Source: Mesorhizobium loti
GTDB taxonomy: Bacteria > Pseudomonadota > Alphaproteobacteria > Rhizobiales > Rhizobiaceae
Assembly (NCBI GenBank): GCA_014189435.1
Contig: CP050293.1
Coordinates: 1,803,001 to 1,867,000 of the forward strand
DNA: 64,000 nt
Direction: 5' to 3'
Part shown: positions 1 to 64,000 of the stretch, in pieces
Numbering within the stretch: the first letter of the stretch is position 1
Layout of the letters: each line of letters starts with the position of its first letter
The notes under the pieces: model-generated
Database searches by the model: none
The model's input: the letters and a program-made list of their open reading frames with translations, nothing else
What the model was told of the DNA's origin: nothing
Program-made: the position numbers and the translations under genes

Positions 1-166
1 TCAGGCCGACGACGAGGCCGGCGACGGGGGCGGCCCAGATCGCGGCGGCAAGGCTGCGGCCGCGAAAGTCGAAGACCGGCAGCGGCAGACGGGTGAAAAA
101 GACCAGGCAAAGCGCGACGTCGTCGACGACCTGCCGCGGTGAAAGAGCCAGGTTCTTGAACTTCAT
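1..166 (-). CDS. cobV: Adenosylcobinamide-GDP ribazoletransferase (cobalamin synthase), N-terminal part
   Basis: This is the first 55 codons of a gene that runs off the left edge. The peptide begins MKFKNLALSPRQ and continues with a hydrophobic stretch containing FFTRLPLP, a typical start for the membrane-embedded cobalamin-5-phosphate synthase (CobV; CobS in enteric naming). This enzyme joins adenosylcobinamide-GDP to alpha-ribazole in the last step of B12 assembly. The ATG at 166 lies 3 bp after the cobB stop, so it is probably the next gene of the same minus-strand run. Most of the protein lies outside the window, so the identification rests on the N-terminus and context. Confidence 0.8.
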   Translation of the reverse strand, partial: MKFKNLALSPRQVVDDVALCLVFFTRLPLPVFDFRGRSLAAAIWAAPVAGLVVGL

Positions 167-169
167 CCC

Positions 170-1483
170 CTAGCCCCTCGCAATTGCATGGAAGAAGGTG
201 CCGCTGACATGGCCGCGCCGATAGCCTGAGGCGCCGATCGGATTGCCTTGGCCATCGGCAAGGTCGGCCAGCGGCTCGTCATTGCCGGTTGAGGTCATCT
301 GCGCATAGTGGAATTCGTGGCCACGGATCAATGCACCAGTTGAGCCCAGCGGGCAATCGGCACGCAGCCGCGCCTCGCGATAGCCGAGATTCATCTTGCG
401 CCTGGCGAAGCTGGTGGAATGGCCGAGCAGGCCGAGCATCGCATGTGTTTCGCCCGATGCATCCTCCAGCGCTTCGCCCAGCACCATGAAGCCACCGCAC
501 TCGCCATGGATGGGCTTCGTCGCGGCGAAACGCGCCATGCCGGCGCGGAAATTCGCGGCGGCGGCCAGCCGGCCGGCGTGTAGCTCGGGATAGCCGCCGG
601 GTAGCCAGCAGACATCGCAACCCTCGTCGGGCGCTTCGTCGGCGAGCGGCGAGAACGGGACGATTTCGGCACCCGCCTTGCGCCAAGTGGCGGCGACATG
701 CGGGTAGAGGAAGGTGAAGGCGGCATCCTCGGCCAGTGCGATGCGCTGACCGGGCGGCGCCAATGCGTCGGCGAAACCGCCAGACGCCGGGGTGAGGGGC
801 GTTGCCAGGGCCATGATCGCGTCGAGGTCGAGCGACTTTTCCGCCATGTCGGCCAGCCGGTCGAGATGCGCCATCAGGTCGTCATATTCGCCGGCCTGGA
901 CAAGACCGAGGTGGCGCTCGGGCAGGTTCAGCGTGGGGTCGCGCAAGATGGCGCCGACGACGGGGAGGCCGATCGCCTCGATGGCCTCGCTGCACAGCTT
1001 ACGGTGGCGCTCACTGCCCAGCCGGTTGAGCACGACACCGGCCATGCGCACATCCGGATCATAGGTGGCAAAACCCTTGGCGACGGCGGCCGCGGTGGTC
1101 GACTGGCCGGAGACGTCGAGCACCAGCAGCACCGGCAGGCCGTAGAGCCGCGCCAGGTCGGCCGCCGAGCCGGTGCGCCCCGGCGAGGCCGGAATGCCGT
1201 CGAACAAGCCCATGGCGCTTTCGAGGATGACGAAATCGGTGTCGTTGGCGGCTTGTGCGGCGAGCGCGTTGAGCAGCGACGGCGGCATCGCCCAGCTGTC
1301 GAGATTGACGCCGGACAGACCGGTGGCGGCGGTGTGGAAGCCGGGGTCGATATAGTCTGGGCCAGATTTGGCGCCGCGCACCTTCAGCCCGCGCCGGGTC
1401 AGCGCGCGCAGGATGCCGATGGTGACGCTGGTCTTGCCGGAGCCCGAGCGCGGCGCGCCGATGATGATGGCGCGGGCCGTCAT
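170..1483 (-). CDS. cobB: Hydrogenobyrinic acid a,c-diamide synthase CobB
   Basis: ATP- and glutamine-dependent amidation of the a and c side chains of the corrin ring (cytoplasmic, 437 aa, normal length). An N-terminal P-loop, GAPRSGSGKTS, lies near residues 9-19. The C-terminal glutamine amidotransferase domain has CWLPGGYPELHAGRL and the nucleophile motif GECGGF near residue 327. The start codon overlaps the cobA stop as ATGA, indicating translational coupling. It is followed at 3 bp by cobV. In aerobic organisms the substrate is hydrogenobyrinic acid; the anaerobic counterpart is CbiA. The surrounding CobG/CobN/CobK-type genes favour the aerobic reading. Confidence 0.95.
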   Translation of the reverse strand: MTARAIIIGAPRSGSGKTSVTIGILRALTRRGLKVRGAKSGPDYIDPGFHTAATGLSGVNLDSWAMPPSLLNALAAQAANDTDFVILESAMGLFDGIPASPGRTGSAADLARLYGLPVLLVLDVSGQSTTAAAVAKGFATYDPDVRMAGVVLNRLGSERHRKLCSEAIEAIGLPVVGAILRDPTLNLPERHLGLVQAGEYDDLMAHLDRLADMAEKSLDLDAIMALATPLTPASGGFADALAPPGQRIALAEDAAFTFLYPHVAATWRKAGAEIVPFSPLADEAPDEGCDVCWLPGGYPELHAGRLAAAANFRAGMARFAATKPIHGECGGFMVLGEALEDASGETHAMLGLLGHSTSFARRKMNLGYREARLRADCPLGSTGALIRGHEFHYAQMTSTGNDEPLADLADGQGNPIGASGYRRGHVSGTFFHAIARG

Positions 1484-2286
1484 GCTTCCCCCACCAGTGC
1501 CGCGCGCATGGCAACGATGCCGCCGACGACGATCAGCGCCGGCGAGGCGAGACCGGCGGCGGCCGCTTCCTCGGCAATGGTGGCGAGCGTGGCAACGACG
1601 GTTCGTTCCTGTGGCGTCGTCGCGGCGACGATCACCGCCGCCGGCGTCGACGGCGCCAGCCCGCCGTCCAGCAATGCAGCAGCGATCAGGGGCAAATTGG
1701 CCATGCCCATATAGACGACGACAGGCTGACCGGTGCGGGCGATTGCGCCCCAGTCGAGATCGTCATCGGTGCCGGCTGCGTGGCCGGTCGCCAGGATCAC
1801 CGCCTTGTTGATGCCGCGCATGGTGGCCGGGATCCCGGTCGCGGCCAGCGCGCTGAGGCCCGAGGTCAGGCCGGGCAGGACGCGAAACGGGATATTTTCG
1901 CGCGCGAGCGCCAAAGCTTCTTCGCCGCCACGGCCGAAAATATAGGGATCGCCGCCCTTCAGCCTGACGACGCGGCGACCCTCGCGCGCCAGCCGGACCA
2001 AAAGGGCGGTGATGTCGTCCTGTTTCATCGACGGCTTTCCGCCGCGCTTGCCGGCAAAGAATAACTCGGCATTTTCGGCGACCGCGACGACATCCGGTGA
2101 GACCAGCGCGTCGTAGACCAGCGCATCCGCCTCAGCCAACGCCGCCAGCACTTCCAGGGTCAGGCAGCCGGGATCGCCGGGGCCGGCGCCGGCCAGCCAG
2201 ACATGGCCGGCTTCCAGCCGGCGCGGCTTGAAATTCAGCCGGGACAAAGCTTTTTCGAGCGTGGTGTTTTTGGTGCTGCCGCTCAC
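1480..2286 (-). CDS. cobA: Uroporphyrinogen-III C-methyltransferase
   Basis: SAM-dependent methylation of uroporphyrinogen III at C2 and C7 to precorrin-2, the branch point into corrin and siroheme synthesis. 268 aa. The family glycine-rich loop GAGPGDPG is at about residues 33-40, and [19 protein letters not shown] follows near 103-121. The GTG start at 2286 was chosen because it overlaps the cobM stop as GTGA, matching the coupling seen between neighbouring cob genes. The open frame continues upstream to 2790, but that part is antisense-phase shadow inside cobM. No CysG-like dehydrogenase domain is fused, so this is the stand-alone CobA form. Confidence 0.95.
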
Positions 2287-3047
2287 AATCCGTCCCGTCC
2301 GCGAAAACGCCGCTGGTAATGGGCGTCGTACAATGAACTCTCGCCAAAACCTTCCGCCGCCAGCGAGCGGCCGACGAAGATGATCGCCGTGCGCTCCATC
2401 GGATCGGCGGCCAACAGCGCTTCGATGGTCGCCAGCGTGCCGGTCAGTACGCGCTCGTCCGGCCAGGAGGCGCGGAAGACGATCGCCACCGGGCAATCGC
2501 CGCCATAATGCGGGGTCAGCTCGGCGACGACGCGATCGATGGCGTGGATGGCCAGATGAATGGCCAGCGTGGCGCCGGTGCGGCCGAATCCGGCCAGCGT
2601 TTCGCCGGGCGGCATTTTTGAGGCGCGACCGGAGACGCGGGTCAGCACCAGGCTTTGCGCGATTTCGGGAATGGTCAGTTCGCGGCGCAAGGCGGCGGCT
2701 GCGGCGGCAAAGGACGGCACGCCCGGCGTCAGCGTGTAGGGAATGCCGTGCTTTTCCAGCCGGCGGATCTGTTCGGCAACGGCGCTCCACACCGACAGGT
2801 CGCCGGAATGCAGGCGGGCGACATCATGGCCTGATTTGTGCGCCGCGACATACTCGGCCTCGATCTCGTCGAGCGACATGGGCGCGGTGTCGATCAGCTT
2901 TGTGCCCGGCGCGCAATGCTGCAGCAATTCGGGCGCGACGATCGAACCGGCATGGAGGCAGACAGGGCAGCTCGCCAAGAGCCTCGCGCCGCGCAGCGTG
3001 ATGAGGTCTGCGGCACCTGGACCGGCGCCGATGAAATGGACGGTCAT
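2283..3047 (-). CDS. cobM: Precorrin-4 C11-methyltransferase
   Basis: Tetrapyrrole methylase that methylates C11 of precorrin-4 to give precorrin-5. 254 aa, usual length. It starts [14 protein letters not shown] with the family P-loop-like GAGPG motif, followed by [11 protein letters not shown] and [15 protein letters not shown], both characteristic of CobM/CbiF. The ATG at 3047 overlaps the cobE stop as ATGA; an upstream in-frame ATG (3077) would lie inside cobE and is less likely. Its stop overlaps the cobA GTG start. Confidence 0.95.
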
Positions 3048-3430
3048 GACGCATCTCCGCTGATGGCGATGGCGCACGTGACCGGGCCGAGCACCGTACG
3101 AGGGCCGAGCAGCCTCGCGCCTTTGCCGGCGACGGCAAGGGCGGATGCCTCGGAAACCGATGGCGTGCTGGCAACATCCTGCGAGAGGTCGGAATGGCTG
3201 AGCGTGTCCGGCGAGGCGGCCTGAAGTGCTGCGTCGTCGACGATGATGACCGGAAGATTCAGCACGCGGCCAGCGGCGGCGATTGCATCCTCACCCTTCT
3301 TGAGCACGGCAGTCGCAAGTGCCGAAAGAGCCGTCATCGTCAGGCCATGCGCTTCGACAGCGGTTTCTATCGCCGCCAGCACGTCTTCGACACTCACGCC
3401 TTTTCGGCTACCGATGCCCGCGACCATCAT
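3044..3430 (-). CDS. cobE: CobE / CbiG C-terminal-like protein
   Basis: A 128-aa protein equivalent to the C-terminal domain of CbiG (cobalt-precorrin-5A hydrolase). CobE belongs to the aerobic pathway but its exact catalytic role is less firmly established than that of its neighbours. The sequence begins [13 protein letters not shown], with the GIGxRKG motif typical of the family, and has a central [13 protein letters not shown] segment. The ATG at 3430 overlaps the cobL stop (ATGA), which fixes the start; a longer frame to 3475 would run into cobL. It is followed by cobM with another four-base overlap. Confidence 0.9.
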
Positions 3431-4656
3431 GGCTTCACCCAGCTCCATTGGGTCACCGGCATGGCCGGCCGCCAAGCCTGCATCGAGCCAACTGGCGAGG
3501 CCCGGGAGATGTTTATCCGCGTGAGATCGCCGCCAAGCGAGACATGACGGGCAAGAAGCAAGGTTTCCATCTCCAGCGTCACCGCGTTGGCGACGAGACG
3601 GCCGCCTGAGCGCAGCGCCTTGATGGCAGCGTTCAAGACACCGGCATCGCTGCCGCCGCCGCCAATGAAAATCGCATCAGGCGTGTCCAGCTTGGCAAGC
3701 GCCTTGGGCGCGCTGCCTTCGACCACGACAAGGCCGGGAACGCCACAGGCGGCGGCGTTGTGGCCAATGCGGGCGGCGCGGATTGGGTCGGCCTCGATGG
3801 CAATCGTGCGCGTCGAAGGGTGGGCCAGCATCCATTCGATGCCGATGGAACCGGAACCGGCGCCGATGTCCCACAGCAATTCGCCGCGCCTTGGCGCCAG
3901 CGCCGACAGGGTGATGGCGCGGATCTCGCGCTTGGTGATCTGGCCGTCATGGTCGAACAGGTGATCGGCAAGGCCTGATGTGAGCGGCAGGACGCGCGCA
4001 TCCGGACCGGATTCAACTTCGATCGCCAGAACGTTGAGCGGATTGATGTTTTCGAGGTCGAAGGCATCGGCGCGCGCCGAGCGGTGGTTCTCGCTTGGCC
4101 CGCCCAGTGCCTCCAGGACCGTCAGCCGCGAGGCGCCGAAGTCGAGTTCGGCGAGCAGGCGGGCGATTGCCGCAGGGGCTTCGGCATCCGAGGTCAGTGC
4201 CAGGATACGCGCGTTTGGCTGCAGCAGCGGGCGGATCAGGTCGAGCGGCCGGCCATGCAGCGAGACGATTTCAATATCCTGCAGCGCCCAGCCAAGGCGA
4301 GCGGCTGCCAGCGAAACGGCTGACGGCGCGGGGATGACATGCATCTCCTGCGGCTCGACCTTGCGGGCGAGGGTGGCGCCGACCCCATGGAAGAACGGAT
4401 CGCCGGAAGCGAGCACACAGACGCGCCTGCCGGCAAGGGCCAGCACGTCGCCCATCTCGGCATCGAAAGGAACTGGCCATGGGCGCGGTTCGCCCTTGGC
4501 GAAGGCAGCGACGAGCGCCAGGTGCCGCTTGCCGCCGAAGATGATTTCCGCCTGGGCAATCCGCTGCTTGGCCTCGTCGCCGAGACCCGCTAAACCGTCC
4601 TCGCCGATACCGACGACTGTGAGCCATTGGGGTATTGGCTGCTTGATTTTTGTCAT
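3427..4656 (-). CDS. cobL: Precorrin-6Y C5,15-methyltransferase (decarboxylating)
   Basis: Bifunctional enzyme (409 aa) that methylates C5 and C15 and decarboxylates the C12 acetate to form precorrin-8. The N-terminal half is a CbiE-type tetrapyrrole methylase (GIGEDG, LASGDPFFHGVG). The C-terminal half is a CbiT-type SAM methyltransferase with DIGAGSGSIGIEW near residue 255. Both domains are present, so it is the fused aerobic form. The ATG at 4656 was chosen; an open frame continues to 4917 but only through the palindromic repeat and the start of divergent cobK. It is the first gene of the cobL-E-M-A-B-V run. Confidence 0.95.
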   Translation of the reverse strand: MTKIKQPIPQWLTVVGIGEDGLAGLGDEAKQRIAQAEIIFGGKRHLALVAAFAKGEPRPWPVPFDAEMGDVLALAGRRVCVLASGDPFFHGVGATLARKVEPQEMHVIPAPSAVSLAAARLGWALQDIEIVSLHGRPLDLIRPLLQPNARILALTSDAEAPAAIARLLAELDFGASRLTVLEALGGPSENHRSARADAFDLENINPLNVLAIEVESGPDARVLPLTSGLADHLFDHDGQITKREIRAITLSALAPRRGELLWDIGAGSGSIGIEWMLAHPSTRTIAIEADPIRAARIGHNAAACGVPGLVVVEGSAPKALAKLDTPDAIFIGGGGSDAGVLNAAIKALRSGGRLVANAVTLEMETLLLARHVSLGGDLTRINISRASPVGSMQAWRPAMPVTQWSWVKP

Positions 4657-4659
4657 GTC

Positions 4660-4793
4660 GCGCTGCCCCTCATCCGCCTGCCGGCACCTTCTCCCCGTAT
4701 AGTGACGGGGAGAAGGGAGAAGCTCCGACGCTGACGCCCCCCTCTGCCCGTTCTTCACGGGGAGAGGGTAAGGGTGAGGGGCAGCGCCGACGC
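4660..4793. repeat. Dispersed palindromic repeat, copy 1 of a pair
   Basis: About 134 bp filling nearly all of the gap between divergent cobL and cobK. It starts GCGCTGCCCCTCATCCGCC and ends with the inverse, GAGGGGCAGCGC, and contains an internal hairpin CTTCTCCCCGTATAGTG followed by ACGGGGAGAAG. A highly similar copy lies in reverse orientation at 62418-62550. Because it takes up the whole intergenic space, the promoters of cobL and cobK must lie in or around it. Confidence 0.85.
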
Positions 4794-4801
4794 GGTTCAA
4801 C

Positions 4802-5590
4802 ATGGTGCAAATGAAGAAAATTCTGATCCTCGGCGGAACCACGGAAGCCCGGCAACTGGCGGGAAAGTTGGTCGCGCGCGCCGATCTCTCGGTTACGCTG
4901 TCGCTGGCTGGCCGCACCGAAAGCCCGGTCGCGCAAGGCGTGCCGGTGCGAACCGGAGGCTTTGGCGGTGCCGATGGGTTGGCCGCTTACCTGCGGGAGA
5001 CGGGCACCGAGTTGATGATCGACGCCACACACCCCTATGCGGCGCAAATCTCCGCCAATGCCGCGCAAGCTGCACGCGCTGCCGGCGTGCGTATTCTCGC
5101 CCTGCGGCGCCCTGGCTGGGCGCCGGTCGAAGGCGACCGCTGGACGCTGGTCGATACGTCTGGCGATGCCGCGCAAGCGCTTGGACCGGCGCCGCGCCGC
5201 GTTTTCCTGGCGCTCGGGCGGCAAGAGGTCGCTGCCTTCGAGGCAGCACCGCAGCACCATTACCTCATCCGCAGCGTCGATGTGGTCGAGCCGAGGCTGG
5301 CGGTGCCGAACGCCCGATATCTGCTGGCACGCGGACCGTTTCGGGAGGCCGACGAGCGAGCGCTGCTCCAGGAGCATCACATCGAAATCATCGTGTCCAA
5401 GAACAGCGGCGGCGAGGCGACCTATGGCAAGATCGCCGCGGCGCGGGTGCTTGGGATCGACGTGGTGATGGTCCGTAGGCCGGCGCTGCCGGACGTTCCG
5501 TCGGCCGAAACCGTCGAAGCGCTGGCCGCGATTGTTGACCAATTTGGGGTCGATCATTTTGTCCGTCCCACCGACGAGCGCGGTGTGTAG
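4802..5590 (+). CDS. cobK: Precorrin-6A reductase
   Basis: NADPH-dependent reduction of the corrin macrocycle (precorrin-6A to precorrin-6B). 262 aa, usual size for CobK/CbiJ. N-terminal nucleotide-binding segment ILILGGTTEARQLA, then DATHPYAAQIS and a C-terminal SKNSGGEATYGKI motif, all typical. Two starts are possible: the ATG at 4802 or the ATG at 4811 (MKKILILGG); neither has a strong Shine-Dalgarno sequence, and the shorter one matches the usual family N-terminus. It is the only cob gene on the plus strand in this cluster, divergent from cobL and convergent with cobJ, whose 3' end it overlaps by 37 bp. Confidence 0.93.
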   Translation: MVQMKKILILGGTTEARQLAGKLVARADLSVTLSLAGRTESPVAQGVPVRTGGFGGADGLAAYLRETGTELMIDATHPYAAQISANAAQAARAAGVRILALRRPGWAPVEGDRWTLVDTSGDAAQALGPAPRRVFLALGRQEVAAFEAAPQHHYLIRSVDVVEPRLAVPNARYLLARGPFREADERALLQEHHIEIIVSKNSGGEATYGKIAAARVLGIDVVMVRRPALPDVPSAETVEALAAIVDQFGVDHFVRPTDERGV

Positions 5591-6318
5591 ACCAGCGCCG
5601 GCTTCTCTGCGCGCTTGATGATCCTTGTTTCCGGCGAGCCGATGATGATGCAGGTCGCCATGTCGGCCTTTTCAGCCTCGACTTCGGCCAGCAAATAGAC
5701 CTCGATGCGCTCGTCCGGCCGGCCGGCGGCGCGGCCGAAAATCACCGGCGTGGTGCCGGGCAGGATCGCGGCGAGGCATTCGAAGGCGCGGCCGAGCTGC
5801 CAGGGGCGCGCCTTGCTGATCGGGTTGTAGAGCGCGATGACGAAGCCGGCGCCGGCCGCCGCTAGCAGGCGCAGTTCGATCAGTTCCCACGGCTTCAGAT
5901 TGTCGGACAGCGAGATGGCGCAGAAATCATGGCCGAGCGGCGCGCCGATGCGGGCGGCGACGGCGAGCATGGCGGTGATGCCGGGCACCACGGTGACATC
6001 GACCGCGCCCCATTCGATCGGGCCGGCCTCGATTGCCTCGCAGACGGCGGCCGCCATGGCGAACACACCGGGATCGCCGCCGGAGACGACGGCGACGTCA
6101 TGGCCCTCGGCGGCTTTGACCAATGCGTCCTTGGAGCGGGCGAGCTCCTCGCGATTGTCGGATGCGACGCGGGTCTGGTCCGGGCGCAGTTCCAGCCGGT
6201 CGAGATAAGGCTTGTAGCCGTAGAAGAACTTTGCCTCGGCGACGGCGCGGCTGGCTTCCGGGGTGACCTGATCGGCATTGCCGGGGCCAAGGCCGATGAC
6301 GGTGAGACGGCCGCTCAT
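5554..6318 (-). CDS. cobJ: Precorrin-3B C17-methyltransferase
   Basis: Methylates C17 and drives ring contraction to precorrin-4. 254 aa. It starts MSGRLTVIGLGPGNADQ with the methylase glycine-rich loop; SGGDPGVFAMA and CAISLSDNLKPWE are CobJ/CbiH signatures. The ATG overlaps the cobI stop (ATGA). The 3' end overlaps the 3' end of cobK tail to tail. Last gene of the riboswitch-led cobW-to-cobJ run. Confidence 0.95.
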   Translation of the reverse strand: MSGRLTVIGLGPGNADQVTPEASRAVAEAKFFYGYKPYLDRLELRPDQTRVASDNREELARSKDALVKAAEGHDVAVVSGGDPGVFAMAAAVCEAIEAGPIEWGAVDVTVVPGITAMLAVAARIGAPLGHDFCAISLSDNLKPWELIELRLLAAAGAGFVIALYNPISKARPWQLGRAFECLAAILPGTTPVIFGRAAGRPDERIEVYLLAEVEAEKADMATCIIIGSPETRIIKRAEKPALVYTPRSSVGRTK

Positions 6319-7073
6319 GCTTGCGCTCCGAGAGTGCCGGGCCGGCCGGACCAGCCGGCCACCAGGACGATGGCGAAATAGGGCGCCTTGTCGTCCTTCT
6401 TGTCGGCAAGCTTCATCGAGACGCTACCGGCCATGGTGCCGCGCTCGACATAGACGGCGCGCGACAGCTTGGCCGTAGCTTCCAGCGCCCGCCTGATCTT
6501 GGGCAGGTTGCGGCCGACCTTCATGATGACGGCGGCATCGGTGTCGGCAAGCCGGCGCGTCAGCTCGAATTCGCTCATCGTGCCGGGCAGCACCGTCAGC
6601 ACGTCGTCGCCCTGGACGATCGGAATACCGGTCTGCGACCAGCAGCCGGACATGGCGGTGACGCCGGGAATGACCTCGGTCGGAAAGCGATGGGCGAGGC
6701 GCACATGCAGATGCATGTAGGAGCCGTAGAAAAGCGGGTCGCCCTCGGACAGCACGGCAACCATCTTGCCTGCCTGGAGATGCTCGGCGACCTTCTCGGC
6801 CGACTCCTCGTAGAAAGCCGTGATCTGCGAGCGGTAGTCGTCGTGATCCTTGTCGATTTCGGTGGTGACGGGATAGAGCAGCGGCAATTCCGTCATTTCA
6901 GGCCGGAACCGGGCTTCGACGATGGCGCGCGCGTTGCTGTTGTTGCCGCGCTTGGCGAAATAGGCCACGACATCGGCTTCCGCCAAGGCGCGCGCGGCTT
7001 TCAGCGTCAGCAGTTCGGGGTCGCCGGGACCGGTTCCGACGCCAACGAGACGGCCTTTGGCAAGTGCGTTCAC
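6315..7073 (-). CDS. cobI: Precorrin-2 C20-methyltransferase
   Basis: Transfers a methyl group from SAM to C20 of precorrin-2, giving precorrin-3A. 252 aa. The GTG start at 7073 (reading (V)NALAKGRLVGVGTGPGDPE) overlaps the cobH stop as GTGA; the open frame further upstream is a shadow inside cobH. The GTGPGDPELLTLKA loop, the LSEGDPLFYGSYMHL motif and VIPGVTAMSGCW are CobI family features. Its stop overlaps the cobJ ATG. Confidence 0.94.
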   Translation of the reverse strand: MNALAKGRLVGVGTGPGDPELLTLKAARALAEADVVAYFAKRGNNSNARAIVEARFRPEMTELPLLYPVTTEIDKDHDDYRSQITAFYEESAEKVAEHLQAGKMVAVLSEGDPLFYGSYMHLHVRLAHRFPTEVIPGVTAMSGCWSQTGIPIVQGDDVLTVLPGTMSEFELTRRLADTDAAVIMKVGRNLPKIRRALEATAKLSRAVYVERGTMAGSVSMKLADKKDDKAPYFAIVLVAGWSGRPGTLGAQA

Positions 7074-7708
7074 AGGCCGGGCCTCGCTAGTGAATTGAGG
7101 GCGGCGGCGGTCATGGCGCTGCCGCCAAGCCGGCCGCGCACGATGGCGTAGGGAACGCCATAGGAATTCTCGGCCAGCGCGTCCTTGGATTCGGCAGCGC
7201 CGACGAAGCCGACCGGCATGCCGATGATGGCGGCAGGCTTCGGCGCGCCGTCGCGTAACTTCTCCAGCAGATAGAACAGTGCGGTCGGCGCATTGCCGAT
7301 GGCGACCACCGAACCGGCCATGCGCTCGCCCCACAGGTCGACCGCGGCGGCAGAGCGGGTGTTGCCGATTTGCCCAGCGATGTCGTGCGTGCGGGGGTCG
7401 CGCAAGGTGCAGATCACCTCATTGCCGGCCGGAAGCCTGGCGCGGGTGACGCCATGCGAGACCATTTCCGCGTCGCAGAAAATCGGCGCGCCGGCGGCCA
7501 AAGCGGTGCGCGCGGCGGCAACGAAATCGCTGGAGAAGACAAAATGGCTTGATGCTTCGACCTGTCCGCAGGCATGGATCATGCGGATGGCGACATCGGC
7601 CTCGGCGTCCGTGAAGCGCGACAGATCGGCCTCGGCGCGGATGATGGCGAAGGAGCGCTCGTAGATCGCCGTGCCGTCATGGATATAGTCGTAGGCGGCC
7701 ATGCTCAT
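7070..7708 (-). CDS. cobH: Precorrin-8X methylmutase
   Basis: Moves the C11 methyl to C12, making hydrogenobyrinic acid. 212 aa, normal length. The catalytic-histidine region RMIHACGQVE is present near residues 42-51, together with the conserved GNAPTALF and PVGFVGAAESK segments. The ATG at 7708 overlaps the stop of cobG (ATGA), and its own stop overlaps the cobI GTG. It is intact even though cobG just upstream is interrupted. Confidence 0.95.
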   Translation of the reverse strand: MSMAAYDYIHDGTAIYERSFAIIRAEADLSRFTDAEADVAIRMIHACGQVEASSHFVFSSDFVAAARTALAAGAPIFCDAEMVSHGVTRARLPAGNEVICTLRDPRTHDIAGQIGNTRSAAAVDLWGERMAGSVVAIGNAPTALFYLLEKLRDGAPKPAAIIGMPVGFVGAAESKDALAENSYGVPYAIVRGRLGGSAMTAAALNSLARPGL

Positions 7709-9219
7709 TTCCGTTTTTCAGTTTGGGCCTGTCGGTAAGCCTCGGCGACACCGGCCGGCCCGAGCCTTGTCAGGCAGGCCGCGGCAGTCTCGCCTTGATA
7801 TCGTGTGCTGCGGATCATCGCCGCGACGCGACCGATGCCGCGCGCGGCGTCATAGCCCGGCCTGTAGCCGGCAGGAAGGGCCTTTGCCGTCGCGTTCACG
7901 ACAAGTCCGGCTCCGTTTTCGCCGCCGACGATCGTCAGCGCCGCCGGGCCGGGATGCGCGCAGCCCTTGGCGCAGCCTGAAATGTGCAGCGTGAAGTCGA
8001 GGATGTCAGCTGTTTCAGCGGCAATCGTCTCGGCGATGTCACGGGTGGCGATGCGGCCGGAGGCGCAGGCTGGTGTGCCCGGGCAAGCGGCAATGCGCGT
8101 GCGCGGGTCGGTGGGGGCGGTGACGAAGCCGAGGGTGGCTGCGGTGCGCTGAAGCGGGGGGTTGGCGGCGGTTGGTTGACCGAGGAAAAGCAAGGCGCGG
8201 CCCGGGGCGAGGCGGATTTCGGCTGTGCCGAGGGCGAGGGCGCTTTGGGTGAGGGCGATGATTTTGTCGGCCGGTATGCTGCCGTAGGGGGAGGGCAATG
8301 CCGAGGGCGATGTAGGCGTTGAGGTTGAAAAGGCCAATTGGCCGGCGATTGCGCTCTACGGCGCCCCCCTCTGTCCTGCCGGACATCTCCCCCACGAGGG
8401 GGGAGATTGGCAGGTTCGGCGCCGGCTTTCCCCCTTCAACCGTGGAAATTGGCGAAGGCGGGCGTGAATGAGCAATCTCCCCCTCGTGGGGGAGATGTCC
8501 GGTAGGACAGAGGGGGGCGCCACAGAATGCCAACCTGCGAGAGATATCAATTGCCTCTCCGACAAATCCCGCGTGTGCGCTTCGCGGCCTTTTTCAGCAA
8601 CCATCCTGAGTGCAGCGACGGCTATGTCTCTCGCGGCATCCGCATCGACCTTTGCCAAAACCTTCGCGTTTTGGCCGTCGCCGGCAACCGATACTCTCCA
8701 AACGATGTCGTTGTCGGCTCGCACCGCCTTCAGCCTGACATCGGCCGTCACCGCATCCATCGTCAACTGCCCGCCGCCATCGACAATCACGGAAACCTTC
8801 GGCCCCAGCCGTTGCGTCAGCCCAGCCTCTTCAACCGCTGCCCTGATCCGCTCCGCCAGTGGCCGGGGATCGGCAATCTCTTGCGGGTCGATGCCGGCCA
8901 GCGGCCCGGTCTCGACCGGCACGCCGGTACGCACCGCGATGCCCAGCGCATCGACCTCCGCCGCCAGCAGCGCAGCACTTTGCGCCGTCAGCCCGCGTAT
9001 CTGCAAACTGCCGCGCGCCGTCACTTCCATAATGCCGTTGCCGTGCCGCAAGGCGGACTCAGCGAGTCGGATCAAAAGCTTCGGCGACAATCCTCCAGAA
9101 GGCCGGCCTCCAGAAGATGGGCTTCCCGCGACCGGGTTGAGCCGCACCAGCAGGCCGTCGCCGGTTTGCATCGGCGCCGACAGGGCCGGACAAGCGCCGC
9201 GGCGCGAGAAGGCGTTCAT
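7705..9219 (-). pseudogene. cobG: Precorrin-3B synthase CobG, interrupted by a palindromic element and frameshifted as written
   Basis: CobG is the O2-dependent monooxygenase of the aerobic B12 pathway, related to sulfite/nitrite reductases. The N-terminal half (9219 to about 8522) reads normally to LISLAGWHSV. A 162-bp palindromic element (8360-8521) then intervenes, and the frame meets TAG at 8356-8358. The gene resumes as VERNRRPIGLFNLN one frame over, and a five-C run (plus-strand G at 8287-8291; four expected) shifts it again into the C-terminal part. The Fe-S/siroheme cysteines CPGTPAC and CAKGC are kept. One extra base in the C5 run at 8479-8483 and one less at 8287-8291 would give a single 504-codon reading frame, about 449 aa without the insert, which is normal for CobG. 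It may be a true pseudogene or an intact gene with sequencing errors. Confidence 0.85.
8360..8521. repeat. MITE-like palindromic element inside cobG
   Basis: 162-bp element bounded by GGCGCC on both sides, with long imperfect terminal inverted repeats (GGCGCCCCCCTCTGTCC, then CCGGACATCTCCCCC, then a stem with CACGAGG). Flanks read CTCTAC before and ACAGAATG after, consistent with a 2-bp target duplication (AC). Removing element plus duplication restores the CobG peptide AGWHSVERNRRPIG. Insert length is 164 with the duplication, which is not a multiple of three. Related to the element in cobN. It encodes no protein of its own. Confidence 0.92.
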
Positions 9220-12200
9220 GCGGCCACCCCAAGTGCTTCTGCTTCGGCAATCAGGGCCGTCAAATCGTCGTCGATGGAATTGCGCAGGGGATGCCAGAGG
9301 CCACGCCGGCGCGCTGACAGCAAACGCTCGGCGATGACTTTGGCAGCGGCGGGGTTTTCGCGCAGGATGAAGGCCCGGACCATGGGATCGCCGAGATAAG
9401 CGTCATGCACCGCCTCGATCAACGTGCCCGATATGGCATGCGTGGTTTCGGCAAAGCCGACCAGCCGGTCGACGGTTTCGGCGAATTCCGAGGCGCCGCG
9501 CGGGCCGTGGCGCATTTGCCCTGATATGAAGCGCGGATTGACGGCGCGAGCACGCACGACGCGCGATACGGCCTCGCTGACCGAGCGCGGCTTCGGCTTT
9601 TGCGGGTCCGTGGTGTCGAGCACGATGACGTCGGCATTCCTGCCGAGCGCCGCAAGTGCTGCGGAAAAGCCGCCGATGAAGGCGACGTCGGCGGAGCCTT
9701 CGAGAATGTCGCGGCCGGGGTCGTCGCCGGTGTGGACGAGAAGATCAGCCTCGGCGATGCGGGTTTCGAACGCGCCGGGCGCCGAGATGCCTTCGCCCTC
9801 CGCGCCGCCATAGGCATGCGATGTGGCGTCGAGATAGGCGCGGCCGATCTCTTCGCGCACCGCCCAGTCGCCGGAGGACATGAGATCCTCGACGCCGGCG
9901 CCGTACGTGCCGGGCGAGGTGCCGAAGATGCGCGGGCTGATCTTGCCGTCAGCGCGGGTTTTGGCCGCGAGCGGGTTTTCCGAATCGTCCTCGTCGCGGG
10001 CGGCAACGGCGTTGGCTGCGGCATCGATCAGCGCGATCTGGGTTGGGAACATGTCGCGGAACAGGCCTGATATGCGCCAGGTGACATCGACGCGCGGGCG
10101 GCCGAGCGTGGCCGGAGGCAGGACTTCGATGCCGATGATGCGGCCGGTCGCCGAATCCCATTGCGGCCGGCAGCCCATCAGCGCCAGGCCTTGAGCGATC
10201 TCCTCGCCGCCGGTGCGCAGCGATGCCGAGCCCCAGAGATCGATGACCAGCGAGCGCGGCCAGTCGCCATGCGATTGCATGTAGCCGCGCACGACCTCTT
10301 CCGCTGCCGCCTTGCCCAGATCATAGGCGGTCGGCGTCGGCATGGTGCGCGGGTCGGATGTGAACAAATTGCGGCCGGTGGGCAGAACGTCGGATCGGCC
10401 GCGCGCGGGCGCGCCGGCCGGACCGGCCTTGACGTGGCGGCCATCGAGCGCGGCGAGCAGCGCCGTCTTCTCAGCTTCAGCGCTTTGTCGCCGCATGGCG
10501 TCAGGCTCATCCTCCGGAGCGCGGCCATAGATATGCAGCCCGTCCTTGATGGCAAAATCCTTGAGGTCGCAGAGCCAGGCGTCGATGCGGCGCAGCGCCT
10601 CGTCCGGCGCGTCGGTCCTGGCAACGCCGGCTTCGGTGGCGAGGCCGGTCTTCTGCGCGGTGTCGACGATCAGCTTGGCCAGGCGGTCGCGGCGGCGACG
10701 GTCGAGCCCGTCGGCCTGGGCGTATTCGTCGACCAGCCGCTCGAGTCTGTGCTGATCCTCATCCAACCCGGCGCCGGTCAGCGGCGGCGGCAAATGGCCA
10801 AGCGTGACAGCGGCAATGCGGCGCTTGGCCTGTGCAGCCTCGCCTGGGTTGGAGACGATGAAGGGATAGATGACGGGCAGGAGACCGGTGACGATCTCGG
10901 GAAAGCAGTTTTGCGACAGCGCAACGGTTTTGCCGGGCAGCCATTCCAGCGTGCCATGCGCCCCGACATGGACAAGCGCGTGGACGCCGAGCGATTTGCG
11001 CAGCCACAGGCCAAAGGCGAGCAATGCATGGCGCGGGGGGAGCGTCGGATCGTGGTAATCGGCGCGGCGGTCGGCGGAGCGGCCGCGATCGGGGGCGAGT
11101 GCGACGGTGATGTTGCCGAAGGTGGCGGCGCGGAAGGGGAAGTGTTGTTTGCTTGATAGCGAAGGTTGGCGCGAGGCGCCCCCTCTGTCCTGCCGGACAT
11201 CTCCCCCACAGGTGGGGAGATTGCGCCCTTATCTCCGCTTTCGCCAATCTCCAACGATGCGAGAGGGGGCGAAGCGCTGAAGCTGCCAATCTCCCCACCT
11301 GTGGGGGAGATGTCCGGCAGGACAGAGGGGGCGCCTCGCGCAAACCTGTGTCATCTTCCGCCTTCCCCCAAGCAGCTTCTACCGCAGCTAGTGCTGCTGT
11401 CGGCAACTCTTTCGATAAGGCGAGATAGTCCTCCAGCCCCAGCCCATCACTGCTACGCTCCAGCAAATTCAATAATTCTCGCGGCGTCTCCGGAATCCCC
11501 TCAACGCCATAGCCCTGTCCCTTGAGGTCCTGCAGCATGGCGAGCACGCTGGACGGCACATCCAAGCCCACGGCGTAGCCTGTGCGGCCGGGGGCGCTGG
11601 GGTAATCCGGGATCAGGATGGCCAGCTTACGCTCGGCGCGGGGCGTCTCCTGCAGACGGATGAAGGCCGCGACGCGGTCGGCCACCTGCGCTACACGATC
11701 GGGCTCCGGCCGGTTGGCGAAGGCGCGGTGGCCGAGCGCCGGATCGGTCTCGCTCTCGCCCTTGAAGGAAATGGCGCCGGCCAGGATGCGGCCGTCGAGC
11801 TCGGGCAGCACGACATGCATGGCGAGGTCGGCGGGCGCCAGGCCGCGCTGGTTTTTTTCCCAGACGTCGCGGCGGGTGGTGGCGACGATGACCTGGAAGA
11901 CGGGCACGCCGGCGCGGTCGAACAGGGTTTCAATGCCGGGTTCGGCGCCGGACGCGAAAGCAGTCGCGGTGATGATGGCGGCGGGTTTCAGCGTGGCGAG
12001 CGCCGTTTGCACGAAGGCCAGGGACGCCGGATCCTTGAGGCTGGAGACGAAGATGGGGACCGGGTTGATGCCACGCTGGCTGAGCGCTTCAAAAAGCGCG
12101 TCAATGGGCGCGACATCGACGGCCAGCAGCATCGAGCGGTAGAACAGGATGGGGATGATGGGGACGCCGAGGTTGTCAGGAACGCGGACGTTTGAAAGGT

Positions 12201-12771
12201 CCGGCCTTTCTACGACACCGCGGCCCGGCTCGTAGTAGCCCGCCTTCGGTACAGCTACCGGATCAACAACGTCCGCATCCTGTCCCGCCAGCCGCGCCAA
12301 CCTCCGCATCAGCGCGCTCATATTCACCGGGCCGCCCTCGCGAAAATAATCAAGCAGGCCGTCCAGCTCCTCGCGGGGCAGCGTCGAGGCTTCGATCAGG
12401 CGCAGGTCCTCGTCGCGGCATTCGCCGGGCAGCAGCGCCAGTTTTATGCCGCGTGCGCGGGCGGTCGAGGCGAGCTGGTCGCAGCCGTAGCGCCACCAGT
12501 CGTAGCCGCCGAGGATGCGCACGAGGATGATCTTGGCGTGACGGGCGACGCTGTCGACCCAGAGGTCGACCGACATGGGGTGGCGCAGATCGCGAAGCGC
12601 CGCCAGCCGCATCGAGGGCAGGCGGCCGGCGTCGGCCTTCCATGCCGCCGCCAGTCCGGCGAGATCGCTGTCGGTGAAGGACAGGGCCACGATATCCGCC
12701 GGCGTCTGCCGCAGATCGACCGGCTCGGCGAGGTCGTCGAGCGAGGCGGATGTCGTGGTGAGGATGTGCAT
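9216..12771 (-). pseudogene. cobN: Cobaltochelatase large subunit CobN, interrupted by a palindromic element and frameshifted as written
   Basis: CobN is the large, ATP-dependent cobalt-inserting subunit that works with CobS and CobT (not in this window) on hydrogenobyrinic acid a,c-diamide. The N-terminal part (12771 to about 11349) is in one frame and ends with AWGKAEDDTGLR. The C-terminal part resumes as HFPFRAATFGN in a different frame (about 11135 down to 9216) and carries the conserved VHVGAHGTLEWLPGK and DLWGSASLRTGGEEIAQG. Between them lies a copy of the element also found in cobG. Its runs of five C (11179-11183) and five G (11327-11331) would each need one more base for the whole gene to read through, giving 1185 aa. 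The start ATG is 18 bp after the cobW stop and its stop overlaps the cobG ATG. Confidence 0.88.
11164..11346. repeat. MITE-like palindromic element inside cobN
   Basis: The core runs from 11175 to 11335 (161 bp) between GGCGCC ends and has the same arms as the cobG copy (CCCCCTCTGTCCTGCCGGA, CATCTCCCCCACAGGTGGG). Here the inverted symmetry continues about 12 bp beyond the core (AGGTTGGCGCGA against AGGTTTGCGCGA, 11 of 12 matching). There is no clear target duplication. The two copies share their arms but differ in the central 60-70 bp. Confidence 0.88.
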
Positions 12772-12789
12772 CGCGACCCGTGTCCGAAA

Positions 12790-13827
12790 TCAGCCGGCGA
12801 GTATACGCTCGATCGCCGGACGGTTCAGCCCTTTGAGGCCGATGACGACGAGGCGCGAGCGACGGTCATCCGTGGCGGTCCAGGCGCGGTCATAGTAATG
12901 ATTGACGCGCGGCCCGACCGCCTGCAGCAAGAGCCGCATCGGCTTGCCGCCGACCTCGACGAAGCCTTTTACGCGCAACACATTCTCTTCTTCGGCGACG
13001 GTGGCGACGCGTTTTGCCAGTTCGTCGGGATTGGCGACCGAGGCAATGTCGACGATGAACGTGTCGAAGTCGTCATGCTCATGGTCGAAGGCGCCGTCAT
13101 GATGGGATTTGCGGTTCTCGATGTCGTCCTCGACGGCCAGACCGAGCCCGAGCAGCACCGAGGGATCGACCTTGCCATGCGACGTCGGCACGATCTTCAC
13201 CGCGCGGGCCGAGTGTTCGTTGATGATGGCGTTGGCGCGGGCGGTGCCGGCGGCGTCCATCAAATCGCTTTTCGACAGGATGATCAGGTCGGCGCAGGCG
13301 ATCTGGTCCTCGAACACTTCTTCCACCGGATCGTCGTGATCGAGCGTCTCGTCCTCAGCGCGCTGCGCCTGCAGGGCGTCCATGTCGTTGGCGACGCGGC
13401 CTTCGGCCAGCGCCGGCCCGTCGACCACGGCGATGACGCCATCGACCGTGACCCGGCTTTTCACGCTCGGCCACTGGAAAGCCTGGACCAGCGGCTTGGG
13501 CAAAGCGAGGCCCGAGGTCTCGATCAGGATGTGGTCGACCCTCGGTGTCAGCGACAGGATCTTGTCGAGCGCCGGGACGAAGTCGTCGGCAACGGTGCAG
13601 CAGATGCAGCCATTGGCCAGTTCGACGATGTTTTCCTCCGGACAGGTGTCGATGCCGCAGCCCTTCAGGATCTCGCCATCGATGCCGATGTCGCCGAATT
13701 CATTGACGATGATGGCAATACGCTTGCCGCCGGCGTTTTCCAGGAGATGGCGGACCAGCGTCGTCTTGCCTGCGCCGAGGAAGCCGGTGACGACGGTGCA
13801 GGGAACGCGGGACACGGAAGCGGTCAT
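12790..13827 (-). CDS. cobW: CobW GTPase, metal chaperone of the cobalamin pathway
   Basis: Member of the COG0523 G3E GTPase family, 345 aa, thought to supply cobalt for corrin insertion. Walker A GFLGAGKTTLV lies near residues 13-23, the metal-binding GCICC motif near residues 72-76, and there is a His-rich stretch (KSHHDGAFDHEHDD) in the second half. The ATG at 13827 is 3 bp from the stop of the DUF1636 gene; a TTG at 13833 would overlap that stop as TTGA and is an alternative start. Lies directly upstream of cobN, and probably in one riboswitch-controlled transcript. Confidence 0.94.
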   Translation of the reverse strand: MTASVSRVPCTVVTGFLGAGKTTLVRHLLENAGGKRIAIIVNEFGDIGIDGEILKGCGIDTCPEENIVELANGCICCTVADDFVPALDKILSLTPRVDHILIETSGLALPKPLVQAFQWPSVKSRVTVDGVIAVVDGPALAEGRVANDMDALQAQRAEDETLDHDDPVEEVFEDQIACADLIILSKSDLMDAAGTARANAIINEHSARAVKIVPTSHGKVDPSVLLGLGLAVEDDIENRKSHHDGAFDHEHDDFDTFIVDIASVANPDELAKRVATVAEEENVLRVKGFVEVGGKPMRLLLQAVGPRVNHYYDRAWTATDDRRSRLVVIGLKGLNRPAIERILAG

Positions 13828-13829
13828 GG

Positions 13830-14258
13830 TCAATCCTTCAGCAGGTCGAGGGGAGGGATGCGGGCAACGAGGCCACGCTTCAGGCTATCGGGTCGGCCGC
13901 GCCACGGAATCAGGCCGTCCGTCGAGGTGGCGAAAAGCTTGGCGCCGGTGACGAGGTCAGCGCCGCTGGTCGCGGTCAGGTCGCCGAAGACATAGCTCCA
14001 GCAACCGTCGCGCAGGATGGCGGCGCTCAGGCGCCGCTTGCAATTGCCGAGGCATTCGACGCTGCGGATGCGGATATTGTCGCCGGATGCGGCGCGGCGC
14101 GTGTCGTCCGCCAGCAGTTCGCCGGCGCGGGGATGGGCGTCGGAGCCGGTCTCGTCGCGGCAGGAGGCGCAGACGATGACGGTGACGCCGGCCAAGGCAT
14201 CATCATGGCCGGACGAAACATCCGCTGTGCCAGCCGAAAAACTGCTGTCGTGGTCCAA
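13830..14258 (-). CDS. DUF1636 family putative metal-binding protein
   Basis: A 142-aa protein with a ferredoxin-like cysteine arrangement: VCASCRDETG near residue 32 and ECLGNCKR near residue 70. Proteins of this family occur next to cobW and cobN in alphaproteobacteria, but a biochemical role is not established. It is the first gene after the B12 riboswitch. The start is TTG at 14258 with an AAGGAG Shine-Dalgarno sequence about 9 nt upstream. A thioredoxin-fold 2Fe-2S or metal-delivery role in cobalt handling is inference from context only. Confidence 0.8.
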   Translation of the reverse strand: MDHDSSFSAGTADVSSGHDDALAGVTVIVCASCRDETGSDAHPRAGELLADDTRRAASGDNIRIRSVECLGNCKRRLSAAILRDGCWSYVFGDLTATSGADLVTGAKLFATSTDGLIPWRGRPDSLKRGLVARIPPLDLLKD

Positions 14259-14307
14259 AAATCGGGCTCCTTGCCCGGAAACCCGCCGGGCGATCGGATT
14301 CTACAGT

Positions 14308-14486
14308 CGCAGACGGCAGGTCTCCTGGCTCGCGGGTCATCGCCTTGGTAGCCGCCTTCCCGGGAACTCCCAGTGGCTTTCGGCCTTGGCTCTTCGCTTA
14401 CAGTTGCGGGGACAGCCGCGGATTTGGGATCGAAATCCCGCACCGCATTCCCTCTTAGCCCTTGCCGTTGCGGGCAAGGGACCATC
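14308..14486 (-). promoter_or_regulatory. Cobalamin (AdoCbl) riboswitch upstream of the DUF1636-cobW-cobN operon
   Basis: On the minus strand the sequence contains, in order, the conserved parts of the B12 element: AAGAGGGAATGCGGTGCGGG, the CTGTCCCCGCAACTGTAAGCG region split by a loop, GCCACTGGG, GGGAAGGCGG, and the B12 box GAGCCAGGAGACCTGCC. It ends about 50 nt before the start of the DUF1636 gene, so it is placed to shut off the operon when B12 is abundant. Confidence 0.95.
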
Positions 14487-14530
14487 TGGACGGGATTTAG
14501 GCTTTTGCGGGCGGCGGTGTCAACGCACGG

Positions 14531-15730
14531 CTACGACACAGCAATGTCGGCCAAAGGCTGACCCAGATCGCCGGCAGGCGTCACTTCGATGCGTTCGAGC
14601 CCGAGCCAGCCCTGCATCTGCTTCAATTCCTCGAACAGCTGAGCAGCGGTTTCAGGCGGTGCGCCGGGCTCCGCATAGGCCGCATGGACGCGCAGCACGC
14701 TGGCCGGCCGGTCGGCCTTGAGATCGACGCGCGCGACGATCCGGTCGCCGAGCAGGAACGGCAGGACATAATAGCCGTATTGCCGTTTGTCGGCAGGGGT
14801 ATAGATCTCGATGCGGTAGTGGAAATCGAACAGCCGCTCGCTGCGCGAGCGTTCGAAGACGACAGGATCGAACGGCGCCAGCAGGGCGCGAGCCTCGATC
14901 TTGCGCGGCAGACGGGCGTCTTTATGAAGATAGGCCGGCTTGTCCCAGCCTTCGACGCGCACCGGCAACAGCTCGCCCAGTTCGACCAGCTCTTCCAGCC
15001 GGCCCTTCATGTCGGCCGGCGACAGGCGGAAATAGTCGCGCAAATCGCCTGATGTCGCCACGCCGTGGGCGCGGGCGGAGATACGCAGCAGTTCGCGGTG
15101 CGCGTCCTCGGCTGACGGCACCGGCAGATCGAGGATCGCCTGCGGCAGCACGCGTTCGGGCAGATCATAGAAGCGCTCGAAACCACGGCGGTGCGCCGTG
15201 GTGATGCGCCCGGCCCAGAACAGCCATTCGAAGGCATGCTTGGCGTGGCTCCAGCCCCACCAGCCGCCCGAGCCTTTCTGGCCTTCGAGCGCGGAAGCGG
15301 CAATCGGGCCGCGCGTGGCGACTTGGCGGTAGATCTCTTCGATATAGGCGGCGTGTTCGCGGCCCCATTTGGCGAGGCCCAGATACATCTCGTCGCCGCG
15401 CTCGGCGCGCTGCATGCGCCAGCGCATCAGCGGGTAGGTCTCGACCGGCAGGAAGGAGGCCTCGTGGGCCCAGTATTCGAACACCGTGCGCTTGCGCGTC
15501 ACGGCAGCGTTGTCGAGCAGCGAGAGCGGGTAGGGGCCCAGGCGCGAATAGAGCGGCATATAATGAGCGCGCACCACCGCGCTGACGGAATCGATCTGCA
15601 ACAGGCCGGTGCGGGAGAGCGTGCGGGCAAAATGCCTGCGGTCCGGCGTGCCGGTCGGGCGGGGATCGAGGAACCCCTGGGCGGCAAGTGCGATGCGCCG
15701 GGCCGTGGGGAGCGAGATCTTTTCCTTCAT
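14531..15730 (-). CDS. Winged-helix protein of the YcaQ (crosslink repair DNA glycosylase) family
   Basis: A 399-aa protein. Features of the family: LQIDSVSAVVRAHYMPLYSRLG near the N-terminus (read here as LQIDSVSAV followed by RAHYMPLYSR), FEYWAHEASFLP around residues 84-95, and a C-terminal LLAPFDPVVFERSR segment followed by FHYRIEIYTPADKR. E. coli YcaQ unhooks interstrand DNA crosslinks; the same role here is inferred from family membership. It is transcribed toward the cob riboswitch and divergently from the nuo operon. There is no evident link to B12. Confidence 0.85.
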   Translation of the reverse strand: MKEKISLPTARRIALAAQGFLDPRPTGTPDRRHFARTLSRTGLLQIDSVSAVVRAHYMPLYSRLGPYPLSLLDNAAVTRKRTVFEYWAHEASFLPVETYPLMRWRMQRAERGDEMYLGLAKWGREHAAYIEEIYRQVATRGPIAASALEGQKGSGGWWGWSHAKHAFEWLFWAGRITTAHRRGFERFYDLPERVLPQAILDLPVPSAEDAHRELLRISARAHGVATSGDLRDYFRLSPADMKGRLEELVELGELLPVRVEGWDKPAYLHKDARLPRKIEARALLAPFDPVVFERSRSERLFDFHYRIEIYTPADKRQYGYYVLPFLLGDRIVARVDLKADRPASVLRVHAAYAEPGAPPETAAQLFEELKQMQGWLGLERIEVTPAGDLGQPLADIAVS

Positions 15731-16061
15731 GCAAGCATCACTTTGAAGTGTTTTGACCGGGGGTTGGATGGGTGATTCCGGGCCATGCTAGCAGGGTTTT
15801 GGCGGCAACCATGTCAGGAGAGAAAAGTGGAGTGAAAAGCGAAGGAAATCAAACAGGAGCGGATCGGACCAGTTTCCCCGGATATGCCGTCCAGGTCAGT
15901 GTTTTGAACAAGGTTTGACTTGCTTCGCTGGAAGTGCTGCGCTAACCCTCGCCGCGTTGCAGCATAGGCCCTTAAAACGGTTCAGCGGTTAAACTGTCAC
16001 GCTTCCGCATTAGGGTCCGGTGCTGTAATCAAAGTGGATTGGCGCCAACGGAAAGCCGAGC
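15731..16061. other. Intergenic region between the ycaQ-like gene and nuoA
   Basis: 331 bp without a convincing gene. It must hold the divergent promoters. A possible minus-35-like TTGACT at 15915-15920 lies upstream of a weak GCTAAC at 15941-15946 (spacing longer than ideal), on the nuo side. I see no strong terminator or operator. nuoA starts after GAAAGCCGAGC. Confidence 0.5.
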
Positions 16062-16427
16062 ATGAACGCACTTCTAAGCTCATACCTGCCCATCGTCCTG
16101 TTCATAGGCGTGGCGCTGGTTGTCGGCCTGGCGCTGCTGGCCGCGCCCTTCCTGGTGGCTTACCGCAATCCCGATCCTGAAAAGCTTTCCGCCTACGAGT
16201 GCGGTTTCAACTCGTTCGACGACGCCCGCATGAAATTCGACATCCGCTTCTACCTGGTGTCGATCCTGTTCATCATCTTCGATCTGGAAGTGGCCTTCCT
16301 GTTTCCGTGGGCGGTGTCGTTCTCGAAGATCGGCATGCTCGGCTTCTGGTCGATGATGGTGTTTTTGGCGGTGCTGACCATCGGCTTTGCCTATGAATGG
16401 AAAAAAGGAGCGCTGGAATGGGATTGA
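16062..16427 (+). CDS. nuoA: NADH-quinone oxidoreductase subunit A
   Basis: Small membrane subunit of complex I at the junction of the peripheral and membrane arms. 121 aa with three hydrophobic helices (about residues 8-30, 66-86 and 95-115) and the conserved SAYECGF loop at about 44-50, plus [18 protein letters not shown] around 61-78. First gene of the 14-gene nuo operon. Its last 10 bp overlap nuoB. Confidence 0.96.
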
Positions 16428-16999
16428 ACGACAGTTCCGGCACGCTCGTCGCGCCGAAGCCCAAGGGCCTGATCGATCCCAACACCGGCAGGCCGGTGGG
16501 GGCGGACGATCCGTTCTTCCTCGAGATCAACAATGAACTCGCCGACAAGGGTTTTCTCGTCACCTCGACGGAAGCGCTCATCACCTGGGCGCGCAGCGGC
16601 TCGCTGATGTTCATGACCTTCGGTCTCGCCTGCTGCGCGGTCGAGATGATCCACACCTCGATGCCGCGCTATGACTCGGAGCGGTTCGGTGTCGCGCCGC
16701 GCGCGTCGCCGCGCCAGTCCGACATCATGATCGTCGCCGGCACGCTGACCAACAAGATGGCGCCGGCGCTGCGCAAGGTCTACGACCAGATGCCGGAGCC
16801 GCGCTACGTCATCTCGATGGGCTCTTGCGCCAATGGCGGCGGCTACTACCACTATTCCTATTCGGTGGTGCGCGGTTGCGACCGCATCGTGCCGGTCGAC
16901 ATCTACGTGCCCGGCTGTCCGCCGAGCGCCGAAGCGCTGCTTTATGGCATTCTTCTGCTGCAGAAGAAGATCCGCCGCACCGGCACGATCGAACGGTAA
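16418..16999 (+). CDS. nuoB: NADH-quinone oxidoreductase subunit B
   Basis: Peripheral-arm subunit carrying the terminal Fe-S cluster N2, next to the quinone site. 193 aa. Cluster-ligand motifs are visible: [19 protein letters not shown] and [10 protein letters not shown]. The ATG at 16418 (MGLNDSSG) sits after AAAGGAG, the best Shine-Dalgarno sequence; an in-frame ATG at 16397 would lie deeper in nuoA. Followed by nuoC after 4 bp. Confidence 0.96.
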
Positions 17000-17003
17000 A
17001 TCC

Positions 17004-17606
17004 ATGACCGCATCCCTGAGCGAACTGTCGACCTATCTCGGCGAGAAGCTGATCGGCCGCGTGAATGAGGCGGCGATTGCCTATGGCGAGCTCACCGTTC
17101 ACGTCGAGCCGCGCGATCTGGTCGAGGTGATGACCTTCCTGCGCGACGATGCGCGCTGCCAGTTCATCTCGATCATCGACGTTTGTGGCGCCGACTATCC
17201 GTCGCGCGCCAAGCGCTTCGACGTCGTCTACCACCTGTTGTCGCCGAAGCAGAATGTGCGCATCCGCGTCAAGGTGCAGGCCGACGAGGAAACCATGGTG
17301 CCGTCGATCACCGGCGTGTTCCCCGGTGCCGACTGGTTCGAGCGCGAGACCTACGATCTCTATGGCGTGCTGTTCTCGGGCCATCCCGATCTGCGCCGCC
17401 TGTTGACCGACTATGGTTTCGAAGGCCATCCGCTGCGCAAGGATTTCCCGCTGACCGGCTTCGTCGAGGTGCGCTACGACGACGAGGCCAAGCGCGTCAT
17501 CTACGAGCCGGTCGAGCTCAAGCAGGAATTCCGCAATTTCGATTTTCTGTCCCCGTGGGAAGGTACGGATTATGTCCTGCCGGGTGACGAGAAGGCAAAG
17601 CAGTAA
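17004..17606 (+). CDS. nuoC: NADH-quinone oxidoreductase subunit C
   Basis: Hydrophilic 30-kDa-type subunit of complex I, 200 aa. The family motif [20 protein letters not shown] lies near residues 112-131, followed by [17 protein letters not shown]. It is separate from nuoD (not the NuoCD fusion of enterobacteria). The start ATG at 17004 is 4 bp after the nuoB stop, and the nuoD ATG follows its stop directly. Confidence 0.96.
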
Positions 17607-18797
17607 ATGGCTGAAACCTCCGTCCGCAATTTTAACATCAACTTTGGACCTCAACACCCTGCAGCGCATGGTGTTTTGAGGTTGGTTCTTGAACTTGACG
17701 GCGAAGTCGTCGATCGCGTCGATCCGCATATTGGGCTGCTGCATCGCGGCACCGAAAAGCTGATCGAGGCCAAGACCTACCTGCAGGCGATCCCTTATCT
17801 CGACCGGCTCGACTATTGCGCGCCGATGAACCAGGAGCACGCCTTCGCGCTCGCCGCCGAGCGCCTGCTCGGCATCGACGTGCCAAAGCGCGGCCAGCTG
17901 ATCCGCGTGCTCTACTGCGAAATCGGCCGCATCATGTCGCACATCCTCAATGTGACGACGCAGGCGATGGACGTCGGCGCGCTGACGCCGCCGCTGTGGG
18001 GCTTCGTCGAGCGCGAAAAGCTGATGGTGTTCTATGAGCGCGCCTCCGGCTCGCGCATGCATGCCGCCTATTTCCGCCCCGGTGGTGTCCATCAGGACCT
18101 GCCGCAGAAGCTGGTCGAGGACATCGGCAAGTGGATCGACCCGTTCCTGAAGTCGATCGACGACCTTGACCAACTGCTGACCGGCAATCGCATCTTCAAG
18201 CAGCGCAATGTCGATATCGGCATCGTGTCGCTGGCCGATGCCTGGGCCTGGGGTTTTTCCGGCGTCATGGTGCGCGGCTCGGGCGCGGCCTGGGACCTGC
18301 GGAAGTCGCAACCCTATGAATGCTATTCGGAAATGGATTTCGACATTCCGATCGGCAAAAACGGCGACTGCTACGACCGTTACCTCGTGCGCATGGAAGA
18401 AATGCGCCAGTCGGCGAAGATCATGCGCCAGTGCGTCGACCTTCTGCTCGGCAAGGAAAGCACCGGCCCGGTGTCGAACCTCGACGGCAAGGTGGTGCCG
18501 CCCAAGCGCCAGGCGATGAAGCGCTCGATGGAAGCGCTGATCCATCACTTCAAGCTCTACACCGAGGGTTATCGCGTGCCGGCCGGCGAGGTCTATGCGG
18601 CGGTCGAAGCACCGAAGGGCGAGTTCGGCGTCTATCTGGTCTCCGACGGCTCCAACAAGCCCTACCGCTGCAAGCTGCGCGCACCTGGTTTCGCGCATCT
18701 GCAGGCGATGGATTTCCTCTGCCGCGGCCACATGCTGGCCGACGTCACCGCCGTTCTCGGCTCCCTCGACATCGTGTTTGGTGAGGTCGATCGCTAA
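17607..18797 (+). CDS. nuoD: NADH-quinone oxidoreductase subunit D
   Basis: 49-kDa-type subunit lining the quinone-binding pocket of complex I, 396 aa. Starts [20 protein letters not shown] with the conserved GPQHPAAHG motif. [13 protein letters not shown] and the C-terminal DIVFGEVDR are also typical. Abuts nuoC (no gap) and nuoE (no gap). Confidence 0.97.
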
Positions 18798-19922
18798 ATG
18801 TCAGTCCGCCGTCTCGCAGAAGCCAGCGTCCAGCCAGCATCCTTCGCCTTCAACCGGGCGAATGCCGCGGCCGCGAAGCAATGGATCAAGAAATACCCGA
18901 AGGGCCGTGAGCAGTCGGCCATCATTCCGCTTCTGATGATCGCACAGGAGCAGGAAGGCTGGGTGACGAAGGCGGCGATCGAGACGATTTCCGACATGCT
19001 CGGCATGCCGCGGATCCGCGGCCTCGAGGTCGCGACCTTCTACACGCAGTACCAGCTGAACCCGGTCGGTACCCGCGCCCACATCCAGGTCTGCGGCACC
19101 ACGCCCTGCATGCTGCGCGGCTCGGAAGCGTTGATGGATGTGTGCCGGTCAAAGATCCATCACGACCAGTTCCACACCAACGACAAGGGCACGCTGTCGT
19201 GGGAAGAGGTCGAATGCCTCGGCGCCTGCGTCAACGCGCCGATGGTCATGATCTTCAAGGACACTTTTGAAGACCTGACGCCGGAACGGCTGGCCGAAAT
19301 CATCGATCTCTACGGCGCCGGCAAGGGTGCTTCAGTGCCGGCGGGGCCGCAGAACGGCCGCACCGGTTCGGAGCCGGCCTCCGGCCTCACCACGCTGAAG
19401 AGCGAAAAGGCGATCCTCAAATCGACCCGTGACAGGGAAGCCAAGGCAGCGACCAAGGCCGCCCAGGCGGCGCCCGACGCGATCGTCGCTGCGCCCGTTC
19501 CGGCACCCGCCACCGCCCCAGTCGCGCCGTCCAGTGCCAGCAAGCCGGAGACCAAGGTCGAGCCGGCGACTGCTTTCAAGGCGCCGGAAACCAAGGCGCC
19601 GGCCGCGAAGGCTGCTGCCAAGCCGGCCAAGCCATCGCTGGAAGACAAGAACCGTCCAGCCGGGATCGCCAAGCCGGCGCTTGTCGACGACCTCAAGCTG
19701 ATCTCCGGCGTCGGGCCGAAGATCGAGGGCATCCTGCATACGCTCGGCATCTACACTTTCGCGCAGGTTGCGTCGTGGAAGAAGGCCGAGCGCGAGTGGG
19801 TGGACGGCTATCTCTCCTTCCATGGCCGCATCGATCGCGATGACTGGGTCAAGCAGGCCAAGGCGCTCGCCAAGGGCGGCGTCGCCGAATACATCCGCGT
19901 CTTCGGCAAAAAGCCGGTCTAG
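18798..19922 (+). CDS. nuoE: NADH-quinone oxidoreductase subunit E with an extra C-terminal domain
   Basis: 24-kDa-type subunit with the 2Fe-2S cluster N1a. 374 aa, roughly twice the usual NuoE length. Residues 1 to about 175 are the NuoE fold with the ligand cysteines in CGTTPCMLRG and CLGACVNAP. Residues about 180-295 form a low-complexity Ala/Pro/Lys linker. The last 75 residues (from DDLKLISGVGPKIEGILH) form a helix-hairpin-helix-like module. The same module ends the protein encoded at 21985-22677, so it is a shared domain rather than read-through. This long form is common in Hyphomicrobiales (family knowledge); its function in complex I is not known to me. Confidence 0.95.
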   Translation: MSVRRLAEASVQPASFAFNRANAAAAKQWIKKYPKGREQSAIIPLLMIAQEQEGWVTKAAIETISDMLGMPRIRGLEVATFYTQYQLNPVGTRAHIQVCGTTPCMLRGSEALMDVCRSKIHHDQFHTNDKGTLSWEEVECLGACVNAPMVMIFKDTFEDLTPERLAEIIDLYGAGKGASVPAGPQNGRTGSEPASGLTTLKSEKAILKSTRDREAKAATKAAQAAPDAIVAAPVPAPATAPVAPSSASKPETKVEPATAFKAPETKAPAAKAAAKPAKPSLEDKNRPAGIAKPALVDDLKLISGVGPKIEGILHTLGIYTFAQVASWKKAEREWVDGYLSFHGRIDRDDWVKQAKALAKGGVAEYIRVFGKKPV

Positions 19923-19935
19923 AGGTGGGCAACCA

Positions 19936-20580
19936 ATGAGCGTCTTCGGCAAAAAAGAGCAGGATACACAGCGTTCGGCGAACGCTGGGCGTCCGCTCGC
20001 CGGAAGCCCAGCTCGTCCGGCCGTAAGCCAGCAGCCCAGCCCTTATGTGATCTATCGCGAAGGCGAGACCGAGCGCCCCACTTTCCACGGCTCTTTCGCC
20101 GAACGGCATTGGCCAAAGTTCGGGGCAGCGGCATTCGCGCTGTTCATGGTTGTCTACTCGCTGATCTATGAAAACCGCGACCCGGCGACGATCCTGCTTG
20201 CCTCGCTGCTCGGCGGCGCAATCAGCTATTTTGTGCTCAGCATGTTTCGCAAGTCGGTCAATGATGTGCACACGGCGCGGACCGAGATATTCAGATCGCC
20301 GCGTTTCGCTGTCGGCGCGGCGCTCGGTTTCGGCTATTTCGTCTATTCGACGTTCCTGCGCAGCCCGGCTGTCTACGACAGCGAGATAGCGCAGGCGGTG
20401 TTCGACTATACGGACCCGCTGACGCCTTTCCGTGACGGCTTTCAGCAGCGGGATCTGTCGGCGGTTGCGACCTTGATCCTCAAGGCCGCAGGCATGATGG
20501 TCGCGGGCGGTGTGATTGTAAGAATGATTGCCAGGCGGCTGCTTGGCGAAGAAGCCGGGAGTGCCAACAATGCTGGCTGA
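19936..20580 (+). CDS. Uncharacterised membrane protein encoded between nuoE and nuoF
   Basis: A 214-aa protein I cannot assign to a characterised family. The first about 55 residues are polar and Pro-rich ([14 protein letters not shown]). Three or four hydrophobic segments follow, at about 62-80, 88-105, 125-140 and 180-197. It starts 13 bp after nuoE and overlaps nuoF by 11 bp, so it is co-translated with complex I. Position suggests an accessory or assembly role, which is inference. No Fe-S or nucleotide-binding motif is visible. Confidence 0.75.
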
Positions 20581-21874
20581 CAAAGACCGCATCTTCACCA
20601 ACATCTACGGCCTGTTCGACAAGTCGCTGGCCGGCGCGATGGCGCGCGGCGCCTGGGACAACACGCCCGGCATCGTCGCCAAGGGGCGCGAGTGGATCGT
20701 CAACGAGATGAAGGCGTCTGGCCTGCGCGGCCGTGGTGGCGCCGGCTTCCCGACGGGTCTCAAATGGTCGTTCATGCCCAAGCAGAGCGACGGCCGGCCG
20801 AGCTATCTGGTCATCAATGCCGACGAATCGGAGCCCGGCACCTGCAAGGACCGCGACATCCTGCGCAATGACCCGCATACTTTGGTCGAAGGTGCGCTGC
20901 TTGCCGGTTTCGCCATGGGCGCGATTGCCGCCTACATCTATGTGCGCGGCGAGTTCATCCGTGAGCGCGAGGCGTTGCAGCGGGCCATCGAGGAGGCCTA
21001 CGAGGCCAAGCTGATCGGCAAGAACAACACGTCCGGCTATGATTTCGACATCTACATGCATCACGGCGCCGGCGCCTATATCTGCGGCGAGGAGACGGCG
21101 CTGCTGGAAAGCCTCGAAGGCAAGAAGGGCCAGCCCCGGCTGAAACCGCCATTCCCGGCCAATGTCGGCCTCTATGGCTGCCCGACCACCGTCAACAATG
21201 TCGAATCGATCGCGGTGGCGCCGACCATCCTGCGCCGCGGTGCGGCCTGGTTCTCGTCCTTTGGCCGTCCCAACAATGTCGGCACCAAGCTGTTTTGCAT
21301 CTCCGGCCACGTCAACAATCCGTGCACGGTCGAAGAGGCGATGTCGATCCCGTTCCGCGAACTGATCGAGGCGCATTGCGGCGGCATTCGCGGCGGCTGG
21401 GACAATCTCTTGGCGGTCATTCCGGGCGGCGCTTCGGTGCCGCTGGTGCCGGCCGAGCAGATCATCGACACGCCGATGGATTTCGACGCGCTGCGCGACC
21501 TCAAATCCGGCCTCGGCACGGCGGCTGTCATCGTCATGGACAAGTCGACCGATATCGTGAAGGCGATCGCGCGGCTTTCCTACTTCTACAAACACGAGAG
21601 CTGCGGCCAGTGCACACCGTGCCGCGAAGGCACCGGCTGGATGTGGCGGGTGATGGAGCGGCTGGTGCGCGGCGAGGCGCAGAAGCGCGAGATCGATATG
21701 CTGCTCGACGTGACCAAGCAGGTCGAGGGCCACACGATCTGCGCGCTGGGCGACGCGGCGGCATGGCCGATCCAGGGCTTGATGCGGCATTTCCGCGGCG
21801 AGGTGGAGCGGCGCATCGACGAGTTTTCGCGCAACGCGCACCGGGCCGAGCCGGTGATGGTGGCGGCGGAATAG
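20570..21874 (+). CDS. nuoF: NADH-quinone oxidoreductase subunit F
   Basis: 51-kDa-type subunit that binds NADH, FMN and the 4Fe-4S cluster N3. 434 aa. [13 protein letters not shown] near residues 62-74 is the FMN/NADH-binding glycine-rich motif; [19 protein letters not shown] follows at about 176-194. The cluster ligands are in [12 protein letters not shown] near 345. The ATG at 20570 overlaps the preceding membrane-protein gene. Confidence 0.97.
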
Positions 21875-21984
21875 ACGAATTTGTGAATGTGGGCGAAAGC
21901 CCGAAGCGAAATACGGGCAAGTGCCCGATTTGAAATACGGGACAACCGGGGCGGGGCGAACGAAAAAACGACGAGGAGAACTCT

Positions 21985-22677
21985 ATGGCGCCGTATTCGA
22001 CACCCAACCCGCTAATGCCCAATTTGGACCAGATCGAGAAGATGAACCAGGACTTGACCAGGATGATGCCGAAGGAGATGGCCAGCGCCGTCAACCTTCT
22101 CGTGCATCCCGTGGCGGGTGCGGCGGCGATGTCGGCGCTTGGCCTCGGGCTCGCCAACCACGCTTTCGGCGTCTGGCTCGGCGCGATTTCAGGCGCGGCG
22201 GAGGCTTCGCAACGGTTGCTGCAGCCGATCGTCGATGATTTCGAGGCGCGCATCGCGCAGTTCGACGACCCGAACTCTTCCTCCACCAGGGCGCGGGCGA
22301 CGGCGAAAACCATGATTGCCGAGGCGCAGTCCTTTGCGCAGGAAGTCACCGATATTGCCGCCAAGGAAGCCGCCACCATGGCACCGGTGGCAAATGCCGG
22401 TCCGGCAGACGGCGACGCCGCCGGTGTGCTGATGCCCGAGGATTTCAGGCAGCCCAATGCCATGGAGAAGCCGGCGAAACCGGCGGATCTCAAGGCGATA
22501 TCGGGTATCGGGCCCAAGCTGGAAAAGGTTCTCAACGGCCTCGGCATCTGGACCTATACCCAGATCGCGGCATGGACGCCGCAAGAGGTTGCCTGGGTCG
22601 AGGATTATCTGTCGCTCACCGGCCGCATCGGCCGCGACGATTGGACAGCCCAAGCGGCGGCGCTCGCCGTCAAGTGA
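21985..22677 (+). CDS. Small protein with a helix-hairpin-helix-like domain between nuoF and nuoG
   Basis: 230 aa. The N-terminal part is amphipathic and helical (repeated Met/Leu, AGAAAMSALGLGLA) and partly resembles phasin-type or coiled-coil proteins. The C-terminal about 65 residues (ADLKAISGIGPKLEKVLNG...) match the extra C-terminal domain of NuoE nearly residue for residue in pattern: SGxGPK, a GIxTxxQxAxW segment and RIxRDDW. Preceded by GAGGAGAA and a 110-bp gap holding a small hairpin (21914-21927, CGGGCA/TGCCCG). It is part of the nuo operon, so an accessory role in complex I is inferred. Confidence 0.8.
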   Translation: MAPYSTPNPLMPNLDQIEKMNQDLTRMMPKEMASAVNLLVHPVAGAAAMSALGLGLANHAFGVWLGAISGAAEASQRLLQPIVDDFEARIAQFDDPNSSSTRARATAKTMIAEAQSFAQEVTDIAAKEAATMAPVANAGPADGDAAGVLMPEDFRQPNAMEKPAKPADLKAISGIGPKLEKVLNGLGIWTYTQIAAWTPQEVAWVEDYLSLTGRIGRDDWTAQAAALAVK

Positions 22678-22750
22678 ATGAAATGCCTGACGTGGTCTCG
22701 ACCGCGCCCGGAAAAAGAGATTGCGGGCACTCCGCAGGGGTTTGAGGCGA

Positions 22751-24832
22751 ATGGCAAAGCTCAAGGTCGACGGGAAAGAGATCACTGTACCCGACCACTA
22801 TACGCTGCTGCAGGCGGCGGAAGACGCGGGCGCGGAAGTGCCGCGCTTCTGCTTCCATGAGCGGCTGTCGATCGCCGGCAATTGCCGCATGTGCCTGATC
22901 GAGGTGAAGGGCGGGCCGCCCAAGCCGCAGGCGTCCTGCGCCATGAACGTGCGCGACCTGCGTCCCGGACCGAATGGCGAGGCGCCGGAAATCTTCACCA
23001 ACACGCCGATGGTCAAGAAGGCCAGGGAAGGCGTGATGGAGTTCCTGCTGATCAACCATCCGCTGGATTGCCCGATCTGCGATCAGGGCGGCGAATGCGA
23101 CCTGCAGGACCAGGCGATGGCCTTCGGTGTCGATTCCTCGCGCTATCATGAGAACAAGCGCGCGGTCGAAGACAAATACATCGGACCGCTGGTCAAGACG
23201 GTGATGAACCGCTGCATCCATTGCACGCGCTGCGTCCGCTTCACCACGGAAGTCGCCGGCATTTCCGAGCTTGGCCTGATCGGCCGCGGCGAGGATGCCG
23301 AGATCACCACCTATCTCGAACAGGCAATGACCTCTGAGCTGCAGGGCAATGTCATCGACCTTTGCCCGGTCGGCGCGCTGACCTCGAAGCCGTTCGCCTT
23401 CCAGGCGCGGCCGTGGGAACTGACCAAGACCGAATCCATCGACGTGATGGATGCCGTTGGCTCGGCGATCCGCGTCGACAGCCGGGGCCGAGAAGTGATG
23501 CGCATCCTGCCGCGCGTCAACGAAGCGGTGAACGAGGAGTGGATTTCCGACAAGACCCGCTTCATCTGGGACGGATTGCGCACGCAACGCCTCGACCGAC
23601 CCTATGTGCGTAAGGACGGCAAGCTGGTTCCCGCGAGCTGGGCCGAGGCCTTTGCCGCGATCAAGGACGCGGCTTCGAAGGCGGCACCCGAAAAGATCGG
23701 CGCCATATCGGGCGATCTCGCCGCCGTTGAAGAAATCTACGCGCTCAAGCTGCTGATGGCTTCGCTCGGTTCGAAGAATACCGATTGCCGCCAGGATGGC
23801 GCCGCACTCGATCCGGCGCTCGGGCGCGCCAGCTATATCTTCAACCCGACCATCGAAGGCATCGAGCAGGCCGATGCGGTGCTGATCATCGGCGCCAACC
23901 CGCGCTATGAAGCTTCGGTGCTCAACGCCCGCATTCGCAAGCGCTGGCGGATCGGCAATCTGCCGGTCGGCGTCATCGGCGATGTCGGCGATACGCGCTA
24001 CGACTACGAACAGCTGGGCGCCGGGCCGGAATCGCTGAAGGATCTGGCCGATGGTAATGGCAAGTTCTTCCAGACGCTGAAGAAGGCGACGCATCCGCTG
24101 ATCATTGTCGGCCAGGGCGCTTTGGCGCGTGCAGACGGCGCGGCCGTGCTCGGCCAGGCGGCCAAGCTCGCCGCCGCCGTCAACGCTGCCCGCGCGGACT
24201 GGAATGGCTTTGCCGTGCTGCACAATGCGGCCGGACGTGTCGGCGGCCTCGATCTCGGCTTCGTGCCGGGCGAGGGCGGCAAGGATGTCGCCGGCATGCT
24301 GGGCGAGATGGAACTGCTGTTCCTGCTCGGCGCCGACGAGCTAGACATGGCTAAGACCGGCGGCGCCTTCGTCGTCTATATCGGCACGCATGGCGACCAG
24401 GGCGCACACCGCGCCAACGTCATCCTGCCGGCGGCTGCCTACACCGAAAAGTCGGCCACCTACGTCAACACGGAAGGCCGCGTGCAGCAGACCAACCGCG
24501 CCGGTTTCGCGCCGGGCGATGCGCGCGAGGACTGGGCGATTCTCAGGGCGCTGTCGGATGTGCTGGGCAAGAAACTGCCGTTCGATTCGCTGTCGCAGCT
24601 GCGCGCCAAGCTCTATGGCGAATACCCGCATCTGGCCCGCATCGATCAGGTCGCGACCGGCAATGCCGAGGACATCGCCAGGGTGGCGAAGCTCGGCGGG
24701 CGGCTGAACAAGGGCACCTTCACCTCGCCGGTGACGGATTTCTACCTGACCAACCCGATCGCGCGGGCATCGGCCGTGATGGCGGAATGCTCGGCGCTGG
24801 CCAAGAGCGGCTTCAAGCAGGCGGCGGAATAA
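22751..24832 (+). CDS. nuoG: NADH-quinone oxidoreductase subunit G
   Basis: 75-kDa-type subunit, 693 aa, holding several Fe-S clusters. N-terminal 2Fe-2S ligands [15 protein letters not shown] near residues 37-51, then [17 protein letters not shown] near 106-122 and [10 protein letters not shown] near 157. The rest is a molybdopterin-oxidoreductase-like domain without a molybdenum site. The ATG at 22751 ([11 protein letters not shown]) fits the family N-terminus; an earlier in-frame start at 22721 has no support. Confidence 0.97.
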
Positions 24833-24834
24833 GC

Positions 24835-25878
24835 ATGGACACTTTCTTCTCCTTCTACGTGCTGCCGGCGCTGCTGATCCTCTTGAAGTCGGTCGTGTTG
24901 ATCGTCGTGCTTTTGGTCTTCGTCGCCTACATCCTCTACGCCGATCGCAAGATCTGGGCGGCGGTGCAGCTGCGCCGCGGCCCGAACGTCGTCGGCCCCT
25001 GGGGTACGCTGCAGGCTTTCGCCGATCTGTTGAAATTCGTCTTCAAGGAACCGATCATTCCCTCGGGCGCCAACAAGGGCGTCTTCCTGCTGGCGCCGCT
25101 GGTCTCGGCGGTGCTGGCGATCTCCGCCTGGGCGGTCATTCCGGTCAACGAGGGCTGGGCGATCGCCAACGTCAATGTCGGCATCCTCTATGTCTTCGCC
25201 ATCTCCTCGCTCGAGGTCTATGGCGTCATCATGGGCGGCTGGGCGTCGAACTCGAAATATCCGTTCCTCGGCGCGTTACGTTCGGCGGCTCAGATGGTGT
25301 CCTACGAAGTCTCGATCGGCTTCGTCATCGTCACCGTGCTGCTCACCGCCGGCTCGCTCAACTTGACCGATATCGTGCTGTCGCAGCATGATGGAATTGG
25401 TACGCGGCTTGGCCTGCCCAACACCTTCCTCGACTGGAATTGGCTGGCGCTGTTCCCGATGTTCATTATCTTCTTCATCTCGGCGCTGGCCGAGACGAAC
25501 CGCCCGCCCTTCGATCTGGTGGAAGCCGAATCGGAACTGGTCGCCGGCCACATGGTCGAATATTCGTCGACACCGTTCCTGCTGTTCTTCCTCGGCGAAT
25601 ATGTCGCCATCGTGCTGATGTGCGCGCTGGCCACCATCCTGTTCCTCGGTGGCTGGCTGCCGCCCTTCGACTTCGCGCCGTTCACCTGGGTGCCGGGCGT
25701 CATCTGGTTCGTGCTGAAAGTCTGCTTCGTGTTCTTCGGCATCTCCATGGTGAAGGCCTTCGTGCCGCGCTACCGTTACGACCAGCTGATGCGGCTTGGT
25801 TGGAAAGTGTTCCTGCCGATCTCGCTGTTCATGGTGGTCGCCACCGCAGCCTTCCTCAAGATCACGGGGTTTGCGTGA
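24835..25878 (+). CDS. nuoH: NADH-quinone oxidoreductase subunit H
   Basis: Membrane subunit at the quinone entry channel of complex I, 347 aa with about eight transmembrane helices. Conserved [19 protein letters not shown] near residues 32-50 and [20 protein letters not shown] near 217-236 are diagnostic. The ATG is 2 bp after the nuoG stop. Its TGA shares one base with the nuoI ATG. Confidence 0.97.
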
Positions 25879-26369
25879 TGTCCGCTCTGTCCCAAGCCGC
25901 AAAATCGCTGCTGCTGCAGGATTTCGTCAGCGCCTTCTTCCTGTCGATGCGCCAGTTCTTCGCGCCGAAGGAGACGATCAACTATCCGCACGAGAAGGGG
26001 CCGACCAGCCCGCGCTTCCGGGGCGAGCACGCGCTGCGCCGCTATCCCAATGGCGAGGAACGCTGCATCGCCTGCAAATTGTGCGAGGCGATCTGCCCGG
26101 CGCAGGCCATCACCATCGAGGCCGGCCCGCGCCGCAATGACGGCACGCGCCGCACGGTGCGTTACGACATCGATATGGTGAAGTGCATCTATTGCGGCTT
26201 CTGCCAGGAAGCCTGCCCGGTCGACGCCATCGTCGAGGGGCCGAATTTCGAATTCGCGACGGAGACGCGTGAGGAACTTTACTACGACAAGGACAAGCTG
26301 TTGGCGAATGGCGACCGGTGGGAGCGCGAACTGGCGCGCAACATCTCGCTGGACTCGCCGTACCGCTGA
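25878..26369 (+). CDS. nuoI: NADH-quinone oxidoreductase subunit I
   Basis: Ferredoxin-like subunit with two 4Fe-4S clusters (N6a, N6b), 163 aa. [12 protein letters not shown] near residues 63-74 and [12 protein letters not shown] near 102-113 are the two cluster motifs. Start overlaps the nuoH stop by one base. Followed by the largest gap inside the nuo operon, which contains two hairpins. Confidence 0.97.
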
Positions 26370-26424
26370 TATTTGACGCATGGACGGGGCGAGGGGCCTC
26401 GTCTAAGGAAACACGCAACTTGCC

Positions 26425-26469
26425 GACCGGAGGCGGTCGCAAAAATCGAACAGGACGAACGTCCTGTTT
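26425..26469 (+). other. Two tandem hairpins in the nuoI-nuoJ gap
   Basis: The 124-bp gap between nuoI and nuoJ contains GACCG-GAGG-CGGTC (26425-26438) and a perfect 8-bp stem AACAGGAC-GAAC-GTCCTGTT (26450-26469). Neither is followed by a clear T-tract, so they look more like mRNA-processing or attenuation structures than terminators. Function is inference. Confidence 0.55.
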
Positions 26470-26493
26470 CGGATAGGAACCCGGGGGAACCCC

Positions 26494-27114
26494 ATGCTGA
26501 GTGGACTAGAGGCGGCCTTTTTCTACCTCTTCGCCTTTGTCGCGGTGGCGTCGGCGTTCATGGTCATTTCGTCGCGCAACCCCGTGCATTCGGTGCTGTT
26601 CCTGATCCTGACCTTCTTCAATGCCGCCGGGCTGTTCATGCTGACCGGCGCCGAGTTCCTGGCGATGATCCTGCTCGTCGTCTATGTCGGCGCGGTGATG
26701 GTGCTGTTCCTGTTCGTCGTCATGATGCTCGACGTCGATTTCGCCGAGATGAAGGAAGGCGCCCTGCAATATGCACCGATCGGCGCGCTGGTCGGTCTGA
26801 TCCTGGCGGCGGAGCTGATCGTCGTGCTGGGCGGCTACACCTTCGCACCGCAGCTTGCCTCGACGATCTCCAAGCCCATTCCGGATCTCGCGACGCGGAC
26901 CAACACGGCCGCGCTCGGCGACATCCTCTATACGGACTACCTCTACTACTTCCAGATTTCGGGCCTCGTGCTTCTGGTGGCCATGATCGGCGCCATCGTG
27001 CTGACGCTGCGCCATAAACCTGGCGTCAAGCGGCAGTCGATCGCAGCCCAGGTCGGCCGCACGCCGGCGACCGGCATGGAAATCCGCAAGGTCAAGACAG
27101 GCGAGGGACTCTGA
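26494..27114 (+). CDS. nuoJ: NADH-quinone oxidoreductase subunit J
   Basis: Membrane subunit of complex I, 206 aa with five predicted helices. [18 protein letters not shown] and [17 protein letters not shown] near residues 45-83 are the family signature, including the pi-bulge helix 3. The C-terminal tail is polar. Starts with a good GGGGGAAC upstream region. nuoK follows after one base. Confidence 0.96.
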
Positions 27115-27115
27115 G

Positions 27116-27424
27116 ATGGTTGTCGGCATCGCGCATTATCTGACCGTATCGGCTGTTCTGTTCACGCTCGGCGTGTTCGGCATCTTCCTGAACCGCAAGA
27201 ACGTCATCGTCATCCTGATGTCGGTCGAGCTGATCCTGCTTGCGGTCAACATCAATTTCGTCGCCTTTTCGGCGGCACTCGGCGATCTGGTCGGCCAGGT
27301 GTTCGCGCTGTTCGTGCTGACGGTCGCGGCGGCTGAGGCCGCCATCGGGCTTGCCATTCTCGTCGTCTTCTTCCGCAACCGCGGCTCGATCGCGGTCGAA
27401 GACGTGAACATGATGAAGGGTTGA
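27116..27424 (+). CDS. nuoK: NADH-quinone oxidoreductase subunit K
   Basis: Small antiporter-like membrane subunit, 102 aa with three helices. Conserved membrane glutamates are in [12 protein letters not shown] near residues 36-47 and [14 protein letters not shown] near 66-79. Normal length. Sits one base after nuoJ and 10 bp before nuoL. Confidence 0.96.
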
Positions 27425-27434
27425 CGGAACCACC

Positions 27435-29408
27435 ATGTATCAGGCCATCGTCTTCCTTCCCCTGCTCGGCTTCCTGATCGTCGGCCTGTTCGGCACGTCG
27501 CTCGGCGCCAAGGCGTCCGAATACATCACCTCCGGTTTCCTGGTGATCGCGGCGGTGCTGTCGTGGGTCGCTTTCTTCACCGTCGGCTTCGGCCATGGCG
27601 AGGTGTTCACCGTGCCGGTGCTGCGCTGGATCCAGTCAGGCGGACTGGAAGCGTCCTGGGCGCTGCGGATCGACACGTTGACGGTGGTGATGCTGGTGGT
27701 GGTCAACACCGTGTCGGCGCTGGTTCATATCTATTCGATCGGCTACATGCACCACGATCCGAACCGGCCGCGCTTCTTCGCCTATCTGTCGCTGTTCACC
27801 TTCGCCATGCTGATGCTGGTGACGGCGGATAACCTCGTGCAGATGTTCTTCGGCTGGGAAGGGGTTGGTCTCGCCTCCTACCTGCTGATCGGCTTCTGGT
27901 ACAAGAAGCCGTCGGCCAATGCCGCGGCAATCAAGGCCTTCGTCGTCAACCGCGTCGGCGATTTCGGCTTCGCCCTCGGCATCTTCGGCTTGTTCGTGCT
28001 GTTCGGCTCGGTCAATCTCGGCACCATCTTCGCCAATGCGGCAACGTTCATTCCCGCTGAAGGCTCGCCACAGGGCGCCGCCGTGCTGACCTTCCTTGGT
28101 CATGCGCTGGACAAGCAGGCGGCCATGACGGTCGTCTGCCTGCTCTTGTTCATGGGCGCCATGGGCAAGTCGGCGCAGGTGCCGCTGCACACCTGGCTGC
28201 CGGATGCCATGGAAGGCCCGACGCCGGTTTCGGCACTGATCCATGCCGCCACCATGGTGACGGCCGGCGTGTTCATGCTGGCGCGTCTGTCGCCGCTGTT
28301 CGAACTGTCGCATTCGGCGCTGACAGTGGTGACCTTCATCGGCGCCTTCACCGCCTTTTTCGCGGCCACGGTCGGTCTCGTCCAGAACGACATCAAGCGT
28401 GTCATCGCCTATTCGACCTGCTCGCAGCTCGGTTACATGTTCGTCGCGCTCGGCGTCGGCGCCTATGGCGCGGCGATCTTCCACCTGTTCACGCATGCCT
28501 TCTTCAAGGCCCTGCTGTTCCTCGGCTCGGGCTCGGTCATCCATGCCGTCTCCGACGAGCAGGACATGCGCAAGATGGGCGGCCTGCGCAAGCTGATCCC
28601 GACCACCTACTGGATGATGGTGATCGGCACGCTGGCACTGACCGGCGTCGGCATCCCGGTGACGGTTATCGGCACCGCCGGCTTCTTCTCCAAGGACGCC
28701 ATCATCGAAAGCGCCTTTGCCAGCCACAATTCGGTTGCCGGCATGGCCTTCGTGTTGCTGGTCATCGCCGCCTGCTTCACCTCCTTCTACTCATGGCGGC
28801 TGATCTTCATGACCTTCCACGGAAAGCCGCGGGCGAGCCACGAGGTGATGCACCATGTCCATGAATCGCCGCCGGTGATGCTGGTGCCGCTGTTCATCCT
28901 GGCGGCAGGCGCACTGTTTGCCGGCATCATCTTCCACGGCGCCTTCATCGGCGAGGGCTATGCCGAGTTCTGGAAGGCGTCCCTGTTCACGCTGCCGGAA
29001 AACCACATCCTGCACGAGATTCACGAACTGCCGCTGTGGGTCGAGCTGTCGCCCTTCATCGCCATGCTGATCGGCTTCGCGCTGGCCTGGAAGTTCTACA
29101 TCCGGTCACCGGATTTGCCCCGAAGCGTCGCCGCCAACCATCGCTTGCTCTACGCCTTCCTGCTCAACAAGTGGTATTTCGACGAGCTCTACGATTTCCT
29201 GTTCGTGCGGCCCGCCAAGCGCCTCGGCCATTTCCTGTGGAAGACCGGCGACGGCGCCATCATCGACGGCCTTGGCCCTGATGGCATTTCGGCGCGCGTC
29301 GTCGATGTCACCAACCGGGTCGTCAAGCTGCAGACCGGCTACCTCTACCATTATGCCTTCGCCATGCTGATCGGCGTTGCCGCACTCGTCACCTGGATGA
29401 TGCTCTGA
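27435..29408 (+). CDS. nuoL: NADH-quinone oxidoreductase subunit L
   Basis: Mrp-antiporter-like proton-pumping subunit, 657 aa. It has the [20 protein letters not shown] segment near residues 134-153, [20 protein letters not shown] near 255-274 and a long C-terminal part that includes the lateral amphipathic helix. The stop TGA shares its A with the nuoM ATG. Confidence 0.97.
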
Positions 29409-30913
29409 TGACCGCCTGGCCAATCCTCTCGCTGGTCACCTTCCTGCCGTTGGTTGGTGTGCTGCTTATCTTGTTCATCAACGATGACAGCGAAAATGCA
29501 CGCCGCAACATCCGCGCCATCGCGCTGTTGACGACGACGTTCACGTTCATCATCTCGGTGTTCATCTGGACCGGCTTCGACAATTCGCAGGCCGGCTTCC
29601 AGTTCGTCGAGAAGGTGGCCTGGCTCGACTCCGGCATCTCCTACCATATGGGCGTCGACGGCATCTCCATGCTGTTCGTCATCCTGACGACCTTCCTGAT
29701 GCCGCTCTGCATCCTGGCCTCGTGGGAATCGATCGAGAAGCGCGTCAAGGCCTACATGATCGCCTTCCTGCTGCTCGAAACACTGATGATCGGCGTGTTC
29801 TGCGCACTCGATATCGTGCTGTTCTACGTCTTCTTCGAAGCCGGCCTGATCCCGATGTTCATCATCATCGGCGTCTGGGGCGGCAAGCGGCGCGTCTATG
29901 CCTCGTTCAAGTTCTTCCTCTACACGCTGGCCGGCTCGGTGCTGATGCTGCTCGCCATCATGGCGATGTTCTACCAGTCCGGCACGACCGACATCCCGAC
30001 GCTTCTGACGCACAACTTCCCGGCCAGCATGCAGACCTGGCTATGGCTTGCCTTCTTCGCCTCCTTCGCGGTGAAGATGCCGATGTGGCCGGTGCACACC
30101 TGGTTGCCCGACGCGCACGTCGAGGCGCCGACGGCCGGTTCGGTCATCCTGGCCGCCATCCTCTTGAAGATGGGCGGGTACGGCTTCCTGCGCTTCTCGT
30201 TGCCGATGTTTCCGCTGGCATCCGAGATGTTCGCGCCGCTGGTCTTCACGCTCTCCGTCGTCGCCATCATCTACACGTCGCTGGTGGCGCTGATGCAGGA
30301 GGACATGAAGAAGCTGATCGCCTATTCGTCCGTCGCCCATATGGGCTTCGTCACCATGGGCATCTTCGCCATGAACCAGGAAGGCGTGCAGGGCGCGATC
30401 TTCCAGATGCTCAGCCACGGCCTCGTCTCCGGTGCGCTGTTCCTGTGCGTCGGCGTCATCTACGACCGCATGCACACACGCGAGATCGCGGCCTATGGCG
30501 GCTTGGTCAACAACATGCCGAAATACGCCACCGTGTTCATGATCTTCACCATGGCCAATGTCGGCCTGCCCGGCACCAGCGGCTTCGTCGGCGAATTCCT
30601 GACCATGCTTGGCGTGTTCCGGGTCAACACCTGGGTGGCGTTCTTCGCCGCCACCGGCGTCATCCTGTCGGCGGCCTACGCGCTCTGGCTCTATCGCCGG
30701 GTGATCTTCGGCGCGCTGACCAAGGACAGCCTGAAGGGCCTGCTCGACCTGTCGCCGCGCGAGAAGGTGATCATCTACCCGCTGGTCGTGCTGGTCATCT
30801 TCTTCGGCGTCTATCCCGCACCCGTCTTCGACGCGACGGCCGAATCGGTCAAATCGCTCGTCACCAATGTCACTGCATCCATCGGCGCCGCGCAGACCGC
30901 GGCGGCGAATTAA
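29408..30913 (+). CDS. nuoM: NADH-quinone oxidoreductase subunit M
   Basis: Second antiporter-like proton-pumping subunit of complex I, 501 aa. Family features include [20 protein letters not shown] near residues 138-157 and [20 protein letters not shown] near 231-250. Start shares one base with the nuoL stop; nuoN follows after 19 bp. Confidence 0.97.
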
Positions 30914-30932
30914 CCCAAGGGTTTTGCGAACC

Positions 30933-32369
30933 ATGACGCCGGACCTTCTCTCCAGCCTGTCGCTCTCGACGCCAGAGCTGATCCTTGCCGTCGGCGCGCT
31001 GGCGCTGCTGATGGTGGGCGCCTATTCGCGCGCCAACACCGCCAACACGGTGACCGGCCTTGCGGTCGCCGTGCTCGTGGTCGCGGGCGCCTGGCTCATC
31101 TTCCAAACCGGGCAGGGCAGCGCCTACGGCAACGCCTTCATCCAGGATTCCTTTGCCCGCTTCATGAAGGTGTTGGCGCTGGTCGGCTCGGCGGTGACGC
31201 TGGTGATGTCGATGCGCTTTGCCAAGGCGGAGCATTTCGACAAGTTCGAATATCCGGTGCTGATCCTGCTCAGCACGCTCGGCATGATGCTGATGATCTC
31301 GGCCAACAGCATGATCGGGCTCTATCTCGGCCTCGAACTGCAGTCGCTGGCGATCTACGTGCTGTGCGCGATCAATCGCGACAACCTGCGTTCGACCGAG
31401 GCGGGCTTGAAATATTTCGTCCTCGGCGCGCTGTCGTCGGGCATGCTGCTCTATGGCATCAGCCTGGTTTACGGCTACACCGGCAACACCGGCTTCCAGG
31501 AGATCGCGTCCGCGCTCGGCAGCGGCGAGCGCCAGCTCGGCCTCGTTTTCGGCCTCGTCTTCGTTCTGGCCGGCCTTGCCTTCAAGATCTCGGCGGTGCC
31601 CTTCCACATGTGGACGCCGGACGTCTACGAGGGCGCGCCGACGCCGGTGACGGCCTTCCTGGCGGCGGCGCCCAAGATGGCGGCTATGGCGCTGATGGTG
31701 CGCGTCACCATGGGCGCGTTCAAGCCGATCGCCTCCGACTGGCAGCAGATCATCGTCTTCATCTCGATCGCCTCGATGGCGCTGGGCGCCTTCGCGGCCA
31801 TCGGCCAGACCAACATCAAGCGGCTGATGGCCTATTCCTCGATCGGCCATATGGGCTACGCACTGGTCGGCCTTGCCGCCAACAGCCAGGCTGGCGTGCG
31901 CGGTGTTGCCATCTACATGCTGATCTATCTGGTGATGACGCTCGGCACTTTCGCCTTCATCCTCGCCATGCGGCGCAAGGAAGGCAATGTCGAGCAGATC
32001 AGCGACCTGGCCGGCCTGTCGTCGACCAATCCGATCATGGCGACGATCCTGACCATCCTGATGTTCTCGCTGGCAGGCATCCCGCCGCTCGCCGGCTTCT
32101 GGGGGAAATGGTACGTCTTCCTCGCCGCCATCAACGCCAACCTCTATGCGCTGGCGATCATCGGCGTGCTGGCCTCGGTGGTGGGCGCCTATTACTATCT
32201 GCGCATCATCAAGATCATGTGGTTCGACGAACCGGTCGGCGGCTTTGTGCCGATGGCGACGGAATTGCGTGTCGTGCTCGGCGTCTCCGGCGCTTTCGTG
32301 CTGTTCTATGTGCTGATCGGCGGACCGATCGGCACCTATGCCGAAGCCGCCGCCAAGACGTTTTTCTAG
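30933..32369 (+). CDS. nuoN: NADH-quinone oxidoreductase subunit N
   Basis: Third antiporter-like subunit, 478 aa. Shows the conserved [16 protein letters not shown] near residues 128-143 and [20 protein letters not shown] near 220-239, plus [12 protein letters not shown]. The ATG at 30933 ([10 protein letters not shown]) is preferred to upstream in-frame starts that lie in nuoM. birA begins 5 bp downstream, so it is probably in the same transcript. Confidence 0.97.
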
Positions 32370-32374
32370 ACGGC

Positions 32375-33195
32375 ATGGGATTTCGGCTGGCTCCAACCTC
32401 GGCGTCGGAAGGGTTCCGGCTCGAGGCGCATGACAGCGTCGGCTCCACCAATGCGCTGGCGCTGGATCACGCAAGGGCAGGCGACCCGGGCAAATTGTGG
32501 GTCGTTTCCAAGAAGCAGGAAAGCGGGCGTGGCCGGCGCGGCCGTGTCTGGGCGACGCCTGAAGGCAACCTCGCGGCGACGCTGCTTGTCATCACCAAGG
32601 CAGAGCTTCGCCTTGCCGCGACGCTGGGCTTCGTCGCAGGACTGGCGCTGGCCGATGCGCTCGACGCCGTGGTGCCGAAGGGCCGGATCGCCATCGGCCT
32701 CGACGGCGCCAGTGAGGAAAAAACCGTTTCGAGCTGAAATGGCCGAATGACGTGCTTGCCTCCGGCGCCAAGCTGGCCGGCATCCTTCTGGAGTCGGCCA
32801 TCCTGGAAGGCGGCCGTTTCGCGGTGGCGGTCGGCATCGGCGTCAATGTGGTGGCATACCCCGAGGATTTGCCTTATCCCGCAACATCACTCGGCGCGCT
32901 GGGTGCGGCATGCGACGCGGAAACACTATTCCTGGCGCTGTCGGATGCCTGGAGCGAGAATGCAAGGGTGTGGGATGAGGGGCGCGGACTTGCCGCCGTC
33001 AGGCGACGGTGGTTGGCTCGCGCGGCGGGGCTCGGCGGCGAGGTTGCTGTCAGGATTGACGGTAATGTGGTGCGTGGGGTGTTTGAAACCATTGACGAAG
33101 ACTGCCGTTTCGTGATCCGCGACGATGAAGGTTCGGTTCTGACGATCGCCGCCGGCGACGTGCATTTCGGCGCGGTCGCTTCGGCCAGAGCCTAG
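32375..33195 (+). pseudogene. birA: Biotin--[acetyl-CoA-carboxylase] ligase BirA, frameshifted at a poly-A run
   Basis: Attaches biotin to biotin-dependent carboxylases. No DNA-binding domain is visible, so this is the monofunctional type. The first part reads to SEEKTVSS and stops at 32737; the catalytic motif then continues in another frame as RFELKWPNDVLASGAKLAGI. The break is at a run of six A (about 32719-32724); one more A gives a continuous 273-aa enzyme with KQESGRGRRGRVW (biotin-binding loop) and KWPNDV. BirA is normally essential, so a sequencing deletion is more likely than true loss. Downstream of nuoN by 5 bp. Confidence 0.85.
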
Positions 33196-33197
33196 AG

Positions 33198-33300
33198 CTG
33201 TTCGCAAACGGCTCTAAGTGTTTGTTTTTGCGCAATTCTGGTGGGAAAACCGTTAGACACTTTTCCTGGAATTGCTTTATGGACTTGGCCTGAGGGCCAG
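33198..33300. repeat. Intergenic imperfect inverted repeat upstream of rnj
   Basis: Short non-coding stretch between birA and rnj. It contains GCAATTC (33232-33238) and GAATTGC (33269-33275) as arms of an imperfect 44-bp inverted repeat, and an AGAGC/GCTCT pair just before it. It resembles the small dispersed intergenic repeats of rhizobial genomes, but I cannot compare copies here. Confidence 0.4.
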
Positions 33301-33313
33301 GAAGGGAAAAATC

Positions 33314-34984
33314 ATGGCGAAAGCGGAAAACGCCGAACTCGTCTTCGTGCCGCTCGGCGGCGTCGGCGAGATCGGCATGAACTTCGCTCTTTACGGCTAC
33401 GGCCCGCCCAGTGCGCGCGAATGGATTGTCATCGATGTCGGCGTGACCTTCCCCGATGCCAGCCTGCCCGGCGTCGACCTGGTGCTGCCCGACACGCGCT
33501 TCATCGAGGAGAACCTCGCCAATCTGCGCGGCATCATCATCACGCATGCGCATGAAGATCACTACGGCGCGTTGCTCGACACCTGGCCGAAGCTGAAGGC
33601 GCCGGTGTGGATGACGCCGTTCAGCGCCGGCTTGCTCGAAGCCAAGCGGCAAGGCGAGCAGGGCGCGCCGAAAATACCGGTGACGATCTACAAAGCGGGC
33701 GAGAAATTCACCGTCGGCCCCTTCGAGATCGAAGCCATTCCGGTTGCGCACTCGATTCCCGAACCGATGTCGCTGGCGATCACCTCGCCGGCCGGCACCG
33801 TCATCCACACCGGTGACTGGAAGATCGATCCGGAGCCGACGATCGGGCCGAAGACCGACGAGGCGCGTTTCCGCGCCTATGGCGACAAGGGCGTTCTGGC
33901 GCTGATCTGCGATTCGACCAATGCGCTGCGCGAAGGCGAGTCGCCTTCGGAAGTGGCCGTTGGCGAGGGCCTCAAGGGCGTCATCCAGGCTGCCAAGGGC
34001 CGCGTCGCCGTCACCACGTTTTCCTCCAATGTCGGACGCATCGTCTCCATAGCCAGGGCGGCACGCGATGCCGGCCGCCAGTGCCTGGTGCTCGGCCGCT
34101 CGCTGAAGCGGGTCATCGATGTGGCTGGCGAACTCGGTTACATGGACGGTCTGCCGGAGTTCATCGCCGAAGAGGATTTTGGCTTCATCCCGCGCGAAAA
34201 CCTGGTCATCATCTGCACCGGCAGCCAGGGCGAGCCGCTGGCCGCATTGGCCAAGCTGTCGCGCGAGGAGATGAAGTCAGTGTCGCTGACGGCAGGCGAC
34301 ACAGTGGTGTTTTCCTCGCGTACCATTCCCGGCAACGAGAAGGCGATCCTCGAGATCAAGAACCGCCTCATCGATCTCGGCGTCAAGATCATCGAGGATG
34401 GTGATGCGCTGGTGCATGTCTCCGGCCATCCTCGGCGCAGCGAATTGCGCAAGATGTATGAATGGGTGCGCCCGCAGATCGGCGTTCCCGTGCATGGCGA
34501 GGCGGCGCATCTGGTGGCGCAGGGATCGCTGATGTCGACATCGGGCATCGGCCAGGTGGCGCAGGTGCGCGACGGCGACATGCTGCGGCTCGCTCCCGGC
34601 CCCGCCACCATCATCGACCAGGTGCCGTTCGGCCGCATCTACAAGGATGGCAGACTGATCGGCACCGATCAGGCTATGGGCATCCGCGACCGGCGCAAAC
34701 TGTCCTTTGCCGGCCATGTCGCGGTCAATGTCGTGCTCGACGACAAATATGAACTTGCCGGAGACCCCGATCTGGTCGCCATCGGCGTCGCCGAGGCCGA
34801 TGGCCGTGGCGAGACGCTGGAAGATTTGATGATCGATGCGGCAATCGGCGCGGTGGACTCGATCCCCCGCCAGCGCCGAAAAGACCTCGACCTGGTGCAG
34901 GAAGCGGTACGGCGCGCGGTGCGTGGCGCCGCCAACGAAGCCTGGGGCAAGAAGCCGCTGGTGACGGTGTTCGTCACGAGGTGA
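33314..34984 (+). CDS. rnj: Ribonuclease J
   Basis: Metallo-beta-lactamase/beta-CASP ribonuclease (5'-3' exo- and endonuclease) for rRNA maturation and mRNA turnover, 556 aa. The zinc-binding motif THAHEDHYGAL is at about residues 76-86, HTGDWKIDP near 165 and the beta-CASP SGHP motif near 375. The ATG at 33314 has AAGGGA upstream; the frame's earlier start at 33272 has none. The C-terminal extension is shorter than in Gram-positive RNase J. Located after birA. Confidence 0.95.
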   Translation: MAKAENAELVFVPLGGVGEIGMNFALYGYGPPSAREWIVIDVGVTFPDASLPGVDLVLPDTRFIEENLANLRGIIITHAHEDHYGALLDTWPKLKAPVWMTPFSAGLLEAKRQGEQGAPKIPVTIYKAGEKFTVGPFEIEAIPVAHSIPEPMSLAITSPAGTVIHTGDWKIDPEPTIGPKTDEARFRAYGDKGVLALICDSTNALREGESPSEVAVGEGLKGVIQAAKGRVAVTTFSSNVGRIVSIARAARDAGRQCLVLGRSLKRVIDVAGELGYMDGLPEFIAEEDFGFIPRENLVIICTGSQGEPLAALAKLSREEMKSVSLTAGDTVVFSSRTIPGNEKAILEIKNRLIDLGVKIIEDGDALVHVSGHPRRSELRKMYEWVRPQIGVPVHGEAAHLVAQGSLMSTSGIGQVAQVRDGDMLRLAPGPATIIDQVPFGRIYKDGRLIGTDQAMGIRDRRKLSFAGHVAVNVVLDDKYELAGDPDLVAIGVAEADGRGETLEDLMIDAAIGAVDSIPRQRRKDLDLVQEAVRRAVRGAANEAWGKKPLVTVFVTR

Positions 34985-35094
34985 CGAACAAGGGAGTAGG
35001 GGAATAAGGGAGTAGGGCAGTAGGGATTTCGATACGAGGCACGGTCAGCTTTCCCCCTATTGCCATACTGCCTTACTGCCCTGAGGAAAAACCT
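34985..35094. repeat. GGGAGTAGGG-type simple repeat with inverse copy between rnj and mce
   Basis: A 110-bp gap with AAGGGAGTAGGGGAATAAGG and further AGTAGGG units, followed about 40 bp later by the inverse (CCCCTATTGCCATACTGCC, TTACTGCCCT). It can form a long imperfect hairpin. It ends just before the Shine-Dalgarno sequence of mce (GAGGAAAAACCT). No gene is seen. Confidence 0.6.
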
Positions 35095-35499
35095 ATGCTC
35101 GGACGTCTGAACCATGTCGCGCTTGCGGTGCCGGAGCTGACAGCTGCCGTCGCCGCCTATCGCAACACGCTGGGCGCCGAGGTGACGGAGCCGCAGGCGC
35201 TGCCGGAGCATGGCGTCACGGTGGTGTTCGTCAATGTCGGCAACACCAAGATCGAACTTCTGGAGCCTTTGGGCGAGGGGTCGCCGATCGCCGCTTTCCT
35301 GGCGAAGAACCCTTCCGGCGGCATGCACCATCTTTGCTACGAAGTCGATGACATCCTGGTCGCGCGCGATCAGCTCAAGGCTGCCGGCGCCCGTGTGCTG
35401 GGCGACGGCAACCCGAAGATCGGCGCCCATGGCAAACCGGTGCTGTTCCTGCATCCGAAGGATTTCTTCGGCACGCTGATCGAACTGGAGCAATCATGA
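35095..35499 (+). CDS. mce: Methylmalonyl-CoA epimerase
   Basis: VOC-fold enzyme interconverting the (R)- and (S)-methylmalonyl-CoA epimers in propionyl-CoA metabolism, 134 aa. It begins MLGRLNHVALAVPEL, with the first metal-ligand His in LNHVA, then GGMHHLCYEVDD and a C-terminal HPKDFFGTLIELEQ with the glutamate ligand. The pathway's mutase needs B12, a loose functional link to the cob clusters. The stop overlaps the next gene as ATGA. Confidence 0.93.
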   Translation: MLGRLNHVALAVPELTAAVAAYRNTLGAEVTEPQALPEHGVTVVFVNVGNTKIELLEPLGEGSPIAAFLAKNPSGGMHHLCYEVDDILVARDQLKAAGARVLGDGNPKIGAHGKPVLFLHPKDFFGTLIELEQS

Positions 35500-35780
35500 G
35501 CTGGGTTTCGTTCACCGCCCTGTTCTTCGCGACCTGGTGGGTGGTGCTGTTTGCCGTGCTGCCGTTCAGCGTGAAGACGCAGGACGACGATCACGATGTG
35601 ACGCTGGGCACGGTTCCGAGCGCGCCGCGCGGCCCCCACATGCTGCGCGCCGTGATCCGCACCACCGTCGCCACCGCGATCCTCATGGGCATTTTCTATG
35701 GCCTGACGCACGGCCTGGGATACAGCCTCAACGACATCCCGCACATCGTACCGGATTTCGGCCAGACGCCAGCCAAATAG
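35496..35780 (+). CDS. DUF1467 family membrane protein
   Basis: 94-aa protein with two hydrophobic segments (about residues 5-25 and 52-72) separated by a polar loop containing VKTQDDDHDVTLG. Conserved small membrane protein of alphaproteobacteria, often found between mce and proS; function unknown. The ATG overlaps the mce stop, indicating translational coupling. Confidence 0.85.
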   Translation: MSWVSFTALFFATWWVVLFAVLPFSVKTQDDDHDVTLGTVPSAPRGPHMLRAVIRTTVATAILMGIFYGLTHGLGYSLNDIPHIVPDFGQTPAK

Positions 35781-36317
35781 TCCAAATAGACTGTCCGACA
35801 ACGGTGTTTTGATCCGTCGAAACCCTGCGGTTTCGGACGGGAATGCGGTGCCGTTTTGCGGTTGGGGGAGCGCTGACGCAGGGTAAGGTGGTTTGGCAAT
35901 TCGTTGCGCTAAGCGGATGATTGCACAAAAAAATGCAAGGCACAAGGCCTTGCAATTTAAACGCGTCCGATCTGTTTCCGGTTTCCGGCGGCAGCGAGTA
36001 ACCGCGCCTAGATCGCATCCTCCCAAGACTTTGACCGCGTAGGAGAGCAGATTTTTTCTGCCCTCTCGGTTATCGGGGCACATTAGCCTAACGCGAATGA
36101 AAATGTCACGAAGAATTTTGCCTCGAAACGGGCATTCTCGTGCTGCACTGCACAATAGTGCGGCAGGCGTTGCTTTCGAAACGTCCAGTAAGACGCGTGC
36201 GGCACTGCGACGCCGGGTTTGGGTTCCCATTCCGCCATGAAATGGCTATGAAGCCGGGTCAAGCAAGCCAAAGCCGCGCCGATTCTGACGCGGCCATCCT
36301 CACTCACGGACCTGTCC
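35781..36317. other. Non-coding region between the DUF1467 gene and proS
   Basis: 537 bp with no convincing gene; short open frames on either strand lack Shine-Dalgarno sequences and family features. It contains the terminator-like hairpin at 35927-35957 and a second, weaker hairpin around 36041-36067 (GAGAGCAG against CTGCCCTCTC with a T-rich loop). The proS promoter should lie in the last 250 bp. Confidence 0.55.
35927..35957. terminator. Terminator-like hairpin flanked by A- and T-tracts
   Basis: Perfect 8-bp stem TGCAAGGC (35934-35941), loop ACAAG, GCCTTGCA (35947-35954). A run of seven A precedes it and ATTT follows, so it could work on both strands. It probably ends the nuo-birA-rnj-mce-DUF1467 transcript. 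Confidence 0.6.
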
Positions 36318-37646
36318 ATGCGTTTGTCGCAGTTTTTCCTGCCCATCCTCAAAGAAAATCCGCGCGAGGCTGAAATCGTCTCGCACCGGCTGATGCTGCG
36401 CGCCGGCATGATCCGCCAGCAGGGGCAGGGCAGTTTCTCGTGGCTGCCGCTCGGCAAGCGTGTGCTGGACAAGGTCTGCCGCATCATCCGCGAGGAGCAG
36501 AATCGCGCCGGTGCGCAGGAAATCCTGATGCCCACCATCCAGTCGGCCGACCTGTGGCGCGAAAGCGGCCGCTATGACGACTACGGCAAGGAGATGCTGC
36601 GCATCAAGGACCGGCAGGACCGTGACATGCTCTACGGCCCGACCAACGAGGAAGTGGTCACCGAGATCGTCCGCGCCTATGTGAAGTCCTACAAGGACCT
36701 GCCGCTCAATCTCTACCACATCCAGTGGAAGTTCCGCGACGAAGTGCGGCCGCGATTCGGCGTCATGCGTTCGCGCGAGTTCCTTATGAAGGACGCCTAT
36801 TCCTTCGACCTCGACTTCGAGGGCGCCAAGGCGGCCTACAACAGGATGTTCGTGTCCTATCTCAGGACTTTTACGCGCATGGGGCTGCAGGCCATACCGA
36901 TGCGGGCCGACACCGGGCCGATCGGCGGCGATCTCAGCCATGAATTCATCATCCTCGCCGACACAGGCGAGAGCCAGGTCTTCTGCCACCGCGACTATCT
37001 TTCGCTCGATGTGCCCGGCGCCAACACCGACTTTGCCAACGACGCCGAGATTGCCGACATCGTCAAGACATGGACGACGCCCTACGCCGCCACCGACGAG
37101 ATGCATGACGAGGCGGCGTGGGAAAAGATCGGCGAGAGCGACAAGGTTTCGGCGCGCGGCATCGAGGTCGGCCACATCTTCCATTTCGGCGACAAATATT
37201 CCAAGCCGATGGGCGCCAAGGTGACCGGGCCTGACGGCAAGGATCATTTCGTCTCCGGCGGCTCCTACGGCATCGGTCCTTCGCGCCTGGTCGCGGCGAT
37301 CATCGAGGCCAGCCATGACGACAACGGCATCATCTGGCCGGAAGCCGTGGCGCCGTTCGACATCGGGCTGATCAACATGAAGGCGGGCGACGCCGAATGC
37401 GACCGCGTCTGCGACGAACTGCATGCCGCTTTCGTCGCCGCCGGCAATGACGTGCTCTACGACGATACCGACCAGCGGCCCGGCGGCAAGTTCGCCACCG
37501 CCGATCTGATCGGCCTGCCATGGCAGGTGATAGTTGGGCCGCGTGGTGTCGCTGCCGGCGAGATCGAGATTAAGAATCGCAAGACCGGCGAGCGCGAGAC
37601 GCTGCCGATCGCGGACGCGAAAAAGCGCTTCGGTGTCGCTGCATGA
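36318..37646 (+). CDS. proS: Prolyl-tRNA synthetase
   Basis: Class II aminoacyl-tRNA synthetase charging tRNA-Pro, 442 aa. Motif 1/2 features: [20 protein letters not shown] near residues 30-49, YGPTNEEV near 108 and [19 protein letters not shown] near 138-156; motif 3 region [10 protein letters not shown] near 315. It is the short alphaproteobacterial form without the long editing insertion domain between motifs 2 and 3. The start at 36318 ([15 protein letters not shown]) fits. The stop overlaps the lolC ATG. Confidence 0.95.
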
Positions 37647-38929
37647 GCGAGGCGGTGGCGGCAAGATCGGTCGGCGCCGGACCCTTTTCCATCTTCGAGC
37701 GCATGGTCGCCTGGCGCTATCTGCGTTCGCGGCGCAAGGAGACGGTGATCTCGGTGATCGCCTCGATCTCCTTCCTCGGCATCATGCTGGGCGTCGCCAC
37801 GCTGATCGTGGTGATGGCGGTGATGAACGGGTTTAGGGCGGAGCTGTTGACGCGCATCCTTGGCGTCAACGGCCATCTGATCGTGCAGCCGCTCGATTCG
37901 CCGCTGGAGGACTATGCTCAGGTCGCTAGCCGCATCAATGGCGTGCCGGGTGTCAAATACGCCATCCCGCTGATCGACGGCCAGGTGCTGGCGCAGGGCA
38001 ATGTCGGCGGCGGCACCGGAGCGCTGGTGCGCGGCATACGCGGTGAGGATCTCAGCAAGATCGCCATCGTCGCCAGCAACATCAAGCAGGGCTCGATCGC
38101 CGATTTCGACACCAGCGAGGGCGTTGCGATCGGCAAGCGCATGGCCGAGAATCTCGGCCTGACGCTCGGTGACACCATCACCTTGATCTCGCCGGACGGC
38201 GACGTGACCCCGATTGGCACGACGCCGCGCATGAAGGGCTACAAGATCGCGGCGATCTTCGAAGTCGGCATGTCCGAATATGACACCTCCATCGTCTACA
38301 TGCCGTTCTCCGAAGCGCAGCTTTATTTCAACATGGACGGGCGAGCGCAGACGATCGAGATCTATGTCGACAATCCCGACGATGTCGACGCGCTGAAACC
38401 GAAGGTGGAGGCGGCGGCGCAGCGGCCGATCGACATGGTTGACTGGCGCCAGCGCAACGAGACCTTTTTCTCCGCCCTGCAGGTCGAGCGCAATGTCATG
38501 TTCATGATCTTGACGCTGATCGTGCTGGTGGCGGCGCTCAACATCATCTCCGGCCTGATCATGCTGGTGAAGGACAAGGGGCATGACATCGCCATCCTGC
38601 GCACCATGGGGGCGTCGCGTGGCGCCATCCTGCGCATCTTCCTGATGACGGGGGCGGCGATCGGCGTGACCGGCACGCTCGCCGGCGTGCTGCTCGGCGT
38701 GCTGATCTGCACCAACATCGAATCGATCCGCCAGTTCTTCTCCTGGATGACCGGCAAGGTGCTGTTCAACCCGGAACTCTATTTCCTCAGCCAGCTGCCG
38801 GCGAAGATGGATCCGCGCGAGACGACCTATGTCATCCTGATGGCGCTCGGCCTGTCCTTCCTGGCAACGGTGTTTCCCGCATGGCGGGCCGCGCGTCTCG
38901 ATCCGGTCGAAGCCTTGAGGTACGAGTAG
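37643..38929 (+). CDS. lolC: Lipoprotein-releasing ABC transporter permease LolC/LolE type
   Basis: Inner-membrane permease of the system that hands lipoproteins to LolA, 428 aa. FtsX-like topology: one helix near residues 37-60, a large periplasmic domain, then three helices (about 285-310, 330-360, 390-415). [16 protein letters not shown] at the N-terminus and [18 protein letters not shown] at the C-terminus are family hallmarks. Only one permease gene is present with lolD, as usual where a LolF-type permease serves both roles. ATGA overlap with proS. Confidence 0.93.
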
Positions 38930-39609
38930 TGGCCGAGGTCATTATCGAGCTGAAGAGCGTCGAGCGGCACTATGTCCAGGGGCCGCGCAAGCTCACCATT
39001 CTCAACGGCGCCGATTTCTCGCTGAAGCGCGGCGAGATGGTGGCGCTGGTGGCGCCGTCGGGCACCGGCAAGTCGACGCTGCTGCACACTGCCGGCCTGC
39101 TGGAGCGTCCCGACGCCGGCGACGTCATTCTGGCCGGCCGTGCCTGCGGGCGGCTCTCCGACGACGAGCGCACGGCGATCCGCCGCAACGATGTCGGCTT
39201 CGTCTACCAGTTCCATCATTTGCTGCCAGAATTCTCGGCGCTGGAAAACATCATGATGCCGCAGCTCATCAAAGGGCTGAGCCGCAAGGACGCGGCCGAG
39301 CGCGCGGCGCAGCTGCTCGATTACATGCAGATCGGCAAGCGCGCATCGCACCGGCCATCCGAACTCTCCGGCGGCGAGCAGCAGCGCGTCGCCATTGCGC
39401 GTGCGGTCGCCAATGCGCCGTTGGTGCTGCTGGCCGATGAGCCGACCGGCAATCTCGACCCGGTCACCGCCTCCTATGTGTTCGAGGCGCTGGCGGCGCT
39501 GGTCAAGCAATCGGGCCTCGCGGCGCTGATCGCCACCCACAATCACGAACTGGCATCGCGCATGGACCGGCGCGTCACGCTGGCCGACGGCAAGGTCGTG
39601 CCGCTCTAA
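38929..39609 (+). CDS. lolD: Lipoprotein-releasing ABC transporter ATPase LolD
   Basis: Cytoplasmic ATPase of the Lol lipoprotein exporter, 226 aa. Walker [11 protein letters not shown]-loop [11 protein letters not shown], signature [14 protein letters not shown], Walker [14 protein letters not shown]-loop ATHNHE. GTG start at 38929 shares its G with the lolC TAG stop. The final A of the TAA stop is the first base of the IS element; without the IS the codon would be TAG, so the protein is unchanged by the insertion. Confidence 0.95.
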
Positions 39610-40429
39610 GGCTTGTTGAGATTCAGGATTCCCTCTGAGCTTGGATCGTGATTCAAGCTTTGGATGGAACGATTTGTGCTGACGGACGCCCAATGGGCGA
39701 AGATGGAACCGCATTGCCTGGGTAAACCAACCGATCCCGGACGAAGTGGGAGTGACAATCGCCGCTTCATCGAAGCCTTGCTTTGGATCGTGCGGACAGG
39801 AAGTCCATGGCGTGATCTTCCAGCCTTCTTCGGAGGCTGGAACGCCGTTTTCAAACGCTACCGCGATTGGGTCAAAGCCGATGTTTTCATTCGGCTTTTC
39901 GAGGCTTGTTCGGATGAACCGGACATGGAATACGCCATGGTCGATGCCACCATCGTCAAGGTCCACCGCCATGGACAGGGCGCAAAAGGGGGACTCAAAG
40001 CCAGGCCATAGGCCGCTCCAAGGGCGGTATGACCACCAAAATTCTGGCGCTCACCGATGCACTTGGAAATCTGGTGCGCTTTGTCCTCTTGCCCGGCCAG
40101 CGGTTCGATACGGTGGGCGTCGCGCCGCTTATCGGTGGCGTCTGCTTCGGCGGCTTGATCGCCGACAAAGCCTTCGACAGCAACACCATCATTGCCGACC
40201 TGAATGAGCGCGGCGCCAAGATCGTTATTTCACAGCACTCACGTCGTACTTTTCCCCTGCCGCTCGACAAGGAACTCTACAAATGGCGCCACCTGATCGA
40301 GAACTTCTTCTGCAAACTCAAGGAATTCAAGCGTATCGCCATGCGAGCCGATAAAACCGATCAGAGCTTCGCTGCCTTCATCAATCTCGCAGCCGCCGTC
40401 ATAAACTCACGCTGAATCTCAACAAGCCT
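39609..40429 (+). mobile_element. IS5-family (IS427-like group) insertion sequence, complete
   Basis: 821-bp element with inverted ends AGGCTTGTTGAGATTCAG (left) and the exact inverse CTGAATCTCAACAAGCCT (right). It is flanked by a TA dinucleotide on both sides (39607-39608 and 40430-40431), the target duplication expected for this group. It encodes one transposase in two overlapping frames. It is inserted in the lolD stop codon. Ends and transposase look intact, so it may be active. Confidence 0.93.
39664..40415 (+). CDS. IS5-family transposase, two frames joined by probable -1 frameshifting
   Basis: DDE transposase. The first frame (39664-40011, 115 aa) has the N-terminal DUF4096-type region and the first catalytic aspartate in MEYAMVDATIVKVHRHGQGA. 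The second frame gives the rest (GRSKGGMTTKILAL, IADKAFDSN with the second Asp, and WRHLIENFFCKLKEFKRIA with the Glu). The frames meet at A AAA GGG in GCAAAAGGGGGACTC, a classic slippery heptamer; a -1 shift there yields TQSQAIGRS, the usual IS5 sequence. Confidence 0.88.
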
Positions 40430-40431
40430 TA

Positions 40432-40702
40432 GGGCACGGCGATACCCAGGTGAGGCCGGCCCGCGAAAGCCGGCTCCTGCGCTTCCCCGTTCTACCGCGT
40501 CGCGGTAGAACTGAGCTCACGTACCCAAAAGTACGCTCCGCTCGTCGCAAGGCGACCCCGAAATCCACCATTTTCGGCTTGGCCTGACCTGAGTCTCGAC
40601 GTGCCCTGGTGGGCGCTGGGCAACCTTCGTTCGCCCGTCAACCTTTCCTTAACCCTGCCGATTTGATCGCCGGAAAATTCTGTCGCGGCCGGATTGTGCT
40701 CG
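40432..40702. other. Intergenic region with hairpins between the IS and the LexA-controlled gene
   Basis: No gene seen. Holds a perfect inverted repeat TTCTACCGCG-T-CGCGGTAGAA (40490-40510) and next to it a CGTAC-CCAAAA-GTACG hairpin (40520-40535). The latter has a relative with a different stem but the same loop at 54130-54145. This was the native 3' flank of lolD before the IS inserted. Confidence 0.5.
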
Positions 40703-40737
40703 TTGACATTGAAACAAAATTAGAACAAACTACGAAC
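40703..40737 (+). promoter_or_regulatory. SOS promoter with alphaproteobacterial LexA box
   Basis: GAAC-AAACTAC-GAAC at 40723-40737 is an exact GAAC-N7-GAAC direct repeat (GTTC-N7-GTTC on the other strand), the LexA operator of alphaproteobacteria. A perfect minus-35 hexamer TTGACA lies at 40703-40708, so the operator covers the expected minus-10 region. It ends 22 bp before the ATG of the small gene at 40760. Confidence 0.85.
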
Positions 40738-40759
40738 ATATCAACAACAGGAGAGAGTT

Positions 40760-40846
40760 ATGACCGATCTGGTTCAGGATGTCATCTCACTGGTTTGCAT
40801 GAGCACCTTCCTCGTTTCCATGGCGATTTGGATCGGAGCCATGTGA
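40760..40846 (+). CDS. 28-aa single-helix membrane peptide, predicted SOS-induced (SidA-like)
   Basis: Short gene with a strong Shine-Dalgarno sequence (AGGAGAGAG) 4-6 nt before the ATG. The peptide starts MTDLVQDVISLVCMS and ends with MAIWIGAM; residues about 8-27 form one hydrophobic helix. It lies directly under a LexA box. Caulobacter SidA, a 29-aa SOS-induced membrane inhibitor of cell division, has the same size, topology and control; equivalence here is inference, not sequence proof. Too short for usual gene callers. Confidence 0.75.
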   Translation: MTDLVQDVISLVCMSTFLVSMAIWIGAM

Positions 40847-40957
40847 TTTGGCGGCATTCGCCGCCGTGATTCTGAGCGGGCTATGACCCGTTCCGCCGTT
40901 AAGCTTTTCTTGCCGCCGCGACGTTAGGGTGCCCTGAAAGACAGGGAGAAACGTCGC

Positions 40958-42208
40958 GTGTCGCCCATCGTCACGGCCATTCTCGTGGCCAGCAATCTCG
41001 GGCTGATCTTTCTCTTGATGACCGTGCCGCTTGGTCTGCGCACGGTCCGGCTCAGCCGCGTGATAGCAGCGGACCGGCAGCGCCTCTGGCAGGCGCTGTG
41101 GCCGATTGGCAACGATGCCGGCTGGTCCGGCGAGATACTCTCGGCCGAAGCGCCGGACGGTGAGGGCGTGGCTCGAATCATGCTGTCCTGGGAAGGCCGC
41201 GACGGCAAGCCGATCGAGCGCAAGTCGCGGTTTGAAGAGGTGGTCGAGGGCAGCAGCTTTTCGATGCGGGTCCTCGAGGACACCGCGCTCGACGCTTCGT
41301 TCTGGAAGGATTTTCGCGAAACCACCGAACTCGTCTCCAACGGCAATGGTACGCGGGTCACCCTCAGCCAGACCGATCGCTACCGCGGCGTTGCCTTCCT
41401 GGTCTTCCGCTATTTCGCCATGCGCCGTGAACTCTCCAAGCTGCAGCATTGGGCGCGGACCGGGCAGTATCGCAAGGGCGGCTGGTTCGAGCATCCGCTG
41501 AGCCAGGTCGGCTTCGCCGCGCTGTCGGCATTGATCCTGTGGCCGTTCTTCGGCCTTCATTTCGGCGGGCTGGCGCTCGCCGCGATCCTGACATCGGTGG
41601 TCGCCCTGCATGAGCTCGGCCATATGGCGGCGTTTCGCCTGATGGGCCACAACAGGGCGCGGATGATCTTCATCCCGCTGCTCGGCGGCATCGCCATTGG
41701 CGGCCGGCCCTATGACAGCCGTTTCGAGGTCGCCTTCGTGGCATTGATGGGCGCCGGCTTCTCCGCCTTCCTGGTGCCGATCGCAATCGCCGCAAGTACC
41801 TTTGCCGGCGCTGAAGGACATCGGCTGGCGGCAATGCTGCTGGCGGCTCTGGCTGGTTTTGCCGCCCTGTTCAACATCGCCAATCTGGTGCCGGTGTGGA
41901 AGTTCGACGGCGGTCAGGTGCTGCGCCAGATCTGCCCGGGGCCGATCGCGCTGTCGCTGGCATCGTTCTTCCTGCTCTCGGCCTTTCTGGCTGTGGGTTG
42001 GCAGGCCGGCTTTTCCTCCAATTTCCTGCTCGCGACAGGAGCGGTGTTTTCGATCCTCAGCCTGCTGACGATGAGCAGCGGGGTAAAGCCGCGTCACGAG
42101 CTGAAGCCGATCCATACCATAGACCGCTTCGCCATGGCGGCGGCGTTGCTGGCGGTGTTCGCCATCCATGGCTACGGCGTTCTGTGGGCCTCCGCGCAGC
42201 TGATCTGA
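40958..42208 (+). CDS. M50-family membrane metalloprotease with N-terminal SRPBCC-like domain
   Basis: 416 aa. One N-terminal helix, then a polar domain (about residues 33-140) whose pattern (WSGEILSAEAPDGEGVARI, TRVTLSQTDRYRG) resembles START/SRPBCC polyketide-cyclase folds, then a multi-helix membrane part. The zinc motif HELGH is near residue 212 and NLVPVWKFDGGQV near 309 supplies the third ligand Asp of site-2 proteases. GTG start at 40958 with AGGGAGAA upstream. Substrate unknown. Confidence 0.8.
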   Translation: MSPIVTAILVASNLGLIFLLMTVPLGLRTVRLSRVIAADRQRLWQALWPIGNDAGWSGEILSAEAPDGEGVARIMLSWEGRDGKPIERKSRFEEVVEGSSFSMRVLEDTALDASFWKDFRETTELVSNGNGTRVTLSQTDRYRGVAFLVFRYFAMRRELSKLQHWARTGQYRKGGWFEHPLSQVGFAALSALILWPFFGLHFGGLALAAILTSVVALHELGHMAAFRLMGHNRARMIFIPLLGGIAIGGRPYDSRFEVAFVALMGAGFSAFLVPIAIAASTFAGAEGHRLAAMLLAALAGFAALFNIANLVPVWKFDGGQVLRQICPGPIALSLASFFLLSAFLAVGWQAGFSSNFLLATGAVFSILSLLTMSSGVKPRHELKPIHTIDRFAMAAALLAVFAIHGYGVLWASAQLI

Positions 42209-42229
42209 GCCGTTCCCCGACCGGAAAGT

Positions 42230-42973
42230 TCAACCGGCCTTGCGCGCCGCTTCGACAGGCAAAACCGTGGCGGGACCGAAAACATCCTCGAAGGCGGATT
42301 TCAGCGCCAGGTCAAGGTCGGCCATAGTCAGGGGAAGGCCGAGGTCGACGAGGCTAGTGACGCCGTGGTCCTGCACGCCGCAGGGCACGATGCCGCTGAA
42401 ATGGTCGAGATCCGGCTCGACATTGATGGCGATGCCGTGAAAGCTTACCCAGCGCCGCAGCCGGATGCCTATCGCCGCGATCTTGTCCTCGGCCGGCGAG
42501 CCGTCCGGCAAGGAGGGGCGATCCGGCCGCACCACCCAGACGCCGACCCGGTCCTCGCGGCGTTCGCCATGCACGTTGAAGGCGGCGAGCGTGCCGATGA
42601 TCCACTGTTCGAGCGCGGCGACAAAGGCACGAACATCCTCGCGCCGCCGCTTGAGATCAAGCATCACATAGGCGACCCGCTGGCCCGGCCCATGATAGGT
42701 GTATTCGCCGCCGCGTCCTGCCGCGAAGACCGGGAAGCGGTTGGCGTCGATCAGGTCCTCGCCGCGGGCGCTGGTGCCGGCGGTGTAGAGCGGCGGGTGT
42801 TCGACCAGCCAGACCATTTCGCCGGCAGCCCCGCTACGGACCGCCTCGGCGCGCGCCTCCATGAAGGCAAGCGCATCGGGATAGGCGGTGAGGCCGGGCT
42901 CAATGCGCCAATCGACCGGTGCCGAACCGGGGAGCGGCAGGAACGACGTGGCGATCTGGCTGCGTTCTGGCAT
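42230..42973 (-). CDS. lipB: Octanoyl-ACP:protein N-octanoyltransferase
   Basis: Transfers octanoate from acyl carrier protein to lipoyl domains, first step of lipoate synthesis. 247 aa. Motifs: [20 protein letters not shown] near residues 87-106, [17 protein letters not shown] with the catalytic Lys near 165, and the catalytic Cys in [14 protein letters not shown] near 195. The ATG at 42973 ([11 protein letters not shown]) is preferred; the longer open frame upstream has no support. Convergent with the M50 gene. Confidence 0.95.
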
Positions 42974-43208
42974 GACGTGTCGCTTTTTGCTTCTACCTGT
43001 CGTGGCCCCAAAACCGCCTTGCACTTTTGGGCGACATGCATTTGTCCTCCATATGGCGATATCGGGCCGAAACGTCCAGTTCCGGCACTGCATTCGAGCC
43101 CTGCGGAGCATTATGCCAATCGCCTGATATTATTGCTTGCCGCGCACTTGTTTCGCCGGAAACGATTTGCTACACGCCGCGAGCCGGTCGGTTCCGGCTC
43201 TACCACGT

Positions 43209-43293
43209 GCGGTCGTGGCGGAATTGGTAGACGCGCAGCGTTGAGGTCGCTGTGGGGCAACCCGTGGAAGTTCGAGTCTTCTCGACCGCACCA
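43209..43293 (+). tRNA. tRNA-Leu (anticodon GAG)
   Basis: 85 nt including the encoded CCA. Acceptor GCGGTCG pairs with CGACCGC. The D-arm is TGGCGGAATTGGTAGACGCG, the anticodon stem-loop CAGCGTTGAGGTCGCTG has GAG in the loop, a long class II variable arm (TGGGGCAACCCG) follows, and the T-arm contains TTCGAGT. It is a complete class II leucine tRNA. Confidence 0.97.
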
Positions 43294-43457
43294 AGATTTC
43301 CCTGACAGATTGCTTCTGGCGAGCCGAGGCGGCAAGCGACGACACGTCGCGGCCACACGGCTTGCCGAGGATCGAAACGGAAGCGGCGGCGGGTCATCCA
43401 GACCCGCCGCCGCTTCGCTTTTTCAGTTGCCCCGGAAAGTGGGCTTGCTCGTGGCGG

Positions 43458-44357
43458 TCAGGCGGCCTTCTTCATCCGGGCCAGGGTGTCGGCCACGACC
43501 TCGCCGAAGGAAGATGGCGTCGGTACGATGACGACGCCGGCCTCTTTCAGGATTTCGACCTTTTCCTGCGCCGACTCGCCGAAGGCGGAGATGATGGCGC
43601 CGGCATGGCCCATGCGCCGGCCCTTCGGCGCGGAAAGCCCGGCAATATAGGCGATCAGCGGCTTGCGCATGTTGTCGCGGGCCCAGAGCGCGGCTTCCGC
43701 CTCCTGTGGTCCGCCGATCTCGCCGATCATAACCACGGCATCGGTCTCGTCGTCCTGTTCGAACAGCTTCAGCATGTCCTTGAAGGACGAGCCGTTGATT
43801 GGATCGCCGCCGATGCCGACGCTGGTCGAGACACCGATGCCAAGTGCTTTCATCTGCGAGGCTGCCTCGTAGCCGAGCGTGCCCGAGCGCCCGACGATGC
43901 CGATGCGGCCGGGGAGATAGATGTTACCCGGCATGATGCCCATCAGTGCCTGTCCGGGTGTGATCACGCCGGCGCAGTTCGGCCCGATCAGCCGCATGCG
44001 GTCCTCGAAGCGGTAACGGCGCATGTAGCGCTTCACCTGCATCATGTCCTGCGAGGGAATGCCATCGGTGATGCAGACGCACAGCTTGATGCCGGCATCG
44101 GCGGCTTCCATGATCGAGTCCGCGGCGAAGGGGGGCGGCACGAAGACGATGCTGGCCTCGGCACGGGTCTCGCGCACCGCGCCTTTGACGGTGTTGAAGA
44201 TCGGCAGGCCGAGATGCTTCTGGCCGCCTTTGCCGGGCGTGACGCCGCCGACCAGCTTGGTGCCGTAGCGTTTCATGTCGTCGGCATGGAAGCTGCCGAT
44301 CTTGCCGGTAAACCCCTGGACGATGACGCGGGTGCTGCGGTTGAGCAGGATTGCCAT
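43458..44357 (-). CDS. mtkB: Malate--CoA ligase subunit alpha (succinyl-CoA synthetase alpha family)
   Basis: 299 aa. ATP-dependent formation of malyl-CoA from malate, with subunit MtkA. Starts MAILLNRSTRVIVQGFTGKIG; GRSGTLGYEA and the active-site histidine in GRRMGHAGAIIS near residue 248 are typical of the SucD/MtkB fold. Assignment as malate rather than succinate ligase rests on the neighbours: a malyl-CoA lyase and serine-glyoxylate aminotransferase in the same operon. Last gene of that operon, 14 bp after mtkA. Confidence 0.88.
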   Translation of the reverse strand: MAILLNRSTRVIVQGFTGKIGSFHADDMKRYGTKLVGGVTPGKGGQKHLGLPIFNTVKGAVRETRAEASIVFVPPPFAADSIMEAADAGIKLCVCITDGIPSQDMMQVKRYMRRYRFEDRMRLIGPNCAGVITPGQALMGIMPGNIYLPGRIGIVGRSGTLGYEAASQMKALGIGVSTSVGIGGDPINGSSFKDMLKLFEQDDETDAVVMIGEIGGPQEAEAALWARDNMRKPLIAYIAGLSAPKGRRMGHAGAIISAFGESAQEKVEILKEAGVVIVPTPSSFGEVVADTLARMKKAA

Positions 44358-44371
44358 TTTCTCGACCTCCC

Positions 44372-45555
44372 TCAGGCTGCTTTTTTCTTGGTGGCCGCGC
44401 GCCAGGCGGCGACGGCTTTCTCGGCGGCTTCGGCCAGCGTGTCGGCGACGATCACCGCCTCGCCGGAATCAGCCAGGATGCGGCGGCCTTCCTCGGCCCT
44501 GGTGCCGGAAAGCCGGACCACCAAGGGCACGTTGACGCCGACCTCGCGTATCGCCTTGATGACGCCTTCAGCGACCCAGTCGCAGCGGTTGATGCCGGCG
44601 AAGATGTTGACCAGTATGGTCTCGACATTCTTGTCGCCGAGCACGGCGCGGAAGGATTTCGCCACCCGCTCGGGCGAGGCGCCGCCACCAATGTCGAGGA
44701 AGTTGGCCGGCTCGCCGCCGGCGATCTTGATCATGTCCATCGTCGCCATGGCGAGGCCGGCGCCGTTGATGATGCAGCCGATATTGCCGTCGAGGCCGAC
44801 ATAGGAGAGGCCACGGTCGCTGGCGAAGGTTTCACGCGGGTCTTCCTGGCTCTTGTCGCGCAGCTCGGAGATTTCCGGCCGCCGGAACAACGCGTTCTCG
44901 TCGAACGACATCTTGGCGTCGAGGGCGACGAGATTGCCGTCGCGGGTCACCACCAGCGGATTGATCTCAAGCATCGAAGCGTCATAGTCGCGGAACACCT
45001 GGTAGCAGCTGAAGATGGTTTCGGTTGCCTTGCCGATCAGATTCTGGTCCAGGCCGAGCCCGAAGGCGATCTCCCGCGCCTGGAAGCGCTGCATGCCGAC
45101 ACCGGGATCGACCGTGGCGCGGATGATGGAATCAGGTTTTTTTCAGAGATCTCCTCGATCTCCATGCCGCCGGCGGCCGACGCCACGATCATCACGCGCT
45201 CTTCCTTGCGGTCCAGTACAAAGCCGAGATAGAGCTCCTGCGCGATGTCGACGGCTTCCTCGAGATAGAGCCGCGAGATCAGCTTGCCACGCGGGCCGGT
45301 CTGCTGGGTCACGAGCTTGCGGCCGAGCATGGCTTCGGCCGCGTTGGCGATCTCCTCGTCGTTGGCGCAGAGCTTGATGCCGCCGGCTTTGCCGCGCGCG
45401 CCGGAATGAACCTGCGCCTTTAGCACCCATTTGCTGCCGCCGATCTCGCGCGCCCGATAGCTCGCCTGTTCGGGGCTGTAGGCGAGGCCGCCGCGCGGAA
45501 CATGAATCCCGTGGCGGGCAAGCAGTTCCTTGGCCTGGTATTCGTGAATGTCCAT
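44372..45555 (-). pseudogene. mtkA: Malate--CoA ligase subunit beta, frameshifted at a homopolymer
   Basis: ATP-grasp subunit of malate thiokinase. Starts [20 protein letters not shown], reads normally to [11 protein letters not shown], then breaks at a run of seven T (plus strand, about 45137-45143); the coding A-run needs eight for [10 protein letters not shown]. The rest continues in another frame ([19 protein letters not shown] to [17 protein letters not shown] end) with NINPLV-type [11 protein letters not shown] and the GGGASPERV loop. With one base added the protein is 394 aa, normal. A sequencing error is the simplest explanation. Confidence 0.87.
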
Positions 45556-45573
45556 CTTGTCCTCCCAAAGCTT

Positions 45574-46536
45574 TCAGTGTGCGGCGGCGTGTGCTTGGCC
45601 GGCGCGTTCGATGGCTTCGTTGACCACCAGCACATTGCGCGCCATGCGTTCCGACGCCGCGTCGATCATCTTGCCGTCGAGTGCCGCCGCGCCCTTGCCC
45701 TGCGCCTCGGCCTCCTTCAGCACTTCGAGGATGCGCCTGGCGCGAGTGACTTCCTTTTCCGGCGGCGAGAAGACGTCGTTGGCGAGCGCGATCTGCGAGG
45801 GATGGATCGCCCATTTGCCTTCGATGCCCAATGCCGCGGCGCGCCTTGCGCCGGCGATGTAGCCCTCAGGGTCGGAGAAATCGCCGAACGGCCCGTCGAT
45901 GGCGCGCAGGCCGTAGGCCCTGCAGGCAACCGTCATCCGCGACAGAGCGAAATGCCACTGGTCGCCCGGATAGTCGGGATTGAGGCCGCCGATGTTGACG
46001 GTGCGCGCCTTGCAACTGGCTGCATAGTCGGCGACGCCGAAATGCATTGCCTCCAGGCGGCCTGATGTAGCGGCGATCGCCTCGACATTGGCCATGCCGA
46101 GCGCCGTCTCGATGAGGGCTTCGAGGCCGACGCGGGTCTTAAAACCCTTGGCCATCTCGATCTGGTTGACCATGGCTTCGACCATATAGAGGTCGGCCGG
46201 CACGCCAACTTTCGGCACCAGTATGGTGTCCAGCCGGTCGCCAGCCTGTTCCATCACGTCGACCACGTCGCGATACATGTAGTGCGTGTCGAGGCCGTTG
46301 ATGCGCACCGAAACGGTCTTGCCCTTAGCGCGCCAGTCGATGTCGTTGAGCGCCTGGATGATGTTCTTGCGGGCGCGTTCCTTGTCCGGCGGCGCCACCG
46401 CGTCCTCGATGTCGAGGAAGACGAAGTCGGCGGCGCTGTTCGCCGCCTTCTCGATCATCTCGGGACTGGAGCCGGGAACAGCAAGTTCGCTGCGCTGCAG
46501 CCTCAGTTTCTTCAGATGGTTGATGGTGTGGCTCAT
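45574..46536 (-). CDS. mcl: L-malyl-CoA / beta-methylmalyl-CoA lyase (HpcH/HpaI-CitE family)
   Basis: Cleaves malyl-CoA to acetyl-CoA and glyoxylate, the key split of the serine cycle. 320 aa. SELAVPGSSPEMIEKA near the N-terminus, DIEDAVAPPDKERARKNI near residues 42-59 (metal ligand Asp/Glu), and GKWAIHPSQIALAN near 245-258 are family marks. Lies between mtkA (18 bp) and sga (14 bp) on the minus strand. Confidence 0.93.
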   Translation of the reverse strand: MSHTINHLKKLRLQRSELAVPGSSPEMIEKAANSAADFVFLDIEDAVAPPDKERARKNIIQALNDIDWRAKGKTVSVRINGLDTHYMYRDVVDVMEQAGDRLDTILVPKVGVPADLYMVEAMVNQIEMAKGFKTRVGLEALIETALGMANVEAIAATSGRLEAMHFGVADYAASCKARTVNIGGLNPDYPGDQWHFALSRMTVACRAYGLRAIDGPFGDFSDPEGYIAGARRAAALGIEGKWAIHPSQIALANDVFSPPEKEVTRARRILEVLKEAEAQGKGAAALDGKMIDAASERMARNVLVVNEAIERAGQAHAAAH

Positions 46537-46550
46537 GGCTCGCTCCCGGA

Positions 46551-47740
46551 TCAGGCGGCTTCGGCGATGGCGGACTGCGGCGAGCGGCGGAAATGCGCGA
46601 TCGCTGCACCGACACCGGAACCCGGCGCCAGCTTGACGCCGCAGTCGAGCAGCGCCAGTTCGGCGGCGGACAGTGATGCCAGCACCATCACCTCGTTCAG
46701 CCAGCCGAGATGGCCGATGCGGAAGACCTTGCCCATCACCTTGTTGAGGCCGCCGCCGAGTGACGTCTGGTAGGTGCCGTAGGCGCGCTTGACGATGTCG
46801 GCGCTGTCGATGCCTTCGGGCACCAGGATGGCGCTGACCGTATCGGAGTGCCATTTCGGCGCTTTGGCGCAGAGCTTCAGCCCCCAGGCGTCGACCGCCT
46901 TGCGCACGCCTTCGGCGAGGCGATGGTGGCGGGCGAAGATGTTGTCGAGCCCTTCCTCGGCGATCAGATCGAGCGAAGCGCGCAGGCCGCGCAGCAGTTG
47001 CGTGGCCGGCGTATAGGGGAAATAGCCGGCGTCGTTGGCGCGGATCATGTCCTCGAACGAGAAGAAGCAGCGGCGGTGAGAGGCGACCCTGGAAGCGACG
47101 AGCGCCTTCTTGCTGACTGAGAGGAAGCCGAGGCCGGCCGGCAGCATGAAACCTTTCTGCGAGCCGCTGACGGCGCAGTCGACACCCCATTCTTCCTGAC
47201 GGAAGTCGATCGAACCGATCGACGACACACCGTCGACGAACAGCAGGGCAGGGTGGTTCGCCGCGTCGAGCACGGCCCGGCAGCCGGCGACATCGCTGGT
47301 GACGCCGGTCGCGGTCTCGTTCTGCGTGCAGAAGACCGCCTTGATGCGATGTGCCTTGTCCGCCTTCAGCCTTTCCGCATAGAGGTCGAGCGGCACGCCG
47401 GTTCCCCACTCGCAGTCGATAACGTCGACCTCGAAGCCGAGGCGCTCGGCCATGTCGACCCACAGATGCGAGAACTGGCCGAAGCGCGACATCAGCACGC
47501 GATCGCCGGGGCTGAGCACATTCGTCATGGCCGCCTCCCAGGCGCCGGTGCCCGACGACGGGTAGATGAAGACGCGGCCGGTTTCGTTCTTGAAGACCTT
47601 CTTGATGTCCTCGAACAACGGCAGGGTGAGATCTGGGAACGAGGCGGCGCGCATGTCCTCCATCGGCAGGTTCATCGCTTGCCGGACCTGCTCGGGAATG
47701 TTGGTGGGTCCTGGAATAAAAGGTGGGTGAACCCAGCCAT
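46551..47740 (-). CDS. sga: Serine--glyoxylate aminotransferase, start region frameshifted at a T run
   Basis: PLP enzyme that transfers the amino group of serine to glyoxylate, giving hydroxypyruvate and glycine. The PLP lysine is in GSQKGFMLPAG, and GTGAWEAAM and DGVSSIGSIDF are conserved. An uninterrupted frame covers 46551-47675, but the family N-terminus FIPGPTNIPEQVRQAMNLP starts earlier. Its ATG (47740, MAGFTH) follows a GGAGGAG and is out of frame by one base at a run of four T (plus-strand A 47718-47721); five T would give MAGFTHLFIPGPTN and a 396-aa enzyme. First gene of the serine-cycle operon. Confidence 0.88.
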
Positions 47741-47874
47741 GCGCGAACTCCTCCGATGTTTGAGATTTATGGAGGGAGTGTCGTCTCGACGGCGAGGGGC
47801 AACAACACCTTGGTGGGTAAGTTCTCGCCGCGCGCGGGTGGGGCGAGCCTACCCGGTCGGCCTACCCATTGGGC

Positions 47875-48579
47875 CTACCCGACAGGCAGTCTGGGACTGC
47901 GGCGCTTCTCGCTCGAATAGAGGGCGACGGCCATCGCCCGGTTGCGGACGTCAAGCTTGTCGTAAAGATTCTTGAGGTGGTATTTCACCGTATTCTCGGA
48001 AATTCCCGTGCGCGTCGCGATCTGAAGGTTGGTCCAGCCGTCGGAAAGCACCGCCAGCAGCTCGCGCTCGCGCACCGTGAGCTGCGCCAAAGGCGTGTCG
48101 TTGACCTTGTTGATGTCGATATAGGGGATGCAGATGCGGCCATGCGCGACCGCCAGGATCGTCTCGAAGATAATATGCGGATCGTCGAACTGGAAGCAGT
48201 AGCCCTGAGCCCCGAGCCGCACGCACTGCTTCAGGATGCCGATGTCATGGTCGTTGGAAAACACCGTGATACGCATATCGAGCTTGCGGTTCTGGACCTC
48301 GGCCAGAACATCCGCGCCGTCCATGTCGGCGAGCCTCCAGCCGATGACGGCGACATCGAATTTGGTCTTCACCGCCAGTTCCAGGAGTTGCTTGCCGCTC
48401 TGGACAGTGCCCTGCAATTCGAAACGTCCGTCGCATTCCAGCATTTCGCGTAGCGCCGAGATGACAAGCGGATTGCGCTCGGCGACAACGACGCGAACGC
48501 GTTGCTGTCCTGATGTGACCTTGTTCGTTGTCGCCGACCTTGCGCTCAAGGGCTTCCGTTCTGGACCGGTTGCGGACAT
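47875..48579 (-). CDS. LuxR/NarL-type response regulator
   Basis: 234 aa. Residues about 28-140 resemble a receiver domain (RVRVVVAERNPLVISALREM, then DVAVIGWRLADMDG), but the usual phospho-acceptor Asp position reads IGWRLAD, so it may be an atypical receiver. The C-terminal LuxR HTH is clear: LTVRERELLAVLSDGWTNLQ followed by ISENTVKYHLKNLYDKL. The ATG at 48579 was chosen; an open frame continues upstream without family similarity. It lies 134 bp upstream of sga in the same direction and may control the serine-cycle operon (inference). Confidence 0.85.
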   Translation of the reverse strand: MSATGPERKPLSARSATTNKVTSGQQRVRVVVAERNPLVISALREMLECDGRFELQGTVQSGKQLLELAVKTKFDVAVIGWRLADMDGADVLAEVQNRKLDMRITVFSNDHDIGILKQCVRLGAQGYCFQFDDPHIIFETILAVAHGRICIPYIDINKVNDTPLAQLTVRERELLAVLSDGWTNLQIATRTGISENTVKYHLKNLYDKLDVRNRAMAVALYSSEKRRSPRLPVG

Positions 48580-48944
48580 GGGCGGATCCGGCTGATATCC
48601 GGACCCTGTGCCATGACAATCGCCGCAACCGCACAAGGGTGCTCTTTCCCCAGCGACATGCGCTGTCGCGTCCCCTGAACCGGTATCCCGCTGGTTTTGA
48701 CGGGATCGGCATTCCAGGTCGGGCATCGGCAATACCGTCTCCCGGTGAAGGGAACCAGGTAGGAGAGTGGGCATTTCGTTTGATATTCCGTGCGTTAGGG
48801 CGACAAATTCCCAAATCGATTCATGCTGCCGCGCTATCTCTGGAATGAGCGTCGGATTTTCCCCAAAACCGGTTTCCACTTTGGGGGCCGATGCTCTAGA
48901 CCTGAGACGCACCTTTTCCGGGATTGCGATGGCGGGAGGCGCTG
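48580..48944. other. Intergenic region between the LuxR-type gene and mgtE
   Basis: 365 bp with divergent promoters expected and no convincing gene. Near the mgtE side is an inverted repeat CCCCAAA (48861-48867) ... TTTGGGG (48880-48886) around an ACCGGTTTCC centre, which looks like a small dispersed palindromic repeat. Confidence 0.45.
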
Positions 48945-50363
48945 GTGGAAGGCCAGGACGAACGGACGACCGGCGCCAGGGCCGCCGAGGAGCATCACGC
49001 TGATATCTATGGCGAGGACGGCGCCGTCCTTTCGTCCTTCCTTGCGCGGATTGGTGCCGCGATCGCCGACCGCGATACGCTGACCCTCAAGCATGAAGTC
49101 GACGACCTGCATCAGTCGGAACTCGGCGACCTGCTCGAGGCGCTGCATCCCGAACAGCGCCGCGCGCTGGTCGAGCTCCTGGGCGCCGACTTCGACTTCT
49201 CCTCGCTGACCGAGGTCGACGAGGCGATCCGCATGGATATCGTCGACAATCTGCCCAATGCGCAGATCGCCCAGGCGGTGCAGGAGCTCGATTCCGACGA
49301 CGCCGTCTACATTCTCGAAGACCTCGAGAAGGAGGACCAGGACGAGATCCTGTCGCAGCTGCCGTTCACCGAGCGGATCAGGCTGCGCCGCTCGCTCGAC
49401 TATCCCGAAGAGACGGCCGGCCGCCGCATGCAGACCGAGTTCGTCGCGGTGCCGCCGTTCTGGACGATCGGCCAGACCATCGACTACATGCGCGAAGACA
49501 AGAACCTGCCTGAGCGCTTCAGCCAGATCTTCGTCATCGATCCGACCTTCAAGCTGCTCGGCGCCATCGATCTCGACCAGATCCTGCGCACAAGGCGCTC
49601 GGTCAAGGTCGAGGAGGTGATGCACGAGACACGGCACGCCATTCCCGCCACGATGGACCAGGAAGAGGCGGCGCGGGAATTCGAGCAGTATGACCTTTTG
49701 TCGGCCGCCGTCGTCGACGAAAACGAGCGGCTGGTCGGCGTGCTGACCATCGATGACGTCGTCGATGTCATCCAGCAGGAGGCCGAGGAAGATCTGATGC
49801 GCATGGGCGGCGTCGGCGATGAAGAACTGTCCGACAGTGTTTTCTCCACCTCGCGCTCGCGCGTTCCATGGCTGTTGATCAATCTGTTGACGGCATTCCT
49901 GGCCGCATCGGTGATCAGTCTGTTCGATCGTACGATCGAGCATATCGTGGCGCTGGCGGTGCTGATGCCGATCGTCGCCGGCATGGGCGGCAATGCCGGC
50001 TCGCAAACCATGACCGTGACGGTGCGGGCGCTGGCGACCAAGGATATCGATATCTACAATGCCGGCCGCATCATTCGCCGCGAGATGGGCGTCGGTTTCA
50101 TCAACGGCATCGTCTTCGCCATCCTGATCGGCATCGTGGCCGCAGCCTGGTTCCGCGACCCCAATCTGGGCGGCATCATCGCAGCGGCGATGATCATCAA
50201 CATGTTCGCGGCCGCCTTGGCCGGCATCCTGATCCCGCTGCTGCTCGACCGTTTCAAGGTCGATCCGGCGGTCGCATCGGCGGTTTTCGTCACCACGGTT
50301 ACCGATGTCGTCGGCTTCTTTGCCTTTCTCGGCATTGCCACATGGTGGTTCGGTGTGCCCTGA
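48945..50363 (+). CDS. mgtE: Magnesium transporter MgtE
   Basis: Mg2+ channel, 472 aa. The N-terminal MgtE domain has DLLEALHPEQRRALVELLG; two CBS domains follow (FSQIFVIDPTFKLLGAIDLD and LLSAAVVDENERLVGVLTID); five membrane helices lie from about residue 310, including LMPIVAGMGGNAGSQTMTV, the pore signature. The GTG at 48945 is preferred because GGGAGG lies 5 nt upstream; a TTG at 48924 would add 7 residues. Confidence 0.93.
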   Translation: MEGQDERTTGARAAEEHHADIYGEDGAVLSSFLARIGAAIADRDTLTLKHEVDDLHQSELGDLLEALHPEQRRALVELLGADFDFSSLTEVDEAIRMDIVDNLPNAQIAQAVQELDSDDAVYILEDLEKEDQDEILSQLPFTERIRLRRSLDYPEETAGRRMQTEFVAVPPFWTIGQTIDYMREDKNLPERFSQIFVIDPTFKLLGAIDLDQILRTRRSVKVEEVMHETRHAIPATMDQEEAAREFEQYDLLSAAVVDENERLVGVLTIDDVVDVIQQEAEEDLMRMGGVGDEELSDSVFSTSRSRVPWLLINLLTAFLAASVISLFDRTIEHIVALAVLMPIVAGMGGNAGSQTMTVTVRALATKDIDIYNAGRIIRREMGVGFINGIVFAILIGIVAAAWFRDPNLGGIIAAAMIINMFAAALAGILIPLLLDRFKVDPAVASAVFVTTVTDVVGFFAFLGIATWWFGVP

Positions 50364-50383
50364 AGGCATCGGGCGTGCCTCAA

Positions 50384-50399
50384 TTGACTTTTACGTAAA
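50384..50399 (+). promoter_or_regulatory. Possible LiuR-type operator/promoter upstream of the merR gene
   Basis: TTGACT directly followed by the palindrome TTTACGTAAA (50390-50399), about 120 bp before the regulator. A TTTACGTAAA-type core is the known recognition sequence of LiuR-family MerR regulators, so this is a candidate autoregulatory site. No clear minus-10 was identified. Confidence 0.5.
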
Positions 50400-50519
50400 T
50401 GCCATGCGAGGCTTGCGCGGGGCGCCAATGTCGATTCCGGCATGGCATGGGTTTTGGTTCGGGACGGAAGGGCGACGCCGCATGGCGATCGCCCGGGATT
50501 CCGGCATGCGGGAGTGATA

Positions 50520-50906
50520 ATGCGAGAATATTATTCGATCACCGAGTTGACTCGCGAGTTCGACGTGTCGACGCGGACGCTGCGCTTCTATGAGGACGAG
50601 GGGCTGGTGCAGCCGGTGCGGCGTGGCCGCACGCGGCTGTTTCGCCCGTCCGACCGCCACCTCATCCGCCAGATCATGCGCGGCAAGCGGCTCGGCTTCT
50701 CGATCAACGAGATCCGCGAAATCATCCAGATGTACAAGGCGCCGCCCGGCGAGGTCGGTCAACTCAAGCTGATGATCAAGCGCATCGAGGAAAAGCGCGA
50801 GGACCTGCGCCAGAAGCGCCGCGACCTCGAGGAGACGCTGGCCGAACTCGACCAGGCCGAGGAATCTTGTGTGGAGCGGTTGGTCGAGCTTGGTGTGAAT
50901 ACTTGA
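50520..50906 (+). CDS. MerR-family transcriptional regulator (LiuR-like)
   Basis: 128 aa. N-terminal MerR helix-turn-helix (YYSITELTREFDVSTRTLRF, then YEDEGLVQPVRRGRTRLF), followed by a long dimerisation helix (IKRIEEKREDLRQKRRDLEE). No metal-binding cysteine pattern, so it is not a metal sensor. Sequence type resembles LiuR, a regulator of branched-chain amino acid and fatty-acid breakdown, but no such catabolic genes are adjacent. ATG at 50520 with GGGAG upstream. Confidence 0.8.
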   Translation: MREYYSITELTREFDVSTRTLRFYEDEGLVQPVRRGRTRLFRPSDRHLIRQIMRGKRLGFSINEIREIIQMYKAPPGEVGQLKLMIKRIEEKREDLRQKRRDLEETLAELDQAEESCVERLVELGVNT

Positions 50907-51186
50907 ACCTTCGTCATTCTAGGGCGGAGCAGGAGCGAAGCTCCGTCGCGTAGACCCTAGAATCCATTCCGTGACATTGGTCTGGAGTGCCGCGGTGCAG
51001 AATTCTGCACCGTTTCAACGCTTTAACGTCGCGGCATGGATCCTCGGGTCTGCGCTGCGTCGCTACGCTCCTTGCTTCGCCCGTGGATGACGACGGGATG
51101 GATGTTTCGGCTAATCGCCGAACGCGGCGACCCCATCAGCGAAGCGGCCTGTCGAAATTCTGCGCGATGGAAACCAGGGCGCCAGC
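50907..51186. repeat. Intergenic repeat region after the merR gene
   Basis: 280 bp without a gene. It contains GGAGCGAAGCTCC, GTGCAGAATTCTGCAC (a perfect palindrome near 50993-51008) and an ATGGATCCTCGGGTCTGCGC-type stretch followed by GTCGCTACGCTCCTTGCTTC, the form of an intergenic repeat seen widely in rhizobial genomes. Confidence 0.5.
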
Positions 51187-51663
51187 TCAAATCCAGCGGC
51201 GCACCCTTTTCGCGTAGTCGCGGTATTTCTTGCCGAACTTCGCTGCCAGCACCTTTTCCTCGCCTTCGATCGCGACCTTTTGCGTGGCATAGGCGGCGAT
51301 GAACGCGAGCGGCAGGAACCAGACGATGCCTGAGACAAAGGCGACGCCGATCAGCAGCAGCGTGTTGGCCAGATACATCGGATTGCGGGTGACGCCGAAG
51401 GGACCTGTGGTGACGAGGTGATCGGGCACCGCGTTGGGGTTGAGCGTGGTTTTGGCGCGCATCATGGTGCGGATCGCGGTGAACCAGAGTGCGGCGACGC
51501 CGAGCAGTGCGACCCAGCCGGCGGCGAACAGAATATCGCCCAGGAGGTCGCCGATCCAGGGCAGGGGATAGAGCAGGCCAAGCACGATGCTGATGGCGAT
51601 GGCGGCGATATAGATCAGCGGCGGCCACGGTATGAGCCCCGGCTTCGGCTGGTTCTCGGTCAT
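51187..51663 (-). CDS. Isoprenylcysteine carboxyl methyltransferase-family membrane protein
   Basis: 158 aa with four hydrophobic segments. The conserved C-terminal block GPFGVTRNPMYLANTLLLIG followed by EGEEKVLAAKFGKKYRDYAK is the ICMT/phospholipid-methyltransferase signature (SAM binding). The substrate is unknown in bacteria of this type. The ATG at 51663 overlaps the stop of the upstream DUF1624 gene (ATGA), so the two are probably co-translated. Confidence 0.82.
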   Translation of the reverse strand: MTENQPKPGLIPWPPLIYIAAIAISIVLGLLYPLPWIGDLLGDILFAAGWVALLGVAALWFTAIRTMMRAKTTLNPNAVPDHLVTTGPFGVTRNPMYLANTLLLIGVAFVSGIVWFLPLAFIAAYATQKVAIEGEEKVLAAKFGKKYRDYAKRVRRWI

Positions 51664-52658
51664 TTGCCCCCTTCCTCCATCAATTTGCTGTCGGTTTTGG
51701 CAGTGCACATGCCGGCAAGATCGGACAAATGTGCCTTCCATTCCGCGGTCTGGTCGTTGTTGTAGAGCCGATCAAGCGTGGCCTCGCCCTCGAGCGTATC
51801 GAGCATGCAGACACAGTAGCTCGAACAGAACTCGGTGTCGCGCGACTGTTCGCAAGACAGTTGGCAGGTTTTGAGGAAATTCACCTGCGGGGTTTCGACC
51901 TGTGCCGGCATGATTTGCGAGAACAGCCACACGCAGCCGATCAGCAGCGGCTGGTGGATCAGGTAGAAGGCCAGGCTGTGGCGGCCGATGAAAAGCAGCG
52001 GGTTGGCCCAGCGGCCGGGCCTGAGGTTCGCCAGCCGAGTCAAGACACCCGCGCCCGTGGCAAGCTTGGTGACGCCGATGCCGAGAAGCACAGCGCCGAA
52101 CCACGGAAACAGGGGCACGTAGTCGTTGGAGCGCGGATTGTTCGCCGACAGGCCGACCCACCACAGCCACGGGTGATCGAACGCCTCGAAGCGCAGATAG
52201 ACAGGCGCTGCGATGACGAGCGCGGCAACGACAAGCGTCAACAAAGCCGGCAGCCGCAGGAAGGCGAGTCCAAGCAGGCTGGCAAGCGCTATCTCATGCA
52301 AGATGCCGAAGAAGATGAAGCCGTCGGGCGTTGCGATGCGGGTGACAACCGAAATCGCGATCGCGGCTCCGGCGACCATGGCGAACCGCTTCCAGAAGCC
52401 GTTCCAGCGGATTTTTTGGCCATGGGCAAGGTACAGGCTGACGCCGACCAGGAACAGGAAGGTCGAGGCGATGCAACGCGCGTAGATCTTCCACCAGCCG
52501 AAGGCAGTCAGGCCGGGGTCGGTGTAGCCGAAGAATTCCAGGTCCCAGGTGAAATGGTAGCTCGCCATGGCGATCAGCGCGATGCCGCGCACGATGTCGA
52601 TGGCGACGATGCGCTTTGGTCGATCCTGAACGGGTGCGGTCGGCGTTTGGATGCTCAT
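51660..52658 (-). CDS. DUF1624 / heparan-alpha-glucosaminide N-acetyltransferase-like membrane protein
   Basis: 332 aa, multi-pass. The N-terminal RIVAIDIVRGIALIAMASYH with HFTWDLEFFG is the family signature of membrane acyltransferases. GRHSLAFYLIHQPLLIG closes the membrane domain near residue 240. After it comes a soluble tail of about 80 residues with eight cysteines (KTCQLSCEQS, FCSSYCVCMLD, GMCTAKT), which is not part of the core fold. Acetyl or other acyl transfer to a cell-surface glycan is inference. Confidence 0.78.
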   Translation of the reverse strand: MSIQTPTAPVQDRPKRIVAIDIVRGIALIAMASYHFTWDLEFFGYTDPGLTAFGWWKIYARCIASTFLFLVGVSLYLAHGQKIRWNGFWKRFAMVAGAAIAISVVTRIATPDGFIFFGILHEIALASLLGLAFLRLPALLTLVVAALVIAAPVYLRFEAFDHPWLWWVGLSANNPRSNDYVPLFPWFGAVLLGIGVTKLATGAGVLTRLANLRPGRWANPLLFIGRHSLAFYLIHQPLLIGCVWLFSQIMPAQVETPQVNFLKTCQLSCEQSRDTEFCSSYCVCMLDTLEGEATLDRLYNNDQTAEWKAHLSDLAGMCTAKTDSKLMEEGGK

Positions 52659-52867
52659 GGTCTCGCATTCTGATTCAGCCCCGCTGGAGGACTATCACGG
52701 TTGCCCCGGACAAAAGAAGACCGGGAGCTCCGATCAGCCGCCGCATTGGGCCAGTGGTGGGAAGCCTTTGGCCGGTTTTGCTTTTTGCCGGCTGCGCGTC
52801 GGTTTCCTCTTATTGGCGCGGGGATCGCCACGGCAGATTTGACCGGTGATTCTGCTTTGGGGAAGCA

Positions 52868-54067
52868 ATGTCCACCCATGTGCGCCATCCGATCTGGCTA
52901 CCGGCCCTCAAGGCCGCGGATGCGCGCACCTTCGCTTCGCTCTATGCGGTCGAATCCTTCGCCCGCGCCACCGTGTCGAGCGTCATCCCGATCCAGGCCT
53001 ACGAGATCCTCCACAACGAGCAGATCGTCTCGATCCTCTACACCGTCGTGGCGATGCTCGGCCTGTCGGTGACGCTGTTCATGCCAATGCTGATCCGCCG
53101 CTTTGCCCGCCGCTGGGTCTACACGGCAGGCGCCTGCCTGCTGGCCATCGGCTCGCTGTTCTTCGTCACCGACACGCTTGCCGGGCAACTGGCCGGCATG
53201 CTGTGCCGCGTGATGGGCGCCAGCGCGCTGTCGATCACGCTCAACCTCTACATCATGGACCACATCCGCAAGACCGATTTCATGCAGGCCGAATCGCTGC
53301 GTATGGCGTGGTCGATGCTGGCCTGGACCGGTGGGCCGACGCTCGGCATCTTCCTTTACACGCGCTTCGGCATCTATGCCGCGCATGGTGCGGTGGCGGT
53401 GTTCGCGTTTGCCCTGCTGGCGCTGTTCTGGACCTACCGGCTCGGCGACAACCCGTCGATCCGCCCGGGCAAGACGCGCCCGGCCAATCCGCTCGCCAAT
53501 ATCGGCCGCTTCATTGCCCAGCCCAGATTGAGGCTGGCCTGGCTGATCGCCTTCGGCCGCTCCTGTTTCTGGACGACGTTCTTTGTCTATGGGCCGCTGT
53601 TCATGGTGATCACCGGCGAGGGCAAGCTGGCCGGCGGCCTGCTGGTCTCGGCCGGCAACGCGCTTTTGTTCATGGCCATCTTCTGGGGCAAGGCAGGAAA
53701 GCGCTTCGGCGGCCGCAGGACCATGACATTTGCCTATTTCGCCATGTCGGCCACGCTTCTGGCGGCAGGCTTCGTGGGCGAAACCGTGCCGCTGCTCACC
53801 GGCGCCTTCCTTCTCTGCGGCGCCTTCTTCACCATCGCGCTCGATGCACTCGGCTCGACCGCCTTCATGCGCTCGGTGCGCTCCTATGAAAGATCGCAGA
53901 TGGCGGCGGTCTATCGCACCTATCTCGACTTTTCCGAGCTGACGCCGCCGCTGGTCTATTCCGTGGTGCTGGCCTTCTTCGGGCTCGGCTCGGTGTTCGT
54001 CACGCTCGGCCTGCTGGCGGCAGTCTGTGGCTTTGTGACATGGCGCTATCTGCCGAAATCGCTTTAG
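52868..54067 (+). CDS. MFS transporter
   Basis: 399 aa with 10-12 hydrophobic segments spread over the whole length. FARATVSSVIPIQAYEILH near the start and RRFARRWVYTAGACLLAIGS fit a major-facilitator fold with the loop 2-3 basic motif (MLIRRFARRW). GGPTLGIFLYTRFGIY lies mid-protein. Substrate cannot be told. GGGGAAGCA precedes the ATG. A 209-bp gap separates it from the divergent DUF1624 gene; no other feature is seen there. Confidence 0.82.
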   Translation: MSTHVRHPIWLPALKAADARTFASLYAVESFARATVSSVIPIQAYEILHNEQIVSILYTVVAMLGLSVTLFMPMLIRRFARRWVYTAGACLLAIGSLFFVTDTLAGQLAGMLCRVMGASALSITLNLYIMDHIRKTDFMQAESLRMAWSMLAWTGGPTLGIFLYTRFGIYAAHGAVAVFAFALLALFWTYRLGDNPSIRPGKTRPANPLANIGRFIAQPRLRLAWLIAFGRSCFWTTFFVYGPLFMVITGEGKLAGGLLVSAGNALLFMAIFWGKAGKRFGGRRTMTFAYFAMSATLLAAGFVGETVPLLTGAFLLCGAFFTIALDALGSTAFMRSVRSYERSQMAAVYRTYLDFSELTPPLVYSVVLAFFGLGSVFVTLGLLAAVCGFVTWRYLPKSL

Positions 54068-54129
54068 TCGACCTTGATAATTCTACTCCGGCGGACATCT
54101 GTCGCGATTTTCTCCGCTTCCGGTGCTCA

Positions 54130-54145
54130 CGGACCCAAAAGTCCG
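54130..54145. repeat. CCCAAAAG-loop hairpin
   Basis: CGGAC-CCAAAA-GTCCG, embedded in GCTCACGGACCCAAAAGTCC, in the gap between the MFS gene and the Rieske oxygenase gene. It matches the hairpin at 40520-40535 in loop and flanks (GCTCAC before, GCT after) but has a different, compensated stem base pair. Confidence 0.6.
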
Positions 54146-54206
54146 CTGCGCGCCGGTTCTCGAAAACCACTCCATATGCCTCGCCGGAGCGAATTCTGAA
54201 GGCCGA

Positions 54207-55373
54207 CTAGGCGGTTGCCGCATGCCGCTCGCGCACCCAGTTGTGGAAGCGGTGCAGGTCGTATTCCTCGGGCATCAGCACGCCCGCCGTGTGGCGCATC
54301 GAGCGCAGGCCTCTCTGATTGACCTCGCAGATATCAGCGTCCTCCTCCAGCACCTGCGTGCCGAAGGCGACGATGTTGTCGATGTCGGTCGTGGCGAGCG
54401 CTTCGGGCGCGAACAGCCACTCCGCGACAAGCTCGGTCTGCTCGGGGCCGAGCGGCACCAGCCGCACCGTCCTGACATAGTCGACATGGCCGACGACGAA
54501 CATCGACGGCAGGCTGGTGGCGTAGGTCTGGCCGGCGGCGCGCTCTGCTGGTGTGAGGTCGGCGAAGACCGGCCCATGCGCCTGGCCGTCGCGCGACCAT
54601 GTTTCGGCGCCGGTGCGCAAGCCGCCGGAGAACTCCGGCGCGTCATTGTCGGCATGGCGAACCCATTCGGGGTCGTCGTGGCGACCCATCAGGCCTCGGC
54701 CATAGATTGGCACCAGCCGCGACAGCTCCTTGTGGACGCCTGGGCAATGCAGGCACTCGTTGAAGTTTTCCCAAAAAATCTTCCAGTTGCAGTTCATCAC
54801 CTTGCGCAGCACATGGCCGCTGACCAGCGTCTCCAGCGGCCAGTTGCCGAGGTCGCCGGAGGCCGAATCGAAGGACGTTTGCGCCGAGCCGGCCGCGTCC
54901 TCCTGCAGATTGACGAAAACAAAACCTCGCCACACCGAGAGTGCGACGCGATAGAGCGAGTGGTCGGCCTTGTCGAAGCCTTCCGGCAGCGATTTCGACG
55001 GCACGCGCACGAGGTCGCCACGCAGGGAATAGGACCAGGCGTGGTAGGGGCAGGTGATCAGCCGCGCCTTCAGCCGGCCTTCGCTTTCCTGGCAAAGCTG
55101 CGAGCCGCGATGGCGGCAGGTATTGTGAAAGGCGCGCAGTTCGCCGGTTTCGTCTCGCAGCACGACGATATCCTGCGTGCCGATGCGGAATCGGCGGAAA
55201 GCCAGCGGTTGCGCAAGGTCGGTCTCGCGGCAGACCAGCAGCCAGCTTCTGTACCAGATGGCGTCGAGATCTTTTTGGTAGGCGCCTGCATCCCAATAGG
55301 CCGATGACGGCAGCGTCGGTTCGGCCCGGGTCAAGCCGTTGTAGGGATCGCGCTCGCTGGCAATGGGCTGCAT
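54207..55373 (-). CDS. Rieske 2Fe-2S ring-hydroxylating oxygenase, alpha subunit
   Basis: 388 aa. The Rieske cluster ligands are CRHRGS near residue 86 and CPYHAW near 108. The mononuclear iron site follows in ENFNECLHCPGVH near residues 200-212. The family includes aromatic dioxygenases but also betaine and carnitine monooxygenases; the NECxHCPGVH form is common in the latter, so the substrate may be a quaternary amine. No reductase gene is next to it. It stands alone between an MFS gene and the B12 riboswitch. Confidence 0.85.
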   Translation of the reverse strand: MQPIASERDPYNGLTRAEPTLPSSAYWDAGAYQKDLDAIWYRSWLLVCRETDLAQPLAFRRFRIGTQDIVVLRDETGELRAFHNTCRHRGSQLCQESEGRLKARLITCPYHAWSYSLRGDLVRVPSKSLPEGFDKADHSLYRVALSVWRGFVFVNLQEDAAGSAQTSFDSASGDLGNWPLETLVSGHVLRKVMNCNWKIFWENFNECLHCPGVHKELSRLVPIYGRGLMGRHDDPEWVRHADNDAPEFSGGLRTGAETWSRDGQAHGPVFADLTPAERAAGQTYATSLPSMFVVGHVDYVRTVRLVPLGPEQTELVAEWLFAPEALATTDIDNIVAFGTQVLEEDADICEVNQRGLRSMRHTAGVLMPEEYDLHRFHNWVRERHAATA

Positions 55374-55527
55374 GGCTGGCTTCCTCTAGAGATGCCAGCC
55401 GACACCCGGCCAGGAAAATTGTCAATTGCAGCACCGGCGGGCCTCGGCTGGTACGACGCATTCGCGATGGTTGTCGGCGGAATTTGGTTTGCCGGAGGCG
55501 AGGATTCTGCCTATAGTCGCCGATGTC

Positions 55528-55705
55528 GTCGGTTCCATTTTGGAGCCAAGAGGGAATGCGGTGCGGGTGAGTTTCACCCAATGCCGTGGCTGCCCCCGCA
55601 ACTGTGTGCGGTAGTCCTCTCCATATGCCACTGAAGATCTTTTCTTCGGGAAGGTGGGGAAGGGCGCTGATCCGCGAGCCAGGAGACCTGCCGGCGACAG
55701 GAAAC
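55528..55705 (+). promoter_or_regulatory. Cobalamin riboswitch upstream of cbtB-cbtA
   Basis: Conserved blocks in order: AAGAGGGAATGCGGTGCGGG, GGCTGCCCCCGCAACTGTG, TATGCCACTGAAG, GGGAAGGTGGGGAAGG and the B12 box GAGCCAGGAGACCTGCC. It ends about 40 nt before the cbtB ATG and should reduce cobalt uptake when B12 is plentiful. Confidence 0.95.
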
Positions 55706-55745
55706 TGACTTCGATGCCCTCGGGTGGAGGGCGAAAGGACAAGAT

Positions 55746-55925
55746 ATGACTACCGCTTCCGTCTCCCTCGGCGCCTCCGTCTCCTCGCAGTCGCGCTTCA
55801 TGCAGCTCGCTCTTGCTGCGTTTCTCGGCATTTTCGTGATGGGCTTTGTCGGCTTCTCGCATATCGATGCGGTCCACAATGCGGCTCACGACTATCGCCA
55901 TTCGATGGCGTTTCCCTGCCACTGA
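55746..55925 (+). CDS. cbtB: CbtB, small subunit of a predicted cobalt transporter
   Basis: 59-aa protein with one membrane helix (about residues 20-40, AALAAFLGIFVMGFVGF-like) and a short C-terminal tail rich in histidines (HIDAVHNAAHDYRHS, ending PCH), the metal-binding feature of CbtB. It follows the B12 riboswitch and precedes cbtA by 15 bp. Together they form a predicted cobalt permease controlled by B12. Confidence 0.92.
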   Translation: MTTASVSLGASVSSQSRFMQLALAAFLGIFVMGFVGFSHIDAVHNAAHDYRHSMAFPCH

Positions 55926-55940
55926 CGAGGATCTGACATC

Positions 55941-56756
55941 ATGAACCTGTTTCGCAACGTCGTGTTCATCGCGGCGATCGCAGGGCTCGTGGCCGGCGTC
56001 GTTCTCGCCTGCATGCAGGCCTATGCCACCGTGCCACTCATCCTCAAGGCGGAAGTCTACGAACAGGCCGGAGGCGGCCATGAACATGAGCACGCTGCCG
56101 CTCCGGCGGCGCCTGCCGATGCCACCACAGGCAACGCGATGAGCTCGGCCGCACCGGCAACAAATTCCATGAGCGCTGCCACGCCGGCACCGGCGGAAGC
56201 GGCCGCACCCGCGGAAGACGAGGGTTGGGCGCCGGCAGACGGTTTCGAGCGTTTCGCGTTTAGCGTGCTTGCCAATATCGTCACCGGTATCGGCTTCGCG
56301 CTGATCCTGGTCGCGGTTTCGGAATTCGCCGGCGGCATCGGCAATTGGCGCCAGGGCGTGTTCTGGGGCCTGGCCGGCTTTGCCGTGTTTACGCTGGCGC
56401 CTGCCCTCGGCCTGCCACCGGAACTGCCGGCCATGCCGGCTGCCGATCTCACCCAGCGCCAGATCTGGTGGTGGGCAACGGTGGCGGCGACCGCGGCCGG
56501 GCTCGGCCTGATCGCCTTCCGAAAATCGCTGCCGCTGGCGATCCTGGCCGTGGCCTTGATCGTCGCGCCGCATATTGTCGGCGCGCCGCAGCCCGACAGT
56601 TACAAGACGGCGATTCCGGAAGGCCTGCATCACCAGTTCGTGGTGGCGGTGACTGTGACCAATCTGGTGTTCTGGCTGGTGCTCGGCGCGGTCGTCGGCG
56701 TGGTGCGCGGCCGCTTCACCGGCACGGCGACCAGCCTGCGCGACAGCTTTGCCTGA
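55941..56756 (+). CDS. cbtA: CbtA, membrane subunit of a predicted cobalt transporter
   Basis: 271 aa. Predicted five-helix cobalt permease partner of CbtB. The first helix spans about residues 5-27; a loop with GGGHEHEHAAAP follows, then a long Ala/Pro-rich region and four more helices. A second His cluster is in EGLHHQFVVAVT near residue 228. The stop overlaps the cobP TTG start. Supplies cobalt for the corrin enzymes encoded downstream and in the main cluster. Confidence 0.92.
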   Translation: MNLFRNVVFIAAIAGLVAGVVLACMQAYATVPLILKAEVYEQAGGGHEHEHAAAPAAPADATTGNAMSSAAPATNSMSAATPAPAEAAAPAEDEGWAPADGFERFAFSVLANIVTGIGFALILVAVSEFAGGIGNWRQGVFWGLAGFAVFTLAPALGLPPELPAMPAADLTQRQIWWWATVAATAAGLGLIAFRKSLPLAILAVALIVAPHIVGAPQPDSYKTAIPEGLHHQFVVAVTVTNLVFWLVLGAVVGVVRGRFTGTATSLRDSFA

Positions 56757-57264
56757 TCACAGGAAGCTGACCTTCCTCATTGGCGGCGCGCGCTCCGGCA
56801 AGAGCGTGCACGCCGAAACCTTGGCGACGGGTTTGCCGCCGCCCTGGACCTATATCGCCACCGCGCAAGCCTATGATGACGAGATGCGTGAGCGCATCGC
56901 GCTGCACCGCTCACGGCGCGGCGAAGGCTGGACGACCATCGACGCACCGCTCGATCTCGCCGGCGCGCTCGGGGCCTTGCCCGACAACCAGCCTGTGCTT
57001 GTCGACTGCCTGACGCTGTGGCTGACCAATCATATGCTGGCCGATCACGATATCGAGCTTGAATGCCGTCGGCTGGCGGACGTGCTGTCGCGGCCGCGTG
57101 GACCCTGGTTCGTGGTGTCCAATGAAGTCGGCCAGGGCATCGTGCCGGACAATGCACTGGCACGCCGTTTCCGTGACGCCGCCGGCCGGCTCAACCAGCA
57201 GGTCGCTGCCATCGCCGATACGGTGCTGCTGATGGTGGCGGGGCTGCCGCTCAAGGTGAAATGA
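56749..57264 (+). CDS. cobP: Adenosylcobinamide kinase / adenosylcobinamide-phosphate guanylyltransferase
   Basis: Bifunctional nucleotide-loop assembly enzyme, 171 aa. P-loop GGARSGKSVHAE near residues 12-23; the guanylylated histidine lies in RIALHRSRRG near 50; VDCLTLWLTN and SNEVGQGIVPDNALAR are conserved. The start is the TTG at 56749, which overlaps the cbtA stop; no ATG or GTG is near. Equivalent to enteric CobU. cobO follows after 1 bp. Confidence 0.94.
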   Translation: MPDHRKLTFLIGGARSGKSVHAETLATGLPPPWTYIATAQAYDDEMRERIALHRSRRGEGWTTIDAPLDLAGALGALPDNQPVLVDCLTLWLTNHMLADHDIELECRRLADVLSRPRGPWFVVSNEVGQGIVPDNALARRFRDAAGRLNQQVAAIADTVLLMVAGLPLKVK

Positions 57265-57265
57265 C

Positions 57266-57880
57266 ATGACCGACATCGACAATAAGGACGAAGAACGCCA
57301 CCGCGCGAAGATGGCCAAGCGCAAGGCGGTGCAGGATGCCGAGGTGGCGAGCAAGACGGTCGAGAAGGGGTTGCTGATCGTCAACACCGGTCCGGGCAAG
57401 GGCAAGACCACGGCCGCCTTCGGCCTGGCGCTGCGGATGCTCGGCTATGGCAAGCGCGTCGGCGTCGTCCAGTTCATCAAGGGCAAGTGGCACACCGGCG
57501 AGAAGGACGCCTTCGCCGCTTTCGGCGACCGCGTCGTCTGGCACGCGATGGGCGAGGGGTTCACCTGGGAAACGCAGGACCTGAAGCGCGACATCGCCGC
57601 CGCCGAAGCCGCGTGGGCCAAGGTGCTCGAACTGATGGCCGATCCGTCGATCAGCCTTCTGGTGCTCGACGAACTGAACATTGCGCTGCGCTACGACTAT
57701 CTCGATCTCGACAAGGTGGTTGCGGCGCTGAAAGCCCGCCGCGAGGGGCTGCATGTGGTCGTCACCGGCCGCAACGCCAAGCCGGCGCTGGTCGAGGCCG
57801 CCGACCTCGTCACCGAGATGGGCGTGACCAAGCACCATTTTTCCGCGGGCGTGAAGGCCCAGCAGGGGATCGAGTTCTGA
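57266..57880 (+). CDS. cobO: Corrinoid adenosyltransferase (cob(I)yrinic acid a,c-diamide adenosyltransferase)
   Basis: Adds the upper adenosyl ligand using ATP, 204 aa. P-loop NTGPGKGKTTAAFG near residues 40-53, VVQFIKGKW, VLDELNIALRY and a C-terminal HHFSAGVKAQQGIEF are CobO/BtuR (CobA of enterics) features. ATG at 57266, one base after the cobP stop. Last gene of the riboswitch-led cbtB operon; a repeat-filled gap separates it from convergent cobD. Confidence 0.95.
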   Translation: MTDIDNKDEERHRAKMAKRKAVQDAEVASKTVEKGLLIVNTGPGKGKTTAAFGLALRMLGYGKRVGVVQFIKGKWHTGEKDAFAAFGDRVVWHAMGEGFTWETQDLKRDIAAAEAAWAKVLELMADPSISLLVLDELNIALRYDYLDLDKVVAALKARREGLHVVVTGRNAKPALVEAADLVTEMGVTKHHFSAGVKAQQGIEF

Positions 57881-58399
57881 GATCTGTTGTCCCCTTTTGT
57901 GGGTAAGCATTCAAGTCTGGTCGCCAACGCTCCCAGCGGGGCTCCCTTCCTTTCCCTCCGGAGGGGAAGGTGGCGCTGCGAAGCAGCGACGGATTGGGGG
58001 AAGGCGGTTATCGAACGCGCGGCCGCCGATTGGCAGGCGCCACCCGGCGGGTGCGAAAACGCGACTGACGAGCAGGTCGACCCCCACTCCGTCTCGGCTT
58101 CGCCGAGCCACCTCTCCCCCGATCGACGGGGTAGAGGAAAGGCGCCAAGCTTTTTGCCGTCAACGCTCGTCCAGCAACGCTCCCTTCCTTTCCCTCCGGA
58201 GGGGGAAGGTGGCGCTGCGAAGCAGCGACGGATTGGGGGAACCACCTGGCAATCAAGCCTCGGGCCGATCAGTCATGCCAGTCAAAGAAGATGTGTGCAT
58301 AGCGTAGCCGATCGACGGGGGAGAGGAAAGGCGCGAACCTGTTGCAGCCCGGCTCCCTTCCTCACCTTCGGGAGAGAACCCACAAGGGGGAGGGTGAGG
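57881..58399. repeat. Repeat-filled gap between convergent cobO and cobD
   Basis: 519 bp with no gene. A unit of about 61 bp starting GCTCCCTTCCTTTCCCTCC occurs at 57941-58001 and again at 58179-58240, each with GGAAGGTGGCGCTGCG and AGCAGCGACGGATTGGGGGA. A shorter unit GATCGACGGGGTAGAGGAAA occurs at 58121 and, with one change, at 58310. The last part (CTCACCTTCGGGAGAGAACC...GGGAGGGTGAGG) is another inverted repeat. These look like decayed copies of dispersed intergenic elements. Confidence 0.75.
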
Positions 58400-59368
58400 T
58401 CACGCCAGAACAACGACGACCGCGACCAACCCAAACAGCGTGATCAGCAGGTAGTCGGCGACGCGATAGAGTTTCAGCGCCTGCCTTATGTCGACGCTGT
58501 CGGCTTCGCGCCGCCCACCTTCGCCCATGAAGACATCGTCAACCAGGACGCCGCCGTAGCTGCGCGGCCCGGCGAGCGCCAGGCCGAGTGCGCCGGCCAT
58601 CGCCGCTTCCGGCCAGCCGGCATTGGGCGAGCGGTGTTTTTTCGCGTCGCGCCACACCGCGTGCCAGGCATCGCGCGGATCGGCGCCCCTGACCAGGAAC
58701 GCCGCCAGCACGATCAGCAATGCCGTCAGCCGCGATGCCGGCAGGTTGATCCAATCGTCGAAGCGCGCTGCCGCCCAGCCGAAGGCCTCGTGGCGCGGGG
58801 TGCGGTGGCCGATCATCGAATCGGCGGTGTTGGCGGCCTTGTAGGCCGCGCCGCCGGCTAGGCCGCCGACACCGGTCCAGAAGGCGGGGGCGACGATGCC
58901 GTCGGAAAAATTCTCGGCCAGGCTCTCGATCGCCGCGCGGCAGACACCGGCTCTATCCAGCGTTTCGGGATCGCGGCCGACGATTCGCGAGACGGCCACG
59001 CGGCCCAGAGCCAAGCCGCCGGTGTCGAGCGCGTCGGCTACCGCCTCCACATGCTCATAAAGGCTCTTCTGCGACAGAAGCGACGTTGCCAGGAGGGCCG
59101 TGATGATCAGGCCCATGGGAACGAACCAAAACAGAATCTGCACGCCGAGGCCGATCACCGCCGGCACCAGCACGATGACCAGCAGCGCCTGGACACCACG
59201 CTTGCGACGCAGCGCGTCGGGATCAGCGGCGTGGTTGAGCCTGCGGTCGAGAAAGGATATCAGCCTGCCGAACCACGTCACCGGATGGCCGATGGCGCGA
59301 AACAGCCAGTCCGGGTAGCCCAGGACAAATTCGACGGCCAATGACAGGAAAGCGATCAGGACTGACAT
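58400..59368 (-). CDS. cobD: Adenosylcobinamide-phosphate synthase (CobD/CbiB)
   Basis: Membrane enzyme that attaches aminopropanol phosphate to cobyric acid, 322 aa. Starts MSVLIAFLSLAVEFVLGYPD; HPVTWFGRLISFLD, ENFSDGIVAPAFW near residue 155 and NTADSMIGHRTPR near 182 are family motifs. The ATG at 59368 overlaps the cobC ATG on the other strand within a CATG palindrome. The frame extends farther upstream, but only inside cobC. Confidence 0.93.
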   Translation of the reverse strand: MSVLIAFLSLAVEFVLGYPDWLFRAIGHPVTWFGRLISFLDRRLNHAADPDALRRKRGVQALLVIVLVPAVIGLGVQILFWFVPMGLIITALLATSLLSQKSLYEHVEAVADALDTGGLALGRVAVSRIVGRDPETLDRAGVCRAAIESLAENFSDGIVAPAFWTGVGGLAGGAAYKAANTADSMIGHRTPRHEAFGWAAARFDDWINLPASRLTALLIVLAAFLVRGADPRDAWHAVWRDAKKHRSPNAGWPEAAMAGALGLALAGPRSYGGVLVDDVFMGEGGRREADSVDIRQALKLYRVADYLLITLFGLVAVVVVLA

Positions 59369-60413
59369 GAAGCTTCTTGAAGGAGCGGTGGACCATGGTG
59401 GAAGTCTTGGCCGGGCGAGGGCGCTTTTCCCCAACGCCATGCTGCCTTTCGTCGACCTCTCGACCGGTATCAATCCGCACTCCTATCCGCTTTTCGACCT
59501 GCCCGCCACCTCGCTGTCGCGCTTGCCGGAAGCCGCGCGCACGCGTGACCTGATAGAGATCGCGGCCAGCACCTATGGCGCGCTGTCGCCAGCCAATGTC
59601 GCGGCGGCTCCGGGCACGCAAATCCTGTTGCCGCGCGTCGCCTCGCTGATCGCGCCCGGCAAGGCGCTGGTGCTGGGGCCGACCTATGCCGAACATGCCC
59701 GCGCGGCAGTGATCGCGGGGCACGAGGTGACCGAGGTTGGCGATTTCGCTGATCTGGCCGGCGCCGACCTTGCCATCATCGTCAATCCGAACAATCCGGA
59801 CGGACGTGTCATAGAGCGCGACCGGTTGCTGGCTCTGGCCGCCGGATTGCGCGCGAAGGGCGGGCTGCTGGTCGTCGATGAGGCGTTCATGGATGTCGGC
59901 CCGCGCGAACACAGCCTCGCGGGCGATGTCGATCGGCGCGGCATCGTCGTGCTGCGGTCGTTCGGCAAGTTCTTCGGTCTGGCCGGCCTGCGGCTTGGAT
60001 TTGCACTTTCCGACGTTGCGACGGTCGAACGGCTGGAAACGCAATTCGGACCGTGGGCCGTCGCCGGCCCGGCGCTGGAATATGGCATCCGCGCGCTTGC
60101 CGATATCGGCTGGCAGGACGCAATGCGGACGTCGCTGACCGGTGAATCGGCGCGGCTCGATGCACTGTTCGGTCGCTTCGGCGTTCCCGTCGCGGGCGGC
60201 ACCACGCTGTTCCGCTATCTCCGCTTGGCCGATGCGGCCGGCCTGTTTTCCGCACTTGGCGAGCGCGGCATCCTGCTTCGGCATTTTGCCGACCGGCCTG
60301 ACGTTCTGCGCGCCGGCTTGCCGGGGAGTGAGCTGGAGTGGCAGCGGCTCGAATCCGCTCTTGCCGAATGGGCGGCACGGCGCGAGGATCGATCGAAGGG
60401 TTTGAAACAATGA
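59367..60413 (+). CDS. cobC: Threonine-phosphate decarboxylase
   Basis: PLP-dependent aminotransferase-fold enzyme, 348 aa, that makes aminopropanol phosphate, substrate of CobD. DHGGSLGRARALFP and DLSTGINPHSYP near the N-terminus, NPNNPDGRV near residue 142 and the PLP lysine in LRSFGKFFGLAGLRLGF near 208 identify it. AGGA lies 6 nt before the ATG. Divergent from cobD with overlapping start codons. The stop overlaps the next gene (ATGA). Confidence 0.93.
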   Translation: MKLLEGAVDHGGSLGRARALFPNAMLPFVDLSTGINPHSYPLFDLPATSLSRLPEAARTRDLIEIAASTYGALSPANVAAAPGTQILLPRVASLIAPGKALVLGPTYAEHARAAVIAGHEVTEVGDFADLAGADLAIIVNPNNPDGRVIERDRLLALAAGLRAKGGLLVVDEAFMDVGPREHSLAGDVDRRGIVVLRSFGKFFGLAGLRLGFALSDVATVERLETQFGPWAVAGPALEYGIRALADIGWQDAMRTSLTGESARLDALFGRFGVPVAGGTTLFRYLRLADAAGLFSALGERGILLRHFADRPDVLRAGLPGSELEWQRLESALAEWAARREDRSKGLKQ

Positions 60414-60919
60414 TCCATGTCTGCTCGCTGGCAAAGATCGAGGAAACGGTGGCCAGGACCGGCGCCGACCGCATGCTGTCGCTGCTCGCCGCCGGCACGG
60501 AGGTGGTGCGGCCGGCGTCGATCTTGAGGGAGAACCACCTCCATCTGGTCATGCACGACATTGCGGTGGCGCAGGACGGCATGACCATGCCGGGCGAGGA
60601 GCATGTCCGCAACCTGCTCGATTTCGCGCGCCGCTGGGACCGGGCAAGGCCGATGCTCGTGCATTGCTATGCCGGCATCAGCCGCTCGACCGCTTCGGCC
60701 TACATCATCGCCGCGGCATTGGCGCCAAAGCGTGACGAGGCCGAGCTGGCGCGGACGCTACGGGCGCTGTCGCCATCGGCGACGCCCAATCCGCGACTGA
60801 TCGCCGTGGCCGACGCGCTGCTCGATAGAAAGGGCCGCATGGTCGAGGCGATCGAATCGATCGGGCGTGGCGCGGATGCCTTTGAGGGCACGCCCTTCGC
60901 GCTGAAGATCGACAGTTAG
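60410..60919 (+). CDS. Dual-specificity / tyrosine phosphatase-like protein
   Basis: 169 aa. The phosphatase P-loop HCYAGISRSTA near residues 84-94 has the catalytic Cys and Arg (HCx5R). A general acid candidate is the Asp in VMHDIAVAQDG near residue 47. It is coupled to cobC by an ATGA overlap, so it may act on a phosphorylated B12 intermediate such as alpha-ribazole phosphate, but that is only inference from position; a protein phosphatase is equally possible. Confidence 0.8.
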   Translation: MIHVCSLAKIEETVARTGADRMLSLLAAGTEVVRPASILRENHLHLVMHDIAVAQDGMTMPGEEHVRNLLDFARRWDRARPMLVHCYAGISRSTASAYIIAAALAPKRDEAELARTLRALSPSATPNPRLIAVADALLDRKGRMVEAIESIGRGADAFEGTPFALKIDS

Positions 60920-60941
60920 CTGCCTATATATCGTTGTTGGG

Positions 60942-61238
60942 CTATCGAGTGCCTTCATTCGCCCAATCTTCATGCCCGTGGCGCACCCGGACAATGAACA
61001 CGCCGCCGTCGGCTTCGATCCGGTAGACGACAAGATGGGCCTTGAAGGGATGGATACGCATCGGTGGCGCCAATTCAAGCCGCTCCCGCGCTATTCGGGG
61101 ACTGGCGGCGATCAGGTCAAAGATCGCGAACAACTCGTCATGATACTGTCTGGCCTGCACAGCGCCGAACAGGCGTACCCCTTGCTCGGCAATACCGACA
61201 ATGTCCTCTTCCGCAGCTGAAGAAAGGCGAAATCCCAC
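60942..61238 (-). CDS. parE: ParE-family toxin
   Basis: 98-aa toxin of the RelE/ParE superfamily. MGFRLSSAAEEDIVGIAEQG at the start and a C-terminal YRIEADGGVFIVRVRHGHEDW, including the usual basic VRVRHGHED end, are typical. GTG start at 61238 shares one base with the antitoxin stop. ParE toxins usually inhibit DNA gyrase; target here is inferred from family. Confidence 0.87.
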   Translation of the reverse strand: MGFRLSSAAEEDIVGIAEQGVRLFGAVQARQYHDELFAIFDLIAASPRIARERLELAPPMRIHPFKAHLVVYRIEADGGVFIVRVRHGHEDWANEGTR

Positions 61239-61486
61239 TACCCGGGTGTCTTTTCAGCGCGCTTAACCGCCTCAGTGAAAAGCGCGTCCCTGGATCGATT
61301 GCCGATGCCACTCCTCAAGCCATCATCGACAAAGCGCTGCATGGCGGCAATCTTGTCATTGCGCTCCTGATCCCGACGGATCAAATCGCGCACATAATCG
61401 CTCGCGTTGGCGTAGCGGCCCGTTTCGGCTTGCGCCTCAACCCAATCCTTCATCGGGTCGGGCAATGATACGTTCATTGTTGCCAT
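61238..61486 (-). CDS. parD: ParD-family antitoxin
   Basis: 82 aa from the ATG at 61486 (MATMNVSLPDPMKDWVEAQA), a ribbon-helix-helix protein with the YANASDYVRDLIRRDQERND segment of CopG/ParD regulators. Upstream in-frame ATGs extend the frame to 61537 without family similarity. Precedes and overlaps the toxin gene by one base, the standard arrangement, so the pair is probably autoregulated by the antitoxin. Confidence 0.87.
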   Translation of the reverse strand: MATMNVSLPDPMKDWVEAQAETGRYANASDYVRDLIRRDQERNDKIAAMQRFVDDGLRSGIGNRSRDALFTEAVKRAEKTPG

Positions 61487-61588
61487 ACTGGCCTCCATAT
61501 CCCGTCCAGTATGGTCCATTTTGGCAAAGTTTGTCAAAATCTCCTGTGACAGCGCCTGCCTTTCGATGCCAGGCCACTGGTTTGGAGG

Positions 61589-62392
61589 CTACTTCAACCA
61601 CTCTGCGAGTTTCGCCTTGCGCACATCCCGCAGCAGGCTGATGAAACCGTCGGCCTGATATTCTGCCGTCAGCCGGCCCTTTTCTGATGTCGCAATGCTG
61701 GCGTCGCCGACCACGCCGTTCGGGTTGAGGTCGCTGGCGATCCAGGCGAAGGCGTGGGTGCCGGTGTGGCGCAGCAGCGAGAATTCCTTCTCGGCCTTCG
61801 CGACGTTGGAAACGAAATTGTCTGATTTGCCCATGTCGACAAGATCGGGTCGGAAATGCAGCATCAGCGAGGTCTCGACATCGCCGCCATGGATGCCGTG
61901 GCGGTCCTCAAGTTCGGTGTACATGCCGGCCGGGCGGCCGAAGCGCTGCCAGCTGGTCTTCACGGCCAGCATGTTTTCGCGCACGCGCAGTTCGCGCGTG
62001 ACGATGCCCATGATCTCTTCATTGCCGCCATGCGAATTGACGACGATCAGCTTGCGCACGCCGGCGCGCGCGATCGAGAGGCCAAGTTCGGTCCAGGCTT
62101 CAACCAGCGTCGTTGCCGGCAGAGTAAGAGTGCCCGGCGCGTGAAGATGCTCGTTCGACTTGCCCACCGCCTGCACCGGCAGGATACGGATGTCGAGGTC
62201 GTCGGGCAGGCGCGAAATGACAGTGTCGAGCATGCCGTTCATGATCGAAGTGTCGGTCGAAACCGGCAGATGCGGACCATGCTGCTCGATCGCCGCCACC
62301 GGCAGCACGGCGATGGTCGCCTCCGGGTCGATCGAGGCGTATTCGGTGGTCCGGTAGTCGCCCCACCACACACGTCTTTTTGTTTCGTTCAT
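61589..62392 (-). CDS. Creatininase-family amidohydrolase
   Basis: 267 aa. Metal-binding motifs of the family: VAAIEQHGPHLPVSTDT near residues 33-49, VVNSHGGNEE near 112 and HGIHGGDVETSLML near 163. Members hydrolyse creatinine, or cyclic amides and related ring compounds; the exact substrate is not given by the sequence. ATG at 62392 (MNETKRRVWWGDY) with a palindromic repeat lying just upstream; an open frame runs through the repeat to 62665 but is not credible. Same direction as ridA. Confidence 0.85.
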   Translation of the reverse strand: MNETKRRVWWGDYRTTEYASIDPEATIAVLPVAAIEQHGPHLPVSTDTSIMNGMLDTVISRLPDDLDIRILPVQAVGKSNEHLHAPGTLTLPATTLVEAWTELGLSIARAGVRKLIVVNSHGGNEEIMGIVTRELRVRENMLAVKTSWQRFGRPAGMYTELEDRHGIHGGDVETSLMLHFRPDLVDMGKSDNFVSNVAKAEKEFSLLRHTGTHAFAWIASDLNPNGVVGDASIATSEKGRLTAEYQADGFISLLRDVRKAKLAEWLK

Positions 62393-62417
62393 TTCGAGCC
62401 TCGACGGAATTGATCTG

Positions 62418-62550
62418 GCGTCGGCGCTGCCCCTCACCCTTACCCTCTCCCTGTGAAGAACGGGGAGAGGGGGCGCCAGCGTTGGAGCTTCACCCTTCTC
62501 CCCGTCACTATACGGGGAGAAGGTGCCGGCAGGCGGATGAGGGGCAGCGC
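62418..62550. repeat. Dispersed palindromic repeat, copy 2 of a pair
   Basis: About 133 bp between ridA and the creatininase gene, the near-identical inverse of 4660-4793. Shared blocks include GCGTCGGCGCTGCCCCTCAC, CTTCTCCCCGTCACTATACG and GCCGGCAGGCGGATGAGGGG. Only a few substitutions separate the copies. Confidence 0.85.
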
Positions 62551-62615
62551 AGACTTTGGTGTGGTGTAGCTTCAGATTGCCAGCCTGTCGATTCGTAGCG
62601 CCTCGCTTAGGCCGA

Positions 62616-62999
62616 TCACCCGGCCGCGATCGCTTCGACCTCGACCTTGAATTCGGGCCGGGCAAATCCCGAGACGATCATCAGCGTCGATGCCGGCGCG
62701 GGGCTGGAAAACAGCCGGTCGCGAACGTCCATATACGGCCGCAGATGCGCGCGGTCGGTGACATAGGCGTTGATGCGCACGATGTCTTGCAGACCCAGCC
62801 CAGCTTCGCCTAGCACCGCTTCGATGTTGCGGAAACAAAGTTCGGCCTGCGCGCCGGCGTCTTCCGGTATCTGATCGTCCGCGGTGATGGCGACCTGACC
62901 CGAGCACAGCACCAGCCGCTTACCCGCTGGCACCTCGACGCCGTGGCTGTAGCGGGCAAAGGGCTGCTTGATCGACTTCGGGGTGAGGAATTTGAACAT
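62616..62999 (-). CDS. RidA family protein (YjgF/UK114)
   Basis: 127 aa from the ATG at 62999 (MFKFLTPKSIKQP). RidA proteins deaminate reactive enamine/imine intermediates; related members act in pyrimidine breakdown. Family features: LVLCSGQVAITADDQIPEDA, QAELCFRNIEAVLGEAG and VEVEAIAAG at the end. The exact subgroup cannot be told. Its stop is about 220 bp from the creatininase start, with the repeat between. Confidence 0.85.
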   Translation of the reverse strand: MFKFLTPKSIKQPFARYSHGVEVPAGKRLVLCSGQVAITADDQIPEDAGAQAELCFRNIEAVLGEAGLGLQDIVRINAYVTDRAHLRPYMDVRDRLFSSPAPASTLMIVSGFARPEFKVEVEAIAAG

Positions 63000-63185
63000 C
63001 GCAATCTCCGGTTTGGCGCAGCCTAAGGCCTGACCCATTGCACCTTCAAGATGGCGGTGCATGTTGCCCGGGCGATTGTGGACAGGCGTTCAAAAAATAG
63101 GCACGATGCCTTCCGTACAGCATGACCCGTCCGCCCTTGGCAGTGCAATGCCTTTCAAGCGGGCGGTCCCGGCGCAAGGCGCCGG

Positions 63186-63201
63186 TGGCATGTGTCTTGC
63201 T
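63186..63201 (+). promoter_or_regulatory. Sigma-54 (RpoN) promoter upstream of the ABC transporter gene
   Basis: TGGCATGTGTCTTGCT has the GG and GC pairs separated by ten bases (minus-24/minus-12 type) and matches the consensus TGGCAY-N-TTGCW well. It lies 63 bp upstream of the ATG at 63264, with no other gene between. Suggests nitrogen- or activator-dependent control. The rest of the 63000-63263 gap shows nothing else convincing. Confidence 0.75.
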
Positions 63202-63263
63202 TCTTGAATCTTTGGTGTCGAGCCTGGCGCGTGGCGCGCCGGAGCAAACAAAGGGTGGTGTCG

Positions 63264-64000
63264 ATGTACGGAAGACAGAAGATCTCGGTGGCGGTTGTGG
63301 CCTTGCTTGCAGCCAGCACGCTGGGTGCGGCTGCGAATGAAAAAGTCACCTTCGGCACCAACTGGTTGGCCGAGCCGGAACATGGCGGATATTATCAGTC
63401 CGTGGCGGACGGCACCTACGCTGCCTGCGGCCTCGACGTCACCATCATGCAGGGCGGTCCGCAGGTCAGCGGCCGGCCGATGCTGCTTGCCGGCAAGATC
63501 GATTTCTACATGGGCGGCAATCTGTTGTCGGCTTTCGATGCCGTCCAGCAAGGCATTCCGATGCGCGTGGTGGCGGCGGATTTCCAGAAGGACCCGCAGG
63601 TCATCATGTCCCACCCCGGCGAGGGGCTCGACAAATGGGAGGACCTGAAGAACGCCGACCAGTACATATTGGGCGACGAGGGCGTGCAGACCTTCTTCCA
63701 GTGGATGGTCATCGAACTCGGCTTCGACGCCTCCAAGCGCGCGCCTTACACCTACAACACCGCTCCCTTCCTCGCCAACAAGAAGTCGATCCAGCAGGGC
63801 TACGTCACCTCCGAACCATTCGCGGTCAAGAAGGAGGGCGGCTTCGTGCCGAACCAGTTCCTGCTTGCCGACTATGGCTGGGACACCTACTCGACGACGA
63901 TCGAGGTGATGCAGGACACGATCGACAAGAAGCCGGAGGTGGTCCAGTGCTTCGTCGATGGCTCGGCCAAGGGTTGGTACAAATATCTCTACGGCGACAA
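63264..64000 (+). CDS. ABC transporter substrate-binding protein (NMT1/SsuA/THI5-like), 5' part
   Basis: First 245 codons; the gene runs off the window. Signal peptide MYGRQKISVAVVALLAASTL with probable cleavage after GAAA, then KVTFGTNWLAEPEHGGYYQS, the start of an NMT1/THI5-like periplasmic-binding domain, and GRPMLLAGKIDFYMGGNLLS, the usual hinge-side motif. Likely the first gene of an importer operon for a nitrogen- or sulfur-containing small molecule (thiamine-precursor, taurine or pyrimidine type). Sigma-54 promoter upstream. AAAGGGTGG precedes the ATG. Confidence 0.85.
   Translation, partial: MYGRQKISVAVVALLAASTLGAAANEKVTFGTNWLAEPEHGGYYQSVADGTYAACGLDVTIMQGGPQVSGRPMLLAGKIDFYMGGNLLSAFDAVQQGIPMRVVAADFQKDPQVIMSHPGEGLDKWEDLKNADQYILGDEGVQTFFQWMVIELGFDASKRAPYTYNTAPFLANKKSIQQGYVTSEPFAVKKEGGFVPNQFLLADYGWDTYSTTIEVMQDTIDKKPEVVQCFVDGSAKGWYKYLYGD

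What the first reader, a model, noticed from the sequence alone, without database searches (positions are those of the whole stretch)
8360..11346. Two cobalamin genes carry the same palindromic element, apparently in the same translation phase
The copies in cobG and cobN share arms but not centres. Read in the phase used by cobG, both would encode a peptide that starts APPSVLPDISPT(R/G)GEI and ends VGEMSGRTEGGA, without stop codons, about 55 residues. As written each gene is frameshifted, but the corrections needed are only one-base changes in runs of C or G: 8479-8483 for the cobG element, 11179-11183 and 11327-11331 for the cobN element. With these changes (plus the separate 8287-8291 run in cobG) the genes total 505 and 1186 codons. 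This would resemble the Rickettsia palindromic elements, which insert in frame into protein genes. The alternative is that both genes are truly inactivated by MITE-like insertions, which would abolish the aerobic CobG and CobN steps.
Basis: partly seen in the sequence, partly recalled or inferred. Interest (0 to 1): 0.85.

Follow-up and report, generated by a model that had tools for sequence, protein, structure and literature searches.

The report
Flipping palindromes inside Mesorhizobium enzyme genes
A repeated hairpin DNA element sits inside two vitamin B12 genes of the soil bacterium Mesorhizobium and appears to be kept as an extra protein loop that grows, shrinks and even flips its middle without breaking the gene.

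Summary
Two copies of one hairpin repeat lie in cobG (8355-8526) and cobN (11163-11347), and both genes are frameshifted as written. All 85 full cobG copies outside this genome have core length 2 mod 3 and one phase, giving APPSVLPDIS...GEMSGRTEGG. The 50 full copies fetched from this genome have mixed lengths (18/18/14). The same peptide interrupts an ABC-transporter ATPase in 20 of 34 same-genus genomes with a match. So this is a protein-coding palindrome that works like the Rickettsia palindromic elements, in a free-living GC-rich genus. New behaviours: the two arms co-vary (at least 21 paired switches at one cobG position); copies shrink by in-frame steps; the loop occurs in both orientations at one site (cobG 35:38, cobN 27:29; at least 21 and 16 changes on the tree), also among complete genomes. 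The window strain's own frameshifts are more likely assembly errors than gene loss, because single-copy birA is also split, but this is unproven. Translation and the flipping mechanism are inferred.

The parts
7705..9219 (-). cobG (precorrin-3B synthase), reading broken as written; N half 8536-9219, C half within 7705-8337
   Evidence: the N half matches 47 of 61 genomes searched (own genome included); both halves lie in one open frame in 29 of 29 relatives
8355..8526 (-). palindromic element in cobG: arms 8355-8402 and 8479-8526, core (GTCC...GGAC) 8373-8508, 136 nt; centre in the class called forward
   Evidence: (single-strand fold -134 kcal/mol)
9216..12771 (-). cobN (cobaltochelatase large subunit), frame broken as written
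   Evidence: a relative's CobN matches solved CobN chains 9uk9 and 7c6o
11163..11347 (-). palindromic element in cobN: arms 11163-11223 and 11287-11347, core 11187-11323, 137 nt; centre in the class called reverse
   Evidence: (fold -167 kcal/mol)
32444..32847 (+). birA (biotin protein ligase domain) split over two frames: the check used for assembly quality
   Evidence: PF03099 model positions 7-83 and 87-133 lie in different frames; the only two matches in the genome at E <= 0.001

Best explanation
A dispersed palindromic repeat of Mesorhizobium (probably of the RIME kind of Rhizobiaceae) inserted long ago into DNA coding for loops between conserved blocks of CobG and CobN. Because its length and phase leave an open frame, it is translated as an extra, probably disordered, peptide and tolerated. 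At the DNA level it keeps living as a hairpin: the arms are kept alike, the loop is turned round in place, and slippage deletes nested parts of it. Selection on the host enzyme lets only frame-keeping versions survive. In the window strain the genes look broken, most likely because the assembly lost or gained single bases in homopolymer runs. Shown here: conservation in frame, length rule, phase, arm co-variation, both loop orientations, in-frame shrinkage. Inferred: translation, disorder, the mechanism of flipping and arm correction, assembly error.
For: In frame in 116 of 116 other cobG and 105 of 109 other cobN loci. Core 2 mod 3 in 85 of 85 other cobG full copies, against 18/18/14 among the 50 full copies fetched from this genome. 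On the tree 84 of 85 cobG rows (all but the window genome) and 73 of 77 cobN rows are in frame, although the length between fixed flanking anchors changes at least 54 times in the 77 cobG rows and 42 times in the 61 cobN rows that could be measured. The element, full or shrunken, is in 79 of 80 rows of one Mesorhizobium clade, support 98*. Arms apart from one variable tetranucleotide are nearly invariant (mean pairwise difference 0.01-0.05) beside flanks at 0.36-0.57, with no marked third-position excess. Position 21 pairs in 58 of 62 cobG rows with at least 21 paired switches. The centre is in both orientations, including a cobN pair identical at 65 of 65 bases when reversed with flanks 92.4% alike; genomes in one or two contigs show both. 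The peptide is found in other proteins: 493 of 545 candidates at E<=10 for the used phase, against 2 of 118, both marginal, for another phase. ABC ATPase insert in 20 of 34 genomes with a match.
Against: No proteomics or translation data. The CobG model has low confidence (mean pLDDT 55.6), so disorder of the insert (222-280, pLDDT under 50) is weak evidence. Orthologues are not independent, 15 of 30 unnamed cobG loci recur identically among the named ones, and exchange of cob genes between species would inflate change counts. Orientation in draft assemblies could be an assembler choice. Openness of the antisense frame, which I first took as special, is not: ordinary cobG coding windows are open there at 92%. 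L089 (M. amorphae CCNWGS0123) also has a frameshifted cobN copy with core 136, so real or artefactual frameshifts do occur elsewhere.
Confidence: 0.85

Rival explanations
1. In the window strain both genes are truly inactivated: the palindrome makes runs that slip, and the strain has lost aerobic B12 synthesis.
For: cobG carries two separate frame changes and cobN more than one. The assembly is nearly closed, 3 contigs. 37 of 50 full copies in the same assembly have runs of 6 and 6, so no systematic miscall of that run is seen.
Against: The coding sequence around the elements is not otherwise decayed: against G032 the N half of CobG is 93% identical, the CobN piece before the element 90% and the part after it 94.5%. 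Another frameshift in the window splits birA, a gene essential by established knowledge and the only such locus found in the genome.
Confidence: 0.28
2. The hairpin is kept for a function in the mRNA, for example a translation pause between domains or a processing site.
For: Very stable folds (-134 and -167 kcal/mol) placed between conserved blocks. A second, different hairpin repeat (-106 to -126 kcal/mol in the four loci folded) sits in frame at the same CobN site in 5 loci from 3 genomes, and the 4 genomes searched hold 29 to 86 matching pieces of it.
Against: The cobG element is shrunken or altered in 17 of 85 tree rows and absent in 6, and cobN lacks a full copy in 42 of 105 in-frame loci. 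The gene stays open without it in those species.
Confidence: 0.1
3. The element is removed after transcription or skipped by the ribosome, so that no peptide is made.
For: None direct; the hairpin is strong enough to be a processing target.
Against: Frame and openness would then be free to drift, yet 85 of 85 other full cobG cores are 2 mod 3 and 72 of 72 unique ones are open in the gene's frame.
Confidence: 0.03
4. The two loop orientations are an artefact of short-read assembly of a hairpin, or replacement by other copies rather than inversion in place.
For: Arms of 45-60 nt can confuse small k-mers (general knowledge). Many genus genomes hold tens of exact arms as possible donors. Core length also toggles, 23 changes in cobG.
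Against: Genomes in one or two contigs show both orientations at cobG: G034 forward, M. ciceri WSM1271 and G032 reverse, with reversed-centre identity 0.88 and 0.78 to G034. Identical or near-identical centres appear reversed at the same site, which replacement by an unrelated copy would not give.
Confidence: 0.15

Closest known systems
Rickettsia palindromic elements (RPE; Ogata 2000 and 2002, cited in PMC10969869, passages read)
   Same: Palindromes of about 150 bp, many copies, inserted in frame into unrelated protein genes with a conserved peptide.
   Different: Here a free-living, GC-rich genus; sequence relation untested; none of the 50 full copies fetched from this genome passed my test for an open coding frame on both sides, so intragenic copies are the minority; loop inversion and arm co-variation were not mentioned in the passages I read.
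RIME, Rhizobium-specific intergenic mosaic elements (Osteras 1995; paper not held; mentioned in PMC2573895, passages read)
   Same: Rhizobial repeats; here too the ends look like interchangeable modules. Related sequence lies in 148 plasmid records, mostly Sinorhizobium and Rhizobium, with no annotated gene under the 30 best matches listed (that gene table is incomplete).
   Different: RIMEs are described as intergenic; here copies are kept inside reading frames. The RIME sequence itself was not available for comparison.
ERIC/RU elements fused to reading frames in enterobacteria and QMITEs of Coxiella (PMC2759123, PMC5896051; passages read)
   Same: Small repeats read as part of proteins.
   Different: The passages read describe mostly small or hypothetical proteins or gene ends; here an internal insert in named enzymes is kept across a genus.
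Small inversions of hairpin loops in chloroplast DNA (recalled, no call)
   Same: A loop between short inverted repeats turns round in place.
   Different: Recalled as mostly non-coding; here the loop is in frame inside an enzyme gene.

Membership tests
Rickettsia palindromic elements | long palindrome of roughly 100-150 bp, many copies per genome | tested here: met
Rickettsia palindromic elements | in-frame insertion into unrelated protein genes | tested here: met
   CobG, CobN, ABC ATPase, in relatives of the window strain; single cases
Rickettsia palindromic elements | sequence homology to a named RPE family | not tested
   no RPE sequence was fetched; not filed as a member
RIME | sequence similarity to RIME1/RIME2 | tested here: inconclusive
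   related repeats in Sinorhizobium and Rhizobium replicons, but RIME itself not in hand
RIME | intergenic location | tested here: inconclusive
   0 of 50 full copies in this genome sit in an open coding frame on both sides, but cobG, cobN and ABC copies of relatives do
MITE | target-site duplication and terminal inverted repeats of a known transposase | tested here: inconclusive
   filled, shrunken and empty sites compared by eye show nested palindromic remnants, no clear duplication; transposase not sought
REP (GTAG/CGTC type) | 20-40 bp palindrome | tested here: not met
   unit is about 172-185 nt

The most novel reading that the evidence does not exclude
A protein-coding hairpin whose loop (65 or 83 nt in most copies) inverts in place again and again, so that CobG and CobN each carry one of two alternative linker peptides, written on opposite strands of the same DNA, without loss of frame. 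Inversion is tolerated because, in GC-rich coding DNA, the matching antisense frame is usually open. If both orientations exist within one strain, this would be switching of a piece of a metabolic enzyme.
Probability: 0.55. Interest if true: 0.85.

Novelty: new variant of a known kind. Interest (0 to 1): 0.72.

Why it matters
In-frame protein-coding palindromes have been presented as a peculiarity of Rickettsia (title of Ogata 2002, seen as a reference). Here the same outcome is found genus-wide in a large-genome, free-living soil bacterium, inside well-studied enzymes, one with solved relatives (CobN). That makes the old question of how a selfish palindrome enters proteins without killing them directly testable. 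The natural series of full, flipped, shrunken and empty orthologues is a ready-made experiment. It also warns annotators that such hairpins with G- and C-runs can make good genes look like pseudogenes.

Tried and rejected
Bidirectional openness as evidence of selection for flipping: reverse phase 0 is open in 63 of 72 cobG and 51 of 54 cobN copies, but ordinary cobG coding windows are open in that frame in 92% of 624 windows (these control windows were 96% open in their own frame, so a few are out of register). Rejected as evidence.

Stop avoidance as the cause of the phase: the three phases are about equally open in the 50 full copies of this genome (63, 61 and 62 of 100 strands).

An essential-gene case: IspE with the peptide (P0065, one 1,282-base metagenomic contig) was sought in 146 same-genus genomes. 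145 matched, with alignments starting at residues 138-154, after the insert, so the insert was not seen there. Treated as a single case.

A frameshift census of 264 kb against G032 was confounded by over-long start predictions and is not used, except for the DNA difference at 8287-8291 that it lists. One search flagged birA only through an antisense reading frame; the DNA alignment and the Pfam split carry the argument. One search did not flag cobG itself, and it also shows that most of the 36 orthologous frames compared are intact.

Length changes counted between alignment ends (62 and 53) were inflated by wobble of those ends, and were counted on in-frame rows only; I replaced them by counts between fixed anchors (54 and 42), which also measure open frames only.

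A first control search with the other phase (58 candidates, none at E<=10) used one arm and was unbalanced; it was repeated with both arms. Its length range differs from that and excludes most full-length CobN, so it would miss the phase-2 left arm of the second CobN site. Rfam matches are mainly microRNA families, all below their cut-offs, taken as chance matches to hairpins. The full/arm/none classes misplace a few rows with altered arms (L086, L115, L125, L138) and one with unread bases (L126); these count as shrunken or altered. My motif sorting mislabelled two proteins (P0091, P0096), which I moved by their listed name or Pfam domain. The copies fetched from this genome come from a capped list (first 100 of 180 arms); 37 half copies were not analysed further.
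Full report
WHAT IS THERE. The window is part of an 8.33-Mb genome (G000, 3 contigs) whose genus, by its named relatives, is Mesorhizobium. Two copies of one palindromic repeat lie in the cob cluster: arms 8355-8402/8479-8526 in cobG and 11163-11223/11287-11347 in cobN. Read as single strands they fold at -134 and -167 kcal/mol. The repeat is dispersed. With up to 3 mismatches its arm occurs 90 times on each strand, against 6 and 4 for the reversed control. An exact arm occurs in 34 of 37 same-genus genomes and in 0 of 24 genomes from other families of the order. More distant versions lie in 148 plasmid records, chiefly Sinorhizobium and Rhizobium, with no annotated gene under any of the 30 matches listed, and in no phage record at that sensitivity.

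THE GENES AS WRITTEN. The cobG frame ends after 287 codons and the cobN frame after 670. The second half of cobN is in another frame. The C half of cobG is back in the register of the N half, but out-of-frame sequence with a stop lies between.

RELATIVES. I took cobG from 30 loci (window genome included) and 80 named loci, cobN from 30 loci and from the same 80, plus seven outgroup or further genomes. 15 of the 30 unnamed cobG loci recur identically among the named ones. Of 117 cobG loci, all 116 outside this genome are in frame across the site. 85 of these have a full core, every one 2 mod 3 (lengths 134, 137, 140, 146, 152, 155, 161, 164); the other 31 are shrunken, altered or empty. Of 110 cobN loci, 105 are in frame. 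The five exceptions are this genome, L089 (core 136), L126 (unread bases), and L122 and L143, whose frame breaks lie outside the element. Among unique sequences outside this genome, 72 of 72 cobG cores and 54 of 55 cobN cores are 2 mod 3, and all 85 cobG and 65 cobN full-core loci outside this genome use one phase. The 50 full copies fetched from this genome, these two included, split 18/18/14 by length mod 3, and none of the 50 sits in an open frame with coding signal on both sides. So within this genome cobG and cobN are the only intragenic copies I identified, and the length rule belongs to the intragenic copies of the relatives.

OTHER HOST GENES. Searching 5.8 billion proteins with the 58-residue element peptide gave 493 of 545 candidates at E<=10; 120 were listed. 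By sequence motif, and for two rows by listed name or Pfam domain, they are 76 CobG, 33 ABC-transporter ATPases, 5 CobN and 6 others. The same kind of search with the peptide of another phase gave 2 of 118, both marginal. In the ABC ATPase the insert lies between the phosphate-binding loop and the Q-loop (sequences; motif names recalled). 34 of 37 same-genus genomes match; 20 align through the insert without a stop; 14, including this genome, match only after it. CobN has a second in-frame site near residue 198 in at least 7 loci, with its left arm in another phase. Against the solved CobN chain 9uk9, the element of one relative (L077, query residues 507-568) falls where the solved chain has 8 residues. 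At the second site the same protein has a different, repeat-like insert where the solved chain has 12 (one alignment).

AGE AND DECAY. On a tree of 85 rows (quick method, SH-aLRT support) the element, full or shrunken, is in 79 of 80 rows of one clade (98*). Shrunken or altered forms need 13 changes (at least 10 forced by starred branches), and all are in frame. 84 of 85 cobG rows and 73 of 77 cobN rows are in frame, although lengths between fixed anchors change at least 54 and 42 times in the 77 and 61 rows measured. Shrunken copies keep outer parts of the palindrome and lose the inside, as expected from slippage across a hairpin (inference). One outgroup (G013) has its own short hairpin in frame in the cobG linker. 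Five loci from three genomes carry a different hairpin repeat in frame at the CobN site, with related pieces elsewhere in the 4 genomes searched.

DNA-LEVEL LIFE. Apart from one variable tetranucleotide, arms differ by 0.01-0.05 per site between orthologues, beside flanks at 0.36-0.57, with little sign of codon position. Where arms vary they mostly vary together. Core position 21 pairs in 58 of 62 cobG rows with at least 21 paired switches on the tree, and in 44 of 47 cobN rows with at least 16. Left and right tetranucleotides match in 38 of 72 cobG and 27 of 55 cobN copies, where 8.8 and 9.7 are expected if independent. In the protein this appears as Thr-Val, Ser-Glu and Ala-Ala pairs in the two arms. 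The centre occurs in both directions: 35 and 38 of 73 unique cobG copies, 27 and 29 of 56 cobN copies (window genome included), none unassigned, with at least 21 and 16 changes on the tree. In cobN, L063 and L106 have centres identical at 65 of 65 bases when one is reversed, with flanks 92.4% alike; in cobG, L098 and L099 have reversed identity 0.92 with flanks 90.1%. Genomes in one or two contigs show both directions. The reverse frame is open in most copies, but no more than in ordinary cobG coding DNA (92% of 624 windows), so this explains tolerance, not selection.

THE WINDOW STRAIN. Another gene in the window, birA, has a one-base gap against G032, and its domain lies in two frames. It is the only such locus found in the genome. 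Biotin protein ligase is essential by established knowledge, so I read the window's frameshifts as probable assembly errors. The unusual (5,5) cobN copy, the fact that most copies show the usual runs, and a similar cobN frameshift in L089 keep real loss open.

MECHANISM. Most likely a neutral passenger: inserted in loops, translated, carried along, kept in frame by selection on the enzyme, while hairpin-driven processes (arm correction or conversion, inversion, slippage) rewrite it. A model of CobG puts the insert (222-280) at very low confidence, between a helix and a strand, but the whole model is weak (pLDDT 55.6, 24 sequences). No peptide evidence exists here.

KNOWN OR NEW. It works like the Rickettsia palindromic elements (PMC10969869, passages; PMC3733652, passages), and like in-frame MITE or ERIC fusions (PMC5896051 and PMC2759123, passages). 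It is not filed as an RPE because no sequence relation was tested. RIME membership is likely but unproven. My paper searches (listings only unless passages are named) showed me no report of this element in frame in Mesorhizobium, nor of inverting coding palindromes. The library lacks most subscription papers, and only the top rows of each search are listed.

Noticed in passing
window 32444-32847: birA (biotin protein ligase) is split over two frames by a one-base gap against G032; only locus of its family found in the genome.
   Followed up: yes
G000:C1 about 1,966,000-3,181,000 and contigs C2, C3: None of the exact arm matches listed for this genome falls in this 1.2-Mb stretch of the chromosome or on the two other contigs (nor any place); perhaps an integrated island and plasmids acquired without the repeat.
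   Followed up: no
L182, L184, L190, L203, L209, L211, L215, L217, L232, L233, L236, L238: Half-elements in the opposite, outward arrangement (right arm first, left arm starting 127-194 bases later) form a second configuration of the repeat.
   Followed up: no
L052, L054, L071, L079, L141 (cobN site): A different hairpin repeat (fold -106 to -126 kcal/mol in the four folded) sits in frame at the same CobN site; five loci from three genomes; related pieces are numerous in 4 genomes searched.
   Followed up: partly
L077 CobN residues 190-234 (L077:1375-4998): A repeat-like insert ending PPGPAGHPPLEGEGK, resembling the peptide of that second hairpin repeat, at the second CobN site.
   Followed up: no
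CobN near residue 198 in L067, L111, L114, L118, L128, L132, L143: Second in-frame insertion of the same repeat, left arm in another phase; a Rhizobium johnstonii CobN (P0029) carries the peptide in what looks like the same region.
   Followed up: partly
L247 (G013) cobG: A short hairpin of a variant stem sequence lies in frame in the cobG linker of a distant relative.
   Followed up: partly
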